Shown in pieces: positions 1 through 64,000 of a DNA stretch of 64,000 nt; the stretch's first letter is position 1; every line of letters starts with the position of its first letter. Under the pieces are notes generated by a model that saw only the letters and a program-made list of their open reading frames with translations, ran no database searches and was not told the origin of the DNA. This DNA comes from Phycisphaeraceae bacterium (lineage in GTDB: Bacteria; Planctomycetota; Phycisphaerae; Phycisphaerales; Phycisphaeraceae). Location of the stretch: positions 1 through 64,000 of the forward strand of contig JAJDCU010000001.1 in NCBI GenBank assembly GCA_029260655.1, in the 5' to 3' direction. The position numbers and the translations under genes were made by a program.

Positions 1-2
1 AC

Positions 3-1211
3 CTGACCGACTTCACGCCCCAGCTCACCACGCTTCAGTCCCCGGGGTACGCCGTCGACAAGGCCCCGGAGGTCGCGTACTACCGCACGGGCACGAGTTT
101 CTGGGAGGACAAGCTGACCTGGTTCTCCGAGAACCGCGCCGGGTTCGTCCGCGCCAGGCCCGGCGAAGACACGCCGTTTGACCGCGGCTTCTCACCCGCG
201 TCTTCCATGACGCTGTTTGGCATCCCCAACACCACCGCGTTCGACGACGCGCTGTTCGCCGGCGGTGTCCCCGACGAGTGGGTCTTTAGGGCCGACAGCC
301 GGCAGGAGATCAGCGCCCCGATGAAATCCGGGGATGTGAACTTCGTCCCCTACGCGGTCGGCCGGGTGACGGCCTACGACGAGAACTTCTCGGCCTTCGC
401 CGGGGAGGACGAAAAGCTTCGGCTATGGGGCTCGCTGGGCATGCGAGCCAGCACCTCGTTGCACCAGACCTACGACAAGCGCAGCCGGGTATTGGATGTC
501 AACAGTATCCGCCACGTGGTCGAGCCGAACGTGGATGTGTTCTTCTCCGGCGCAACGATCGACTCGGACGACCTGCCGGTTTTCGACCCGGACGTGGAAG
601 CGCTCAGCGAGGGCGCGGGCGCGCGCCTGGGCGTGACCAACACCTTGCAGACCAAGCGAGGCGGCCCGGGCCGGTGGCGGTCGGTGGACTGGGTCGTGCT
701 CAAGACCGACCTGGTGCTGCGCAGCGACGATTCGGATGTCGCCACGGACACCGCCCGGTTTTTCGAGCACCGTCCGGAGTTCAGCCTCGGCGGCGACCAC
801 CTCTACACCGAGCTGTTGTGGATGGTCACCGACACGCTGGGGGTGGCCGGCGAACTGGTTCATAGCCTCGAGACCGACCGGGTCGTGCAGTGGCGTTTTG
901 GTGGCACGCTCCAACACACGCCGCGGTTCAGCTCGTTTGTCCGATACGACGAGATCGACCTCCTCGACGGCAGGCTGCTGACCTACGGGTTCACCTACGT
1001 CCTGACCACCAAATACGAGATGGGCTTCCAGCAGCGGATCGACTTCGAACGCGATGAATCCCGATCGGTCAACCTCTGGCTTGAGCGGCGTCTGCCCCGC
1101 TGGCGGGTGCGGCTGACGGCCCGGGTCGACGAGATCGAGGACAACCAGACGGTCGGGATCGTGCTGATCCCCGAAGGCTTCGGCGGCGGGCCCTCACCGT
1201 TGATCCGCTGA
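3..1211 (+). CDS. LPS-assembly protein LptD-like, C-terminal part (5' end outside window)
   Basis: Frame is open to the window edge upstream of the listed ORF start (LTDFTPQLTTLQSPGYAVDKAPEVAYYRTG...). Contains an LptD-like 'IRHVVEPNVDVFFSG' block and alternating beta-strand pattern to the C-terminus. Upstream of a SurA/PpiD-like gene. Confidence 0.72.
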   Translation: MTDFTPQLTTLQSPGYAVDKAPEVAYYRTGTSFWEDKLTWFSENRAGFVRARPGEDTPFDRGFSPASSMTLFGIPNTTAFDDALFAGGVPDEWVFRADSRQEISAPMKSGDVNFVPYAVGRVTAYDENFSAFAGEDEKLRLWGSLGMRASTSLHQTYDKRSRVLDVNSIRHVVEPNVDVFFSGATIDSDDLPVFDPDVEALSEGAGARLGVTNTLQTKRGGPGRWRSVDWVVLKTDLVLRSDDSDVATDTARFFEHRPEFSLGGDHLYTELLWMVTDTLGVAGELVHSLETDRVVQWRFGGTLQHTPRFSSFVRYDEIDLLDGRLLTYGFTYVLTTKYEMGFQQRIDFERDESRSVNLWLERRLPRWRVRLTARVDEIEDNQTVGIVLIPEGFGGGPSPLIR

Positions 1212-1223
1212 GTTACTACCACT

Positions 1224-1299
1224 TAGCGGGCGATCGCAGATCGCCGGGATTTTGACCCGTTGGGGCAACGCACGCGGATCTGTGATCCGCCGTTAAACG
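1224..1299. repeat. REP/MITE-like palindromic element, copy A
   Basis: TTAGCGG...CCGTTAAAC imperfect terminal inverted repeats enclosing hairpins GGCGATC-GCA-GATCGCC (1230-1246) and GCGGATC-TGT-GATCCGC (1275-1291). Second copy at 28671-28744 in inverse orientation. Confidence 0.8.
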
Positions 1300-1391
1300 A
1301 GCCGACACTTCCTGTTTTCCAGCTTTTCCCCACCCCGCTATACTGACCGGCTCGCGGTAACACCCCCGATAGACCCACGGAGGCCTGCACG

Positions 1392-3395
1392 GTGCTCAAG
1401 TTCTTTAGAAAGTACAACAAATACATCCTCGCGGTCGGGGGGAGCCTGCTGATGATCGGGTTCCTGATCCAGCCGGTGATGTCGATGTTCCAGGCCGACC
1501 CGATGGCCGTGGCCCTTGGGACGGTCGGTGACGATGAGATCACCCGCCGTGACCTGGCCTCGGCCGAAGCTCAGATGGCGGTGCTGGCGCGGTACGGGCT
1601 ACGGCTGGACCGCGACCCCGACGCAACCAACGACAACAACAACAACCTGCGCTGGGCGCTGATCCTTTACGATGCGCAGCAGTTGGGCCTGTCCGCCAGC
1701 CAGGCGGAGGTCAACCAGCTTCGGCTTGAGGCCGGCCAGTCCGACGCGGACATCGAGATGATGGCCACCCGCTTCAACGCCACCCCCCAGTTCGTGCTCA
1801 GCGCGATGCGCAACTGGCTGGTCGTCCAGCAATACAAGGAAGTGGTCGCCGGCCAGAGGCACCTGGCGGGGACCCAGCGAGCCGCCTTCATGCGGAGCAT
1901 GTACCAGTCCCCGCAGACGTACGAGCTATACGAGGCCCTGTCTTACGGCTCATCGCGTTTGAGTAAGCCCCTGGTCGAGCACTTCCTCCAGGACCAAGGC
2001 GCGCGTGTGGCGGGGCAGGTGGTTTTGATCCGGGCGGATCAACTCCTGGACCAGGCCCCAAAGCCCAGCGAGGAGGAGATCCAGGCGCTGTTCGATCTTT
2101 ACAAGGACGCGCTGCCGGGCGAGGGCGCGGATTACGGGTTCGGCTACCGGGTGCCGGACCGGGTGAAGCTCGAATACCTGTCGATTTCGATGGACGATGC
2201 CCGGCGGGTGGTCAAGGCCACCGAGGCCCAGGCGCTGGCGTACTACCGCAAGAACACCGACCGTTACACCGACACCCCAGCCACCGCGGATGCCCCCGAA
2301 GCCCAGGCGGCCACGGTGAAGCCCTACGAGCAGGTACGCGGCCAGGTGTTTGAGGACCTGACCGAAGAAAACGCCTTCCTTCTGGTCGAGAAGATGACCA
2401 AGGCGGCGTACGGGATGCTTTATGAAGATACCCGTGGGATGGCCAAGCAGGCGGGCTACCGCGTGGTAGCCGACCCGTTGGCGGTGACGACGTTGAGGCA
2501 GATCGCCGAGCGCCTCGAAGCGGATTTTGGGCTGCTGCCGCAGGTCCGCAGGATGACGGATGAATGGATCAACGCCGATGACCTGCGTGGTCTGCCGGGC
2601 CTTGGCCTAAGTGCGCTAGCCAGTGATCCGCGTGTGGACTTCACCTCGTTCGTGCTCAGCGCCCGTGAGCTCAAGCCCGAGTCGGACAACCCGCTGACGC
2701 CGCTTCGTTTGCAGGCGCACCTGGCCGGTTCGCCGATGCGGGTATTTGACGGCTCGCGGTATATCTTCCGGTTGACCGATGCCCAGCCGACCCGCGTCCC
2801 GGATTCGCTTGACCAGGTGCGAGACCGTGTCCAGCGTGACGCCCGGCTTCTGTCGGCGTACCGTGAATTGATGTCGCAGGCCCAGACCCGGCGGGCTCAG
2901 GCCGTCAAGGATGGGCTTGAGGCGGTGGCGTCGCAGGCGAACACCTCGGTCGTTCCCGTGCCAGCGACTTCCAGACGTATCCCCGACCGCAACGGGTTGC
3001 TGGTCCCACCGCCGCTGGCTGTGGTGGGTCAGAGCGAAGCGTTCGTGCAGGCGTTTTTCGCGACCGCCGACCGGGCACGGGCTGCCGGGCCGATCGATCA
3101 AGCCGACGCCGAAGCGCTCATCGGGGCCGTGGGGCTCGACCATAAGCTGGGCCTGGCGTTATACCGCATCGAGGATTACGAGCCTTTGACCGAGGCGCAG
3201 TTCCAGGCCGTGGCGGCCTCGCCGATCGTAACGATCCAGATCGAACGGTCGCTGTTCACCCCGATCCGGCTGGGCAGCCCCCTGTCGCTGAAGTCGCTGA
3301 CACACCGGCTGAACTACATCAGCGCGCAGGGCGGGTCGAGGGACGATGAAAAAGCCGAAGAAGCTGACGGGGCCGATCCGGGCGAGGGTGTGTGA
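1392..3395 (+). CDS. SurA/PpiD-like N-terminal domain periplasmic chaperone (membrane anchored)
   Basis: GTG start. 'MLKFFRKYNKYILAVGGSLLMIGFLIQPVMSMFQ' N-terminal anchor followed by a SurA_N-like helical region. No clear parvulin (PPIC) signature seen. Confidence 0.7.
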   Translation: MLKFFRKYNKYILAVGGSLLMIGFLIQPVMSMFQADPMAVALGTVGDDEITRRDLASAEAQMAVLARYGLRLDRDPDATNDNNNNLRWALILYDAQQLGLSASQAEVNQLRLEAGQSDADIEMMATRFNATPQFVLSAMRNWLVVQQYKEVVAGQRHLAGTQRAAFMRSMYQSPQTYELYEALSYGSSRLSKPLVEHFLQDQGARVAGQVVLIRADQLLDQAPKPSEEEIQALFDLYKDALPGEGADYGFGYRVPDRVKLEYLSISMDDARRVVKATEAQALAYYRKNTDRYTDTPATADAPEAQAATVKPYEQVRGQVFEDLTEENAFLLVEKMTKAAYGMLYEDTRGMAKQAGYRVVADPLAVTTLRQIAERLEADFGLLPQVRRMTDEWINADDLRGLPGLGLSALASDPRVDFTSFVLSARELKPESDNPLTPLRLQAHLAGSPMRVFDGSRYIFRLTDAQPTRVPDSLDQVRDRVQRDARLLSAYRELMSQAQTRRAQAVKDGLEAVASQANTSVVPVPATSRRIPDRNGLLVPPPLAVVGQSEAFVQAFFATADRARAAGPIDQADAEALIGAVGLDHKLGLALYRIEDYEPLTEAQFQAVAASPIVTIQIERSLFTPIRLGSPLSLKSLTHRLNYISAQGGSRDDEKAEEADGADPGEGV

Positions 3396-3511
3396 GAAAA
3401 CTGGAAAACTGGGAATTAGAGCCGGGCAGTTGAGGGCCTTCCACGCGAGCGGCGGGTATCGTCACATGCCCGCCCCTTCTGATTTCCAGCTATCCACATT
3501 TCCCTCCCCAC

Positions 3512-3862
3512 TTAACCCACGCTCGACCCCGGGGGGACGGGCTTGGTCGGGGACAGCACCACGACGTCGGCGAGCTCGTCATCCTGCATCGCGCTGGCGG
3601 CCATGAGCATGCCGTTGGATTCCTCGCCACGGATCTTGCGCGGCGCGAGGTTAGCCACAACGACAACCTGTTTGCCGACGAGTTGGTCGGGCTCACAGAA
3701 CTGTCGGATGCCGGCGCAGATCTGTCTTTGATGGTCGCCTAGATCGACCTGGAGTTTCAGCAGGCGGTCGGCGTTTGGGTGGGCCTCGGCGGCGGTGACG
3801 GTTCCGACGCGCAGGTCGAGCTTGACGAAGTCGTCGATTTGGATGGTCGGCTTGGTATCCAT
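3512..3862 (-). CDS. tRNA-binding (Trbp111/MetG C-terminal-like) protein
   Basis: 'VKLDLRVGTVTAAEAHPNADRLLKLQVDLGD...QICAGIRQF...VVVANLAPRKIRGEESNGMLMAA' is the canonical EMAP/MetG-C tRNA-binding domain. Confidence 0.92.
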   Translation of the reverse strand: MDTKPTIQIDDFVKLDLRVGTVTAAEAHPNADRLLKLQVDLGDHQRQICAGIRQFCEPDQLVGKQVVVVANLAPRKIRGEESNGMLMAASAMQDDELADVVVLSPTKPVPPGSSVG

Positions 3863-4003
3863 ATGATCCTCTGTTGCATAGGCCGATCAGCCGGCCCAGG
3901 CGGAGAAGATACCGGATATGCTCAACGCCGTCGCCCGTCGGCTTGAATCGCCCCGGGCCCACGCCGTCAATCGGACAACGCCAACCCCACCCCGCGAGAC
4001 CCC

Positions 4004-7000
4004 GTGGCCGAAACCGACCCAAGCCCGACCCGGCCCGCCAAGCCCCGCCGCCTTGTTCGCCGGGTGGTTTTATTGCTGCTGTTGGCGGTAGCTGTCACGT
4101 TTAGTGGGGTGTACTACCTGACCCGGCCGGCGCGCTTGAACCGTGCGGTGACGCAACTGCTTGAAGGGACGCTGGGCTGCAGCGCCCAGGTCGGCCCAAC
4201 GCGGATGAGCCTGGGCGGGGTGCTGACGGTGGATGGGCTTGACCTGACGATCCCAGGTGAAACCGGGGAGGCGGCCCGGCTGTTTCACGCGGACCATGCG
4301 GAGGTCGAGCTGAGGCTCTGGCCGCTGCTGCTTGGCAGGGTCCGCGCCGCGTCGGTGTCGCTTAAGTCGCCGAAGCTGTACCTGACCGAAGACCTGGACG
4401 ACGGGCGGTTCAATTACGAGAAGCTGATCGCCGACGCGCCCGAGTTGGACGGCCGAGCGGGTCTGCCCGAGGCCTTGCCCGAGCTGTTTATCCGCACGGG
4501 CGTGGTGGATTTTGGTCAGGTGTCCGGCGGGCGGTACACCAAGGTCGACGGACTGGACCTGGCCGGAATGCTGACCGCCGATCCTGATCGCCGGGGCGTG
4601 TACCGGTTTGTGCTGAGCCAGGACAACAGAACCCGCGCCCAAGGCCGTAGGCCCAAGGGCGCTGCGATTCACGGCACGATCGATCTGGAAACGCCCAGCG
4701 TCCAGGTGCAGGTCGACCGCTTTAAGTTCACGGACCCGCACCGGTATCTGCTACCCCAGGCGGTGCGTAGCTGGTGGGACCGTCTGACACCGGAAGGGGC
4801 GCTGCCGCGTGTGGTGTTCAGCGCGGGGCTGGACGGCAATGGTGACGTGGCGCTGGCCGCCGAGATGAACCTGGACGGCATCGCGCTGACGCTGCCGATT
4901 GAGTCTAAACCGTTGCGGGTGGCGGGGGTGACCGGCACCGTGCGTTTGACCGGGGGGGCGATCACGTTCGAAAGTCTTAGCGGCGAGGTCGAAGGGATCG
5001 AGTTTGTGACGACCGGTCGGGTCGGGGGGTTCGAGGCCGCGGCGCCGTTTACCGTGAGCGTGACGACCCAGCCGTTCGACGTCCCGGCCCAGGGGGGGCT
5101 GTGGGACAAGGTCCCGCCGAAGGTTAAAAACTATCAGAGGCGCTTCGCCCCTCACGGCCGGTATCAGTCGCAGGTCACGATCGAAAGGCCCGCCCTTGGC
5201 GGCGAGCTACTCTTTAGCGGGCACCTGGACCTGCTGGATACAGAGTTCACCTATCACAAGTTCCCTTACCCAGCCAAGAGCCTGATCGGTCGGATCACGT
5301 TTGACGATAAGCAGGTGGTGCTGCACGACCTGGTCGGGGTCGGGCCGTCCGGCGGCCGGGGCGTGGTCAGCGGGACGATCACCCCGCCGGGCCCGGATTC
5401 ACAGGTCGACCTGACGATCCGCGGCGAGGGCTTTCCGCTTGACCGTTACATGATCGACGCGATGAAGCCCAAGCACCGCAAGGTAGTGGACATGTTCTTC
5501 GACCGGGCGGGTTACGAAGAGCTGGTCGCCCAGGGTGTGATCCGTCCCGGCGCCGCCGCCGATGGGTCGGGCGGGGAAGGCGTGGCCGGGCAGGCGGATC
5601 AAGCACCGCGCCCGTCGGTCTTTGATCTGGGCGGTTCGGCGTCGATGGTCGTCAAGATCCAGCGCCCGGCCGGTAAGGACAAGAAATACCGGGTGACCAC
5701 GGACATCGACGTGGCAGGGCTCCGCGGGTTGTTCAGCTTCTGGCACTTCCCGGTCTACGCCGACAGCGGACAGATACTGATCACCCCCGATCACGTTCAG
5801 ATCAGCAATCTTCGGCTGCTGGGCGTCGGCGGTGGTGGTGGGGTGATCGACGGGCGGCTGATATTGCCTAGCGAGGGGAGGCCGCTTGCGCCTTCTCTGC
5901 ACATGACCGATGTGTGGCTGCCGATCGACCCAATACTTGTCGCGTCGATCCCGCCGCCGAAGAACCAGTGGGTCCGGTCCCTTGAGCTGTCGGGGGTTCT
6001 GGCCGGGACCGGCGAGATCTACGCCGACAGAAACGGGAAGGTGGCCTTCACGCTTGACGGGCAACTGCAGCACGCGACCGCGACCCCCAACGGGGGCGGT
6101 TACGAACTGGACGATATCCGAGGTTCGGTGACGGTCGAACGCACGCGCGTACAGCTTGAGGATCTGGCCGGGCGGCACGGGGAGGGGACCATCACGCTCA
6201 ATGGCCAGGCCGACTGGGGCGCCGGCGGCGTCGGGGTCGACATGACCGTTACCGGCGATGCGTTGCGTCTCGAGCCGGGCCTGATCCACCTGCTCCCGAT
6301 CGGGAATGATGCACGCCCGGCGCTGCGTGAAATGTTCGAGACTTACAGCCCCGACGGGCGGTTCGACTCGGTGCTGCATTATCAGGGCGGCGACGGCTTG
6401 TCCGACCGGTATACCCTCAGCGTTGAGCCCGGCGCGGTGGCGTTTGACGTCGACGGCGAGCGGGTCGAGATGGAGGAGATGGCCGGGGAGGTCACGCTCA
6501 CACCCGACAAGGCCACCCTGCACGCTGTCACCGGGCGTTTTGAATCAGGCACGTTTGTGGTGGATGGGGATGTACGTTTCGGCGATGACCCCGGGATCGA
6601 CCTGTTGTTCGATGTCCAGGCCGACCGGATCGACCCCGCCGCCCGGGCGATGCTGCCGGCGGGCGTGCTCACCGTGATCGACAGCCTGAGCCTGGATGGG
6701 CCCTACCGTGTGGACGATGCGCGGGTGCTGACCCGGCCACAGGTCACTCGGGGGCCGGCGATGATCTTCGAGGGCAAGGTATCGCTGGTGGATGCCCGGG
6801 CCCAGATCGGCGTGCCGATCAGCGAGATCAACGCCGAACTGGATATGCACGTGGTCAAGTTCGCCGACCGTCCCTGGCCCCACACCGACATCCGTATCAC
6901 CGCCGAGCACCTCCGCGCCGCCGACCGCCTGCTTAACAGGCTGTCACTGAATGTCTCCACCGGTGAGCAGCCCTGGCTGATCGATCTGAATGACCTCAAG

Positions 7001-7750
7001 GGCTCGATCTACGGCGGGACGCTGATCGGTAAGGGGCAGATCAGCCTCGGTGATTCGCCAGTCCAGGGCGGACCCCCTGCGCCGGGGGTGTTTAGTTTCG
7101 ACATGTCGATTCTTGAATCTCAACTCGAGCCGTTCCTGCACCCGCTTGAGCCCTCGATTGCTTCCGCCGACACCGGCACCGACAGCGAGGCGGACGACGG
7201 CTTGCCCATACGGGACATGGCGTCCGGGCTGCTCTCGGCCAGCTTCTCGATCCACGCACCGCTGGATGACCCCACGCAACGGCAGGGCCGAGGCGTGGCC
7301 ACCGTCCGGGACGCCAAACTCTACGACCGCCCGTTGTCTCTGGCGCTGCTGCAAGCTGCCAACCTCGCGCTGCCCAACGAGCGATCCTTCGACCGCGCCT
7401 CGGCCAGGTACCTGGTCTTCGGCGACACCGTGTTGTTTGATGACATCCGCTTCGAGGCGCCGGCGTTTGTCATCGCCGGCACCGGCACGATGGATTACCC
7501 GACGACCGAACTGGACCTGCGCATGGTGACCCACAACCCGGGAGCCCCCGACCTCGGGCCGGTCAGCGATCTGGTGCGGACGTTCAAAGATGAGCTGGTG
7601 GGCATCGAAGTCAAGGGCACCCTCGCCGAGCCCCAGTCCCGGGTCGTGACACTCGAAGGGTTCTTCAAGTCCTGGGGACGCATCTTCGGCGACACCAGCG
7701 CCCAGATCACCGACGACCACATCGACGAACCCATCACCGAGACGCCGTAG
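4004..7750 (+). CDS. AsmA/TamB-like large envelope protein
   Basis: 1248 aa, N-terminal TM, long beta-repeat region, C-terminal 'ISLGDSPVQGG... TGTMDYPTTELDLRMVTHNPG' typical of AsmA-like C-terminal domains. Confidence 0.75.
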   Translation: MAETDPSPTRPAKPRRLVRRVVLLLLLAVAVTFSGVYYLTRPARLNRAVTQLLEGTLGCSAQVGPTRMSLGGVLTVDGLDLTIPGETGEAARLFHADHAEVELRLWPLLLGRVRAASVSLKSPKLYLTEDLDDGRFNYEKLIADAPELDGRAGLPEALPELFIRTGVVDFGQVSGGRYTKVDGLDLAGMLTADPDRRGVYRFVLSQDNRTRAQGRRPKGAAIHGTIDLETPSVQVQVDRFKFTDPHRYLLPQAVRSWWDRLTPEGALPRVVFSAGLDGNGDVALAAEMNLDGIALTLPIESKPLRVAGVTGTVRLTGGAITFESLSGEVEGIEFVTTGRVGGFEAAAPFTVSVTTQPFDVPAQGGLWDKVPPKVKNYQRRFAPHGRYQSQVTIERPALGGELLFSGHLDLLDTEFTYHKFPYPAKSLIGRITFDDKQVVLHDLVGVGPSGGRGVVSGTITPPGPDSQVDLTIRGEGFPLDRYMIDAMKPKHRKVVDMFFDRAGYEELVAQGVIRPGAAADGSGGEGVAGQADQAPRPSVFDLGGSASMVVKIQRPAGKDKKYRVTTDIDVAGLRGLFSFWHFPVYADSGQILITPDHVQISNLRLLGVGGGGGVIDGRLILPSEGRPLAPSLHMTDVWLPIDPILVASIPPPKNQWVRSLELSGVLAGTGEIYADRNGKVAFTLDGQLQHATATPNGGGYELDDIRGSVTVERTRVQLEDLAGRHGEGTITLNGQADWGAGGVGVDMTVTGDALRLEPGLIHLLPIGNDARPALREMFETYSPDGRFDSVLHYQGGDGLSDRYTLSVEPGAVAFDVDGERVEMEEMAGEVTLTPDKATLHAVTGRFESGTFVVDGDVRFGDDPGIDLLFDVQADRIDPAARAMLPAGVLTVIDSLSLDGPYRVDDARVLTRPQVTRGPAMIFEGKVSLVDARAQIGVPISEINAELDMHVVKFADRPWPHTDIRITAEHLRAADRLLNRLSLNVSTGEQPWLIDLNDLKGSIYGGTLIGKGQISLGDSPVQGGPPAPGVFSFDMSILESQLEPFLHPLEPSIASADTGTDSEADDGLPIRDMASGLLSASFSIHAPLDDPTQRQGRGVATVRDAKLYDRPLSLALLQAANLALPNERSFDRASARYLVFGDTVLFDDIRFEAPAFVIAGTGTMDYPTTELDLRMVTHNPGAPDLGPVSDLVRTFKDELVGIEVKGTLAEPQSRVVTLEGFFKSWGRIFGDTSAQITDDHIDEPITETP

Positions 7751-7846
7751 CACCTTGATTCGCGAAGGTTGAGGTGTGATGTGGGAAGTCTGCGACGGTG
7801 GTCATCAATCCTCCCGATCCCCGCCGCCTGATCCCCGGCTCACGAC

Positions 7847-8485
7847 CTAATCCATCCCGACCAACCGTCTTACGACATCACCCACCCCGATCTGATCGAC
7901 CTCGGCCCGGGCCTGCTCGCTGACCGGCTCGTACTCACGCACCGATGGTGACGCGGTCAGGTCCGCCGGCTCATCCCCGATGGCCCTGGCTAAGCCCAGC
8001 GACCCGTCCCCGGTTACGGTCACGACCCACCGGCCCTCGCCCAGACGCCGGTACACCGCCTTGCCGTGCGCCAGCGCCGGGTCGTCCCAGGCGACCTCGG
8101 CTAGCTGCGGCTCAACCAACACCCCGTCGCTGGGCGGCGTCAGCGCATCAAACACGCGGCGCACCCACAGTCGGCCATCGAGCACGACATAGTCGACGTA
8201 GACCTCCCCCGACGGGTCGAACGGCGTGGGGATGTGCTGAATCACCCCCTCACTGGTGCGGATCGATATGCTCAGCGCCCCGTCCAGGACGACCAGTTCC
8301 GTTACCGCTGTCTTCCGCACCGCCTGGTTGTAGGTCTGGCGTAGCTGGTCGTAGTCGTCGGCCAGGGCGGTGAGCCGGTCGCGGTAGATGTCGGCCTTGA
8401 GGTTCGCCTGCACCAGTTGATACCCGACGAACCCGGCCACACCGAGCAATACCACCGCCGCCACGTTGCCGATACGATTGATCAT
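7847..8485 (-). CDS. hypothetical protein with single N-terminal TM helix
   Basis: Intact 212 aa ORF, 'IGNVAAVVLLGVAGFVGYQLVQANLKADIYRDRLTALADDYDQLR'; divergent from the neighbouring esterase gene. Confidence 0.7.
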   Translation of the reverse strand: MINRIGNVAAVVLLGVAGFVGYQLVQANLKADIYRDRLTALADDYDQLRQTYNQAVRKTAVTELVVLDGALSISIRTSEGVIQHIPTPFDPSGEVYVDYVVLDGRLWVRRVFDALTPPSDGVLVEPQLAEVAWDDPALAHGKAVYRRLGEGRWVVTVTGDGSLGLARAIGDEPADLTASPSVREYEPVSEQARAEVDQIGVGDVVRRLVGMD

Positions 8486-8636
8486 CTGATCATTTCCTTC
8501 CCGATGTTCCAGGCGCGAACATAGGGCTCACGCCGATTATTGATATCGGCCATCGCCGCGTGTCCTATCCATATCCCGGCAAATCGTGGCCAATCAGGCA
8601 ATTGTGACGGGCGGTCCGAGGTGATAGAACAGGGGG

Positions 8637-10712
8637 ATGAGATACACCACAAACCCATCAACGTGCCTAAAGACCACGCCGCTGCTGTTGATCGGTGTGT
8701 TTTTCCTGTTTGTGTCGTCTACGTCGGCGAAGGTGTCGCTGCCGAGCGTGCTGTCGGACCACATGGTTTTGCAGCGAGGCGAGCCGGTCCCTGTCTGGGG
8801 CGAGGCCGAGCCGGGCGAAACGGTGACGGTGTCGATCGGCGAACAAAGCGCGACGGCGGCCGCGGATCAGGCGGGGCGTTGGCGTGTGGACCTTCAGCCG
8901 ATGCCGGCCGGTGGTCCCTTTTCGATGACGGTCGCCGGGTCGAATACGCTGACACTTGAGGACATCTACATCGGGGAGGTCTGGCTGTGTTCGGGGCAGT
9001 CGAACATGTGGTGGCCTGTCAGGCTTTCCGCCGACCCCGAGGCGGAGACGGCTAGCGCGGACTGGCCGATGATCCGGATGTATACAGCCCAGCAAACGAC
9101 ATCTGCCAAACCGCAGAGCGATGTGGACGGTCATTGGCAGGTGTGCTCACCCGAAACGGTCGGGAAGTTCAGCGCGGTGGCGTATTATTTTGGCCGTGAA
9201 CTACACCGCGAACTAAACGTGCCGATCGGTCTGGTCCACTCAAGTTGGGGCGGCAGCCGGGCCGAGCCCTGGACGCCGCGCGAGACCTTGTTGTCGCACC
9301 CGGATTACGCTCCGGCCATCGAGACGATCGACCGGGATCTGGCCGCCTACCACGCGGACAAGGATCGGATGGATGCCCAGTACGCCGAGGCGCTCAAGGC
9401 GTATCAGGCCCAGATCGCTGCATGGCAAAAGCACATGACCGAAGGGGGGCGGGGATTGGAAGAGGGCTGGCAGTCATCGCAGCTCGCGGAGGACGGCTGG
9501 CTTGCTATCGACGTGCCCGGAGCGTGGGAGCAGACCGCGGGTGATGCGATGGCGTCGTTCGACGGCGTGGTCTGGTTCCGCCTGAACGTTGACATCCCCC
9601 ATGCGTGGTCGGGTAAGGACCTTGTCCTGAACCTGGGATCGATAGACGACGTCGACATCGTGTATGTCAACGGCGAAGAGGTCGGACGTACGGGGACCGA
9701 CACCCCCAATTACTGGTCGACGCCCAGGCGTTACGTGATCCCCGGCGAGCAGGTGCATGAAGGCGAGCTGGTCCTTGCTGTACGGGTTCTTGACACCGGC
9801 TACGGCGGCGGGTTCACCGGGCAGCCCGAGCAGTTAACCCTCGCACCCGACGGGGACACGGACGCGGAGCCGATTTTCTTGGCGGGCAGTTGGCGGTATC
9901 GGGTGGACTTCTCACTTGCTGACCAGCCCGCACCACAGGACGCGCCTCAGAACCCGGCGATGATCGGAAAAACATTCACCTCGCCCGCGGCGATGTACAA
10001 CGGGATGCTTCATCCTCTGGTCCCCTACGCATTGCGTGGCGCGATCTGGTATCAGGGCGAGGCCAACACCGGCCAGGCCGAGGCGTACCGCGAGCTGCTG
10101 CCCTTAATGATCCGTGGCTGGCGCGACGTCTGGGCCAAGCCGGATATGCCGTTTGGAATCGTTCAGATAGCGAATTTCTTGAAGCGGGCTGACGAGCCCG
10201 GCGACAGCGTCTGGGCAGAGATCCGTGATGCGCAGCTTCACACCTTCAGGACCACGGCCGATACCGGCCTGGCCGTCGCGATCGACATCGGGGATGCCGA
10301 CAACATACACCCCAAGAACAAGCAGGAAGTCAGTCGGCGGCTGGCGCTTTGGGCGCTCTCGCAGGTCTACGGACAGACAATCGTCTGGTCGGGGCCGATC
10401 TACCGGTCGATGCGCATCGAGGGCGGGAAGGTTTATCTTGCATTCGACCATGCCGAGGGTGGTTTGACGTTGGGGATGGGCGGGAGATTGAGGGGCTTCA
10501 CGATCGCTGGGGAAGATCGTAAGTTTGCTGTGGCTGAAGTTGAGATCGTTGGCAGCGAAGTGGTCGTGTGGAGTGACGGGGTTCCTGAACCCGTCGCTGT
10601 GCGCTACGGCTGGGCGGATAATCCTGATCTGGTGAACCTCAGTAATCAGGAATACCTGCCCGCGTCGCCGTTCCGCACCGACGATTGGCCGGGCATTACT
10701 AAGCAGGAATGA
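8637..10712 (+). CDS. sialate O-acetylesterase family protein
   Basis: Signal peptide, 'LPSVLSDHMVLQRGEPVPVWGEAEPGETVTV', 'EVWLCSGQSNM', 'AIWYQGEAN', 'IHPKNKQEVSRRLALWAL'. Confidence 0.95.
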   Translation: MRYTTNPSTCLKTTPLLLIGVFFLFVSSTSAKVSLPSVLSDHMVLQRGEPVPVWGEAEPGETVTVSIGEQSATAAADQAGRWRVDLQPMPAGGPFSMTVAGSNTLTLEDIYIGEVWLCSGQSNMWWPVRLSADPEAETASADWPMIRMYTAQQTTSAKPQSDVDGHWQVCSPETVGKFSAVAYYFGRELHRELNVPIGLVHSSWGGSRAEPWTPRETLLSHPDYAPAIETIDRDLAAYHADKDRMDAQYAEALKAYQAQIAAWQKHMTEGGRGLEEGWQSSQLAEDGWLAIDVPGAWEQTAGDAMASFDGVVWFRLNVDIPHAWSGKDLVLNLGSIDDVDIVYVNGEEVGRTGTDTPNYWSTPRRYVIPGEQVHEGELVLAVRVLDTGYGGGFTGQPEQLTLAPDGDTDAEPIFLAGSWRYRVDFSLADQPAPQDAPQNPAMIGKTFTSPAAMYNGMLHPLVPYALRGAIWYQGEANTGQAEAYRELLPLMIRGWRDVWAKPDMPFGIVQIANFLKRADEPGDSVWAEIRDAQLHTFRTTADTGLAVAIDIGDADNIHPKNKQEVSRRLALWALSQVYGQTIVWSGPIYRSMRIEGGKVYLAFDHAEGGLTLGMGGRLRGFTIAGEDRKFAVAEVEIVGSEVVVWSDGVPEPVAVRYGWADNPDLVNLSNQEYLPASPFRTDDWPGITKQE

Positions 10713-12156
10713 CATCTGGGATCACGGGCGTCGGGGGCTGGAGCCTTGACCGCACCTGATTGAACGCCTGGGCAACTTTCAGGAACGCTTCGATGAGGGC
10801 GGGGTCGAACTGGGCCCCCGCGCCGTTTTGGATAATCTGAACGACCTTGTCATGGGGCACGGCATCCTTGTACACCCGCTTGCTCGTCAGGGCGTCGTAC
10901 ACATCCGCCACCGCGACGATCCTTGCTTCCAGGGGGATGTCTTCGCCGGCTAATCCGGTGGGGTATCCCGTACCGTCCCATCGCTCGTGGTGATACAGCG
11001 TGATCCGTATGCTCATCTCGACCAGGTCGTCCCGGCCCATGGTTTCACGCACCGCGATCAGCGTGTCGGCCCCGAAGATCGGGTGCTGCTCTATCCTCTG
11101 GCGCTCCTCGGGCGTGAACGCACCGGGCTTGAGCAGGATCGCATCGGGGATCCCGACCTTGCCGATGTCGTGCATCGACGAGGCGATCCGCAGCGTGTCG
11201 ATCCAGATCTCGTCTATCTCGGGGAACTGCTGCCCAAGCGCTTCGGCCAGCAGCACCGAATACTCCGCGATGCGGTCCAGGTGCGAGCCGGTGTCCGTGT
11301 CGCGGTAGTCGGCGAGCTTGGCCAGCCCGGCGATCAAGGCGTTGCGGGTCTGGGTCGCCTGGGACACACGGGAACGGACCTCATCTTCGAGATCTTCGTT
11401 GACCGTCTCCAGCACCCGGTCGTGCCGACGCATCAGGTAGGAAACGATCACCGTCGTCATGATTAAGACCGTCGCGCCCGCGATGGCGCCGGGGAGGATA
11501 AATCCTTGTGTCGCCAACTCACCCGCCGACACGAGCCCCTGCTCGGGCTGATGCACGTTCAATCGACCGTTAATATTTGGGACCACCCGGGTCGCCACGT
11601 AGTGTGTGTTCCCCTCGCTTATGACAACCCGTCCGGTGATTGTACGGCTTGGATCGGTCTTGGATAACTCGACGTTCTGGCCGTCCGGCTGCTCAAGCAC
11701 CTTGTCTGCCATGGGCTTGCCAAGCAACTGGGGGTTCTTGCGGATGTCCGGGTGGCACAGGATCTTGTCCTGTGCGTCCAGGATGCACGCGAACCCACCG
11801 GACGACAGCCTGGTCTGCTCAACCAGGGTCTGAAGCCGCTCCCACGCCGGCGTGCCGTAACGGATCTCCTGGGGCCCAAGCTCCGCGATCACATCGGCTA
11901 ACATGTCCGCGGTATCGACGTTCTTCGAGAACACCAGATGCTCGATGGACTTGGCGACATGATTTTTGAAAGAGTGGTAGGCGAGGAACCAGCCCCCGGC
12001 CAGGACGAGTGTTTGCGCTAGGATGGCAACCGCGATCACCCGGTGCCGTGAACCGCGCGTCTTCGACCGGGCGTTACCAATCGCCTCGGTCTCTGGGGCG
12101 CTTGTCGGCGGAGGTGAAGCCGATCGTTCCGGAGGGAGGATAATGTTTGGGGCCAT
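10699..12156 (-). CDS. HD-GYP domain phosphodiesterase with N-terminal sensor and TM segments
   Basis: 'MHDIGKVGIPDAILLKPGAFTPEERQRIEQHPIFGADTL...YHHERWDGTGYPTGLAGEDIPLEARIVAVADVYDALTSKRVYK'. Start placed at the MAPNIIL methionine. Ends overlap the convergent esterase gene by 14 nt. Confidence 0.95.
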   Translation of the reverse strand: MAPNIILPPERSASPPPTSAPETEAIGNARSKTRGSRHRVIAVAILAQTLVLAGGWFLAYHSFKNHVAKSIEHLVFSKNVDTADMLADVIAELGPQEIRYGTPAWERLQTLVEQTRLSSGGFACILDAQDKILCHPDIRKNPQLLGKPMADKVLEQPDGQNVELSKTDPSRTITGRVVISEGNTHYVATRVVPNINGRLNVHQPEQGLVSAGELATQGFILPGAIAGATVLIMTTVIVSYLMRRHDRVLETVNEDLEDEVRSRVSQATQTRNALIAGLAKLADYRDTDTGSHLDRIAEYSVLLAEALGQQFPEIDEIWIDTLRIASSMHDIGKVGIPDAILLKPGAFTPEERQRIEQHPIFGADTLIAVRETMGRDDLVEMSIRITLYHHERWDGTGYPTGLAGEDIPLEARIVAVADVYDALTSKRVYKDAVPHDKVVQIIQNGAGAQFDPALIEAFLKVAQAFNQVRSRLQPPTPVIPDVIPA

Positions 12157-12454
12157 AGGGCGCTCTCGCTGCAAAACCGCTGAGCCACCCCACATTCCAA
12201 AATAGAAACCCCGCGGACAATACCTGTATCGGCACAATCGCTCGCCGTATATTGTCGCAGGGCCCTTGGGCCGTATAACAAAGCGAATTTAACACGTCTA
12301 TCTTGGGAATTGTGCAGTGGGTGCGAGTTAGCCTGTGGTCGGCGTCCGATCCCAGGGAGCCGATAACCTTAGTTCGCCACGCGCCACACCTATGAATCCG
12401 GGGTGGGAAGATGACAGCTTGAGACACCTCACCCCGGGCGCCGGGTTAACTAAC

Positions 12455-13132
12455 TCACTGTATTTTTTGCTTGAGCCCATCGATCAGCCGGTCGAACACA
12501 ACGTCTTCGTCGTCCCGCGCGTCGATGACCAGGTACCGGTCGGGGTCGTTCTCGGCCTGATCGAGGTAGCCCTGGCGGACCTTCTGGTGGAACGCGGCGC
12601 CCTTGATCTCCATCCGGTCGTGGGTGGCGTCGAACTCGTTTTCGCGCAGCAGCGGGTTCATCCGCTTGCGGGCGGTGGCGAGGTCGACATCGAAGACGAC
12701 GACCAAGTCCGGCCAGGTCTGTCGCAGGGCGATCTGCCCGACGCGGAGGATGTCGGCGACGTCGATCCCCCCGGCCGTCCCCTGGTACGCCAGCGTCGAG
12801 CTGATGAAACGGTCCGCCAGGACGAGCTTGCCGGCTTCGATGGCGGGGTTGATCCGCTCGGCGACCAGTTGGGCTCGGCTTGCCATGAAAAGCAGCATCT
12901 CGCAGCGGATGTCGACCTCGTCCGTGTTCGACGGGTCCAGCAGGACCTGCCGCACCTGCTCGCCGATGTAGGTCCCCCCGGGCTCACGGACCTCGCAGAC
13001 CTCGATCCCCGCGCTCTTGACCATGGCGTCCAGCCGGGTGAACTGCGTACTCTTGCCGCTGCCGTCGGGCCCGTCGAAGACGACGAACCTGCCGCGGAGG
13101 TTGTTCAGCCATGTCGTGTTGCGATCGGCCAT
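12455..13132 (-). CDS. tmk: thymidylate kinase
   Basis: 'GRFVVFDGPDGSGKSTQFTRLDAMV', 'REPGGTYIGEQVRQVLLDP', 'LADRFISSTLAYQGTAGG'. Start set at MADRNTT. Confidence 0.95.
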   Translation of the reverse strand: MADRNTTWLNNLRGRFVVFDGPDGSGKSTQFTRLDAMVKSAGIEVCEVREPGGTYIGEQVRQVLLDPSNTDEVDIRCEMLLFMASRAQLVAERINPAIEAGKLVLADRFISSTLAYQGTAGGIDVADILRVGQIALRQTWPDLVVVFDVDLATARKRMNPLLRENEFDATHDRMEIKGAAFHQKVRQGYLDQAENDPDRYLVIDARDDEDVVFDRLIDGLKQKIQ

Positions 13133-13335
13133 TGGCGGACGAAGATACACCATTCCCGGGCGGCTGACATCCCGGGGCGAAAACGTGGAAAAAGTGTCAG
13201 GGATGAACGCAGATGAACGCGGATGAAGTGAGATCAAGACGTGGCGGTCCGGCCGCTTCATCCTGCCCATCCTGTCACTCGGTGTTTATTACTGTCGATG
13301 TTTTCCCCCGCTAGGGTTCCGCCTAAGATACCCCC

Positions 13336-13953
13336 ATGCCCGACCACTACCTCGACGCCTACCGCGACGCTCAGGACGACTTCGGCAACGACTTTGGCGT
13401 TACCCTCTGGGCCAACACCAAGAGCCAGCAGCGGCGGTTCAAGGTGTTTACGCAGATGTGTTACCTCCCGGGCAAACGGATTCTCGATGCCGGGTGCAGC
13501 CGTGGCGACCTGGCCGACTTTTTGATCAAGCAGGGCGTGGCGTACGAAAGCTATGTCGGCATCGACGGCCTGTCCGAGGTGATCGACTACGCCAACCGCC
13601 GCGGCCTGCCCCGTGCCGAGTTTCATGCCGGGGATTTCGTCGCCGATCCCAAGCTGCTTTCGTTCGGCAACCCGCAGGTCATCACCTTCTCCGGCACGCT
13701 GAACACCATGGACGACAAAACCGCGATGAAACTCCTCGGCGCCGCATGGGACGCCTGCTCCGAAACGTTGCTGTTCAACTTCCTCTCCATCCGAGCCACC
13801 ACCGACCGCCGCGAGGAATTGGGCCCCGCACGCCGGCTCGACCCGCTGAAGTACCTGGACTGGGCCATGAAACGCTCCCCAAACGTCCAGTACCGCCAGG
13901 ATTATTTCAAACGCGGCCACGACGCGACGATCATGATGGGCAAGGCTAGGTGA
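13336..13953 (+). CDS. class I SAM-dependent methyltransferase
   Basis: 'KRILDAGCSRGDLADFLIKQGVAYESYVGIDGLSEVIDYAN' glycine-rich SAM motif. Confidence 0.85.
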   Translation: MPDHYLDAYRDAQDDFGNDFGVTLWANTKSQQRRFKVFTQMCYLPGKRILDAGCSRGDLADFLIKQGVAYESYVGIDGLSEVIDYANRRGLPRAEFHAGDFVADPKLLSFGNPQVITFSGTLNTMDDKTAMKLLGAAWDACSETLLFNFLSIRATTDRREELGPARRLDPLKYLDWAMKRSPNVQYRQDYFKRGHDATIMMGKAR

Positions 13954-14188
13954 GATCAACCGCGAAGGCGCAAAGAGCGCGAAGATAGCGGGTTGGGGTG
14001 GGCCGCGAATAAACACAAATCAGCGAGAATCAAGCCGGTGCGGGTGGGACCGCCCCCCTTGTGCAAAACCCGATGTCGCGACATCCGTTTTGGCATGCGC
14101 GTTAGACTATCTGCCGTAAGGCCCGACGCTTGTGCTAAGGCGCAGTTCTGATGGGAAACTTCGGTTCCAAACACAAGGAGCGAACATC

Positions 14189-14482
14189 ATGAAACTTTCC
14201 CTAGGCGCGTTCTCGATCACGGCCGGCATCCTCTGGTGTTTAGCGGTATTACTCGTAGGCCTGGCGCACCACGTCTGGCCGCCATACGGGGAGGCGTTTC
14301 TCGAACTGACCGCATCTGTGTACCCGGGCTACGCGGTCTCAGATCAGATCGTCAGCGTGTTCATCGGCGCAGGCTACGCCCTGGTGGACGGCCTCGTCGG
14401 CGGCCTAGTCTTCGCCTGGCTCTACAACCGGTTCGCATCGTGTTGCAAAGCCTGCGACACGCAGCCGACGGCCGAGGCCTGA
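14189..14482 (+). CDS. small two-TM membrane protein (holin-like annotation common in this family)
   Basis: 'MKLSLGAFSITAGILWCLAVLLVGLAHHVWPPYG...VDGLVGGLVFAWLYNRFAS'. Confidence 0.7.
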   Translation: MKLSLGAFSITAGILWCLAVLLVGLAHHVWPPYGEAFLELTASVYPGYAVSDQIVSVFIGAGYALVDGLVGGLVFAWLYNRFASCCKACDTQPTAEA

Positions 14483-14520
14483 CACCGAGAGGGGCAGTTC
14501 GGTAAGTTAGTTTTCTTTAG

Positions 14521-14826
14521 TTGTATCTTGTATGTTGGATGAAGCGTTGCACTAGGCCAGCGAGATTGATGATGCTCGGAACCCGTGAAGACATTTGGTT
14601 CAGCATAATGTTGTTTAATATAATCAGACGCATTTTCATGACGATGTTCGGGGTGGGATGCCTAGCTTTTGGCTGTTTTTTGGGATGGTCTCTCGTCATT
14701 GGCGCCCAGAACTTACTCGTATCAGTGCTTGGAACTATAGTTCTCATACCCTATGGGATCTATTCTCTTTGGGCTGCATGGCTAGGCGGGGAAAAAAGTT
14801 TGGATGATTGGATACATCCTTCTTAG
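14521..14826 (+). CDS. small hypothetical membrane protein in an AT-rich patch
   Basis: 101 aa ORF with two hydrophobic segments (MTMFGVGCLAFGCFLGWSLVIGAQNLLVSVLGTIVLIPYGIYSLWAAWLGG). Start uncertain. Confidence 0.5.
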   Translation: MYLVCWMKRCTRPARLMMLGTREDIWFSIMLFNIIRRIFMTMFGVGCLAFGCFLGWSLVIGAQNLLVSVLGTIVLIPYGIYSLWAAWLGGEKSLDDWIHPS

Positions 14827-14894
14827 ACAGAACTGCCAAATAGCGATTTTAGAATTTCATATTTTTGGTCAACCTTTACGGGACTTGCTGATGA

Positions 14895-16184
14895 TCAGTA
14901 ATGCCGGACGACAGCCCCGGCGGTGTGGCCGGCGAAGCCGGAGGCGAAGATGGCGTGGGTGGTGCAAGGCGCGAGGCCTGAGGCTTGGGGGGTGAGTGGG
15001 AAGGGCGAATCGACCGGTGAAGTCAGCCAGGGCATGGGGGGGCGCTGGCGGGTTTTTGCGCAGAGGCAGGCGAGGACCAGCGCGCTTAGGCCGGCGGCGC
15101 CGAGGCTGTGGCCTAAGGCGCCCTTGCATGCATAGAGGTGCGGCATCGTTGTTTGCCCGGTGTGTTTGAGTGTGTCGGCGTAGACGTTCAGTTCGGCCGG
15201 ATCATGATCGGTCGTTCCCGGGGCGTGGGGGTGGATCATGTCGATGCTGCGGCCGGCGAAAAGCTGATCGGCGATGCGCCCCAGGGCGGGCATCGTCGGG
15301 CTGGGGCGGATGATGTCGTAGGCCTCTGCGGCGGCGGCGGTGTCGATTAGTTCGATCTCGCCGGGCATCGGCTTCTCTTCGATCGGCACACGCTTAAGCA
15401 GCACGGCCGCGCCGGCTTCGCCGAGGACAAAACCTTGGCGCGTGTTGTCCATTGGACGCTCCTGGTAGCCATCGGGGGTTTGGGACGCGAGGACGCCGAG
15501 CTTCTGGTAGCTGTGGATGAATAGCGGCAGCAGCGCCGCCTCGGCCGTGATGACCAGGGCGTGGGAGGCGTGTCGGGTATCGGAAGAAGGGGACGGGGCG
15601 GTGTCGTGCAGGAGCGACAATCTTGCGTGGTGCAGGGCGGTGAGGCTGGAGGCGCAGGCGGCGACGTGGTGGTGGATCAGGCCAAGGCCCAGGCGCTGTT
15701 GCAGGTGGTGATTAAGGTAGCCATGAGGCCCCAGCGCGACGGCGAGATCGGCGTCGGGGGGCGTGGAGGGCAGCAGGGCGGAGCGGGGCTGGGCTGGGCG
15801 TTTGCTGCGCCAGGCGGCGGTGAGTGCGTGGACCGCGCCTTTGCTCGTGCCCACGAACGCGGTCAGGCCGGGCAGTTCACCCCCCCCGGCGGTCAATGCC
15901 TCCCGGGCGGCGCGTTCGGCCAGTTCGATGGCAGGGTCGGTCGCGCTGTGCTGGACGCAGGCGACGGCCCCGGTCGCTTGGGCCAGGCTGACCACGTCGA
16001 TGTCCTTAGGCAACTGCCCGGCCCGGTCGGCCAGGGTTTTACCGGTCAGGAGCGTGGAAAATGTCTGCCACGCCGATGCGCCCAGCGGCGTGATGAGCCC
16101 GAAACCGGCGATCAGGACGCGATATCGGGGCTTGGGTGAGGTTTCAGGTCTATTCGGCGCGTTCACAGGGCTGTTATAGCCCAT
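14895..16184 (-). CDS. beta-ketoacyl synthase (KAS II-like)
   Basis: 'AGFGLITPLG', active-site 'VAACASSLTALHHA', 'HPHAPGTTDHDPAE', 'ACKGALGHSLGAAGLSAL' give the C-H-H triad. Confidence 0.9.
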   Translation of the reverse strand: MGYNSPVNAPNRPETSPKPRYRVLIAGFGLITPLGASAWQTFSTLLTGKTLADRAGQLPKDIDVVSLAQATGAVACVQHSATDPAIELAERAAREALTAGGGELPGLTAFVGTSKGAVHALTAAWRSKRPAQPRSALLPSTPPDADLAVALGPHGYLNHHLQQRLGLGLIHHHVAACASSLTALHHARLSLLHDTAPSPSSDTRHASHALVITAEAALLPLFIHSYQKLGVLASQTPDGYQERPMDNTRQGFVLGEAGAAVLLKRVPIEEKPMPGEIELIDTAAAAEAYDIIRPSPTMPALGRIADQLFAGRSIDMIHPHAPGTTDHDPAELNVYADTLKHTGQTTMPHLYACKGALGHSLGAAGLSALVLACLCAKTRQRPPMPWLTSPVDSPFPLTPQASGLAPCTTHAIFASGFAGHTAGAVVRHY

Positions 16185-16446
16185 CGCCGGGGGTTCGGTC
16201 GGCCAAACAGCGGCGGGAAATCTTTGCGAGGGGTATGGGCGGGCGTCTATAATGCTTGCTCATACGGGGAACGTTGCGATCACCAGCCAGGGCGGCGCAT
16301 AGGTCGTGACCCGGACCGCGGATCGGGCGACTGCCCGTCGCCGAACCAAGTTCAGCCCAGGACGGGCCCAGCATGCATGGAGGCATCGTGAGAGATCAGC
16401 GCATCCCCCCGCCCGACCTGACACCCCACCGGAAACTGACGGCTGT

Positions 16447-19400
16447 ATGAGACAGATCGACCCACGCTTTACCCAGACGGCAGGACCTGCCGTCTTCAGC
16501 GGGAACGAGCTACTGGTCAAGGGCGCGTTGGAAACCGAAGGCGGCGTCCACCTCCTGACCGGGTATCCCGGCTCGCCGATCGCCCCGTTCTTCGACACGC
16601 TCGAAGCGCTGGGCCCGTTGTTGCGTGAGCATGGCGTGGTCGCCAAGCAGGCCAACAACGAGGCGCTGGCGGTGGCGATGGCCAACGGCTCGCAGATGAT
16701 CGGCTGCCGGGCGATAGTTGCGTTTAAGTCCGTCGGGCTGCATGTGGCGGCGGACGCGCTGGCCTTGGGCGTGTTGGCCGGGACGCGCGGCGAAAGCGGC
16801 GGGCTGGTCGTCATGGGCGACGACCCCTGGTCCGATTCGACCCAGGTCCCCGCCGACTCGCGCTTCCTCGCCGAGCACGTCCGCCTGCCGGTCGTCGAGC
16901 CTTCGACGCCACAGCAGGTCAAAGACTGGGTAGGCCTGAGTTTCAAGCTCGGTCAGGCGGCGGGCATCTACATCGGTTACATGATGACGGTCGCCAACGC
17001 AGACGGCGGCGGAACCGTCGAGTGTGGCCCCAACCACTTCCCCCAGATCAACGAGCACCAGAAGGTGGCGCTTTCCTACGAGAAGGACATCGAGCCGAAC
17101 CTGGACCAGGCGGTGCTGCTGCCGCCGCGGTCGGTCTGGCGTGAGGAAGGGTTGGCGGCGCAGTTTCAGAAGCTCAAGGCCGAGGCCCGGCGTCTGGGGC
17201 TGAATCACATCGAACACCGTCCGCAGAAGGGGCTGGTCGTGCCGATGGGGTTCATCGCCGCGGGCACCGCCAGTTCGTACCTGGACCACGCGCTGGACGA
17301 GATCGCCCTGACCGGGCGGTTCCCGATCCTCAAGCTGGGGATGACCTATCCGGTGGACGATCAGATCGTGCTGGAGTTCGCCCGGCAGTGCCAGCAGGTC
17401 GTGGTGATCGAAGAGCGGCGCAGCTTCGTCGAGCGCCAGGTGATCGAGATACTCAACCCGTTAAAACAGTCCGGGGAGATCAAGACGGATGTGTTCGGCA
17501 AAACGTTCCCCGGCGGGTTGCCCGGGATCCCCGAAACCCGCGGGCTGAACCCCTCGGTCCTGCTGCAAAGGCTGATCCCGTTGATCAAGGATCACGCAGC
17601 GCTCGCGATCGAGCTGACCAACGGGAGCCTGGCCGAGCATTTGGAGTTGATCGAGCAGACCGGGGGGTATGAGGTCAACATCCCCCTGCGCACCCCGACG
17701 TTCTGTCCGGGTTGCCCGCACCGTGATTCGTCCAGCGTCCTCCTGGAGCTGCGCCGCGATCTGCTGGATGGCAAGTACATGCTCCAGCAGCACAAGCGTA
17801 AGCCCGTCGACATGGTCTGCCACGGCGACACCGGCTGTTACACGATGCTGATGTTCGAGCCGACCACACCCCTCATGCACAACTACTCGGGGATGGGCCT
17901 TGGCGGCGGCACCGGCGCGGGGATCGACCCCTTCATCGAGAACAAGCAGATCGTCTTCATGGGCGACGGCACGTTCTACCATTCCGGGCAGCTGGCGATC
18001 AGCCAGTCGATCTACAACGGCCAGGACCTGACGTACATCATCCTGGACAACAAGACCACGGCGATGACCGGGCACCAGGGCCATCCGGGGATCGAGTTCG
18101 ACCTGACCGGCAAGCCGATGAACCCGCTGGACATCGAGCGGATCGTTTCGGGGCTGGTGCCTAAGAGCCTGAAAAAAGACGTGCGCGTCGTGCGGATCAA
18201 CCCCGCCGACCGTGATCGGTATCGTAAGCTGCTGGAGCAGACGATCCTGGCCGACGGTGTCAAGATCGTGATCGCGGACAAGGAGTGCGGGATCACCTAT
18301 CACCGCCGGGCGCGCTCGGTCGAACGAGGCCAGCTCAAGCAGCACGGGTTCCTGCCCAAGAAATTGTTCATGAACGTGGCGACCGAGGTCTGCGAGTTCT
18401 GCTTGGAATGCACGAACCAGACCGGTTGCCCCGGGCTGAAGATGGCCGGGACCGATTACGGGCCGAAAGTCCAGACCGACCTGTCCCTGTGCGTCAATGA
18501 CGGCGCCTGCGAACGGATCCACGCCTGCCCGTCGTTTGAGGAAGTCACCGTCACCCGCCGTCAGCCCAAGCGGATGGGCGATGAGTACGTGGACCTGGGC
18601 GATCTGCCCGAGCCCGAGCGTCCGATCCACGCCGAGCAGCCGACCTGGCGTGCTCACCTCTGCGGCGTCGGGGGGATGGGTATCGGTGTCGCCACCGCGA
18701 TCCTGGTCAAGGCCGGGCACGAGATGGGCTACCAGGTCCGGTTCCTTGATAAGAAGGGCCTGGCGATCCGAAACGGGGGTGTGTTCTCACAACTGGTCTA
18801 CTCCCGTCCCCAGCCCAGCGGCCAACCGGTGCCCACCACGGCGCAGATCCCCTACGGCACGGCCGACCTGTTGATCGGGATCGACCTGCTCGAGGCCGCG
18901 CGCTCGATCGACCCGAAATTACCGTACCGTGTCGCTTCGCCCAAACGCACCGCCGCCGTCGTCAACACCGCCAAGACCCCGACGATCCTTTCGCTGATGG
19001 GCCGGGACGACTTCGATATCGACGACCTGCAGGAAACGGTCAAACGCTACGCCGTGGAGGATCGCTACGTCGGTGTCAACGTCGGGGATCTGTGCGAACG
19101 GATCCTGGACACCAAGCTCTACGCCAACATCATGATGTTGGGGGTCGCGTTCCAGAAGGGGTACCTGCCTTTGACCCGGCAGGTGATCGAGAACGCGATC
19201 GTCGATGTGACCAAGGGCGAGCGTGAGCGGAACCTGCGTTCGTTTACGATCGGCCGGAAGATCGCCGTCCGCCCCGACCTGTTCGTCGTCGAGCCCCAGC
19301 ACGAATACGAGTCGGCCAGGCAGGCGCTGCGCCGCAAGGTCAACACCCTCGAAGCCTGGTACGGCAGCGAGTGGGTCGGTCAGGTCATCGACCGCACGAA

Positions 19401-20169
19401 AGGCCAGCGGATCGCCAAACAGTTCCGCGTACTGATGCGGCAGACCTTCCGCGCCACACGGGGCATGCACGTCGAGGACGAGCTGATGCGCGACGTGATC
19501 ATCCGGGCCTACGACTGTGTGCTCTGGGGCGGGATCGAGTACGCCAAGCGCTACTGCGACCGTCTGGTCGAGGTCTTCCAGAAGGACGACCCGGAGCACG
19601 GCTACCTGGTCACCCGGGCCGTGGTCTGGAACCTGGCCAAGGTGATGCTGATCAAGGATGAGGTCTACGTCTCGGCCCTATTAACCAGCCCGGAGAAGTA
19701 CCGCCGGGACCGCAAGCGGTTTAACGTCAACCCCGAGCGCGGCGACAAGATCATCTACCGCCACCACAACCGACCCGAGTTCGAGGTCTTCGGCCGGCGC
19801 ATCCGGTTCGACTTCAAGGCCAGGGACTGGCAGCTCCGCATCATGTCGTCCTGCGCCTTCCTGCGCAGGCTGATGCCCGGCTGGCATATCCGTGAAAAAC
19901 AGTTCCGCGACTGGTATGAACAACTGGTCGATCGGCTTGATTGGCACGGCGGGCGGGATTACCAGCGCTGGGCCGCGATCCTCGATACGCCCAAGGCCGT
20001 CACCGGCTACCGGGAAGTACGCTACCCCAAGATGGAAGCCGCGCGCAAGCAGGCCGAGCAGCTCTTGGCGATGGACCCCCAGTCCTTCGAGCCCGCCGCC
20101 GTCGACAAGCCCGCCGAGGAAGATCAACCCCTGGTTAGCCTCCCCGTCGTCCAGCCCGCGGGGGTGTAG
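16447..20169 (+). CDS. fused indolepyruvate ferredoxin oxidoreductase (alpha+beta, with C-terminal extension)
   Basis: 'GNELLVKGALETEGGVHLLTGYPGSPIAPFFDTL', 'TFCPGCPHRDSS', 'GDTGCYTM', Fe-S cysteines 'CEFCLECTNQTGCPG...CVNDGACERIHACPSF', gamma domain 'CGVGGMGIGVATAILVKAG'. Start at MRQIDPRF. Confidence 0.92.
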   Translation: MRQIDPRFTQTAGPAVFSGNELLVKGALETEGGVHLLTGYPGSPIAPFFDTLEALGPLLREHGVVAKQANNEALAVAMANGSQMIGCRAIVAFKSVGLHVAADALALGVLAGTRGESGGLVVMGDDPWSDSTQVPADSRFLAEHVRLPVVEPSTPQQVKDWVGLSFKLGQAAGIYIGYMMTVANADGGGTVECGPNHFPQINEHQKVALSYEKDIEPNLDQAVLLPPRSVWREEGLAAQFQKLKAEARRLGLNHIEHRPQKGLVVPMGFIAAGTASSYLDHALDEIALTGRFPILKLGMTYPVDDQIVLEFARQCQQVVVIEERRSFVERQVIEILNPLKQSGEIKTDVFGKTFPGGLPGIPETRGLNPSVLLQRLIPLIKDHAALAIELTNGSLAEHLELIEQTGGYEVNIPLRTPTFCPGCPHRDSSSVLLELRRDLLDGKYMLQQHKRKPVDMVCHGDTGCYTMLMFEPTTPLMHNYSGMGLGGGTGAGIDPFIENKQIVFMGDGTFYHSGQLAISQSIYNGQDLTYIILDNKTTAMTGHQGHPGIEFDLTGKPMNPLDIERIVSGLVPKSLKKDVRVVRINPADRDRYRKLLEQTILADGVKIVIADKECGITYHRRARSVERGQLKQHGFLPKKLFMNVATEVCEFCLECTNQTGCPGLKMAGTDYGPKVQTDLSLCVNDGACERIHACPSFEEVTVTRRQPKRMGDEYVDLGDLPEPERPIHAEQPTWRAHLCGVGGMGIGVATAILVKAGHEMGYQVRFLDKKGLAIRNGGVFSQLVYSRPQPSGQPVPTTAQIPYGTADLLIGIDLLEAARSIDPKLPYRVASPKRTAAVVNTAKTPTILSLMGRDDFDIDDLQETVKRYAVEDRYVGVNVGDLCERILDTKLYANIMMLGVAFQKGYLPLTRQVIENAIVDVTKGERERNLRSFTIGRKIAVRPDLFVVEPQHEYESARQALRRKVNTLEAWYGSEWVGQVIDRTKGQRIAKQFRVLMRQTFRATRGMHVEDELMRDVIIRAYDCVLWGGIEYAKRYCDRLVEVFQKDDPEHGYLVTRAVVWNLAKVMLIKDEVYVSALLTSPEKYRRDRKRFNVNPERGDKIIYRHHNRPEFEVFGRRIRFDFKARDWQLRIMSSCAFLRRLMPGWHIREKQFRDWYEQLVDRLDWHGGRDYQRWAAILDTPKAVTGYREVRYPKMEAARKQAEQLLAMDPQSFEPAAVDKPAEEDQPLVSLPVVQPAGV

Positions 20170-20247
20170 GGATGTTCAATGTGTGATGTTTAATGTGTGA
20201 TGTGTGATCTTTGTAGATTGCACATTGAACTTTGAACATCTCACATC
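20170..20247. repeat. degenerate period-7 repeat with inverted arms in convergent gap
   Basis: gatgttc/aatgtgt/gatgttt/aatgtgt/gatgtgt ... right arm reverse complements to gatgtgagatgttcaaagttcaatgtgcaatc. Confidence 0.75.
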
Positions 20248-20251
20248 GATC

Positions 20252-21688
20252 TCACGCCGCCTTGTTCGATTGGCCACCGCCGCCGCATACGTGCTCCAGT
20301 TTGTTCAGGCCGTTGTAGGCGGCAACCTTGTAGGCCTCGGCGAGGGTGGGGAAGTTGAAGACGTTGTCGATGAAGAAGTCGGCCTTGCCGCCCAGGGCCA
20401 TCACCGCCTGGCCGATGTGGACGAGTTCCGTTACGCCCGATCCGATCGCGTGGATGCCCAGCAATTCGCGAGTGTCCTGGTGGATCAACAGCTTGAGCAT
20501 CCCGGTATCGTCGCCCAGCAGCCGGCCGCGGGCGATCTCCTTGTAAGAAGCGATCCCTGCTTCGTAAGGGATGGCTTCCTCGGTGAGCTGCTCCTCGGTC
20601 TTGCCGACCATCGAGATCTCCGGGACGGTGAAGATGCCGAAGGGGAACACGGTGTTGAACCCGTCGGTCTTGACCCCAAAGGCGTGGCATATCGCGCGCC
20701 GGCCCTGCTCCATGCTCGTGCTGGCTAGGGCGGGGAACCCGATCACATCGCCCGCGGCGTAGACGTGCTCGACGTTGGTCTGGTAGTGCTCGTTGACGTT
20801 GAGCCGGCCCCGGTCGTCGTATTCGATCCCGACGTTTTCCAGGGCAAGCGCGCCGCAGACGCCCTGCCTGCCGACGGCATACAGCAGCGTCTGGGCCTTG
20901 AGCCGTTTGCCGGATTCCAGCGTCGCCTGCACCAGCTTCACGCCGCGCTCGTCCGGGTCTAGTTCCTGGATCGATTCGACCTTCTCGCCCATCCGCAGGG
21001 TGATGCCGCTGCTGCGCATGTGGTACTGGAACGCCTCGGTGATCTCCCGGTCCAGGAAGCCCAGGACCATGTTCCGCCCTTCGACCAGCGTGACGCGCAC
21101 GCCCAGCGTCGCCATGATGCAGGCGTACTCGCAGCCGATCACCCCGCCGCCGACGACGATCATCGACTTGGGCAGGCGCTGGAGCTTGAGCACCTGGTCC
21201 GAGCAGAAGATGCTGTCTTCGTTAAATGGGATGCTGTCGGGTTTGGCGGGCCGTGTCCCCACCCCCAGCATGAACTTGTCTGCGGTGAGCATCTCCATCT
21301 CGTCTTCGCGGACGACCTGGACGAGATTGGGCCCTTCGAAGTGGGCGGTCCCCCAGACCAGGTCGATGTCGTTCCGCTCGAACTGATCGCGGATCATTTC
21401 CCACTCGTGGCGGATGACCTGCTGGCTGACCGAGACGAGGTCCGCGATGGTGATGTCTTTCTTGACACGGTAGCTCTGGCCGAACAGCCCGCGCTGGTTG
21501 GCGCCGGTGAGGTGGACCGCCGCTTCGCGCAAGGCCTTGGACGGGATCGTCCCGGTATTGACCTGGGCGCCGCCGAGGACATTGCTGCCCTCGATGATCG
21601 CGACCCGCTTGCCGAGCTTGGCAGCCTGGATCGCGGCCTTCTGGCCCGCCGGGCCCGTCCCGATGACGACGAGGTCGTAATGCTTCAT
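20252..21688 (-). CDS. sthA: soluble pyridine nucleotide transhydrogenase (Si-specific NAD(P)+ transhydrogenase)
   Basis: 'YDLVVIGTGPAGQKAAIQAAKLGKRVAIIE', 'GTIPSKALREA' with no redox CxxxxC pair, 'VVGGGVIGCEYACIMATLGVRVTLVEG', 'VYAAGDVIGFPALASTSMEQGR'. Confidence 0.88.
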   Translation of the reverse strand: MKHYDLVVIGTGPAGQKAAIQAAKLGKRVAIIEGSNVLGGAQVNTGTIPSKALREAAVHLTGANQRGLFGQSYRVKKDITIADLVSVSQQVIRHEWEMIRDQFERNDIDLVWGTAHFEGPNLVQVVREDEMEMLTADKFMLGVGTRPAKPDSIPFNEDSIFCSDQVLKLQRLPKSMIVVGGGVIGCEYACIMATLGVRVTLVEGRNMVLGFLDREITEAFQYHMRSSGITLRMGEKVESIQELDPDERGVKLVQATLESGKRLKAQTLLYAVGRQGVCGALALENVGIEYDDRGRLNVNEHYQTNVEHVYAAGDVIGFPALASTSMEQGRRAICHAFGVKTDGFNTVFPFGIFTVPEISMVGKTEEQLTEEAIPYEAGIASYKEIARGRLLGDDTGMLKLLIHQDTRELLGIHAIGSGVTELVHIGQAVMALGGKADFFIDNVFNFPTLAEAYKVAAYNGLNKLEHVCGGGGQSNKAA

Positions 21689-21830
21689 ATCTGTGTACCG
21701 CCTCGCAGTTTACGCCTATAGATGTAACGATCGGCTTAATCCGATACCGCTGTAAGACTTGATCGGCATGTCCGGGCGTCGAATGAAGCGGGGCGGAGGT
21801 CCGGTAAGGCGGGCGTGAAGGGGGCGCACT

Positions 21831-21854
21831 AAAAAAAGCGCGGTCGGCCGCGCC
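21831..21854 (-). terminator. rho-independent terminator downstream of superoxide dismutase gene
   Basis: Minus strand reads GCGCGG-CCGA-CCGCGC followed by TTTTTTT. Confidence 0.85.
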
Positions 21855-21895
21855 TGGTGAAAAGCTTCACGTGTGTGTCTTGATCCCTTGGTCGG

Positions 21896-22522
<627 letters not shown>

Positions 22523-22948
22523 CTGGGTTTCCGATCTAGTTTGTAAGTATTGTTTCAAAAGCACGTTACCTCCTTTGTTGAGGTTCACGTGCAGGATTCA
22601 AGGGAGTGTATGAATGAGTTCTTACACGGTCAAGATCGTGCTGAGGGTGATCTGTGGGGATCCTGTGGAGGTGGTAAATGATGTAAACCGTTTAGAAAAA
22701 GTCAGTTGTGTGATCTTCGAAGCGCGATTTGTCGCCGCTGGATCGTGGGGCTTGGGGAAAATAGTTAGAGATATTTGGAATTTTTCTAAATAAGGTGAAC
22801 CTAAAACGGGGTTTGTGGTGTACATATAGGTGTATCCGAGGCCGAAGGCCTGGCAGCCCCGCCAGACTTAAGGCCACCAGATGCACACCGCCCTGCGGCG
22901 GGCGGGCAAGCGGTCGATCCAGGGGATCATGGAAAAGTGAGGTGCACT

Positions 22949-23950
22949 ATGGCGGAACGGACCCGTCGAAACTCCCCCTTAAGCCGGTCAGTTAACCGAC
23001 GGCGCGTGTCACAGGCATGGTCCGGCCGAGCCTTGGGCTCCGCCGAAAAGGCCCAGGTCCATGCTATCCTCACCGGCAAGTACGAGTACATGGACAACGA
23101 TGCTTTCGCGCTGTCCGACGAAGAGGCGGTCCGTCTGCTTTTTGACGAGCCCGACCCGACGCCCCAGCCGGACACCAGTTGGTACCAGCCGGTGATGGCC
23201 AACTCCGTCGCGCTGCGCCAAAGCAGGAACGCACCCGCGGTGCTGCTGACCGCCAAGCAGGAGCGCGTGATTTTTCTGCAATACAACTACAGCCGATTCC
23301 GGGTGTGCAGGCTTCGTGACCAACTGCTTGAGAAGCGCAGGGTTTCACCCGCCGCCGGGCGCGAGATGCTCGCCTGGCACCGCAAGGCCAGCGGCTACCG
23401 CGACCAGATCGCGCAGATCAACCTCGCGCTGGTGTTGGCGATGGCGAAACGCACCCGCATGGGCGAGATGGACTTCGGCGACCTGGTCAGCGAAGGGAAC
23501 ATGGCCCTGCTGCGCGCGATCGATAAGTTCGACGCCGCGCGTGGGTTCAAGTTCTCGACCTACGGCTGCCGGGCGATCCTCAAGGCGTTCAGCCGAGCCG
23601 GGATCAAGTTCAGCCGGTACCGAGGCATGTTCCCCACCGATTACGACCCGGCGATGGAGCGCTCGGATTACGCCGAGACCCGGCGGGTCGAGCACGAGTT
23701 GGACTGCGCCGACGAGGTCAAGCTGATCGTTACCCGCAACATCGCCGAGCTGACCGATATCGAGCAGGAGGTCATCGAGCACCGCTTCGCCGTCAACCGC
23801 AAGATCCCCAAGGGCAAGCCCGAACCACGGAGGCTGACCCTTGAGCAGGTCGGCAAGATCATCGGCGTGACCAAGGAGCGTGTCCGGCAGATCCAGAACA
23901 AAGCCCTGGAAAAGATCCGCATCACGCTTGAGGAAGGGTATCTGGCGTAG
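22949..23950 (+). CDS. RNA polymerase sigma-70 family factor
   Basis: 'NLALVLAMAKRTRMGEMDFGDLVSEGNMALLRAIDKFDAARGFKFSTYGCRAILKAF', C-terminal 'LTLEQVGKIIGVTKERVRQIQNKALEKIR'. Confidence 0.93.
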   Translation: MAERTRRNSPLSRSVNRRRVSQAWSGRALGSAEKAQVHAILTGKYEYMDNDAFALSDEEAVRLLFDEPDPTPQPDTSWYQPVMANSVALRQSRNAPAVLLTAKQERVIFLQYNYSRFRVCRLRDQLLEKRRVSPAAGREMLAWHRKASGYRDQIAQINLALVLAMAKRTRMGEMDFGDLVSEGNMALLRAIDKFDAARGFKFSTYGCRAILKAFSRAGIKFSRYRGMFPTDYDPAMERSDYAETRRVEHELDCADEVKLIVTRNIAELTDIEQEVIEHRFAVNRKIPKGKPEPRRLTLEQVGKIIGVTKERVRQIQNKALEKIRITLEEGYLA

Positions 23951-23954
23951 AGAG

Positions 23955-24120
23955 GCTGTTAGCCATTAGCCAGTAGCCAGTAGCCTTTAGCAATCAGCAG
24001 TTAGCCTATGCAGTCAAAACAACAAAACCCTCGGTTGAGGCCGAGGGTTTTTGTTTTATCTATTCGGGCGCCTCGGCTTCTGTCTAATAGCTTATAGCTA
24101 ACAGCTAAAGGCTATTCGCT
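23955..24120. repeat. period-7 (NNTAGCC-type) repeats in inverted orientation flanking a terminator
   Basis: Left: gttagcc/attagcc/agtagcc/agtagcc/tttagca/atcagca/gttagcc (23958-24006). Right: ctaatag/cttatag/ctaacag/ctaaagg/ctattcg (24084-24118); tagcctttagc and gctaaaggcta are exact reverse complements. Confidence 0.85.
24024..24056. terminator. bidirectional rho-independent terminator between convergent genes
   Basis: AAAACCCTCGG-TTGAGG-CCGAGGGTTTT, 11-bp perfect stem with T-tract on + and A-tract on the other side. Confidence 0.93.
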
Positions 24121-24126
24121 TCCCCA

Positions 24127-25101
24127 TCAAATCCGGCTGAACCTCGACAGCAGGTCGGTGATCCTCGGCTGCTGGGGTTTGAGCTTGATACTCTTACGCC
24201 AGGCGCTTAGGGCCTCGTCTCGCCGGGCGGTGCTGATGCGGCCGTCCTGGATATAGAGCGTCATCAGGCAGGCGCCCAGCCCGTTGAGGGTTGCGGTGTC
24301 GTCGGGGGCCAGGGCGATGGCCTGACGGTATTGAAAGAGCGCCGGCTTGAACTGACGCATCTTGAACTTGACGTACCCCAGGCGTTCGTAGGCCGTGACC
24401 GACGGGCTGCGGCGGATCAGCGCCTCCAGCACATTCAGCGCCTGCTGGAAATTATTCAGGTGGATATGCGCGTCGGCCAAACCCAGCAGCACCGGGTCAG
24501 CCAGGTTGCCCAACTCGGCGGCCTGGCGGTAGGTGTCCACCGCATCTTCGTAGCGCCCCAGCAGGTTGAACGTCGCCGCCAGGTTGCACCACGCGGCCTG
24601 GCTGTCGGGTTCAAGGCGTGTGGCGATCTGCACGAATGTCAGCGCCTCGCCGGGCCGGCCTAGCTGAAGGTACGCCGAGCCCATTTCCCGGTTGACCTCG
24701 AAGCTGTCGGGGTTCAGCCGCCAGGCCATCTTGTACGACCGCAGCGCCTCGCGCACCCGGCCCAGGTACTGCTTCATCAGGCCCAGGCTGTAGTGCGCTT
24801 CGAACTTGTTCGGGTCGACGATCGTGGCCCGCTCGTAGGCCCGGCTGGCAAGCTCGTAGTCGCCGCGCTGCTGGTAGACCCCGCCCATGCCCATGTGAGC
24901 CTCGGCGATGTTGGGGTTCTCCTCCAGCGCCAGCCCGAATGCAGCCAGTGCCGAGTCCAGCAACCCCTGGTCAAGGTATATCTCGGCCTCGCCGAGGTGG
25001 GCCTGGGCGCGCCGGTTGGCGTTGTAGGCAGGGGTCAGCTCACAGCCGGTGAACATCACGGCGGCGGCCAACACGACGGCAAGCTGGGTAGGGCATCGCA
25101 T
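24127..25101 (-). CDS. TPR-repeat protein (probable lipoprotein)
   Basis: N-terminal 'AVVLAAAVMFTGCE' lipobox-like sequence and serial TPRs (ALEENPNIAEAHMGMGGVYQQRGDYELASRAYERATIVDPNKFEAHYSLG). Confidence 0.88.
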   Translation of the reverse strand: MRCPTQLAVVLAAAVMFTGCELTPAYNANRRAQAHLGEAEIYLDQGLLDSALAAFGLALEENPNIAEAHMGMGGVYQQRGDYELASRAYERATIVDPNKFEAHYSLGLMKQYLGRVREALRSYKMAWRLNPDSFEVNREMGSAYLQLGRPGEALTFVQIATRLEPDSQAAWCNLAATFNLLGRYEDAVDTYRQAAELGNLADPVLLGLADAHIHLNNFQQALNVLEALIRRSPSVTAYERLGYVKFKMRQFKPALFQYRQAIALAPDDTATLNGLGACLMTLYIQDGRISTARRDEALSAWRKSIKLKPQQPRITDLLSRFSRI

Positions 25102-25243
25102 GGTTGAACATCATATCGGCTTGGGCTTTGGGTTGTTGCCAAAATCATAGACCGGGGGGACACAACGCCCGCCCAGGCTTACAATCCGCTACCTGACCAC
25201 GAACCCGATGCGGGATATACCCTTGTTACCGGAGCCAAACCCG

Positions 25244-27013
25244 ATGCGAGCCGCGCTGGCGCAGATCAACCCGACCGTAGGCGATATCCAGGGCAACAGC
25301 CGGCTGATACGCCAGGCGATCCAGCGCGCGGGCGACCAGGGGGCTAAATTGGTGGTCTTCCCCGAGCTTTCGGTGATCGGGTATCCGCCCAAGGACCTGC
25401 TGCTTAAGCCCGCGGTGATCGAGGCTTGCAGTCAGGCGGTGGCTGATCTGGCCAAGGACTGCCGGGGGATCGCCGCGATCATCGGCCACCCCAGCCCGTC
25501 CGATAACCCAAGCGGCCGGCTCCTGTTCAACGCCGCGAGCCTCTGCTACGACGGCCGGGTCCGGCACCGGCGGGTCAAGAGCCTGCTGCCGACCTACGAC
25601 GTCTTCGATGAGCACCGATACTTCGAGCCCGGGCCCGATGTCCAGATCACACCGCTAAACGGGCTGAACCTTGGGATCAGCATCTGCGAAGACCTCTGGA
25701 ACGACCGCGGCATCGTCGACCGTCAGCTCTACCACGACAACCCGATCAGTGAACTGGCCAGACGCGGGGCAAACCTTTTCATTAACTGCTCGGCTTCGCC
25801 GTTTACCGTCGGCAAGCACGACATGCGCCTGGGGCTGATGAGCCAGGCGGCGATGCGTCACGGCCTGCCGGTGCTCTACTGCAACCAGGTCGGGGGCAAC
25901 GACGAGCTGGTCTTCGACGGCAACTCATGCGCGGTCGGGCCCGACGGCCGATTGATCGGTCACGCCAAAGATTTCGAGCCCGACCTGTTGATCGTGGACG
26001 TCCCGGTGCCGGGGCAGGGCGGCGCGGGCGAGCAGCCCAAGCCGACCGCGGGGGGCGAAAAGCCGCAAGCGGCGCGGATCGAATCGCGTAAGGACGGGAT
26101 CGCCTCGGCGTACCACGCGCTGGTGCTGGGGCTGCGCGACTACTGCCGAAAGTGCGGGTTCAAATCCGTCGTGCTGGGCCTAAGCGGCGGCATAGATTCG
26201 GCGGTCTGCTGCGCGGTGGCGGTCGCGGCGCTGGGCAAGGAAAACGTGCACGGGGTAGCGATGCCAAGCCGGTACTCATCCACCGGATCGGAAACCGACG
26301 CCGAGAAGCTGGCGAAGAACCTGGGCATCGTGTTCCATAGCGTCGCCATCGAGCCCGCCCACACCGCTTTTGAGCAGATGCTTGCGCCGATATTCGAGGG
26401 TACCGACCCCGGTGTCGCCGAAGAAAACATCCAGGCCCGCGCCCGCGGTGTTTTGCTCATGGCGATCAGCAACAAGTTCGGCTCGATGCTCGTGACCACC
26501 GGGAACAAGAGTGAGTTGGCCGTGGGCTACTGCACACTCTACGGCGACATGGCCGGCGGGCTGGCGGTCTTGTCGGACGTCCCCAAGACACTGGTTTACA
26601 AACTCGCTAACTGGATCAACGACAACCCCGGCTCCCCGCTTCGCATGGAGTTCGGCAAGCCGGTCATCCCCAAGGACACGATCACCAAACCCCCCAGCGC
26701 CGAGCTGCGCGAGAACCAGACCGACCAGGATTCGCTGCCGGAATACGAGGTGCTTGACGAGATCATCGAACGATTCGTCGAGCAGGAGCAATCGGCGAAG
26801 CAGATCATCGACGAGACCGGCTACGATTCAGAGATCGTCCTGAAGATGGTCCGCCTGATCGACTTGAACGAATACAAACGCAAGCAGGCCGCACCCGGGC
26901 TGAAGATCACCGGCCGGGCGTTTGGGTTTGGTCGACGCATGCCGATCGCACAGCGGTACGACAACCGGCGTGTGGTCGAGACGGACAGGAAAGAAGAAAC
27001 GCCACAGGGATGA
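25244..27013 (+). CDS. nadE: glutamine-dependent NAD+ synthetase
   Basis: N-terminal nitrilase domain 'MRAALAQINPTVGDIQGN...KLVVFPELSVIGYPPKDL'; C-terminal 'VVLGLSGGIDSAVCCAVAVAALG', 'GNKSELAVGYCTLYGDMAGGLAVLSDVPK'. Confidence 0.96.
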   Translation: MRAALAQINPTVGDIQGNSRLIRQAIQRAGDQGAKLVVFPELSVIGYPPKDLLLKPAVIEACSQAVADLAKDCRGIAAIIGHPSPSDNPSGRLLFNAASLCYDGRVRHRRVKSLLPTYDVFDEHRYFEPGPDVQITPLNGLNLGISICEDLWNDRGIVDRQLYHDNPISELARRGANLFINCSASPFTVGKHDMRLGLMSQAAMRHGLPVLYCNQVGGNDELVFDGNSCAVGPDGRLIGHAKDFEPDLLIVDVPVPGQGGAGEQPKPTAGGEKPQAARIESRKDGIASAYHALVLGLRDYCRKCGFKSVVLGLSGGIDSAVCCAVAVAALGKENVHGVAMPSRYSSTGSETDAEKLAKNLGIVFHSVAIEPAHTAFEQMLAPIFEGTDPGVAEENIQARARGVLLMAISNKFGSMLVTTGNKSELAVGYCTLYGDMAGGLAVLSDVPKTLVYKLANWINDNPGSPLRMEFGKPVIPKDTITKPPSAELRENQTDQDSLPEYEVLDEIIERFVEQEQSAKQIIDETGYDSEIVLKMVRLIDLNEYKRKQAAPGLKITGRAFGFGRRMPIAQRYDNRRVVETDRKEETPQG

Positions 27014-27095
27014 ACGCGGATGAACGCAGATAAAGCGGATAGGCAAGACGCCGGACGCGCATCCTATCAGCGTTCATCTGCGTTTATCCCTGTTC
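27004..27095. repeat. period-10 'gatgaacgca' repeat with inverted arms in convergent gap
   Basis: cagggatgaacgcggatgaacgcagataaagcggatagg versus reverse complement of right arm cagggataaacgcagatgaacgctgatagg. Confidence 0.85.
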
Positions 27096-27134
27096 CACCC
27101 GCATTTTCAGCGTCTGCGTGGTTCTGTGACTTAT

Positions 27135-28610
27135 CTACTGTCCCATCGCGTCCGCCAGCGTCGTGCCCTTGGCGGCGTTGAGTTGCGCTGTGTGCAGTTG
27201 GGCGACCACCTCGGTGCCGTCGAGCCGGGCGCGGTTGCGTTCTCGCATGGCGGCTTGCTGGCTGATGTCCAGTAGCTCATCGATGCCGATGCGCTCCGGC
27301 GGCCGGGCGAGGGTGTAGGCGGGGACGCCGGGCTCGCCGTGCTCGATGTGGTGGATGACGTTGGCGCTGGTCAGCAGGTCGATCAAGGATGCGATGGCCC
27401 GGCCGGGCAGCCCGGTCGCAGATTGCAATTCATTGGCCCGCACCGATTCACCCTGCTCGAACGCTTTGCCGATCATCACGGCCAGCGGGATCATCCACCG
27501 CGGGTCGAACAATACGTCCCGATCCTCAGCCAGGCGCTGGCTCTTGAATCGCCGGCCGTCCATCGCCTGGATCGTGTACGTCACCTCGACCCCAAACAGA
27601 ACGACCAGCCAGGTAAACCACAGCCATAGGAGGAACAGGGGGAGCAGGGCAAGCGCGCCGTAGAGGCTGGCGGTCCCGGCATAGAGGACATAAATCTTGA
27701 AGCCCTCGATGGTCCCGGTCCAGACCACCGCCGCGACAAATCCTCCGGTTAACGCTGCCCGGCTTTTGACTTTGGTGTTGGGCAGGAATTGATACATCAG
27801 GGCCAGCAGCAGCCAGGTTGTGACGAACGGGGTGATCAACGCCGTAAATCCGCCCAGCCAACCGACGGATTGTCCTGTGGCTTCCGCCGCTTGTTCGATG
27901 AGGGTGATGATCCGGCTTTGCACGAACTGCCCGGACAGTAATAGCAGCGGTGCGAGTGTGATCGCGGTGTAGTACAGCGGCAGCCGGACATACAGCGGGC
28001 GTCCATAAGGCGCGTCAAAGATGCGGTTGAAGCTGTGCTCAATCGTGGACAAGAGTTTGGTAGCCGCCAAGAGAAATATCACCACACCGACCGCACCGAT
28101 GCTTGCGAAGTTGATCCCCTCGAGCCAGTTAAGCAGGGCTTGTGCCTGCTCGTCCAGGTCTTGCAGCAAAAGCTTGTAGGACCCGGCGCGGTCGTCAGAC
28201 GCAGCGTCTTGAATCGGTGACGGTGCCGTGACGGCCTGTTCGGAGGCGGGGTCGGGTGCGTCGGTGCTGATCTCTACCGGCGCTTCTTCCCCCGTCTCTG
28301 TATCTCCCTCCGCTTCGACCCATTGCAAAGCAAAGTCGATCACGTCCTGCTTGAGTTTTTCTCGGTCTTCGACACCGACAAACGTCTGCATCACCACCAG
28401 CATCAACACGATCGTCGGCAGCAGGCTGAAGAGGGTGTGATACGTCAGCGCGGCGGCCATCTCCCCGGCCCGGTCGGCGCGCAGCTCCAAAGCGCAGTAG
28501 CGCCCAAAGTCCAGGATATATCGCAGCGACCGCTGGGCGCGCGTCAGCTCTTCCAGCGGCTCGGTCAGTAATCGGTGGACGCTATCGCGAATCCGTTGGA
28601 GCAGTTTCAT
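27135..28610 (-). CDS. YihY/BrkB-type inner membrane protein
   Basis: 'MAAALTYHTLFSLLPTIVLMLVVMQTF', 'FNRIFDAPYGRPLYVRLPLYYTAI', 'LFLLWLWFTWLVVLFGVEVTYTIQA'. Start at MKLLQRIRD. Acidic insert after first TM segment. Confidence 0.9.
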   Translation of the reverse strand: MKLLQRIRDSVHRLLTEPLEELTRAQRSLRYILDFGRYCALELRADRAGEMAAALTYHTLFSLLPTIVLMLVVMQTFVGVEDREKLKQDVIDFALQWVEAEGDTETGEEAPVEISTDAPDPASEQAVTAPSPIQDAASDDRAGSYKLLLQDLDEQAQALLNWLEGINFASIGAVGVVIFLLAATKLLSTIEHSFNRIFDAPYGRPLYVRLPLYYTAITLAPLLLLSGQFVQSRIITLIEQAAEATGQSVGWLGGFTALITPFVTTWLLLALMYQFLPNTKVKSRAALTGGFVAAVVWTGTIEGFKIYVLYAGTASLYGALALLPLFLLWLWFTWLVVLFGVEVTYTIQAMDGRRFKSQRLAEDRDVLFDPRWMIPLAVMIGKAFEQGESVRANELQSATGLPGRAIASLIDLLTSANVIHHIEHGEPGVPAYTLARPPERIGIDELLDISQQAAMRERNRARLDGTEVVAQLHTAQLNAAKGTTLADAMGQ

Positions 28611-28670
28611 AGGCAGATGGTCGAGCAGGGGGGCTGGGTTGTCAATACGTGTGGCCGTTATGGACTTGCT

Positions 28671-28744
28671 GTTTAGCGGCGGATCGAAGATCCGCATGTC
28701 GGTCTCATGGGCCCAGCACGGCGATCTGCGATCGCCCGCTAAAC
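28671..28744. repeat. REP/MITE-like palindromic element, copy B
   Basis: 8-bp perfect terminal inverted repeat GTTTAGCG/CGCTAAAC; hairpins GCGGATC-GAA-GATCCGC and GGCGATC-TGC-GATCGCC; inverse orientation of copy A. Confidence 0.85.
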
Positions 28745-28776
28745 GGGGCCGTGCCAGGGGTATTCACCTTGTCGCA

Positions 28777-29007
28777 TTACGCCGGGTCGTACCCCGAGCC
28801 GCCGAAGGGGTGGCACTTGGCGATGCGTTTGATACCCCGCCAGGCGCCTTTGATCGGGCCGTGCTTGTGGATCGCGTCGATCATGTACTGGCTGCACGAC
28901 GGCTGGTACCGGCATTGCCCGCCGAGGAACCTGCCCAGCGTCACCCGGTACAGCAGAACGAGGAAGACGAGCACCCGGCCAAGCGTGTTGTTAAACCAAC
29001 GGATCAT
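28777..29007 (-). CDS. yidD: membrane protein insertion efficiency factor YidD
   Basis: '[60 protein letters not shown]'. Confidence 0.96.
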
Positions 29008-29402
29008 GGCGTGGTCTGATCCTCGTGGTTGCTTCGTTTGGCGTTAAGTTGATGGATCTGCTGCACGGCGCTAAGCAGCATCTGCTGGTACTCCGCCAGG
29101 GCTGCCAGCTTGTGGGGCCTGACGACGACGACGATATCGTACCCGGTTGGCCAGTCGTGTTGGCTTAGCCGAAAAGCCTCGCGGAGCAGTCGCTTGACAC
29201 GGTTGCGGGCCACGGCGCCGCCTACCCGGCGGGGGACCGACAGCCCAAGTCGGCAGTAGCTTTGCCCGTTAGGCTTGCCGCACGCGGTGATCGGCCCGGC
29301 GTTCTTGCGCAGACGCGCCTCGAACACGTCGGCGAACTGTTGCCGGCCGTGCAGCCTCTGGCGGTGTCTAAACAGGAATCGGTGGGTCGTGTCGGCCATC
29401 AA
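29004..29402 (-). CDS. rnpA: ribonuclease P protein component
   Basis: '[26 protein letters not shown]...[31 protein letters not shown]'. 4-nt ATGA overlap with yidD. Confidence 0.93.
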
Positions 29403-29423
29403 AGGGGTGCCGCGCAGAAAGGG

Positions 29424-31280
29424 TCAAGCCTTCTCTTCAAGCAGACGTGCATTGTAGGTCGCCAGCAGGTCCTGACGGCGAAGTAGTCCCAGGATCTTAC
29501 TCGGGTCTTCGCTGTCCACCACAGGCAACTCTTCGTAGGATTCAAACGCGAACCGTCCGATCGCGCTGGACAGGTCCATCTGCAAGGTCAACGGCTTGAC
29601 CCCCGGCATCGCCAGGTCTTCGGCCACCGCCAAACTCCCCGCATCGGACTCGAACAGGAACTGGCGTATATCGTTTAGCCCGAACAGGCCGTAGTACTTT
29701 CCCTCGGTGTCGATCACCGGGAACGACGCCTGCCGTGTCGTCGGGATCAGGTGGGCCATGTCCGCCAGCGGCATGTTCAGCGGGACGCTGATGAAGTCCT
29801 TTGCCGCGTCGTGCAGCGCATCACGGATCGACAAACCTTGCAGCACGTCGACGATGAAGTCTCCGCGGTGGGCCGGGGATTCTAGCCGGTTGGTGACCTG
29901 CTCGCGATAAATCGTCCACCTTCGGCTTAGCAGGTAGGCCAGGGCACAGACCCACATCGACGGGAGCATGAGTGTGTAGCTGGCGGTCATCTCCGAGACC
30001 ATGATCAGCGTGCTGACGGGCGTGCTTGCGGCGGCGGCGAAGAAGCTGGCCATCCCCAGGATCGCGAAGACAGGGACCTGCTCCTGCGAGACCAGCGCCG
30101 GCGTCCACTGATGAAACAGCAGCCCGACGACCGCGCCCAGGGCCCCACCGATCACCATGCTCGGGCCGAACACCCCGCCGGACCCGCCGGACCCGATCGT
30201 CAGCGAGGTGGTCAGCAGCTTGCCCAGCCCGACCGCCAGCAGCAGCAGGATCGTCAGCCGCGACGGGTCGGTCAAAATGTCTTGCAGGAAGCCGTAACCG
30301 AACGACAGCACGCTTAGGCTGCGCAAGGCCGCGCCGTCGTCCTCCACGCTCCGGATCGTGTAATACAACAGCACCGCGAACACCCCGGTCGCCAGCGCGC
30401 CGATGGCCGGCTTGATGATGTTGGGGATGCGCCACCGGTTGAACAGCGAGGTCACGCCGTAGAAGCAGCGGATGTAGACCCACGCCATCGCCGCCATCGC
30501 CGCCGCCAGCACGGTCAGCGGCAAAAGCAGGCTCGGTTGTGTGAAGGCGGCCGTCTCCACCGCGAACAGCGGCTCGAAACCAAACGCCAGACAGAACACG
30601 CAGTAGGCGATCGTGGTCGAGATGAACGCGGGGATCAGTGCCTCGGCCTCGAAGTCGGGGTCGCGGTACAAGACCTCGACGGCAAAGATCGCCCCCGCCA
30701 GCGGCGCATGGAAGATCGCGCCGATCCCCGCACCCAGCCCCGCCGCCATCAGCACCCGCCGGTCAGAATCCGGCAGCTTGAGTTTCGTCGCCAGGAACGA
30801 TCCGAACCCTGCGCCGATCTGTGCGATGGGGCCCTCACGCCCGCCTGATCCGCCAAGTCCAAGGGTGATCGCAGAGGAGAGCATTTTCACGATCGGCACA
30901 CGTGCCCGGACGATCCCGCCCTTGTTGTGATAGGCGTCGATCGCCGCGTCCGTCCCGTGGCCCTCGGCCTCAGGCGCCAGCAGGTACACCAGCGCCCCGC
31001 TGATCAGCCCGCCCAGCGTCACCGCCGCGAGCAACAGCCAGGGCGTCAAAGGCCGGTCCCCCAGCCCGTGGCCGAACACCTCCTGGTATCCCACCTCGTT
31101 GGCCGGCCCGCCCTGGTCGTACCCGACAAACCACTCCAGCCCGACATGGGTGATCGCCATGCACAGCAGGTTGAACGCGATCGCTCCCAGCCCCGCCACC
31201 ACCCCGACGATCGGCGCTAGCATGAGGCTGCGGGTGGCTTTAGGAACCAGGTGCCTCAGTGTTTTTGAGAGTCTGCTCAT
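29424..31280 (-). CDS. ClC chloride channel/transporter with C-terminal CBS domains
   Basis: 'ITLGLGGSGGREGPIAQIGAGFGS', 'LTIGSGGSGGVFGPSMVIGGALGAVVG', two C-terminal CBS-type blocks. Confidence 0.93.
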   Translation of the reverse strand: MSRLSKTLRHLVPKATRSLMLAPIVGVVAGLGAIAFNLLCMAITHVGLEWFVGYDQGGPANEVGYQEVFGHGLGDRPLTPWLLLAAVTLGGLISGALVYLLAPEAEGHGTDAAIDAYHNKGGIVRARVPIVKMLSSAITLGLGGSGGREGPIAQIGAGFGSFLATKLKLPDSDRRVLMAAGLGAGIGAIFHAPLAGAIFAVEVLYRDPDFEAEALIPAFISTTIAYCVFCLAFGFEPLFAVETAAFTQPSLLLPLTVLAAAMAAMAWVYIRCFYGVTSLFNRWRIPNIIKPAIGALATGVFAVLLYYTIRSVEDDGAALRSLSVLSFGYGFLQDILTDPSRLTILLLLAVGLGKLLTTSLTIGSGGSGGVFGPSMVIGGALGAVVGLLFHQWTPALVSQEQVPVFAILGMASFFAAAASTPVSTLIMVSEMTASYTLMLPSMWVCALAYLLSRRWTIYREQVTNRLESPAHRGDFIVDVLQGLSIRDALHDAAKDFISVPLNMPLADMAHLIPTTRQASFPVIDTEGKYYGLFGLNDIRQFLFESDAGSLAVAEDLAMPGVKPLTLQMDLSSAIGRFAFESYEELPVVDSEDPSKILGLLRRQDLLATYNARLLEEKA

Positions 31281-31430
31281 GGCGAGCCACGCATCATATC
31301 AGGGAACGCTTGCCGCTGAGACTGCCCCCGTTCAGACCCGCGGGCGCGTGTTGTTATAGTATCATCTGCCCGGCGTGGGCACCCCACCGAGCCCGGGGCA
31401 CAGACCAGCCAACCAGGAAAGCAGTTCCAG

Positions 31431-32471
31431 ATGAAGCCACAGGAGGTTGCCAGGATCACTTGCCCCCTGAATGACAAGACCCTGTCCCTGGGCGCGATCC
31501 GCGGGGCCGCCGATCTGATCGCCAAGGTGATCCCCCCGACCCCGCAGTACGCCTGGCCGCTGCTGTGTGAGCGGGCAGGAACTGAGGTCTGGGTCAAGCA
31601 CGAAAACCATACCCCCACCGGCGCGTTCAAGGTCCGCGGCGGGCTGGTACTGCTGGATCAACTCAAACGCGAGCACCCCGAACTTTCTCATGCCAATCCC
31701 CCGGGGGCTGGCGGCGGCGTCATCACCGCGACCAAAGGCAACCACGGCCAGTCCATCGGCTTCGCCGTCAAACGCCTGGGTGTCAAGGCCGTCATTGTCG
31801 TGCCCCACGGCAACAGCGTCGAGAAAAACCACGCCATGCGCGCCCTGGGCGTCGAACTGATCGAGCACGGCGACGACTTCCAGGCCGCACGCGAACACGC
31901 CCAAACACTTGCGCAACAGCGCGGATTGCTCCCCATCCCCCCGTTCCACGAATCGCTGATACGCGGCGTCGCCACCTATTGGCTGGAGTTCCTCAGCACC
32001 GCACCGCCGCTCGACGCCGTTTACGTCCCCATCGGGATGGGATCGGGTATCTGCGCGATGGCCGCCGCCCGGAAAGCCCTGAACCTGAGAACAAAAATCA
32101 TCGGCGTCGTCTCCGACCACGCCCCGACCTACGCGCTGTCCTTCGAGCAAGGCAAGCCCGTCCCACACCCCGTCAGCACGAAACTCGCCGACGGCCTGGC
32201 CTGCCGACAGCCCGACGAGCAGGCGTTAAAGATCATCTGCGAACACGCCGAGCGCATCGTCCGTGTGACGGATGATGAGGTCGCCGCCGCTATGCGCTGC
32301 TACTTCACCGACACCCACAACGTCGCCGAAGGCGCAGGCGCCGCGAGTCTGGCAGCGCTACTCAAGGAGAAAGATCAGTTGGCCGGCAAGCGAGTCGGGG
32401 TTGTCTTGACCGGCGGGAACGTGGATGCGCAGGTGTTCGGCAAAGTCCTGACGGAACGTCATCCGCGATAG
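31431..32471 (+). CDS. PLP-dependent threonine/serine dehydratase
   Basis: 'VWVKHENHTPTGAFKVRGGLVLL', 'ATKGNHGQSIGFAVKRLGVKAVIVVP', 'VYVPIGMGSGICAMAAA', 'EGAGAASLAALL'. Confidence 0.92.
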   Translation: MKPQEVARITCPLNDKTLSLGAIRGAADLIAKVIPPTPQYAWPLLCERAGTEVWVKHENHTPTGAFKVRGGLVLLDQLKREHPELSHANPPGAGGGVITATKGNHGQSIGFAVKRLGVKAVIVVPHGNSVEKNHAMRALGVELIEHGDDFQAAREHAQTLAQQRGLLPIPPFHESLIRGVATYWLEFLSTAPPLDAVYVPIGMGSGICAMAAARKALNLRTKIIGVVSDHAPTYALSFEQGKPVPHPVSTKLADGLACRQPDEQALKIICEHAERIVRVTDDEVAAAMRCYFTDTHNVAEGAGAASLAALLKEKDQLAGKRVGVVLTGGNVDAQVFGKVLTERHPR

Positions 32472-32552
32472 GATCCAAACGCCTCTTGCTCCAACTGCTT
32501 TTTCGCACATCGTCGAGTGCAGGACTGGCCATTCTTCGTGCCGCTCGAAGGT

Positions 32553-32951
32553 TCAAACTGCTGAACCTTGCCGACGCGCCCGGCGCATCAAGCTCATTGC
32601 GCCGATCGTGAAGACCACCAGCGTCCCCGGCTCGGGGACCGCGGCGGACACATCACCCACCGGCGGCATAAACGTGTTCCAATCAGTCAGTACGACATTC
32701 AGGTCCACGATGCCGACGAACCCGTCCGGGCCACCGAACGGGAGAAGGGGGTTGTCGCCGCCGGCGACGTCGGCCCGGGGGTCGCCCGGGGGCACGGTAT
32801 TGTTCCATTCACCCAGGACGATGTTCAGGTCCTCGATGCCGACCCAATTGTCGTTGTTGAGGTCGCCGGGGATCGGATCGCCCGACGATTCCATCGCGGT
32901 GAGTCCCAGGACCATACAGAGCACGGGTACGGTGAGCCTGATCTTGTTCAT
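32553..32951 (-). CDS. short secreted protein: signal peptide, two dockerin-like repeats, PEP-CTERM tail
   Basis: 'GDLNNDNWVGIEDLNIVLGEWN', 'GPDGFVGIVDLNVVLTDWN', 'VPEPGTLVVFTIGAMSLMRRAR'. Start at MNKIRLT behind GGAGGG. Confidence 0.88.
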   Translation of the reverse strand: MNKIRLTVPVLCMVLGLTAMESSGDPIPGDLNNDNWVGIEDLNIVLGEWNNTVPPGDPRADVAGGDNPLLPFGGPDGFVGIVDLNVVLTDWNTFMPPVGDVSAAVPEPGTLVVFTIGAMSLMRRARRQGSAV

Positions 32952-33343
32952 GGCAACCCTCCTCGTGAGATCCTGTCCCACGGCAGTTACGGCGCGGGGG
33001 CTTGAGAAATGACCTTTCCCGCGATGAATCCGATGGCCTTACTCGGCGACATGACCGGAGGGCCCAGCCGAATCATAACCCTGGACCCGCAACATTAGCA
33101 AGCATAATTATCATGTGGGACAAAGATTCTTTTGGTGCCGTGCGAGTAAACCGAATGCCTTGCCTATCGGTAAGGAACCTGCGTGACGAGGACGCTCGGA
33201 GGGGTTTATGGCAGACAGTCTGCAAAGTATTATGGATAAGCCAGATAGGGCGGGGTTCGGCTGGCGCAGGGGAGGAGGGGCGGATATGACCGGACAGCGT
33301 GATACGGTGTCAGGCTTCAGTCTTCCTTGTGCTGCACAGGATT

Positions 33344-34495
33344 TCAGGCTACTGAACCTTGCCGGCGCATCAAGCTTATCGCGCCGATCGTCAGCACCAC
33401 CAGCGTCCCCGGCTCGGGGACCGTGACCGACGCCTCACCGGGCGGCGGTGTGCCGGCGTTCCAGTTGCCAAGCACAACGTTTAAGTCTTCGATCCCGACG
33501 AAGTTGTCGCCGGTCGGGTCGGCCGCGGGGTCGGTCGGGGGGCTGGCGTTCCAGTCACCCAGGACGAGGTTGAGGTCCTCGATACCCACAAACCCGTCGC
33601 CGTTGAGGTCGCCCACGATCGAGGCTGTGGGTAGCTGCGTGGTGACCACCGCCGAAAAATCGGCCAGTGAGGTGGTGGTGACCAGGGCATCGGGGTCGCC
33701 GGGGATAACGATCGCGGCCAGCTCGGCGGTGTTCGTGAAGTCCACGGTCACGTCGTCGATGGTCCCGCCGCCGTAGTATTCAAAGTAGGGGTTGGACGTC
33801 TCGTATAGATACCCGTTGTCGGTGGAGGCAGAGGTCCAAAGTGAGGCCTGGATTCCAAACTCGGAGCCGTAGATAAAATTAAAAGGGATCGTGACTGTCG
33901 GGCTGCCTTGTGTCCCCTGGATATCGATGATCGTCCCGGGTTCGAGGTCTATAGAGGAACTTAGCAGGGCGGTTTCGCCGCCGTACTTTGTCGGGTTCAG
34001 AGCGACGTAGAGTGCTACGGATGAAAACGCGTTACTGGCGACGGGGGCTCCGAAGGTGTCCAGCACGGTGGCGAAGCCGCTGAGGTTAAAGCTCAACTGC
34101 ATCGTGCCGAGCGTGCCGTTGGGTACGGACACGCTTGTCACCGTCCAGTGGTCATTGAAGGCTGACGTGCTGTTTCCAACGAGCGCGGCGGGCCCCTGGA
34201 GCCGGACCTTGGATTTGAGTATCCCGAAGTCGGCGGTCCCTTCCCCGTCAAGAGACCCGGGGCTGCTATACATGGCATTGGTATTGGCGTGATGGATGGC
34301 GGTCATCGGCGCGTCGAGTTCGGCTTCAGAGAAGAATGGAAAATCCCCTCCCAGTTGCCCGGTCGTCTTGATCTTTGTGAAGGTGTCGGTTGCCGAATCA
34401 AGTAGCGACGGGCTGATCGGTACGGCCAACGATTCAATCGCGGTTAGCCCAATGACCAAGCATAGCACGGGTACGGTGAGCCTGATCTTGTTCAT
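33344..34495 (-). CDS. secreted protein: unknown N-terminal domain, dockerin-like repeats, PEP-CTERM tail
   Basis: Near-identical signal peptide (MNKIRLTVPVLCLVIGLTAIES), 'GDLNGDGFVGIEDLNLVLGDWN...GDNFVGIEDLNVVLGNWN', 'VPEPGTLVVLTIGAISLMRR'. Confidence 0.88.
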   Translation of the reverse strand: MNKIRLTVPVLCLVIGLTAIESLAVPISPSLLDSATDTFTKIKTTGQLGGDFPFFSEAELDAPMTAIHHANTNAMYSSPGSLDGEGTADFGILKSKVRLQGPAALVGNSTSAFNDHWTVTSVSVPNGTLGTMQLSFNLSGFATVLDTFGAPVASNAFSSVALYVALNPTKYGGETALLSSSIDLEPGTIIDIQGTQGSPTVTIPFNFIYGSEFGIQASLWTSASTDNGYLYETSNPYFEYYGGGTIDDVTVDFTNTAELAAIVIPGDPDALVTTTSLADFSAVVTTQLPTASIVGDLNGDGFVGIEDLNLVLGDWNASPPTDPAADPTGDNFVGIEDLNVVLGNWNAGTPPPGEASVTVPEPGTLVVLTIGAISLMRRQGSVA

Positions 34496-34854
34496 GGCAA
34501 CCCTCCTCGTGAGATCCTGTCCCACGGCAGTTACGGTCGCGGGGCTTGAGGATTGACCTTACCCACGATGATTCTGTTGGCCTTGTCCGGCGACATAACC
34601 AGATAATATAGTCTGATGATAACACCAAGTCCGCAACATCAGCAAGCATAATTATCAAGTGGAACATCCATTTTCAGGAGCTGCGCGCAAACCGCACGCT
34701 TCGCCCAGAGATAAAGAGCCCGCGTGAAGGGGGCACGCCCGGTGAGGCAAGGGCTGGGAAGTCTGCAAAGTATTACAGATAAACCAGATAGAACGGGACT
34801 CGGCCGGCGCGAGCGAGGAGGGGCGGACATGACCGGCAGGGATTGGATGTTTTT

Positions 34855-36168
34855 TTACTGCGCAGATCCGAAGAGGGTCAGGCGGATCAGTTCGGGGATA
34901 TCGGTGTTGCTCATGCTGCCTTTGACGCGCTGGGCGTTGAGTCCCTGGGCGCGGACGAGGACCCCGCCGGAGACGTCGTCGGTGGCGGCCCAGACGACCT
35001 TGAAGGGTAGGCGTCGGCCGTTGCGGTCGGGCATGGCCAGGAAGGGGGCGCTGCCGGTGCCTTGTGCGCCGTCCATCTGCGAGCCGGAACGGTCGCGCTC
35101 GGGGAGAATGTCGTCGTATGTGCCGTCTTCATTGAGGCCGACGCGCATCAGGCGCAGGCCGCCGGCGTCGGAGTCGGCGGCGGTGATCAGCAGGGTGTCC
35201 GGATGGTCGTCGATGAACGCTTGCACCAAGCCAAACGTCTCGTCGGTCCGGCGCAGCGCCTCGAACACGCCCGAGGCGTTGTTGTGGTTGCCGAAGTTGT
35301 CCGGGCCCTCCTCCTCGACGACCAGCAGGAATTGTTTGCCGCCGTGGTTGAGCAACTTGATAGCCGCACCGGTCATCTCGGCGAGGGTTGGCGCGTCGGG
35401 GTCGTACATCGGCAGATTTTGTTCGGCGAGCTTTTCTTCTTCCACGGCGTTGAAGGTGGCGTCGTGAGCGAAAAGGCCCAGAACTTTGTCTGTGTCGTCG
35501 GGCAGGGCGAGCAGTTCCTCGCGGGTGAAGATCACGGTGTAGCCAAGGGCTTTGGCTTCCTCGACGAGGTTGCGTTGGTCCTTGCGTTCGCCCAGGCCGT
35601 GGACGCCTTGCACGCCTTCGGGCAGGAAGTGTCTCTCGCCGCCGCCGAGGATGACGTGAGCGTTGGATTCGAGCATGCCGACGACGATCTGGTCGTGGTA
35701 TCTGCGGTGGGGCGCATCGGTGAGGAAGATGGCCGACCCGGGCTCGACCGCGGTGCCGGACTGCACGACCCCGACGCGCAGGCCGGCGTCCAGCGCTTCG
35801 ATGGCGACGGATCGGTATCGGCCGTTTTCGTCGAGGATGCGGGGCGCGTTATCGACGCCGTCCATGCGTCCAAAGGCGTGATACCGGGCCCTGACACCGG
35901 TGGCGTGCGCGGTGGCCCCGCCATTGCTGCTGGCGGTCAGGGAGTTGGCCATGTGCCCGCGGTACACCGCGATATTCGGGATCTTGTCCCAGTTCAGGTC
36001 GGCGTCAGGCCCGACGAGCAGCACTCTTGCCGCCGCCCAGGTCGAGCTCGATGCGCCGTCGGGGTGGATGAAGACCACGCTGCCGGTGTCTTGTGCGTGG
36101 GCTGGATAACCCGGCAGGATCAGGGCAAGCGACACAAGCAACAAACGGAGGGCGTTGGCGGTAGGCAT
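34855..36168 (-). CDS. alkaline phosphatase, secreted
   Basis: Signal peptide; 'VVFIHPDGASSSTWAAARVL', 'MANSLTASSNGGATAHATGVRARYHAFG', 'LLITAADSDAGGLR', 'VWAATDDVSGGVLVRAQG'. Confidence 0.9.
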   Translation of the reverse strand: MPTANALRLLLVSLALILPGYPAHAQDTGSVVFIHPDGASSSTWAAARVLLVGPDADLNWDKIPNIAVYRGHMANSLTASSNGGATAHATGVRARYHAFGRMDGVDNAPRILDENGRYRSVAIEALDAGLRVGVVQSGTAVEPGSAIFLTDAPHRRYHDQIVVGMLESNAHVILGGGERHFLPEGVQGVHGLGERKDQRNLVEEAKALGYTVIFTREELLALPDDTDKVLGLFAHDATFNAVEEEKLAEQNLPMYDPDAPTLAEMTGAAIKLLNHGGKQFLLVVEEEGPDNFGNHNNASGVFEALRRTDETFGLVQAFIDDHPDTLLITAADSDAGGLRLMRVGLNEDGTYDDILPERDRSGSQMDGAQGTGSAPFLAMPDRNGRRLPFKVVWAATDDVSGGVLVRAQGLNAQRVKGSMSNTDIPELIRLTLFGSAQ

Positions 36169-36235
36169 GGGCTGGGTCCAGGGATAAGTTTGACTGTCTG
36201 GTGATCGTATCAACACGGCGGGGCTGGGAGCCGGG

Positions 36236-37108
36236 TTACGCCGTGACGGTGGTTGTGTGCCGGACGTGCTCAAGGGACTGGCCCAGGCCGACCCCCAGGG
36301 CGCAGCCGGCGACGCCTGCCGAGGCGTAGTGGATCGGCAGCGCGAGCGCGAGATTCAACAGGTCCTGGCTGTAAAAGTCAGCGAGCAGGGCGTCGGAGCT
36401 GTGGTAGCTACCCAGCACCCAGAGGTACGCCGCCAGCCCCACGAGCATCGGGCTCAGCAGGATCACGATGGGGTTGCGCTGGGGCACGGTCATCTTCCCG
36501 ATCATCGCGGCGACCATGAAGCCCAGGATCAGCGAGCCGTTGACCTGCCCGCCGTCGGTCGCCTGGATGAGGATGTTGACGAGGAACCCGCCGATGCCAG
36601 CGGTAATCAGCCCCGCCAACAGCGAGCGATGGCCGGGGAAGGTCAGGTAGGTCCGCAGGCCCAGGTGCTTGTTCGACGCACACTTGCCGAGTTTTGGCCT
36701 GACCCTGGTCCGCAGCCGGTCGATCGAGATCAACAATACGGCCAGCAGCGCCAGCCAGATGACCGATTCGATCGCCAGCAGTTTGTAGCTGCCTGGCTGG
36801 TCGGCCCGGCGAAGGAATCCGTCGATCGACCCGCCCATCGCGGCGAGCACAAGCAGTGAGCTGGCGAGGGTGAACGCACCGGCCAAGGGGTTGCCCGCCG
36901 AGGCGGCGACCAGCGCGCCAATGATCGCCGCCAGCCCCGCAGCCACCAAGACCGCCACCGCCGCCACGGGCCCGACCCGGGCGTCCATCAGGCTGATCCC
37001 ACCCGACCCGTTGGCCGCAGTCAGCGCCGCTAGCGCACTAAGCCAACTGAGCCCGCCGATGACAACGGCGATCGCGATGAGCAGACGGTGTGTCAAACGT
37101 GGCAGCAT
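36236..37108 (-). CDS. polytopic membrane protein, unknown function
   Basis: Multiple hydrophobic segments; intact ORF. Start placed at MLPRLTHRL. Confidence 0.75.
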   Translation of the reverse strand: MLPRLTHRLLIAIAVVIGGLSWLSALAALTAANGSGGISLMDARVGPVAAVAVLVAAGLAAIIGALVAASAGNPLAGAFTLASSLLVLAAMGGSIDGFLRRADQPGSYKLLAIESVIWLALLAVLLISIDRLRTRVRPKLGKCASNKHLGLRTYLTFPGHRSLLAGLITAGIGGFLVNILIQATDGGQVNGSLILGFMVAAMIGKMTVPQRNPIVILLSPMLVGLAAYLWVLGSYHSSDALLADFYSQDLLNLALALPIHYASAGVAGCALGVGLGQSLEHVRHTTTVTA

Positions 37109-37165
37109 AGGCCGGGATTCTAACGCAGTTGACCGGGCGCTGCCCAAAGCCAGGGCGTCCGGTTG

Positions 37166-38230
37166 TCAGGCCTGTTCTGGTGCTTCGCGTTTGCGGTAGG
37201 TCAGCCGCATGACCACCAGTCCCAACTCGAACAGGCCCCACAGCGGGACCGCCAGCGCGAACATGCTGATCGGGTCGGCCGGGGTCATCAAGGCGCCCAG
37301 CAGGAAGCAGACGAAGATGCAGTACCGCCGGTACTTGCTGACGGTCTTGGGTTCGACCAGCCTGGACCAGCCCAGGATCATCATGATCACCGGGAGCTGA
37401 AACGAGATCACCACGCCGAGCATGAGCATGGTGACGAAACCGATGTACTGGCCGATCTCGATCATCGGCGCGAGCATGGAGGTTCCGACCAGGGGGACGT
37501 AGTTGAGGACCTTGCCGCCAAGGAATAGGCGCAGCTGGCCCTCCGGCTGCTTGATCCACACCTGGCCTTCAATGGGGTTGGCCGGGTCTTGTGTGAGGAT
37601 CGGGAACTGTGTGGGCTCGGCGTCGGGCTCGGCGGTAGGCTCGGTGTCATCGGGCTCGTCTGCCTGATCTATCTGGGCGTAGGCGCTAAGCACCCAGTAC
37701 ATCACCCCAGACTGAGGCGGACCCCCGGCGTCCGGCGGGGGGAAACCGGTGGTGAAAAAAATCAAAAACGCCAGCGTGATCGGTAGCAGGACGTAGTACA
37801 TGAACACGACGCCCAGCGCCGACATCACCGCGCTGAACGGCGCGACCAGCTTCGCTGCGCGGCGCTCGTGCTCGTAGAGCCCCGACGCGACGAACTTCCA
37901 TATCTGATAGCAGATCCACGGCGAGGACAGGACCAGCCCGGTGATCAGGCCGACCTTCATGTAAACACTGAAACCCGTGGTGACCGCGAGGTTGTACGTC
38001 TGCGGCGGCAGCCCGAAATACTGAAGCACCTGCGCCAGCGGCCGGACCAGCCACCCGACGATGTGCCGGCCGTACACCAGCCCCAGCACACTCATCAGCA
38101 AGGGCCCGGCCAGCGCCAGGATCAGACGCCGACGCAGGTCCTCAATATGTTCTCCAAAGCTCATCCGCATATCGTTAAGACGTGAGTCTTTGAGTCGGCG
38201 CTTTTCAAAATCAACCTGATCCAACGGCAT
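37166..38230 (-). CDS. tatC: twin-arginine translocase subunit TatC with extended periplasmic loop
   Basis: 'MSFGEHIEDLRRRLILAL', 'FSVYMKVGLITGLVLSSPWICYQIWKFVASGLYEHERR', 'GVVISFQLPVIMMILGWSRLV'. ~60-aa acidic insert between TM3 and TM4. Confidence 0.95.
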   Translation of the reverse strand: MPLDQVDFEKRRLKDSRLNDMRMSFGEHIEDLRRRLILALAGPLLMSVLGLVYGRHIVGWLVRPLAQVLQYFGLPPQTYNLAVTTGFSVYMKVGLITGLVLSSPWICYQIWKFVASGLYEHERRAAKLVAPFSAVMSALGVVFMYYVLLPITLAFLIFFTTGFPPPDAGGPPQSGVMYWVLSAYAQIDQADEPDDTEPTAEPDAEPTQFPILTQDPANPIEGQVWIKQPEGQLRLFLGGKVLNYVPLVGTSMLAPMIEIGQYIGFVTMLMLGVVISFQLPVIMMILGWSRLVEPKTVSKYRRYCIFVCFLLGALMTPADPISMFALAVPLWGLFELGLVVMRLTYRKREAPEQA

Positions 38231-38295
38231 GGGCAGATTCTACGGCGTTTTACGTTTCGGTGTCGCGCGCCACCGGCCGATGTGGGTTTCCACGC

Positions 38296-39390
38296 TTACA
38301 CGATCAGCATCGCGTCGCCGTAGGAGTAGAAGCGGTAGCGTTGGTCGATGGCCTGCTGGTACCAATCCATAAGCCGGTCGATCCCGACACCGGGCAGGGC
38401 GGCGACCAGGGCCAGCAGGGTCGATCGGGGCAGGTGGAAGTTGGTCAGCAGCCGGTCGGTGTAGCGGAAGGCCGATCCGGTCCCGATCGCGTCGGGTGCC
38501 TGGGGCGTGATGAACAGGTCGGTCAAGGCGCTGTGCCCGTGCTCGGCGGCGGTGGCGAGGTCGGCAGGCAGGCTCTCGATCGCGCGGACGGTGGTGGTGC
38601 CGACGGCGGTAATGGATCGGCCGGCATCACGGGCCCGCTGGATCGCGCGGATCGTCTCAGGGGGTACCGAGATCGGCTCGCTGTGGATCGGGTGGTCCCG
38701 AACATGTTCGGTGCGGATCGGTGCGAAGGTGCCCATGCCGACGTGGAGTACGACCTCGCCGCGCTCTACGCCGTTTGCGCTGAGCGCATCAAGCAACTCC
38801 GGCGTGAAATGCAGCCCGGCTGTCGGCGCGGCGACCGAGCCGTCCTGGTCGGCGTAAACGGTGTTGTAACGTGCCAAGTCCTCGGGGCTGACCTCGGGCA
38901 GGTTGTGGGCCTTGCGGGCCTTGCGGATGTACGGCGGCAGGGGGGCGTCGCCGATCCGGGCAAGTAAGGTAAGCGTGTCATCTCGGCCGGCATAGCGCGC
39001 GGACCATTCACCTGCGCCCAGGTGCTTAGCCAGCGTCAGGTGTGCATCGGCGCCCAGGTCGATCCGCTCGCCGGGCTTGAGCTTGCCGCGCGACTCGATC
39101 AGGGTCCGCCAGTGGTTGTCGTCGGCCGGGCCCAGGTACAGACCGCTGATCCGCCCGCCGGTCGCGGCGCGTGTGCCGTGGTAGTAAGCGGGCAAGACCC
39201 GGCTACGGTTGACCAGGATCAGGTCACCTCGCTGGAACACGCCCAACGCCGGCAGGTCGCGGACATGACGATGCTCGACCCGCCCGGTCTGACGATCGAT
39301 GACCATCAGCTTGGCGGCGTCGCGCGGCTCGGCGGCGGTTGTGGCGATCAATCCGCTGGGCAGGGTGTAATCCAGTTCCTTCGTCCGCAT
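38296..39390 (-). CDS. queA: S-adenosylmethionine:tRNA ribosyltransferase-isomerase
   Basis: 'LDYTLPSGLIATTAAEPRDAAKLMVIDRQTG', 'YADQDGSVAAPTAGLHFTPELLDAL', 'TNFHLPRSTLLALVAALPG'. Confidence 0.96.
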   Translation of the reverse strand: MRTKELDYTLPSGLIATTAAEPRDAAKLMVIDRQTGRVEHRHVRDLPALGVFQRGDLILVNRSRVLPAYYHGTRAATGGRISGLYLGPADDNHWRTLIESRGKLKPGERIDLGADAHLTLAKHLGAGEWSARYAGRDDTLTLLARIGDAPLPPYIRKARKAHNLPEVSPEDLARYNTVYADQDGSVAAPTAGLHFTPELLDALSANGVERGEVVLHVGMGTFAPIRTEHVRDHPIHSEPISVPPETIRAIQRARDAGRSITAVGTTTVRAIESLPADLATAAEHGHSALTDLFITPQAPDAIGTGSAFRYTDRLLTNFHLPRSTLLALVAALPGVGIDRLMDWYQQAIDQRYRFYSYGDAMLIV

Positions 39391-40001
39391 CGTGGGGCAT
39401 GGTACGTCCCCGTCACATCCGGGCAACAAGCCTGTCGGCTTTAGACATCATCCGTCATACCCCCATCGGGGCCGGCAGGACCATCGCATAGATAACCCCT
39501 TTCTTAATCAATAGATAGGCATGTCTTTGAGGGGCGAGCCCAGGGGGTCTGCGGTTCGCCGGTATCAGGGCATGCGGATCGAGCCCCACGAAAACCTGAT
39601 GGTCTGGTCGATCCGGCACGACCAATTCGGGCCCGGCCGTTTCCACGCGATCCTGCCGGATCACTCACGAACCGAGCATATCCACAGCCCTGCGCAAGCC
39701 ATTTCTATCAAGGTGGTCCAGGAAACGATGGCCCCCGGGCCGGCCGACTGCCCCCCCTGTGACCGCGGCGATTTCCCAGGGTTCAGTTCGGACCCGCCTG
39801 CCTCCAACGGCGTCACGAGCCAGGGCGGCGATACGCATGGCCCCGGCGTCTCCGCGCCAGCCGCCGACCTATCTTTCTCGCATGGCCAGGCCGTCCCCGG
39901 TACCGGGAGCCTGCTTGACATCATGGCCTGACCCCAAGAGCCACCGGGCCTTTACCCCACCACCGATTGATCCTGCGCCACGCATCGCTACCCTAGCGGT
40001 C

Positions 40002-40454
40002 ATGGTCTACGGCACCGTCTTCATCTTGATGCGTTTGTTGCATGTCGGATCGGCTGTGATGGCGCTTGGAGCTTTGGCGTTGATCGTCCTGTGCGCCGGA
40101 CCGGCGCGTGCGCTGATTGAACAAAGCGAAGCGGTTGCGGTGATCCGACGGATCGAAAAGCGCATCCGTCTGGTGCTGGCGTTATCGATGCTCGGGCTGA
40201 TCGTCAGCGGGGTCTACCAGTGGGTGATCTTCGGCCAGGCGTACCAGAAGATGGGGCCTGTCGCGCTGGGTTTGATCTCCGTGAAAATCGCGCTGGCGGC
40301 GGCGTTTTTTACGTTCTTGTGGGCGATGCACGTGGAACTGATGGTGCATCCCAAGGCCCGGGGCTGGCGTCTGACCAACCTGCTTTTGTGCATCGGCGTG
40401 GTGATGCTCGCCGGGGTGCTGCGGTATGTCCGGCTGCGTCATATGGGGCTTTGA
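40002..40454 (+). CDS. small four-TM membrane protein (CopD/DUF2269-like)
   Basis: 'LMRLLHVGSAVMALGALALIVLCAG...ALSMLGLIVSGVYQWV...LLCIGVVMLAGVLRYVR'. Confidence 0.7.
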   Translation: MVYGTVFILMRLLHVGSAVMALGALALIVLCAGPARALIEQSEAVAVIRRIEKRIRLVLALSMLGLIVSGVYQWVIFGQAYQKMGPVALGLISVKIALAAAFFTFLWAMHVELMVHPKARGWRLTNLLLCIGVVMLAGVLRYVRLRHMGL

Positions 40455-40512
40455 TGACCGGGGCTGGCCCGGGGGAGCCTGGGGCTGGCCGTGTGCGTTA
40501 GGTAACTTTCTG

Positions 40513-41157
40513 ATGGCCAAGCCACGAAGAAGTGGACCCCATGTAAACCGTCGAGCTGGCCCAGCCCAACCGATGCCGATCGGTCGGTTCTTGTCTTGGC
40601 GCAGGCGTCGTCGTCTGGTCACGATAGCGGCGGTGACGGTCGCCGTGGTGCTGCTGGTGCTGGCCGATAGACGGGGGCTTTTGCTTTATCCCGGCGACGA
40701 CCTTCAGCGATACGACGGCCGGGCGTTTATGGTGACCCATGTGATCGATGGAGACACGATCCGGGTCGATGCACCCGACGCGGCGCAGCGGTCGACACGT
40801 ATACGGCTATGGGGGATCGACACCCCGGAGATCGAGCACCGTGACCCCCCGCGTGCCGCCGAGCCCTACGCCGACCAGGCCCATGACATGACGCGCCGGC
40901 TTACCGAGGGCAAGACCGTTAAACTGTTTCTTGAGACTCACCGTCTGCGCGGGACGTACGGCCGGGTCCTGGCGTACGTAGAACTACCGGACGGGACGCT
41001 CCTGAATGAGCGGCTGCTCTTAGCCGGCCTGGCGCGGGCGGACCCTCGGTGGAGCCATCGGCACATGCAGCGGTTCAAGCTTATGGAGCAGAGCGCCCGC
41101 GAGGCGGGTGTGGGTCTGTGGAGCCAGGCGTCCGAAGATACCCCGCCCACGCCATGA
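40513..41157 (+). CDS. thermonuclease (SNase-like) family protein, membrane anchored
   Basis: 'VTHVIDGDTIRVDAPDAAQRSTRIRLWGIDTPE', 'AHDMTRRLTEGKTVKLFLE...RGTYGRVLAYVELPDGTLLNERLLLAGLARADP'. Confidence 0.93.
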   Translation: MAKPRRSGPHVNRRAGPAQPMPIGRFLSWRRRRRLVTIAAVTVAVVLLVLADRRGLLLYPGDDLQRYDGRAFMVTHVIDGDTIRVDAPDAAQRSTRIRLWGIDTPEIEHRDPPRAAEPYADQAHDMTRRLTEGKTVKLFLETHRLRGTYGRVLAYVELPDGTLLNERLLLAGLARADPRWSHRHMQRFKLMEQSAREAGVGLWSQASEDTPPTP

Positions 41158-41345
41158 GGGCCTATGACGCACGTCAGCGGCAGGGACCGACGCGATGCCG
41201 GGTTGCCGATAAAAGAAGGGTACAGGTGGAACAGTGGTGCGGGGTCGGTATGATGTGCTTTGACTCCTCTCAGAAAGGGGAAAGTTCTTTGTTCAGACCC
41301 GGATCAAACCGATTGTGTAATAACGACCGGTACGACCGTGACCGG

Positions 41346-41516
41346 ATGATCGACGAGACCAACACTTTTCTCAGTTGGGCGTTGTCGAGCGGGCGGGTGC
41401 AGCCGCGGATCCCCAGGCGTCGGGTGGATCAGGGCGGTTTCAGTGAATTACTTCGCCGACCGCTTGCGCGGGTATGGGTAGCGCACTGGTGGCGGCGTGT
41501 GTTAGAGCGGGATTAG
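41346..41516 (+). CDS. possible small protein (56 aa)
   Basis: MIDETNTFLSWALSSGRVQPRIPRRRVDQGGFSELLRRPLARVWVAHWWRRVLERD; ATG start, fills an otherwise unexplained gap. Confidence 0.35.
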   Translation: MIDETNTFLSWALSSGRVQPRIPRRRVDQGGFSELLRRPLARVWVAHWWRRVLERD

Positions 41517-41572
41517 GGCCGCAGGACGATCAGGGACTTCAATTGGCCGGGGACGCGCCCGGTGGAGAGCAT

Positions 41573-42190
41573 ATGGCCATTCGAGCTTCGATCAGCAAGG
41601 GTTACATCTGGCGGCCGGGCGTCATCGGCCTCGCGGCGCTGGGCGCCAGCGGCTGGTTCCTTTACGACGGGACGGTCAAGTACCCCAGGCAGGAGATGAT
41701 GTGGCAGGCGTACAGCGACATCACCCAGGCACATATCAATGATCCGATCGAGGCGTCGCGTGTCTGGGAGCAGAAGGCCATCGACCAGGGCTGGCCGACG
41801 AAGAAGCCGATCGAGCGGGCGTCGAAGGACAAGTTCACCCAGAAGTTGTACTCGGGGATCACCGCGCCGATCGGGCTGTTGTTCTGTATCTCATTTTTCC
41901 GCACGCGGGGCCGGTGGATCGAGGCCGACGAACAGGGCCTGAGCACCCGGTCGGGCAGGCGCGCGGTCTACGGCGACATCAAATCGCTCGACAAGACCAG
42001 GTGGCAGAGCAAGGGCATCGCCGTGGTCCATTACCAGACCGACGGCCAGGCCGGGCGGATCACCCTCGACGACTGGAAGTACGATCGTGAGCCGACCAAG
42101 CGGATCATGGAAATCATCGAGCAGAACATGCCCGGCGGCGATGAAGACGACGCGGCGGACACGGTATCGCCCCAGTCGTCCGATGCCTGA
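41573..42190 (+). CDS. hypothetical membrane protein
   Basis: 'GVIGLAALGASGWFLYDGTVKYPRQEMMWQAY...ITAPIGLLFCISFFRTRGRWIEADEQGLSTRSG'. Start at MAIRASISK. Confidence 0.75.
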   Translation: MAIRASISKGYIWRPGVIGLAALGASGWFLYDGTVKYPRQEMMWQAYSDITQAHINDPIEASRVWEQKAIDQGWPTKKPIERASKDKFTQKLYSGITAPIGLLFCISFFRTRGRWIEADEQGLSTRSGRRAVYGDIKSLDKTRWQSKGIAVVHYQTDGQAGRITLDDWKYDREPTKRIMEIIEQNMPGGDEDDAADTVSPQSSDA

Positions 42191-42346
42191 CTACCCGGCA
42201 CGTCTTTTTGCTTTCGTAATCCCCCCGCAGCCTCTGGCTTCGCCAGGGGATTGAATCACATATAGCTCAAGAGACCCGCACTCGATGCGATCCCCCGGTT
42301 TCACAGGGGGTTCAGGGGCTTTTGGTTGGTTTGAGTCAGCGGTCTT

Positions 42347-43231
42347 CTACCGCGTCCCGTAAGGGCTTTTCGACGGCGTGATCCCGCTGACGTTGGGTGA
42401 GCCGGCGCCCGCGCCGGTTGGGATGGCGATTCTGGCTCGGTCCGTGACCGTGGGGATGCCGATCTGCTTGTGGACGTACCGCGGGGCGTTGACGATCAGC
42501 CGGCCGTCGTAAAACCAGATCGTCGCCGTACCGCCGTTAACCTGCCAGACGTCCGGCTCGACCGTGTTGATGATCAGGTCGGCAAACTCCTGGCCTCGCT
42601 CGCTGCGGGTGAGTTGTTCCTGATCGTCTTCTTCATCGCTGTCGGAAAAGAGACTCGAAGAACTGCCGCCGCCGCCACCGCTGTTGGTGTTGCTCAGGGC
42701 CTCGGTGAGGTCGAAGCTGGGGGCGTCGTTGAAGTGGGGGATCTGCACGACCATGTCGGACACGTCGTACACACGGATCACCGGGAAGCGGTTGGCCTGG
42801 TGCTTGGTCATGACATGGATGTACCAGGGAGTGACCTCGTAAATCAGTTCGACTTCGGTCGAGGCCTGACGGATCACCGCGTTAAGCAGCAGGCTGGCGG
42901 GTACCGTCTGCAGGTCCAACGTGATCGGCTGCTCGGGGTCGATGCCCTCCAGCTCCATCGCGTTCCAGTCGATCACCATCGGCACGCCGGTCGTCGTGGA
43001 CCACCAGTTGAAGACCGTGCGTGCTTGCGTGTGGTCGAAGAACACTTCGGGGATGATCGTCGCCATCCTCACCGGGATATGCAGGGCGTCTTCCGCCTGC
43101 TGCTGGTCTTGCTCAGCCCGTTGCCGGTCCTGCTCGCGGATCGCATCGATCCGGTCTTGCAAGCGCTGGGCCTGCGCGCCGGACGCAAGCGATAGGACGC
43201 CGATGCACGCGAAAACCAGCATACGCTTCAT
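42347..43231 (-). CDS. secreted protein with secretin N-domain/STN-like region
   Basis: Signal peptide 'MKRMLVFACIGVLSLASGAQAQ'; 'VNWWSTTTGVPMVIDWNAMELEGIDPEQPITLDLQTVPASLLLNAVIRQAS', 'LIINTVEPDVWQVNGGTATIWFYDGRLIVNAP'. The 809-aa ORF in the track merges this with a spurious upstream frame. Confidence 0.78.
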   Translation of the reverse strand: MKRMLVFACIGVLSLASGAQAQRLQDRIDAIREQDRQRAEQDQQQAEDALHIPVRMATIIPEVFFDHTQARTVFNWWSTTTGVPMVIDWNAMELEGIDPEQPITLDLQTVPASLLLNAVIRQASTEVELIYEVTPWYIHVMTKHQANRFPVIRVYDVSDMVVQIPHFNDAPSFDLTEALSNTNSGGGGGSSSSLFSDSDEEDDQEQLTRSERGQEFADLIINTVEPDVWQVNGGTATIWFYDGRLIVNAPRYVHKQIGIPTVTDRARIAIPTGAGAGSPNVSGITPSKSPYGTR

Positions 43232-43350
43232 CGCAGGCTCCTTGTGTTGTGAATGCGTCCAGCCTCGGGGCTCCCGACGGGTTGGCCGGGTGAGGCTCAT
43301 ACTATGATACGCCCGCCAGGTCCTCGTGGGAAGCAAAATCCCGGCCGGGC

Positions 43351-44700
43351 TCAGGCCGTGGGTGTTTCGGTTTTCCCGGCATCGACGCCGGCCGCCAGTG
43401 CCCGCAAACGCGGCAGGAGCATGTCGCGCGCCAGGATCTTCAGACACGCCGCCGCCGGGATGGCGATCAGCATCCCCAGCAGCCCCGCCAGCGCCCCGCC
43501 GACCATCACCGCAAGCAGCACCGATACAGGGTCCAGGTCCGTCGCCTTGCCCTGCACGATCGGCTCGACCACCCAGCCGTCCAGGAGTTGAGCGGCCATG
43601 TAGACCACGGTTGGCCAGATGAGTACCCAGACGGTGAAGCCGCCGCCTGCCACATGGTCGACGACCGCCAGGATCAGCGCCGCCAGGAACCCGAACACCG
43701 CCGCGAACGGGACCAGGTTCAACACACCTGAAAGCACACCAAGCAGCAGCCAGTACCGCACGTCCGCCATCCACCAGCCGATGCTCAACACCACAGCCAT
43801 GACCGCCGCCTGAATCAACCTGCCGCGGATAAACGCCGACACCGACCGGTCCATCCGCACGAGCACGGCCAACACCTCCTGGCGGTGGCTCGATGGGATA
43901 AACGGCACGAACCAGCCGATCAACGAATCCAGCTTCCAACTGAAGAAGAAGAAGCAGAACCCGATGATGACCGCGGACAGCGCGATGTAGCTGGTGATGT
44001 TGATCGCCGAACCGACCACCCCCACGCCGACGTCCAGCGAGGTCAGCACGAACCCGGCTACCTGTGCCCAGTCCAGCTTGCTTAGCCAGTTGGCGGCCGA
44101 CGCGAGCAACTCCTTGGCGCGCTCCGGGTCCAGGGCCTGCTCGAGGATCAGACGCACGTCCGGCAGGGAGCTTGTCGCTTGGGGTGAGTCGTCCGCGTCG
44201 GCGGCTTGGGTATCCCCGGCCGTCTGTTCCACGGGCCCGTTTTCGGTGATGGGCTTTGTCGCCTCTTCGGTGACGGGCTGGGGTTGTGGGTCCTCCCCGG
44301 CCTGGTCCGGGCCAGCATCGCCGTCCGCGTTTGTCTCGATCAGTTGGCTGATCTGTTTGGGGTACTGCTTGGCCTTGTGCAGAAGGTCCACGCCCTGGGA
44401 GATCAGCGGCGGCAGCACGATCAACAGGACCATGCCCACGATGAACACGGCGGCGAGCATCACCGCGGACGTCCCGGCCCACCTCGGCAGCTTGAGTCTG
44501 CGGTGTCCCCAGGTCACAACCGGGTTGATGACGTACGCCAGGCCCAGCGCGACCACCACCGGCAGCAGCACCGGCCGCAGCGCATAGACCAGCCCCAGCA
44601 GCCAGGGCAGCACCAGGGACGCCACGACCAGCAGCAGCAGCGCCCCGAGCAGGTATTGGAACCAGCGTCGGTGCCAGATCGGTGGGGGGGCTTGGGTCAT
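43351..44700 (-). CDS. AI-2E family (PerM-like) transporter with acidic insert
   Basis: 'LALGLAYVINPVVTWGHRRLKLPRWAGTSAVMLAAVFIVGMVLLIVLPPLISQG', 'LNLVPFAAVFGFLAALILA'. Start at MTQAPPP. Confidence 0.88.
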   Translation of the reverse strand: MTQAPPPIWHRRWFQYLLGALLLLVVASLVLPWLLGLVYALRPVLLPVVVALGLAYVINPVVTWGHRRLKLPRWAGTSAVMLAAVFIVGMVLLIVLPPLISQGVDLLHKAKQYPKQISQLIETNADGDAGPDQAGEDPQPQPVTEEATKPITENGPVEQTAGDTQAADADDSPQATSSLPDVRLILEQALDPERAKELLASAANWLSKLDWAQVAGFVLTSLDVGVGVVGSAINITSYIALSAVIIGFCFFFFSWKLDSLIGWFVPFIPSSHRQEVLAVLVRMDRSVSAFIRGRLIQAAVMAVVLSIGWWMADVRYWLLLGVLSGVLNLVPFAAVFGFLAALILAVVDHVAGGGFTVWVLIWPTVVYMAAQLLDGWVVEPIVQGKATDLDPVSVLLAVMVGGALAGLLGMLIAIPAAACLKILARDMLLPRLRALAAGVDAGKTETPTA

Positions 44701-44798
44701 CCTTGACCTTTCCTGGTAGGCGTAGCGAGACACACCCGGCTAAGGCGGGGCCCTTGCCTTGGGGTATGTCGGCCAACCAGGCGCTTGGGGTTTGGTTT

Positions 44799-45206
44799 TT
44801 AGGGGTTTTCGCTGAGCATCAGCGCGTCGTCGAACGCCTTGTCGAAGCTGAATACATCGACAAAATCCTCGATCGTGTCTTCCTGGGTCTTGTGCATCAG
44901 CTCGGCGTCAACCATGGCGAAGACGATCCAGCCGAAGTCCTCGCTTTGGTGGATGCGCCAACGTGCCAGCACGCCGCGCGCCAGCAGGCCGTACTCACGA
45001 CGGGCAAAGTCGCGCAGCCCGATGCACAGCTGCTGCCCGGAGACGTGCCGGCTGCTGTGTTCCTCGGTGTCGATCAGCGCGGCGCGCGCCGTCGATTCGC
45101 CGTGCGTCCGGCGGACCGTGAAGTCCAGCCCGCGCTGCACGAACAGGAAAGCGCCCACCGGGTATCCGCTTTTCTCTGCGACGTGTTGGAGGCTTTTGTA
45201 TGGCAC
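44799..45206 (-). CDS. Minf_1886-like conserved protein
   Basis: 'GAFLFVQRGLDFTVRRTHG', 'RHVSGQQLCIGLRDFARREYGLLARGVLARWRIHQSEDFGWIVFAMVDAELMHKTQEDTIEDF'. Confidence 0.78.
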   Translation of the reverse strand: MPYKSLQHVAEKSGYPVGAFLFVQRGLDFTVRRTHGESTARAALIDTEEHSSRHVSGQQLCIGLRDFARREYGLLARGVLARWRIHQSEDFGWIVFAMVDAELMHKTQEDTIEDFVDVFSFDKAFDDALMLSENP

Positions 45207-45323
45207 CGTCTCACCCTGGGGGTAATCTACTTGTCCGCATCAATACAACTCCCCGGCCCGTAAGCATATTCCCCCAACGCCCGCCGGGCCAGTGCCCGCG
45301 GCGTTTGGGCCGGCCGATCCCGC

Positions 45324-46016
45324 TTAGAACCCGCCCATCCGCATGTTTTCTAGCGATGGCGGGAACGGGTACCGGGCGTACACCCCGGTCGGGGCCGACT
45401 CCCACATCCACGGAGCGGGGTACACATCCCCGTGGAAGCCCGACTCGTGCATCGTCCGCAGCACGGTCTCAAAGCTCGGTTCCTGCCCGTGCTCGTCGAC
45501 CAGGGCGTTGGCGTGGGCGCCCAGGAAAGAGACCGCAGCGACCGGCATCCGGTGGGGCTTTCGCCGGATCATTTCCGAAACGACCGCGAACCCGTGCACC
45601 AGGTCGTTCAGCGTCAGGTGGTCGCGGTTGGTCGGCCTAAGCAGGCCCAGCACCTCGATCGTATCCATGTCGAACTTGATCACCGTTACCGATTCGCGGT
45701 GGGCGAACATCTTTGTGTGCGTCGTGATCGACTGCATGTCCCACTGGCTGGTCGGGACGATCTCTGCCAGCTTGCTGATGATCCCGTGGCTGTTGTCTTC
45801 AGCATTAACCGCGCAGACGATCGAGCGGTACCGCCCGGCGACCACGTCGTCCAGCAGGTGCTGGCCCCACATGATCCGGATCCGAGGGGTCTTGTCCTCT
45901 GTCTTACTCGGTCGGCCGTCCGGCAGAACGACCAGACGCTCCTGGACCGCCTCGTCGACCATTAATTGGTCGCCGTCGCCGTCGTAGATCCGTGAGGTTG
46001 TCGTTTTGGTTGTCAT
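45324..46016 (-). CDS. conserved hypothetical protein
   Basis: Intact 230-aa ORF with good start context; no recognised family. Confidence 0.75.
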   Translation of the reverse strand: MTTKTTTSRIYDGDGDQLMVDEAVQERLVVLPDGRPSKTEDKTPRIRIMWGQHLLDDVVAGRYRSIVCAVNAEDNSHGIISKLAEIVPTSQWDMQSITTHTKMFAHRESVTVIKFDMDTIEVLGLLRPTNRDHLTLNDLVHGFAVVSEMIRRKPHRMPVAAVSFLGAHANALVDEHGQEPSFETVLRTMHESGFHGDVYPAPWMWESAPTGVYARYPFPPSLENMRMGGF

Positions 46017-46074
46017 CGAGATACCTTCCTTAGCGGGGTCGCACCAATGGGATTATAGCGTAACCTCGCCGGTA

Positions 46075-46104
46075 TGTGGCCTGTTGTGGCCTGTTGTGAC
46101 CTGG
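46075..46104. promoter_or_regulatory. three phased 10-bp direct repeats in divergent intergenic region
   Basis: TGTGGCCTGT-TGTGGCCTGT-TGTGACCTGG between the 45324..46016 (-) gene and yhhQ (+). Confidence 0.5.
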
Positions 46105-46163
46105 GCGGGGGCCTATTAGGATGCGGGCCGTGAACCTGATCGACCCCTTCTGGGCGCACCTTC

Positions 46164-47027
46164 ATGAAGCTGATCCAGGACCTGCCCCCGATTAACCCGG
46201 CCGTGCTGCACCGGCGGCGCGAGCGCGTCTTCCTGGTCATGGCAGGGCTCTTCCTGGGCACGCTGGCGATGCTGAATATCCTGGGGATCAGCCGGTTCAT
46301 CGTCCTGGCAAGCTGGGGGGATGTGGACGGGCAGACCCTGTTTCAGTGGGGCGTGCCCAATTTTCACAACAATGCCTGGGTCTTCGCCGTCGCCGTGGGC
46401 GTGCTGCCGTATCCCCTGACCTTCCTGTGCACCGACCTGATCAGCGAGTTCTACGGCCGAAAGCGCGCCAACTTCGTGGTCTGGGTTGGCCTTCTTCTGA
46501 ACCTTTGGGTGATGCTTATCTTGTGGATCGGGGGGTCGTTGCCCGGGTTCGAGACCATCGACCCGGCGACCGGGCTGCCTGCGGTCGATGAGGCGGGCAA
46601 CCTCCCCGTTTTTTTCCAGGTCCGCACACTCGCCTTCGGCGCGGTCGCTGCGTCGATGATCGCCTACCTCGTCGCACAGTTCGTCGATGTCTACGTCTTC
46701 CACTTCTGGAAGCGCTTGACCGGGGGCAAGCACCTGTGGCTGCGCAACAACGGCAGCACGATGGTCAGTCAGATGGTCGATACCGTCGCCGTGATCCTGG
46801 TCACCCATTTTTACGCCCACGCGCTGCCGCTGCCGCCGGAGGGCAGATCGTTGGCGCTGCACCTGTCACTGTTCATCGCGACCGGGTACGCGTTCAAGTT
46901 CATCGTGGCGCTGTTGGATACGCCGATCATTTACCTGGCCGTACATCTATTGAGGGGCTACCTGCGGATCGACCCGACCATAGAGCACGCCGCGGATGCG
47001 GAAGAGGTTGCCCTGTTCTCTAAGTAG
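46164..47027 (+). CDS. yhhQ: queuosine precursor transporter YhhQ
   Basis: 'LAMLNILGISRFIVLA', 'VAVGVLPYPLTFLCTDLISEFYGRKRANFVVWVG', 'IAYLVAQFVDVYVFHFWKRLTGGKHLWLRNNGSTMVSQMVDT'. Confidence 0.93.
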   Translation: MKLIQDLPPINPAVLHRRRERVFLVMAGLFLGTLAMLNILGISRFIVLASWGDVDGQTLFQWGVPNFHNNAWVFAVAVGVLPYPLTFLCTDLISEFYGRKRANFVVWVGLLLNLWVMLILWIGGSLPGFETIDPATGLPAVDEAGNLPVFFQVRTLAFGAVAASMIAYLVAQFVDVYVFHFWKRLTGGKHLWLRNNGSTMVSQMVDTVAVILVTHFYAHALPLPPEGRSLALHLSLFIATGYAFKFIVALLDTPIIYLAVHLLRGYLRIDPTIEHAADAEEVALFSK

Positions 47028-47065
47028 AATCTGGCCGACGGTGTCATCGACGAAAGAGAAGAGTC

Positions 47066-47554
47066 ATGAGTGGCGTACGCATCAGAAAAGCAGTGCCGGA
47101 AGATGCGGGCCAACTCGCGGATTTGGCACACGAGCTTAACCTCTTCCACGACGACGATACGAGGCCATCTTCAGTATTACTCCGGGATCATTGGGAATAT
47201 TTCGAGGCTTTAGTCGCGGAAACGGCGGACCGGAGATTAGTTGGTTACGCCGCAGGTTACGGCACGTTTCAGTTTCACACAGCCACGCCTGGTTTTGAAA
47301 TTCAGAATATTGCCGTTGGAGGTGATTTCCGCAGGACGGGTATCGGCCGGAAACTTATGGAGGGGTTGATTCTCGAGAAATACGCGGTTGGCATACGGAA
47401 ATTCACACTCGGCGTTGAATGTGTAAACGAATCGGCCCGCGCTTTCTATAGAGCACTGGGTTTTGTCGAGCGAGATTTTGGATCCGCGAAACGTTGCTAC
47501 CTGCGAGATAGGGAACTCGACCAGTTCCTTGAGAGGCTTAAAACCGAGCAGTGA
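47066..47554 (+). CDS. GNAT family N-acetyltransferase
   Basis: 'VRIRKAVPEDAGQLADL', 'IQNIAVGGDFRRTGIGRKLMEGLI', 'ARAFYRALGFVERDF'. Confidence 0.92.
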   Translation: MSGVRIRKAVPEDAGQLADLAHELNLFHDDDTRPSSVLLRDHWEYFEALVAETADRRLVGYAAGYGTFQFHTATPGFEIQNIAVGGDFRRTGIGRKLMEGLILEKYAVGIRKFTLGVECVNESARAFYRALGFVERDFGSAKRCYLRDRELDQFLERLKTEQ

Positions 47555-47586
47555 CACCGGTTCGTCGACCGGGGGGCAAACACAGC

Positions 47587-48159
47587 ATGCCGCAGACCAA
47601 ACAACAACTCCGCATCGAGATGAAAGCCCGCCGCGCCGCCATGTCGGCCGATGAGGTCGCAATCGCATCTGGCGCGATCCGCCGGCGCGTGCTCGATCTT
47701 GATCAACTCCGCGATGCCCGCTGCGTTTTCACCTATGTCTCGATCCATAACGAGCCGGACACACGCAAATTGATCCACGACCTGCTCGCCGCCGGTAAGC
47801 GTGTCAGCGTCCCGCGCCTGGGCCCCGACGGCCTGATGCAAGCCCACCAGATCGACAGCCTCGACGACCTGCTACCTGCTGGCCCGGACCAGTTCGGTAT
47901 CCCCGTCCCCGCGTCTGACTCACCCATCGAGCCACATCCTGGGGTCGCCCTGGTCCCCGGCCTCGCCTTCACCGAAGCCGGCAACCGCCTGGGCCTAGGC
48001 GGCGGCCATTACGACCGCTACCTCGCCAATCACCCGGGCACGCTCGCCATCGGCCTGTGCTTCGGCTGGCAGGTAGTAAACACACTGCCCGCCGAATCCC
48101 ACGACCAGCCGATCCAGATGCTGGTTACCGACAGCCGTGTGATACCATGTTGCGGCTGA
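47587..48159 (+). CDS. 5-formyltetrahydrofolate cyclo-ligase
   Basis: 'KQQLRIEMKARRAAMSADEV', 'GVALVPGLAFTEAGNRLGLGGGHYDRYLA'. Confidence 0.95.
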   Translation: MPQTKQQLRIEMKARRAAMSADEVAIASGAIRRRVLDLDQLRDARCVFTYVSIHNEPDTRKLIHDLLAAGKRVSVPRLGPDGLMQAHQIDSLDDLLPAGPDQFGIPVPASDSPIEPHPGVALVPGLAFTEAGNRLGLGGGHYDRYLANHPGTLAIGLCFGWQVVNTLPAESHDQPIQMLVTDSRVIPCCG

Positions 48160-48189
48160 CATCTCATAATCGCCGACCGGGAGGCAACC

Positions 48190-49701
48190 ATGCCCAGATC
48201 CATCCTGCTTGTCCTCGTGTTCTTACTGACCGCTGTGCCCGCCTTTGCCGAAGTCCCGTTGGAGATCGGCCCGGACACCACCGTCATCGACGGCCCGATC
48301 AACCCCGACGGCACCATCAACTACCTCGCCTACCTCAACGAAAAACTCAGCGAAGGCGTCACCCCCGAAAACAACTTCGCGGTGGATGTGGCGCTGACGA
48401 TGGGCGAAGACGCCTGGCCGAGCGAGGCGCTTCGGGAGAAGGTGATGAAAGGCCTGGGGATCAAGATGCCGGCGGACGGTCCGTTCTTCGTGAGATTCCC
48501 ATTATTCTTAGGCGGTAAAGACGTCAAGAGGACGCCCGACGGCCGAGGATGGGATCGGGTGTATGACGCGAGCGAAGGGCCGTGGACCGCTGAGCAATAC
48601 CCCGAAGTGAAACACTGGCTCAATGAGCAGGACCAAGCTCTCGATCGGATCGTAGAAAGTGTCAACCAAAAGGACCGGTACTACTTCCCGTTGGTCGTCT
48701 CGGAAGAAAACCCCGAAGCGATCGAGATGGCGCTATTGCCGTGGTTAAGCCAATTACGAAGTATCGCTCGGAGCCTCAAAGCTCGAGCCGAGTGGAATAT
48801 CGCCGCCGGCGAGTTGGACAATGCCTGGTCTGATGTGCAGGCGATGCACCGGATGGCGAATCATACGATGCGCGAGTCTCACATAGTCTCTTGGCTGGTA
48901 GGTGTGTCGATCCACAATATGGCACTTAGTGTTGTGGATGATGTCCTATCGAGCGATCGGCTTACAGCCCGGTTTGCCAAGCGTGCCATTGCCGATTCCC
49001 GATCGACAGCGATTCTGCCAGACATCGTTGTTCAGTTGGATGTGGGGTCTCGGCTGGGATCGTTGGACGCATTGCTGCATTGCTGGAAAGGGCGCGGTGG
49101 CGTGTTCGAGTTGTCTGAACCAACTTATTCACTCATGGCCAAAGATGGATTCGACCCCAACGTCACGCTGGGGGAAAGCAATCGCCAGATGGATAGACTC
49201 ATCGAGGCTGCCGGGATACCTGATCCCCGACTCCGTATCCAGGCGATGGATCAGATCGATAAAGAAATTGGTGAGTTGTACCTACATGCGATCGCCATGC
49301 TTGGGGGCGATGTTAAGGCGATCGCTGCAATACGAAACCAGATGCTAGAGGGTAATGTCTATACGGTCGCGGCGACGTATCTTTTCCTGGGGCAGACGTT
49401 CGTCAGGCCCGCGCCGGTGGTTCGCGTTCAGGTGGCGGCGCAGATGCGTCTACAACTCCAGCCGGTCGCCCTCGCCATCGGTGGCTACCACGCGGAACAC
49501 GGCGACTATCCGCCGAACCTAAACGCACTCGCCCCCGAGTACCTCGACAGCCTGCCGATCGACTTCGCTACAGGTGAGTTGCCTGTTTACCGCGTCGAAG
49601 ACGGAGCGGCGGTCGTCTACAGCCTCGGGACCGACCTGGAAGACGACGGCGGGGCGGACGGGCATCCAGACGGCGACATCGTTTTCCGTATCGAACGTTG
49701 A
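48190..49701 (+). CDS. secreted hypothetical protein with pseudopilin-like C-terminal segment
   Basis: Signal peptide 'MPRSILLVLVFLLTAVPAFA'; C-terminal 'YHAEHGDYPPNLNALAPEYLDSLPIDFATGELPVYRVEDGAAVVYSLG' resembles the GspG-type fold common in planctomycetes. Confidence 0.75.
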   Translation: MPRSILLVLVFLLTAVPAFAEVPLEIGPDTTVIDGPINPDGTINYLAYLNEKLSEGVTPENNFAVDVALTMGEDAWPSEALREKVMKGLGIKMPADGPFFVRFPLFLGGKDVKRTPDGRGWDRVYDASEGPWTAEQYPEVKHWLNEQDQALDRIVESVNQKDRYYFPLVVSEENPEAIEMALLPWLSQLRSIARSLKARAEWNIAAGELDNAWSDVQAMHRMANHTMRESHIVSWLVGVSIHNMALSVVDDVLSSDRLTARFAKRAIADSRSTAILPDIVVQLDVGSRLGSLDALLHCWKGRGGVFELSEPTYSLMAKDGFDPNVTLGESNRQMDRLIEAAGIPDPRLRIQAMDQIDKEIGELYLHAIAMLGGDVKAIAAIRNQMLEGNVYTVAATYLFLGQTFVRPAPVVRVQVAAQMRLQLQPVALAIGGYHAEHGDYPPNLNALAPEYLDSLPIDFATGELPVYRVEDGAAVVYSLGTDLEDDGGADGHPDGDIVFRIER

Positions 49702-49857
49702 ACTCACAGCACACCTTGCGTGCGCTGCGAAAGCGTCTCAAATCCTGTGCATCCGAGCCATATCCCTTCTTTGCCGGTTTGAGTGTTCGGCGGTACCCTA
49801 TGCGCGCGGTGGCCGTCACCGTTTCCTTTATGGTTCTAACCGATTGAGGCACAGACG

Positions 49858-51048
49858 ATGTTCGACGCTATCCAACCCGCTCCGCCCGACGCGATCCTGG
49901 GGCTGACCGAGGCTTTTAACAAGGACGATCGGCCGGGGAAAGTTAACCTGGGCGTAGGTGTCTATAAGGACGCTTCGGGCAAGACGCCGGTGCTGGCTAC
50001 CGTGAAGGAGGCCGAGCGTCGGCTGGTCGAGACCGAGCCAACCAAGAGCTATAAGCCGATCGACGGCGACCCGGCGTATGGTGCGTGCGTGCAGTCGATG
50101 CTGTTCGGCGCGGGCCATGCGGTCATCGCCGACAAGCGCGCCGCGACCAGCCACACCCCCGGCGGGACCGGCGCGTTGCGCGTCGCGGGAGACTACCTGC
50201 ACGCGAACCACCCCGGCGCCACGCTCTGGCTCAGCGACGAGACCTGGCCCAACCACCCATCGGTCTTCGAGGCCGCCGAAGTTCCGATGAAACGCTACGG
50301 CTACTTCGACAAGGCGACCGGTGGCCTGAACTTCGACGCGATGCTGGAGGACCTGTCCAAGGCTTCGTCGGGGGACGTCGTGCTGTTGCACGGTTGCTGC
50401 CACAACCCCACCGGCGTGGACCTGAGCGCCGAGCAATGGGCCAAGGCCGGTGACCTGTTTGCTCAGAAGGGCCTGCTTCCGCTGGTGGACTTCGCCTATC
50501 AGGGGTTTGCACAGGGGATCGAAGAAGACGCGCAGGGCTTGAGGGCGCTCGCCGCGAAGGTGCCTGAGTTGATCGTCTGCGGCAGCTTCTCGAAGAACTT
50601 CGGGCTCTACAACGAGCGGGTCGGCTCGCTAACGTTTGTTGCCGGCTCGGCCGATACCGCCAAAGCGGTGCAGAGCCAGGTCAAGGCCCGCATCCGCCGC
50701 AATTACTCCAACCCCCCGGCGCACGGCGGGGCGATTGTCTCGACTATTCTCAACGACGACGCCCTGACCGCGCAGTGGCATGGCGAGCTGGCCGAGATGC
50801 GCGACCGGATCAACGGCATGCGCAGCCTGTTCGTCCAGACGCTCGCCGACAAGGGTGCGACTCAGGATTTCTCGTTTATCACCCGGCAGCGCGGGATGTT
50901 CAGCTACTCCGGCCTGAACAAGGACCAGGTCGGGCAGCTCCGAGATAAGCACGCGGTCTACATCGTCGGGTCAGGGCGGATCAACGTCGCCGGTTTGACC
51001 GAGATGAACATGGACTATCTCTGTGAGGCGATCGTCGAGGTGCTATAG
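49858..51048 (+). CDS. aromatic amino acid/aspartate aminotransferase (class I)
   Basis: 'MFDAIQPAPPDAILGLTEAFNKDDRPGKVNLGVGVYKDASGKTPVL', 'LLHGCCHNPTGVDL', 'VCGSFSKNFGLYNERVG'. Confidence 0.95.
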   Translation: MFDAIQPAPPDAILGLTEAFNKDDRPGKVNLGVGVYKDASGKTPVLATVKEAERRLVETEPTKSYKPIDGDPAYGACVQSMLFGAGHAVIADKRAATSHTPGGTGALRVAGDYLHANHPGATLWLSDETWPNHPSVFEAAEVPMKRYGYFDKATGGLNFDAMLEDLSKASSGDVVLLHGCCHNPTGVDLSAEQWAKAGDLFAQKGLLPLVDFAYQGFAQGIEEDAQGLRALAAKVPELIVCGSFSKNFGLYNERVGSLTFVAGSADTAKAVQSQVKARIRRNYSNPPAHGGAIVSTILNDDALTAQWHGELAEMRDRINGMRSLFVQTLADKGATQDFSFITRQRGMFSYSGLNKDQVGQLRDKHAVYIVGSGRINVAGLTEMNMDYLCEAIVEVL

Positions 51049-51074
51049 CACACCGTCTGACTGAGTGATGCTTT

Positions 51075-53075
51075 CTACGCCGCACTGCCACGCTTGCGGT
51101 TTAGCGCGCTTGCTGCGCAGCCCAGCCCAAGCAGCACCAACGCACCCGGCTCGGGGACCACGGCGCCCGGCGGTGGGGGCGTGCCCACGTTCCAGTTGCC
51201 CAGCACGACGTTGAGGTCTTCGATCCCGACAAACCCGTCGCCGGACGGATCGCCCGCCAGCAGGTCGCCGGCCTTGACGGTCAGGTTCCACGCCCCCAGG
51301 ACGATGTTCAGGTCTTCGATCCCGACGAACCCGTCGAGGTTGAGGTCGCCATCGAGCGCGGGGATCAACGAGCCGCCGTTGTTGTAGGCGATGAAGTCCA
51401 GGAAGAAGGTGGCGTCGCCCAAGCCATAGAAGAAGATCGAGTCGATGGTGAGTGTGGGCCCGTCGATGACGCCGTTGCCGTTGACCCAGGCTCCCCACTG
51501 CGCCGGGTTGTCCAGGTCCCACTGGTAGAGGTGCCACTGCCCGTCGGCGATGACCTGTGTAAGCGAGCCGCGGTCGGCGCTGGCCGGGTCGTCCAGGCCG
51601 ATCTGCACTGTCAAACCCGGTGTGTCGGTCAATAGCCAGAAGCCGATCCAGCCGTCGGTGGTGATGGGTGTGTTGCTCCCCGGGTTGCCGATGCCTGAGA
51701 GGTGCCTAAGCGTCCAGCCGGCGGGGTCGCCGACAACGTCGATCCGCTGGGACGCTGCCCCCTCGTAGGCCTGGCTGATGTCGCGGTCGGCGGTGGCGCT
51801 GATGATGCCGCGGTTGCTGCCGGAGTATGTCGGGGCGCTGGCGAAGGTGCCCTCGTCGATCTCGAAGTCGACCAGGGGTACGATCGTCCCACCGCCAGGG
51901 GGCGGGACAACGACGACGGTCGAGTCGATGAAGTTCTGGATGTTGGCGACCTGCTGATTACTGAACGCCGTGCCGCTGAACAGGTGGCCCCAGTCGTACA
52001 TCGTTGAGCCGTTGGCGCCGGCTCCGTAGAGGGTCTGCAACTGCTGGGTAATCAGGTCCGGACTGTCGGGTGCGTCGTCGTGGAGGTAGGGCCCGAGGCC
52101 GGGTGCGATCAGCGTGTTGGTCGGGATGCTCATCGTGTTCTGGATATTGGGCTGCAGCAGATAGTTGTTGGACTGGGAGAGGTAGATCATCGGCATGGCG
52201 ATGTCCAGCAGGTCATTCTCAAGCCAGGTGCGGTACTCCTGGAGGTAGGAGTTGCTGCCGATGTCGGGGTCGCGCCAGACGGCGGCGGAGAGTTGGGCAT
52301 TGGGGTCGGCGGCCTTAACAGTGGTTTGCAGGTCGCCGACGAGGTCGGTAATGCGGTCGCGGACGTACTGCTGGTACGCTCCTTCGTTCGCTGGGTTGGC
52401 GCCGTCCAGGCCGGTGGCGCTGAGGAACATCGCGTGGGACTGGGCGTCGTGCGGCAGGTCTGCGTGAGCGATGCTCCCGATGTAGCGTATGTAGTCAAGG
52501 TGCAGCCCGTCGACGTCGTAGTTGCTGACGATGTCACTGGCGACGTTGTTGACGTGCTGCTGCCATTCGGGATTGATGGGATTGGCGATGGTGTAGCCGG
52601 ACTGCAACGGCTTAAGTTGGCCGTTGAGGTCCTCTATGCGGTAGCTGGGGTTGGTGTGGTAGAAGGGGTGGGGGATGGGGGTGGAGGTGCTCGGCGCGGA
52701 GGTGCCGTTCCACAGGGGCATGGTGTTCATCCAGGCGTGGAGTTTCATGCCCTGGGCGTGTGCGGCGTCGATGGCGGTCTGCAGAGGGTCCCAACTGCCG
52801 GAGAGCGCCTGGGCGCGGGGCTCGAAGTTGGAGTTGTAGTACGCGTCGCCCTGGCCGCGGACCTGAAAGATCACGTCGGTGGTCCCCATGCTCGCGGCGT
52901 CGGCCATGATCTGCTGGACGCCCGAGATGCCGCGGTTGCGGTAGTCGAACCGGTCGACCCACAATCCGCGGAAGTCGGCGAAATCGCCCGTGGCTGCGGC
53001 ATGGGCCTGCGGACTAAGCCCCAAGCCAGCGGTAATCATCAGGCAGCCAAGCACAGCGAAACGGGTGCGTGACAT
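51075..53075 (-). CDS. GHL10/DUF187-type glycoside hydrolase with dockerin-like repeats and PEP-CTERM tail
   Basis: 'FRGLWVDRFDYRNRGISGVQQIMADAASMGTTDVIFQVRGQGDAYYNS', 'VDGLHLDYIRY', C-terminal 'GDLNLDGFVGIEDLNIVLGAWN...GDGFVGIEDLNVVLGNWN...VPEPGALVLLGLG...RKR'. Start at MSRTRFAVLG. Confidence 0.88.
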   Translation of the reverse strand: MSRTRFAVLGCLMITAGLGLSPQAHAAATGDFADFRGLWVDRFDYRNRGISGVQQIMADAASMGTTDVIFQVRGQGDAYYNSNFEPRAQALSGSWDPLQTAIDAAHAQGMKLHAWMNTMPLWNGTSAPSTSTPIPHPFYHTNPSYRIEDLNGQLKPLQSGYTIANPINPEWQQHVNNVASDIVSNYDVDGLHLDYIRYIGSIAHADLPHDAQSHAMFLSATGLDGANPANEGAYQQYVRDRITDLVGDLQTTVKAADPNAQLSAAVWRDPDIGSNSYLQEYRTWLENDLLDIAMPMIYLSQSNNYLLQPNIQNTMSIPTNTLIAPGLGPYLHDDAPDSPDLITQQLQTLYGAGANGSTMYDWGHLFSGTAFSNQQVANIQNFIDSTVVVVPPPGGGTIVPLVDFEIDEGTFASAPTYSGSNRGIISATADRDISQAYEGAASQRIDVVGDPAGWTLRHLSGIGNPGSNTPITTDGWIGFWLLTDTPGLTVQIGLDDPASADRGSLTQVIADGQWHLYQWDLDNPAQWGAWVNGNGVIDGPTLTIDSIFFYGLGDATFFLDFIAYNNGGSLIPALDGDLNLDGFVGIEDLNIVLGAWNLTVKAGDLLAGDPSGDGFVGIEDLNVVLGNWNVGTPPPPGAVVPEPGALVLLGLGCAASALNRKRGSAA

Positions 53076-53209
53076 GACGTCTCCAAAGAGCCGGGATTCG
53101 GTGTTCCGGCGTGTAACCGGGTGAGGGTGGGGCGTTGCTATTACATAATAATCATACCGTCGCCGCGATTCAAGCAGATTCGCGCTGAAATGGGTCATAT
53201 TTCGTTGAT

Positions 53210-53779
53210 TCAGCTACCCGACGGCTGCGGGCCTGTTGGTTTTTGGCCCGCGTCATCGAACCCGGCTCGGGCTCCAGGCTTTTCGCCGAGCCGGGGCTTG
53301 AGCCGGGCCAGCACGATCACCACCACGACGGCAGCGACCGCCAGGTCCACCACGAACGAGAATCGACCCATCAACGCCGCCACCCGGTCGAGTTGATCCA
53401 TCTGAAGCGCCTCACGGGCTTGGCCAAACAGCGACCGGGCCCACAGGTGCAGTGCCGGCAGGGTCATCACAAGCAGCGCGAGCTTGAGACGCACCCAGCG
53501 CATCTTCAAAAACACGCGCGGGTGTTGCAGCAACAGAAGCGCCCCCAGCACGATCACCGCCAGTGCCGCCGGCACGATCAGCAGGCGGAAGACCGTGCTG
53601 ATTGTCTGGATGAGCTGCCCCCACTGCTCGAGGGATTGCGGGTCGGTGTTGTGCAGGATCACAGCCGATGCGAGAAACCCGCCGAACAAGGCGGCAATTG
53701 CTATGACCTTGGGGATCAGGATCCAGGGCCTGATGCCGCGCCCGGGGCGTCGACCGTGTTGGTTTTTGTAACCGGCCAT
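53210..53779 (-). CDS. small polytopic membrane protein (CopD/DUF2269-like)
   Basis: 'ILIPKVIAIAALFGGFLASAVILHNT...VFRLLIVPAALAVIVLGALLLLQHPRVFLKMRWVRLKLALLVMTLPALHLWARS'. Start at MAGYKNQHG. Confidence 0.65.
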   Translation of the reverse strand: MAGYKNQHGRRPGRGIRPWILIPKVIAIAALFGGFLASAVILHNTDPQSLEQWGQLIQTISTVFRLLIVPAALAVIVLGALLLLQHPRVFLKMRWVRLKLALLVMTLPALHLWARSLFGQAREALQMDQLDRVAALMGRFSFVVDLAVAAVVVVIVLARLKPRLGEKPGARAGFDDAGQKPTGPQPSGS

Positions 53780-53846
53780 TCGTTGAGTGTATCGGCATCT
53801 GGGCACCTGGGTTTGCCAAGCGGGGTGGGGGCGTATCCAATAGGGC

Positions 53847-54965
53847 ATGATCTGGATATGTCTGTTGATGGCGGCAGTGTCTTTCGTGGTCAGTTTCCCG
53901 ATCGCCGGGCTGATGCTCACCGCCAGTCGACGTCTGGGACTGGTCGATCCGTCGGGTTTCGAGAGCCACAAGCGCCACCACCGCGTCGTGCCGAACACCG
54001 GCGGGGTAGCGATTTTCGCCGGCGTGGCGGTGCCGATGGCCGTCTGTCTTCTGGTCGTATGGGTGGTCCCTGCCCAGTGGTGGTCTCAGCACACCCCGGC
54101 GGTCTACGAGCACCTGGAAGGGCTGCGTCGAGCCACGTCGATGGGTGGGGGGGTGCTCACCGCGATCTGCATCCTGCACGTGCTGGGACTGGTAGACGAT
54201 CGGCGGGCGCTTGGGCCCTGGATCAAGATGACGGTGCAATTGGCCGTCGCGGTGGGCCTGGTGGTGCTGTGTGACGTCCGGGCTTTGCAATTCCTGGACG
54301 GTTACGGCTGGTGGGGGTCGGTTGCGAGCGTGACGGTGAGTGTGCTGTGGATTACGGCGATCGTCAACGCGATGAACTTTTTGGACAACATGGACGGGCT
54401 GTCCGGGGGGGTGGGCGCGATCATCGCCGGGCTCTACCTCGCCGCGACTTTGATCGGCGGGCAGTGGTTCGTCGCGGCCCTGGCGGCGCTGCTCTTGGGC
54501 GCGCTGATCGGTTTCCTGGTCTTTAACTTCCCACCCGCCAGGCTGTTCATGGGCGACGCCGGGTCGCTGGTCATCGGCGCGGTGCTCGCGGTGATTTCCG
54601 TACGGACGACCTACTTCGATCCGCAGGCGTCGGCCCCGACGCTGGGCCACTGGTACGGCGTGCTGATGCCGTTGATGGTCATGGCGATCCCGCTGTACGA
54701 CCTGACCAGCGTGACGCTGATCCGGCTTAAAAGGGGCCAGAGCCCGTTTAAGGGCGACAACAATCATTTCTCACACCGGCTGGTCCGCCGGGGCCTAAGT
54801 CAACGCCGCGCGGTGTTGGTCGTCTGGGCCGCCGCGCTGGCCTGTGGTCTTGGTGGGGTGATGCTCGGCTCGCTTGAGCAGTGGCAGGCGGTGCTCACGG
54901 CCTGCCAGACCGCGGCGATCCTGGTACTCCTGGCGGCGATGGATAGCCGAGGACGCAGACGCTAG
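53847..54965 (+). CDS. MraY/WecA-family undecaprenyl-phosphate sugar-1-phosphate transferase
   Basis: 'HKRHHRVVPNTGGVAIF', 'AIVNAMNFLDNMDGLSGGVGAI', 'FNFPPARLFMGDAGSLVIG'. Confidence 0.93.
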   Translation: MIWICLLMAAVSFVVSFPIAGLMLTASRRLGLVDPSGFESHKRHHRVVPNTGGVAIFAGVAVPMAVCLLVVWVVPAQWWSQHTPAVYEHLEGLRRATSMGGGVLTAICILHVLGLVDDRRALGPWIKMTVQLAVAVGLVVLCDVRALQFLDGYGWWGSVASVTVSVLWITAIVNAMNFLDNMDGLSGGVGAIIAGLYLAATLIGGQWFVAALAALLLGALIGFLVFNFPPARLFMGDAGSLVIGAVLAVISVRTTYFDPQASAPTLGHWYGVLMPLMVMAIPLYDLTSVTLIRLKRGQSPFKGDNNHFSHRLVRRGLSQRRAVLVVWAAALACGLGGVMLGSLEQWQAVLTACQTAAILVLLAAMDSRGRRR

Positions 54966-55018
54966 CCGCGACGTGCGACGGCATTCAGGTTTGTCCGCGT
55001 GTGTGTATCCGATAGACA

Positions 55019-55045
55019 AAGCCCACGTTTGGCGAACGTGGGCTT
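55019..55045. terminator. bidirectional-type hairpin between convergent genes
   Basis: AAGCCCACGTT-TGGCG-AACGTGGGCTT, 11-bp perfect stem; a T6 run lies about 15 nt downstream. Confidence 0.75.
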
Positions 55046-55076
55046 CGGTCTTACACGAGTTTTTTCGGGATGCGTC

Positions 55077-55856
55077 TTAGCCGGCCATCCCGGTCTGTTC
55101 GAGCATTTCCAGGAGTTCGCGGCGGCTGGTCACCATCAGTTTTCGGTAGATGCTTTTGACATGGACGTGGATCGTGTGAGGCGATCGTCCCACGGCCTCG
55201 GCGATCTGTCGTTCGGTCTCGTGCTGGCCTAAACGCTCAAGTACCGCGTGCTCGGTCTTGCTGAGCCGATCCATCAAGTCGTCCATTGACTGGGGGCCGG
55301 GCACGAACGCACCGCCTGGCCGTGCGTGGTTGTCCTTGTCGAGTTGTCGGAGGTATCCCTGTTGGATGACGCGGGTCACCGTCGGGATCATCTGATGCAA
55401 TTGGTCCATGTCCGCGTCGTTGAACGGATCACGGTCGTTAAACCTCACGCATACGATCACACATCGGGTCTTGGCCCCGATGGGCAACGTCATGCAGATC
55501 CCCGTGGTCACACATATCTGGGGCGCAAGAGGCAGGAAAAAATCTTCCAACTGATGTTCGTCGTCCAGGCAGCTCGAGCGCAGCAGGCTTGCCTGACTGC
55601 TTTGGGGTTGGCTTCGGTAGTGCTCGAAGGGTGAGTGCGGGTTCATCAGCCACTCCCGCAGGTCGCGGCGTTGATCAGTCGTCGTGGCGGCCCCGGGTAT
55701 GCCGACGTAGAGGTAGTCCTCTGGCGGGGGGCCAGCAAAGACACGGCTGACGGCGGCGTCGGCCTCAAGCGTATCAATCAAGGCCTCTGTGGCGTGGGCC
55801 AGTGCGCAACATCCCGAAGACTCAAGCCTGGGATACGGCCTTGTATCGTTGAGCAT
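55077..55856 (-). CDS. LuxR-family transcriptional regulator
   Basis: C-terminal HTH 'LSKTEHAVLERLGQHETERQIAEAVGRSPHTIHVHVKSIYRKLMVTSRRELLEML'. Confidence 0.92.
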   Translation of the reverse strand: MLNDTRPYPRLESSGCCALAHATEALIDTLEADAAVSRVFAGPPPEDYLYVGIPGAATTTDQRRDLREWLMNPHSPFEHYRSQPQSSQASLLRSSCLDDEHQLEDFFLPLAPQICVTTGICMTLPIGAKTRCVIVCVRFNDRDPFNDADMDQLHQMIPTVTRVIQQGYLRQLDKDNHARPGGAFVPGPQSMDDLMDRLSKTEHAVLERLGQHETERQIAEAVGRSPHTIHVHVKSIYRKLMVTSRRELLEMLEQTGMAG

Positions 55857-56040
55857 GATTACCTCATCCTTATGTCATATGTCTTAACTGGGCGCCTTGG
55901 CATCCGACAGCCTAACGACCGTGTCCCGCGAGCCTGTGGTCGGCAGACGAAATCCACCCCATACCAGACAAAAGACTCTTTTAATCATACCCTCCCCCAA
56001 CGGAAAATCCAACCGCAGATCTGTACATTTGGTTCCACTG

Positions 56041-56140
56041 ACAAATGATTTGTGTCAGATAACCGCGGATAATGGTTGATCGTCAACCGATTTTGTGATG
56101 TCGCCGATCGGTGCCAATACGTTGGCACCCTAATCGGCGA
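56041..56140. promoter_or_regulatory. palindrome cluster in LuxR/secreted-protein divergent region
   Basis: ACAAAT-G-ATTTGT (56041-56053), GGTTGA-TCG-TCAACC (56074-56088), nested TCGCCGAT/ATCGGCGA enclosing GTGCCAA-TACG-TTGGCAC (56101-56140). Confidence 0.6.
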
Positions 56141-56196
56141 AAAAGGTTGGGCCGGTCTCTTCCATCACCAGGAAAGAGGTTAATCCGCCCAATCGC

Positions 56197-56224
56197 TTGA
56201 CACGTGCCGACCGATGACTAGGTT
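56197..56224 (+). promoter_or_regulatory. possible sigma-70-like promoter
   Basis: TTGACA, 16 nt, TAGGTT upstream of the 56291 CDS. Confidence 0.35.
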
Positions 56225-56290
56225 GCGTTGAGCAGCCGAGTAAGTCCGTCAGGCGTGTTACATGATCTATGTCAGAACAGGGGTGTCCAG

Positions 56291-57487
56291 ATGAGGCAAA
56301 GCGGCAGAGCCAGGGGAATGGGCCGGGTCGGGTTGATCTGCGTGTCTGTCTTACTTTTGGGAGTCGGCCGAGGCTGGGCCCATGAGACCGATCAGTACAC
56401 CGTGCCGGTGGGGCAGACCTATGTGGACTTAGGTGATTTCTTCAACCGGTACTTCATCAACGCCATCGAGGACGGGGTCCGGCGGACCAACCGCCGGATC
56501 GATATGGCGCTGGGCGGGGACGGCCGTCGATTCTCCCAACTCCCCCGCGAGCCCGGCACTGACTTCCTCAGGACATACGACACCAACACCGGGGCCCAGG
56601 ACCTTGCCTACCTGCATTCCGGCGAGGCCGTGGCGGTATATGTGCGCAGGTCCATCCCCGACGCGGTGAGCCTGATCGAGGGTCTTGAGAGCAAGCTGCA
56701 CAGCAAGGAGATGGTCCAGCGGTATCCCGACCAGGTGGTCGCATACCACCCATCCGATTTCAAGTGCGTCTACGCCAAAGTGCATTTTCCGCTTGACCCG
56801 CGGTCGCTGTTTCGGCTCTGGCGCGCCTCGACCGTCAAGGTCTATGGCACGTATCTGGGCACGGACAAGGTAGGCCACTTCGTGGACATGGGCTATCACT
56901 ACTACCGGGCCTACCGCCGCCTGCGCAAGCGGGGGATGAGTGAGCGCCGGGCCATGTACGAAGCGGTTCATTCGTTTGACGGCGGGGTGATGTCCGAGAG
57001 CTCGGTCCTGGGATACATGACCGCGGGGGCTTACTCCAACGCCGACATGACCTCTAACTACGTCGGCTGCCTGCTGTTCCGCAACCTCACCGAGCCGATC
57101 CGGCTCAAGGGCAGGATCCGCCCGCCGATCGTCGTCCGCGACGGCGACTACTGGATGCTTAATCCCTACGTCAAAGACGAGCCCGACTTCTTCTCCTGGT
57201 TCATCTCCGATCACTACGACGAGGTCCTCAACCCCAGCCACTTCGAGAAGGGCATGCAAAAGGCCATGCGCCGGGCGATCGTTAAGCGATGCCAGAGCCT
57301 GCGGGACTGGTACGCCGACGAGAACGGCGAGCACCGCCAGGCCAGCTACTTCCGCGACAAGGTCTACCAGTTGTCGACCTACTACAACTACGATTACGGT
57401 CACTCGGCCAAGTTCGACGAGCTGATGCATCTGGGCAACATCTGTGTCGAGGCGTCGGACGGCGAGAGACACCCTATAACTGAATAA
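56291..57487 (+). CDS. secreted protein of unknown function with GTDKVGHFxDMGYHYY motif
   Basis: Signal peptide (GMGRVGLICVSVLLLGVGRGWAHE). DKxxHF motif reminiscent of YfiM/DUF2279-like proteins. Confidence 0.78.
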   Translation: MRQSGRARGMGRVGLICVSVLLLGVGRGWAHETDQYTVPVGQTYVDLGDFFNRYFINAIEDGVRRTNRRIDMALGGDGRRFSQLPREPGTDFLRTYDTNTGAQDLAYLHSGEAVAVYVRRSIPDAVSLIEGLESKLHSKEMVQRYPDQVVAYHPSDFKCVYAKVHFPLDPRSLFRLWRASTVKVYGTYLGTDKVGHFVDMGYHYYRAYRRLRKRGMSERRAMYEAVHSFDGGVMSESSVLGYMTAGAYSNADMTSNYVGCLLFRNLTEPIRLKGRIRPPIVVRDGDYWMLNPYVKDEPDFFSWFISDHYDEVLNPSHFEKGMQKAMRRAIVKRCQSLRDWYADENGEHRQASYFRDKVYQLSTYYNYDYGHSAKFDELMHLGNICVEASDGERHPITE

Positions 57488-57508
57488 CTCATTAATAAGC
57501 AGCGATAT

Positions 57509-57534
57509 AAGCCTCTTGTTGGCACAAGGGGCTT
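57509..57534 (+). terminator. probable terminator hairpin
   Basis: AAGCCTCTTGT-TGGC-ACAAGGGGCTT with one G-U wobble, followed by TCGTTC; weak T-tract. Confidence 0.6.
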
Positions 57535-57656
57535 TCGTTCGCTCAACTGGGTTGGCTGTGTTCAAGTCCCGCGCGGCGGGGGGTCGATAACCTTGCAGGG
57601 AGCGGTGTTCCTGCACCCCCGCAAGACACGACCCAGGCGACCCCCGACGAGGCCCT

Positions 57657-60600
57657 ATGGGAACCATCACCACCGGCACCGGCCTGATCAGCGGCATCGA
57701 CTTCGCCAGCCTGATCGAACAGCTCATCGCGCTCGAGGAGAGGCCCAAGCAGCTCGTCCAGCAGCGTAACGCCGTCCTCACCGCCCAGCAGACCGCTTTC
57801 CAGGACGTCAACGCCAAGCTCCTGGGCCTGAAGTTCAACGTCGATTCGCTCACCGGCTCAACCACCTTCAACGCCACCACCGGCACGACCAGCAACGAGA
57901 ACGTCCTGACCGTCGATAGCGGGGCCGGGGCCGTCCCCGGGAACTACAGCTTCACCGTCGATCGGCTGGTCTCCAGCCAGCAGGTGCTCACCAAGGGATT
58001 CAAGGACACCGACAGCACGGCGGTGGGCACCGGCACGCTGACCTTCGAGAAGGGCGACGCCCGGCTTGATTCCAAGACACTGCTTAGCGATCTCAACGGC
58101 GGAGCCGGGGTGAGCCGAGGCCTCATACGTGTCACCGACCGCTCCGGGGCTGTCGGGTTGATCGACCTGTCTCGCGCTGTCTCCGTCGACGACGCCATCA
58201 AGGCCATCAATAGCGCGACCAACGTCAGCGTCCTCGCCACCGCGACCGGCGACGGCCTGACCCTCACCGACAACACCGGCTTGGGAGCCGGCAGCCTCAC
58301 GATCTCTAACGCCGGCGCCACCAGCACCGCCACCAGCCTGGGTATCGTCGGGATCAGCGCCACCGGCATCATCACCGGCACGCAGATCAATTCGGTAGGG
58401 ACGGACACCTCCCTCGCCGCGATCAACGACGGGCAGGGCATCGACATCCGCGACGATATATCAGAGGAGTTCTCTATCTTCGGCGGTGATAACACCGAGT
58501 ACACAATCAATCTGCTGAATGAAACCACGCTCGGCGAGGTCATCGACACGATCAACGCCGCCACCGGGGGCGTGATTGTTGCTTCGGTCGCCGCCGACGG
58601 CGTGAGCCTGACGCTTACCGACACCGGGTCCGGCGGCGGCAACTTCCGGGTCGCCAATGGCACCACCAGCAGCACCGCCGCGGCTGACCTGGGCCTCTCG
58701 GGTGACGACATCGACGGCGATAAGCAGATCAACGGCGACCGCATCGTCGCCGCGATCAACTCCAAGCTGCTATCCAAACTCAACGGCGGGGGGGGGCTCG
58801 GGGCCACGGTGGCCTTTGTCAGTCAGCTGACCATCGGCACGCCCAAGGCCGACATGCTCAACGGTGTGGGCGTGACGACTGCCGGGCTTAGCGAACTGGT
58901 GATCTTCGATCGGGCTGGCAACCCTGGCTACACCATCGACTTGGACCCCTCGAACACCGCCGGCGACCTGATTGGCCTGGTGGATGCCGGGACCGGGGGG
59001 AACGTGACAATGACGATCAGCGGCAATAGTTTTGTCCTGACCGACAACACAGGCGGCGGGGGGAACCTCCGGGTATTCGATAACCCCGGGTCGGGGTCTA
59101 CCATCGTCGCGGACCTGGGCCTGACGATCAACGCCGCGGTCAGCTCGGTCACGGGTATCGATACCAACCCTGTCCCCACCGCGACGACCCAGTCCGGAGC
59201 AGGTCAGGTTTCGATCCGGGACCGTGCGGGCCTGACGTTCGCCGCGGACCTGACCACCGCCAAGAGCGTTGTTGATGTCATCACCGGGATCAACGCCGCC
59301 AGCACGGCGGCCGGGGCCGGCATCACCGCCTCTTTGAACCTGGCCGGCAACGGGATCACCCTCACAGACGCAACGGGCGGGATCGGCGATATCCTTATCT
59401 CCGACACCACCGGCGCCACCGCGACCAATCTCAACATCGCCGGCACCTTCACCACCGATGAGGTCGAGTCCGGCAACCTCCAGTACCAGTACATCGCCGA
59501 GGGCACGCCCCTTGACTCGATCGGATTCGTGCCGGGCAAGATATTGATCACCGACAGCACCGGGGCGTCGGCGACCGTCGACTTCCAACAGGGCGAGAAA
59601 ACCATCGCCGAGATCCTCAACGACATCAACCTGGGGACAAGCCTGGCGATCAACGCACGGATCAACGACAACGGCGACGGGATCATCATCGAAGACACCA
59701 ACGTCGGCGTCCAGGCCGTGGCCCTCAAGGTCGAGGAGGTCGGGTCCGGGACCGCCGCGAGCCTGGGGATCCTCGGCGAGGCGACCAACCCCGGGGACGA
59801 CCTTTCCGGTAGCTTCGAGAAGACCGTCAGCTTCACCAGCGACACCATGACCGGCGCGACCTTGTTGTCAGCGCTCAAGGCCGGCAACGGGATCGAGATC
59901 GACGACACCAACCCCGACTTCAAGGTTACCACTCAGGACGGCAACACGTTTGATGTCGATCTGACCGTCGGCGACACCACCGTTACCGACCTGATCAATG
60001 CCATCCAGACCGCAAGCGGTGGAAGCGTTACGGCCGCCATCAACACCGAAGGCACAGGCCTGACCCTTACCGACACCACCACGGGCTCCGCCGCGTTTTC
60101 ATTCGAGGCCCTCAACGGGTCCAGCGCGCTTTCCGACCTCAACTTCAAGGACAAGAACGGCACGGGGACCGCTAACTCCGGCATACTCGTTCAGGTCACC
60201 ACCCTCAGCGATCTGGTTGACCTGATCAACGATTCTGATGTCGGCGTGGGCGCCGCGGTCATCAACGACGGCTCTGCGGGGGCGCCGTTTAGGCTGATCC
60301 TAAGCGCCGATGACACGGGCAGCGCCGGTTCGTTCGTCTTCGATGACGGCGGGGCGAATTTCAAGGCCTCGACCTTCTCCGACGCCCAGGACGCCGTCGT
60401 CTTCTTCGGGCCCTCGGACCCCGCGCAGGCTCAGATCATCACCTCGACCAGCAACACCCTCGCAGGCGTCATCCCCGGTGCGACCATCGAACTGCTTTCG
60501 ACTTCCGATCAGCCCGTCCAGGTCACCATCGCTCAGGACGACGGGGCCGTCACAAGCGCCGCTCAGGCCTTTGTTGACGGGTTTAATAACGTGATGTCGA

Positions 60601-61169
60601 CGATCGACACCTATGACACGTTCAATTCCGAATCCGAGGAGCGGGGCCTGCTGCTGGGCGATTCGGCGCTGGTCCAGCTCAAGAGCCGGCTGTTTTCTGG
60701 GATCATCTCACGCAGCAGCGACTTGACCGGCAGCTTCACGTCCCTGGCCGAGGTCGGGATCACCGTCGGCTCTGGCGCGGTGCTCAAGCTCGATGCCGCC
60801 AAGTTCCAGGCCGCCCTGAATCAGGATCGCGACTCGGTCACCAACCTCTTCACCTTCAAAGAGACCGGGACCGACGCCAACGGCGATACCGTAACCACCG
60901 CCAAGGGGGTCGGGGTCGCGATCGATGAGTTGCTCGAACGCCTCACCGACACCGAGTTTGGCATCATCGAGAGCCGGGTCTCGGCGATCGACCGGCAGCT
61001 CGAACTCAACCAGGACCGGATCGACCAACTTGATGCCGCCTTGGAGGTCAAACGCGCCCGGCTCGAAGCCCAGTTCATCGCCATGGAACGCGCCTTGGCC
61101 GGCCTGCAGCAGCAGAGCTCGGCACTGGCCAGCTTCCAGCCGGTTAGCTTCTCCAATGCGAGCAACTAA
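57657..61169 (+). CDS. fliD: flagellar hook-associated protein 2 (filament cap), expanded with multiple IN motifs
   Basis: 'TGLISGIDFASLIEQLIALEERPKQLVQQR' N-terminus; repeated 'flagellin hook IN'-type units; C-terminal 'AQAFVDGFNNVMSTIDTYDTFN...LFSGIISRSSDLTGSFTSLAEVGITVGSGAVLKLDAAKFQAALNQD'. Confidence 0.95.
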   Translation: MGTITTGTGLISGIDFASLIEQLIALEERPKQLVQQRNAVLTAQQTAFQDVNAKLLGLKFNVDSLTGSTTFNATTGTTSNENVLTVDSGAGAVPGNYSFTVDRLVSSQQVLTKGFKDTDSTAVGTGTLTFEKGDARLDSKTLLSDLNGGAGVSRGLIRVTDRSGAVGLIDLSRAVSVDDAIKAINSATNVSVLATATGDGLTLTDNTGLGAGSLTISNAGATSTATSLGIVGISATGIITGTQINSVGTDTSLAAINDGQGIDIRDDISEEFSIFGGDNTEYTINLLNETTLGEVIDTINAATGGVIVASVAADGVSLTLTDTGSGGGNFRVANGTTSSTAAADLGLSGDDIDGDKQINGDRIVAAINSKLLSKLNGGGGLGATVAFVSQLTIGTPKADMLNGVGVTTAGLSELVIFDRAGNPGYTIDLDPSNTAGDLIGLVDAGTGGNVTMTISGNSFVLTDNTGGGGNLRVFDNPGSGSTIVADLGLTINAAVSSVTGIDTNPVPTATTQSGAGQVSIRDRAGLTFAADLTTAKSVVDVITGINAASTAAGAGITASLNLAGNGITLTDATGGIGDILISDTTGATATNLNIAGTFTTDEVESGNLQYQYIAEGTPLDSIGFVPGKILITDSTGASATVDFQQGEKTIAEILNDINLGTSLAINARINDNGDGIIIEDTNVGVQAVALKVEEVGSGTAASLGILGEATNPGDDLSGSFEKTVSFTSDTMTGATLLSALKAGNGIEIDDTNPDFKVTTQDGNTFDVDLTVGDTTVTDLINAIQTASGGSVTAAINTEGTGLTLTDTTTGSAAFSFEALNGSSALSDLNFKDKNGTGTANSGILVQVTTLSDLVDLINDSDVGVGAAVINDGSAGAPFRLILSADDTGSAGSFVFDDGGANFKASTFSDAQDAVVFFGPSDPAQAQIITSTSNTLAGVIPGATIELLSTSDQPVQVTIAQDDGAVTSAAQAFVDGFNNVMSTIDTYDTFNSESEERGLLLGDSALVQLKSRLFSGIISRSSDLTGSFTSLAEVGITVGSGAVLKLDAAKFQAALNQDRDSVTNLFTFKETGTDANGDTVTTAKGVGVAIDELLERLTDTEFGIIESRVSAIDRQLELNQDRIDQLDAALEVKRARLEAQFIAMERALAGLQQQSSALASFQPVSFSNASN

Positions 61170-61275
61170 AGCACCGGGTAGGGCTTCAATGCCCCGGGGA
61201 GCGTCCGCCTGAGCTTATCGGTCCCGCCACAAGTACTTAGCTAACGCACACCCCCAGCCCTTGCCGATATCAGCA

Positions 61276-61305
61276 TCACCGGCGGCCCGTTGTTCACGCC
61301 GGTGA
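61276..61305 (+). promoter_or_regulatory. hairpin abutting fliS ribosome-binding site
   Basis: TCACCGGCG-N12-CGCCGGTGA, 9-bp perfect stem, immediately followed by AAGGAA about 10 nt before the fliS ATG. Confidence 0.5.
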
Positions 61306-61320
61306 AGGAATAGCCACGCG

Positions 61321-61770
61321 ATGAGTCAGAAGCCGGTCAATCCGTACCTCAAGACCAAGATCATGACCGCCAGCCCCGAGCAGCTGCGGCTGATGCTCTA
61401 CGACGGCGCGCTGAAGTTCTGCCGTCAGGCCAGGGCCGCCCTCGAAAAGAAGAACTTCGAGGAAAGCTACGCCAACCTCATGCGGGCCCAGAAGATCGTC
61501 CTGGAGCTGTCCACCAGCCTCAACCACGACGCCGACCCCCAACTCTGCCAACGCCTCAGCGCCCTGTATACCTATGTCTACCGCCTCCTGGTCGACGCCA
61601 ACATGAAGCGCGAGACAGCCATCGTCGACGAGGCCATTAAGCTGGTTGAATACGAACGTGAGACCTGGCAGATGCTCATGCAAAAGCTCGCCGGCGAAGG
61701 CAAGCCCACCGACACCTCCATCACCACCGCCCAGCAGACCGCCATCAGCAGCCTGTCCCAGAGCGCGTGA
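61321..61770 (+). CDS. fliS: flagellar export chaperone FliS
   Basis: 'NPYLKTKIMTASPEQLRLMLYDGALKFCRQARAALEKKNFEESYANLMRAQKIVLELSTSLN'; directly after fliD. Confidence 0.95.
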   Translation: MSQKPVNPYLKTKIMTASPEQLRLMLYDGALKFCRQARAALEKKNFEESYANLMRAQKIVLELSTSLNHDADPQLCQRLSALYTYVYRLLVDANMKRETAIVDEAIKLVEYERETWQMLMQKLAGEGKPTDTSITTAQQTAISSLSQSA

Positions 61771-61811
61771 TACCGATGGCGACCGCAAGCCATCCTGATT
61801 CGACTCTATCG

Positions 61812-61838
61812 CCCCGGCTTTGCCCGGGGTTGTTTTTT
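61812..61838 (+). terminator. rho-independent terminator after fliS
   Basis: CCCCGG-CTTTGC-CCGGGG followed by TTGTTTTTT. Confidence 0.88.
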
Positions 61839-61904
61839 AGGCTCTTCATGGGCGATCCCACCTTATAACAGCCCGTACAAGCCATCCACGGGCCGAGAAT
61901 GGCT

Positions 61905-61931
61905 TAATCCACTCGTTTTAAGTGCCGATAG
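61905..61931 (+). promoter_or_regulatory. candidate sigma-28 (FliA-type) promoter
   Basis: TAAT-N15-GCCGATAG versus consensus TAAA-N15-GCCGATAA; about 38 nt before the 61969 ATG. Confidence 0.5.
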
Positions 61932-61968
61932 CGCCAAGGTATCCCTGTCCCCTATCAGGAGCCTGCCC

Positions 61969-62883
61969 ATGCGAACAATCGTGCTATCCCTGCTTGCCGT
62001 GATGCTGTCCGCTGTCAGTGCCGTTGCTTCGGGTGACGGGGCTGTTGTCGCCCGGACGATCGAGACCTACGAGCAGATCGATCGCATCCGGTCCGAGATG
62101 CGCAAGGCGGTCGGCGGGTTGGCCGACGAGAAGCGGGCCTATGAGCTGGCTATCAATGAGCTCAGCGGTGAGCCCAAGACTCAGCAGCAGCTGGACGAGT
62201 TGTCCGGCTCCATCAGCCAGCAGTCCGAATCCCTCAAGCGTATCCAGGCCAGTAACGGGTCCAAGAAGTCGCTGGCCTACTGTCAACGGCGTATCCGTGA
62301 CCTGACGCTGATCCTCGAGGCCAGTCAACTCAAGACCGACACCGAGCGTGACGCCCATCGTCAGAAGCTTCAGCCCAAGATCGATCAATTGGCCACGAAG
62401 ATCCAGTCGATCCAGGGCCCCTACAAGGAACGTATCGGTGAGATTCAGGCCCCGGCCGACGCGGGGAACGACGCCCTGGCCGCTGTCATCCGCCCCTACT
62501 TCAAGGCCCCCGAATCGACGTACCCCGGATCGACCATCGAGCATTTCAATGCCACCGTCCACATGGCCTTCGGTGCAAGTAACTGGCACGACAGCGCCGG
62601 CAACCAGGTCGCTTGGGCTCACATCCGTATCCGCTCACTCGACGAGGTCCAGGACTTCCACCGCGAGAAACTCCTGGACGGCAAGTACCCGATCCAGTCG
62701 CTCAGCGACGGCAGCATCTGGGTCTGGGCCGGCCACTTCCTGATCACCTTCGTCGTTGATGACGATGCACTCAAGGGCGAGGAACACATCCAGGAAGTGA
62801 TCCATCAATTCGTCGACCTGCAAGGCCTCGCCGCGATCGAGGCGGAGTCCGAGCAGGTGGCGACGGGTGAACTCGCCGAGTAG
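61969..62883 (+). CDS. secreted coiled-coil-rich protein of unknown function
   Basis: Signal peptide 'MRTIVLSLLAVMLSAVSAVASG', heptad-like N-terminal half, intact 304-aa ORF. Confidence 0.78.
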   Translation: MRTIVLSLLAVMLSAVSAVASGDGAVVARTIETYEQIDRIRSEMRKAVGGLADEKRAYELAINELSGEPKTQQQLDELSGSISQQSESLKRIQASNGSKKSLAYCQRRIRDLTLILEASQLKTDTERDAHRQKLQPKIDQLATKIQSIQGPYKERIGEIQAPADAGNDALAAVIRPYFKAPESTYPGSTIEHFNATVHMAFGASNWHDSAGNQVAWAHIRIRSLDEVQDFHREKLLDGKYPIQSLSDGSIWVWAGHFLITFVVDDDALKGEEHIQEVIHQFVDLQGLAAIEAESEQVATGELAE

Positions 62884-62937
62884 ATCGGTATACCAGACAC
62901 ATCGAATAATGCTGTTAAGGTGGAGGCGATTGGGGGT

Positions 62938-63915
62938 TTACAATCCCACCGCCAGCCTTGCCCTTTGCGTCACCTCTGCGACCTTCGCCTGTGCCGCGGC
63001 GGCGCCGTCTTTGAGCACCTTGTCCACATAGCCGGGGTCGTTCATCAACTCTGTCCGGCGCTTCCGTGCGTCGGCGAAGTGGTCGAGGATCAGTTCGTAT
63101 AGCGCCTGTTTGGCATCGCCGTAGCCCATGCCGGGTTTACGATAACGCTCAGCGAGCTCCGCAGTGCGCGGGTCGTCTCGGCCGGCCAGAGCGCGGAAGA
63201 TCTGAAACACCGTGCAGGCCTCGGGGTCTTTGGGTTCGTCCACCGGGGTCGAGTCGGTCTTGATCTTCATGATCCGTTTGCGCAGCGGCTTCTCATCCAT
63301 GAACGGGTCGATGTCGTTGCCATAGCTTTTTGACATCTTCTGCCCGTCGATCCCCGGGAGGACTTCGGCGTCGCCGCGGAGCTTGTACTCCGGCAGCTTG
63401 AAGACCTCGCCGTAGGCGTTGTTGAACTTCTGCGCGAGGTCGCGGGTGATCTCGCAGTGCTGGACCTGGTCCTTACCGACGGGGACGAGGTCGGGGTCGA
63501 CGCTGAGGATGTCGGCGGCCTGGAGAATCGGGTACGTGTACAACCCGACCGACGCGGGGAGTCCTCGCGCGACCTTGTCCTTGTAGCTGGTGGCCTTGTC
63601 CATCAGGTGCTTGGGGCAGACGCACGACAGCATCCAAGCCAGCTCAGTGACCTGCGGCACGTCCTGCTGGAGGTAGATGTGCGTATTGGGGTGGGTCGCC
63701 GGGTCGAGCCCGAAGGCGAGGTAGTCGGTGACGACCTGACGGGTGTTGCGGCGCAATTCGTCGGCGTCGCGCGTCGAGGTGAGCGCATGATAGGAAGCCA
63801 CGAAGACAAACATCTCGTGGTTGGCCTGCATGTCGACAAACTGGCGGATCGCGCCGGCGTAGTTGCCGATATGCAGTTGCCCGGAGGGTTGGATGCCTGA
63901 CAGAACCCTTTTCAT
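62938..63915 (-). CDS. trpS: tryptophanyl-tRNA synthetase
   Basis: 'VLSGIQPSGQLHIGNYAGAI' (HIGN), 'KMSKSYGNDIDPF' (KMSKS), class I synthetase layout. Confidence 0.96.
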   Translation of the reverse strand: MKRVLSGIQPSGQLHIGNYAGAIRQFVDMQANHEMFVFVASYHALTSTRDADELRRNTRQVVTDYLAFGLDPATHPNTHIYLQQDVPQVTELAWMLSCVCPKHLMDKATSYKDKVARGLPASVGLYTYPILQAADILSVDPDLVPVGKDQVQHCEITRDLAQKFNNAYGEVFKLPEYKLRGDAEVLPGIDGQKMSKSYGNDIDPFMDEKPLRKRIMKIKTDSTPVDEPKDPEACTVFQIFRALAGRDDPRTAELAERYRKPGMGYGDAKQALYELILDHFADARKRRTELMNDPGYVDKVLKDGAAAAQAKVAEVTQRARLAVGL

Positions 63916-64000
63916 GGTCCGATCTTTCAATAGTTAAATATGGGGGATGGTACAGGAATGTCGGCGCGGGGGGATAGGTTAGGCGCAGGGGCGCCAGCGC

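Follow-up and report, generated by a model that had tools for sequence, protein, structure and literature searches.

What kind of element occupies the intergenic gap near the left end of the 64,000-nt stretch of Phycisphaeraceae bacterium DNA analysed here (the window), and what, if anything, propagates it? The first-pass annotation had noted in this gap two distinct hairpins with GATC-centred arms enclosed by terminal inverted repeats (copy A), had pointed to an inverted counterpart further along the window (copy B) and had offered REP/BIME repeats or non-autonomous MITEs as models. We consider it highly probable that copy A and copy B belong, as BIME-type REPINs, to a planctomycete REP family and are copied as single-stranded DNA by a RAYT transposase encoded on contig C51 of the same genome. 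The genes bordering the gap had been named lptD-like and SurA/PpiD-like, names that are weakly supported, since the frame at 207–1211 has no Pfam match and that at 1392–3395 matches SurA_N_3 below the cut-off (E = 4e-4).

Both hairpins of copy A are present with perfect stems, together with a third, weaker one in the spacer that had been missed and that several other copies preserve better (Table 1). The terminal inverted repeats are there as described, although both depart slightly from the consensus, the left one running from 1222 with CTTAGCG in place of GTTTAGCG and the right one reading CGTTAAAC (consensus CGCTAAAC). Copy B has the same architecture in inverted order, as had been reported, with perfect ends on both sides. 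Folded as single-stranded DNA, copies A and B gave z-scores of −3.05 and −3.47 relative to shuffled sequences, and for each copy a single one of the 200 shuffles was as stable, demonstrating that both folds exceed chance. The longest frame of a BrkB/YihY-like gene (PF03631; window 27135–28697) overlaps copy B at its 5′ end; a start at the ATG near 28609 would keep copy B intergenic.

Table 1. Features of copies A and B in the 64-kb window.
Feature	Position	Strand	Remarks
Copy A, read as a REPIN (head-to-head REP doublet)	1221..1299	.	alpha unit left, beta unit right
Copy A alpha tag CTTAGCG	1222..1228	+	family consensus GTTTAGCG
Copy A alpha hairpin GGCGATC-GCA-GATCGCC	1229..1245	+	perfect stem
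Copy A spacer hairpin TTGACCC-GTT-GGGGCAA	1252..1268	+	weak, middle; one mismatch
Copy A beta hairpin, tag strand GCGGATC-ACA-GATCCGC	1274..1290	-	perfect stem
Copy A beta tag, tag strand GTTTAACG	1291..1298	-	consensus GTTTAGCG
Copy B, doublet of the copy A type	28671..28744	.	order inverted (beta left, alpha right)
Copy B beta hairpin GCGGATC-GAA-GATCCGC	28679..28695	+	
Copy B alpha hairpin, tag strand GGCGATC-GCA-GATCGCC	28720..28736	-	

The host is a congener of the MAG OFTM41; its genome (G000) comprises 3.52 Mb in 83 contigs and is 95% complete, and host and relatives alike are mostly metagenome-assembled genomes. A covariance-model search had been proposed at first pass, with two lone copies and nothing conserved in relatives as the outcome that would count against a repeat family. 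Using a model of the single unit we instead recovered 83 units in the host genome at E ≤ 1e-4 (85 below 1e-3), forming about 56 elements, namely 27 head-to-head doublets and 29 other units. The end pattern TTTAGCGG-n-GATC matched 68 times, against 2 matches for the reversed control pattern. Each unit consists of C-Y-GTTTAGCG followed by a 7-bp stem with a 3-nt loop (mostly GCA or a near variant), and the stems are of two types, alpha (GGCGATC/GATCGCC) and beta (GCGGATC/GATCCGC). The doublets span 67–91 bp (n = 27) with their tags at the outer ends, and all 27 join an alpha to a beta unit, the stems being exact or near-exact in 20 and substituted or truncated, and assigned by eye, in 7. The tags at either end of a doublet are able to base-pair (GTTTAGCGG/CCGCTAAAC), giving 9-bp terminal inverted repeats and a larger closed structure, and a third, weaker hairpin is often present in the spacer. 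Across the host-genome units 96.3% of stem cells are paired. The arms also covary, with two-sided changes in 67 stem cells compared with 28.5 ± 3.0 in shuffles; the alpha/beta difference accounts for much of the 67, and changes beyond it are seen in GCGGTTC/GAACCGC, GCGGGTC/GACCCGC, GTGGATC/GATCCAC and GTCGATC/GATCGAC.

With genes called by codon score on the host-genome stretches around the elements, 54 of 56 elements fell outside predicted genes, as against 24% of positions drawn at random from these stretches. The gaps concerned are convergent in 19 cases, tandem in 28 and divergent in 5. Comparison with two congeners showed that the gap matching that of copy A is occupied in G003 and lacks copy A in G002, and that copy B is missing at the matching gap in both. 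These element-free sites are not clean (some 40 further bases differ at the copy B site), leaving the exact insertion joints unreadable. In G002 the gap matching copy A (L075) is occupied by another insert, whose inverted arms are AGGAAATTTAGAAAATAG-like and which includes a TTTAGCGGCTTGAGCCGC hairpin.

From genus to genus within one family, the number of units per genome ranges from 0 to 135. Strict alpha/beta pairing is seen in the window's genus. We considered whether unlike ends are an ancient rule of the whole RAYT clade described below and rejected this, since the doublets of G013, from another genus of the family, are alpha/alpha and some clade REPtrons, L184 and L199 among them, pair like stems. 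Other arrangements also occur. Five alpha units lie head-to-tail with a constant period of 117 bp in a relative (G019:C43:17633–18128), and in the host genome some nine beta units that are not part of a doublet have in common an upstream stretch with GGCTTGCC at its end, several of them a downstream stretch as well. Loci of this kind were found both in the host genome (L134:1069–1330, L164, L162, L167, L120) and in relatives (L099, L100, L107, L109), their left arms matching the reverse complement of their right arms across copies. The beta unit thus seems to form the apex of an imperfect palindrome of ~200 bp, a second and larger composite repeat.

The search for a RAYT elsewhere in the genome, likewise proposed at first pass, was successful. 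Three Y1 transposase matches occur in the host genome, and the one at C51:11511–12053 (locus L031) is flanked by five units of the copy A/B family, three within ~220 bp upstream and two within ~120 bp downstream. The encoded protein has the motifs HVH, W and Y---NP of an HUH enzyme with one catalytic tyrosine, and it matches PF01797 (E = 4e-11) as well as the NCBIfam model REP_Tyr_transpos (E = 9e-17), the latter at 61.3 bits, below the curated cut-off of 80 bits. Its predicted structure (pLDDT 85, pTM 0.81) resembles those of IS200/IS605 transposases (ISDra2, IS608) and of E. coli TnpAREP (4ER8). HUH, W, Y---NP and an IS200-like fold together place it among the RAYT/TnpAREP proteins (TnpAY1 class 2), Y---NP being the class 2 signature (PMC6006769). 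Close relatives of the C51 RAYT, 82% (G005) and 57% (G019) identical over the aligned part, are flanked by the same hairpin type, and a relative in OFTM41 shares 83% identity with it.

Nine genomes have the repeat family, and in three of these a RAYT is flanked by this hairpin type; the other six have RAYTs of the same clade with other GTTTAGC hairpins or none nearby, perhaps through gaps in the assemblies, through loss or because the RAYT acts in trans. Presence of the RAYT was associated with presence of the repeat family across 25 genomes (Fisher P = 1e-4), a result to which we give little weight because the RAYT cut-off was chosen after the data had been seen and six of the genomes belong to one genus. 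A second RAYT of the clade in the host genome (L033:1150–2060; G000:C16, ~85.0–85.9 kb), its frame apparently shifted near the N-terminus, is surrounded by decayed TTTAGCGCCGCCCC hairpins, with only one intact unit in G000, and is probably a dying REPtron.

We delimited the clade by scanning a single genome from each species, taking loci with at least 34% identity in the best segment. All 46 loci so defined are in Planctomycetota. Within 250 bp of these RAYTs the word GTTTAGC occurs 80 times (3.59 per kb) compared with twice (0.03 per kb) at 600–1400 bp, a density difference of about 120-fold. The 34 RAYTs more distant from the clade have two occurrences nearby in all (0.12 per kb), which is near background, and neither the reversed word nor GTAG is enriched near the 46 clade RAYTs. 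The tag stays constant while the stems change from locus to locus (GATC types, GACGC, GGGGC, CGCGAGC, TCGGCG and others). GATC-centred arms, prominent in the original description, are therefore not what defines these repeats, and a GATC arm core as the functional core, for example as Dam sites, was rejected on the same grounds. The tag continues as GTTTAGCG, as GTTTAGCC or, in one supported subclade, as GAAGCG, and the variant follows the RAYT tree, requiring 5 changes compared with 14.6 when the labels, which were assigned by hand, are shuffled. Planctomycetales bacterium ZRK34, whose genome is complete, has a clade RAYT (711.6–712.3 kb) flanked by GTTTAGCC hairpins, for which there are 32 exact-pattern copies and 0 of the reversed pattern. 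A poorly designed generic GTTTAGC pattern gave counts no better than its reversed control in four genomes and was set aside.

In the clade the motif residues H104, W149, Y165, N169 and P170 are invariant and H106 is found in 35 of 36 sequences. In E. coli TnpAREP, W94, Q95, E/D100, H/R101 and R104 bind or accompany the GTAG tag (PMC8266576, PMC6006769). When the clade residues were placed by profile alignment to 4ER8, tryptophan was kept at the W94 position (33 of 36), whereas Q95 was mostly A, E100 mostly K or C, H101 mostly V and R104 mostly N or D (E. coli numbering). Thus four of the five GTAG-contact residues are replaced, and the clade lacks the residue set of the GTAG-reading RAYT subclasses 2.2, 2.4, 2.5 and 2.7. 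As a correlation between aligned sequences, these replacements would fit a different tag.

How do these repeats compare with known systems? The REP/BIME reading is borne out by the many intergenic units with covarying arms, by their inverted pairs and by a RAYT flanked by the same units. The REPINs and BIMEs of Pseudomonas and enterobacteria (PMC3116915, PMC3733652) share with the present family short tagged hairpins, an intergenic location, a RAYT flanked by its own units and head-to-head dimers 20–100 bp apart with partly conserved spacers. Here, however, the tag is GTTTAGC rather than GTAG, the host belongs to the Planctomycetota and all 27 doublets are heterodimers, a form that PMC3733652 records for several families. 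The copy A/B family is a REPIN/RAYT system in all testable features except the tag. With the tag GTTTAGCG it has neither the GTAG or GT[AG]G at the 5′ foot of the GTAG superfamily nor the CGTC end of the CGTC superfamily, which has no dedicated transposase, whereas a RAYT is linked here.

Resemblances to three other groups are partial. Group 3 REPtrons of Stenotrophomonas and Marinomonas (PMC8266576) have a similar perfect short stem and short loop, and in Marinomonas the tag lies 2 nt from the stem, as in TTAG-CG-stem here; their tag, however, ends in GTAG rather than TTAG, and they keep the Q95, D100 and R104 that are lost here. TnpAY1 class 3, which PMC6006769 reports mainly from Planctomycetes and Acidobacteria, is alike in phylum, in a conserved N-terminal extension and in atypical tags near the gene, but it has Y----Q and a CnGA foot where the clade has Y---NP and GTTTAGC. 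TIRYTs and TIRtrons are likewise RAYT-like genes flanked by non-GTAG inverted repeats, sometimes as multicopy dimers, and the motif-sharing repeats published in PMC3733652 carry GGGGWSAS, unlike those here, though the sequences in its figures may include an overlapping planctomycete entry.

We infer that the C51 RAYT copies and inserts the doublets as folded single strands. It would recognise the folded REP strand through tag and hairpin, with the tag as guide, and would cut next to the tag, the conserved C-Y before GTTTAG being a candidate cut or target site; insertion of a doublet would leave no duplication. The enzymes of relatives bind the REP strand only and cut at CT or CA beside the REP, the tag helping in the choice of site (PMC8266576).

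One competing explanation is a classical MITE, a DDE insertion sequence reduced to a non-autonomous remnant that the transposase of the parent element would move via the terminal inverted repeats. Inverted repeats of 9 bp and the size of the doublets agree with this, but no target-site duplication of at least 4 bp was found at the flanks of the 27 doublets, which look random beyond the C-Y-GTTTAG junction. Moreover, units also occur singly, each end has a hairpin of its own and the gene with such ends on either side codes for an HUH rather than a DDE enzyme. The MITE model offered at first pass is thus disfavoured in its classical DDE sense and we regard it as very improbable. That repeat and RAYT are neighbours by accident, REPs being common and insertion beside a RAYT requiring no mechanism, could draw on the exact pairing in only three of nine genomes; given the steep fall of tag density away from the 46 clade genes and the two matches at 34 control RAYTs, coincidence is scarcely credible.

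A different objection concerns present function: the hairpins could be maintained as host elements (mRNA 3′ ends, transcription attenuation or binding sites for host proteins), their mobility belonging to the past. The enrichment in convergent and tandem gaps and the compensatory stem changes would fit, and some E. coli REPs are reported to act in such ways (PMC6006769). Selection at the RNA level, however, predicts an excess of G-U over A-C mismatches, and we found no strand bias of wobble mismatches in the stems (14 G-T and 11 A-C), which also do not identify the folded strand. Rfam gave no match around copy A, and the matching gaps without copy A or B in congeners and the spread of unit numbers between genera of one family also argue against host elements, making this explanation improbable. 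REPINs copied by the C51 RAYT remain our preferred reading.

Beyond copies A and B, we lean slightly towards a broader view, in which GTTTAGC REPs would add a third superfamily to the tagged REPs of the GTAG and CGTC types, spread across Planctomycetota and tied to one RAYT clade whose tag-reading residues changed alongside the tag as a co-evolving recognition code, and in which doublets of the window's genus must have two different ends, like the left and right ends of an IS. GTTTAGC tags or such RAYTs in Planctomycetota were not found among the searchable papers; the supplements and figures of PMC3733652 and PMC6006769 may list part of them under another name. The present family takes the REPIN/RAYT partnership, studied mainly in Proteobacteria, into a deep and largely uncultured phylum, where it comes with another recognition tag. 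How the enzymes read the tag and choose the cut site is partly open in PMC8266576, and a natural change of tag with matching changes in guide contacts offers a direct test of both. Likewise, alpha/beta doublets in one genus and alpha/alpha doublets in G013 provide material on the unexplained heterodimer preference noted in PMC3733652.

Other RAYTs of the same bacterial family (L054, L051, L058, L071 and L044) are accompanied by hairpins with the tags GTAG, TATAG, CAGAG, AAAG and TTCCG, of which CAGAG fits the class 3 CnGA foot, so that tag types vary widely within a single family. Finally, the window contains two perfect hairpins of 10–11 bp between A and T runs, at 24024–24051 (AAAACCCTCGG...CCGAGGGTTTT) and 55019–55045 (AAGCCCACGTT...AACGTGGGCTT), which are likely to be ordinary intrinsic terminators.
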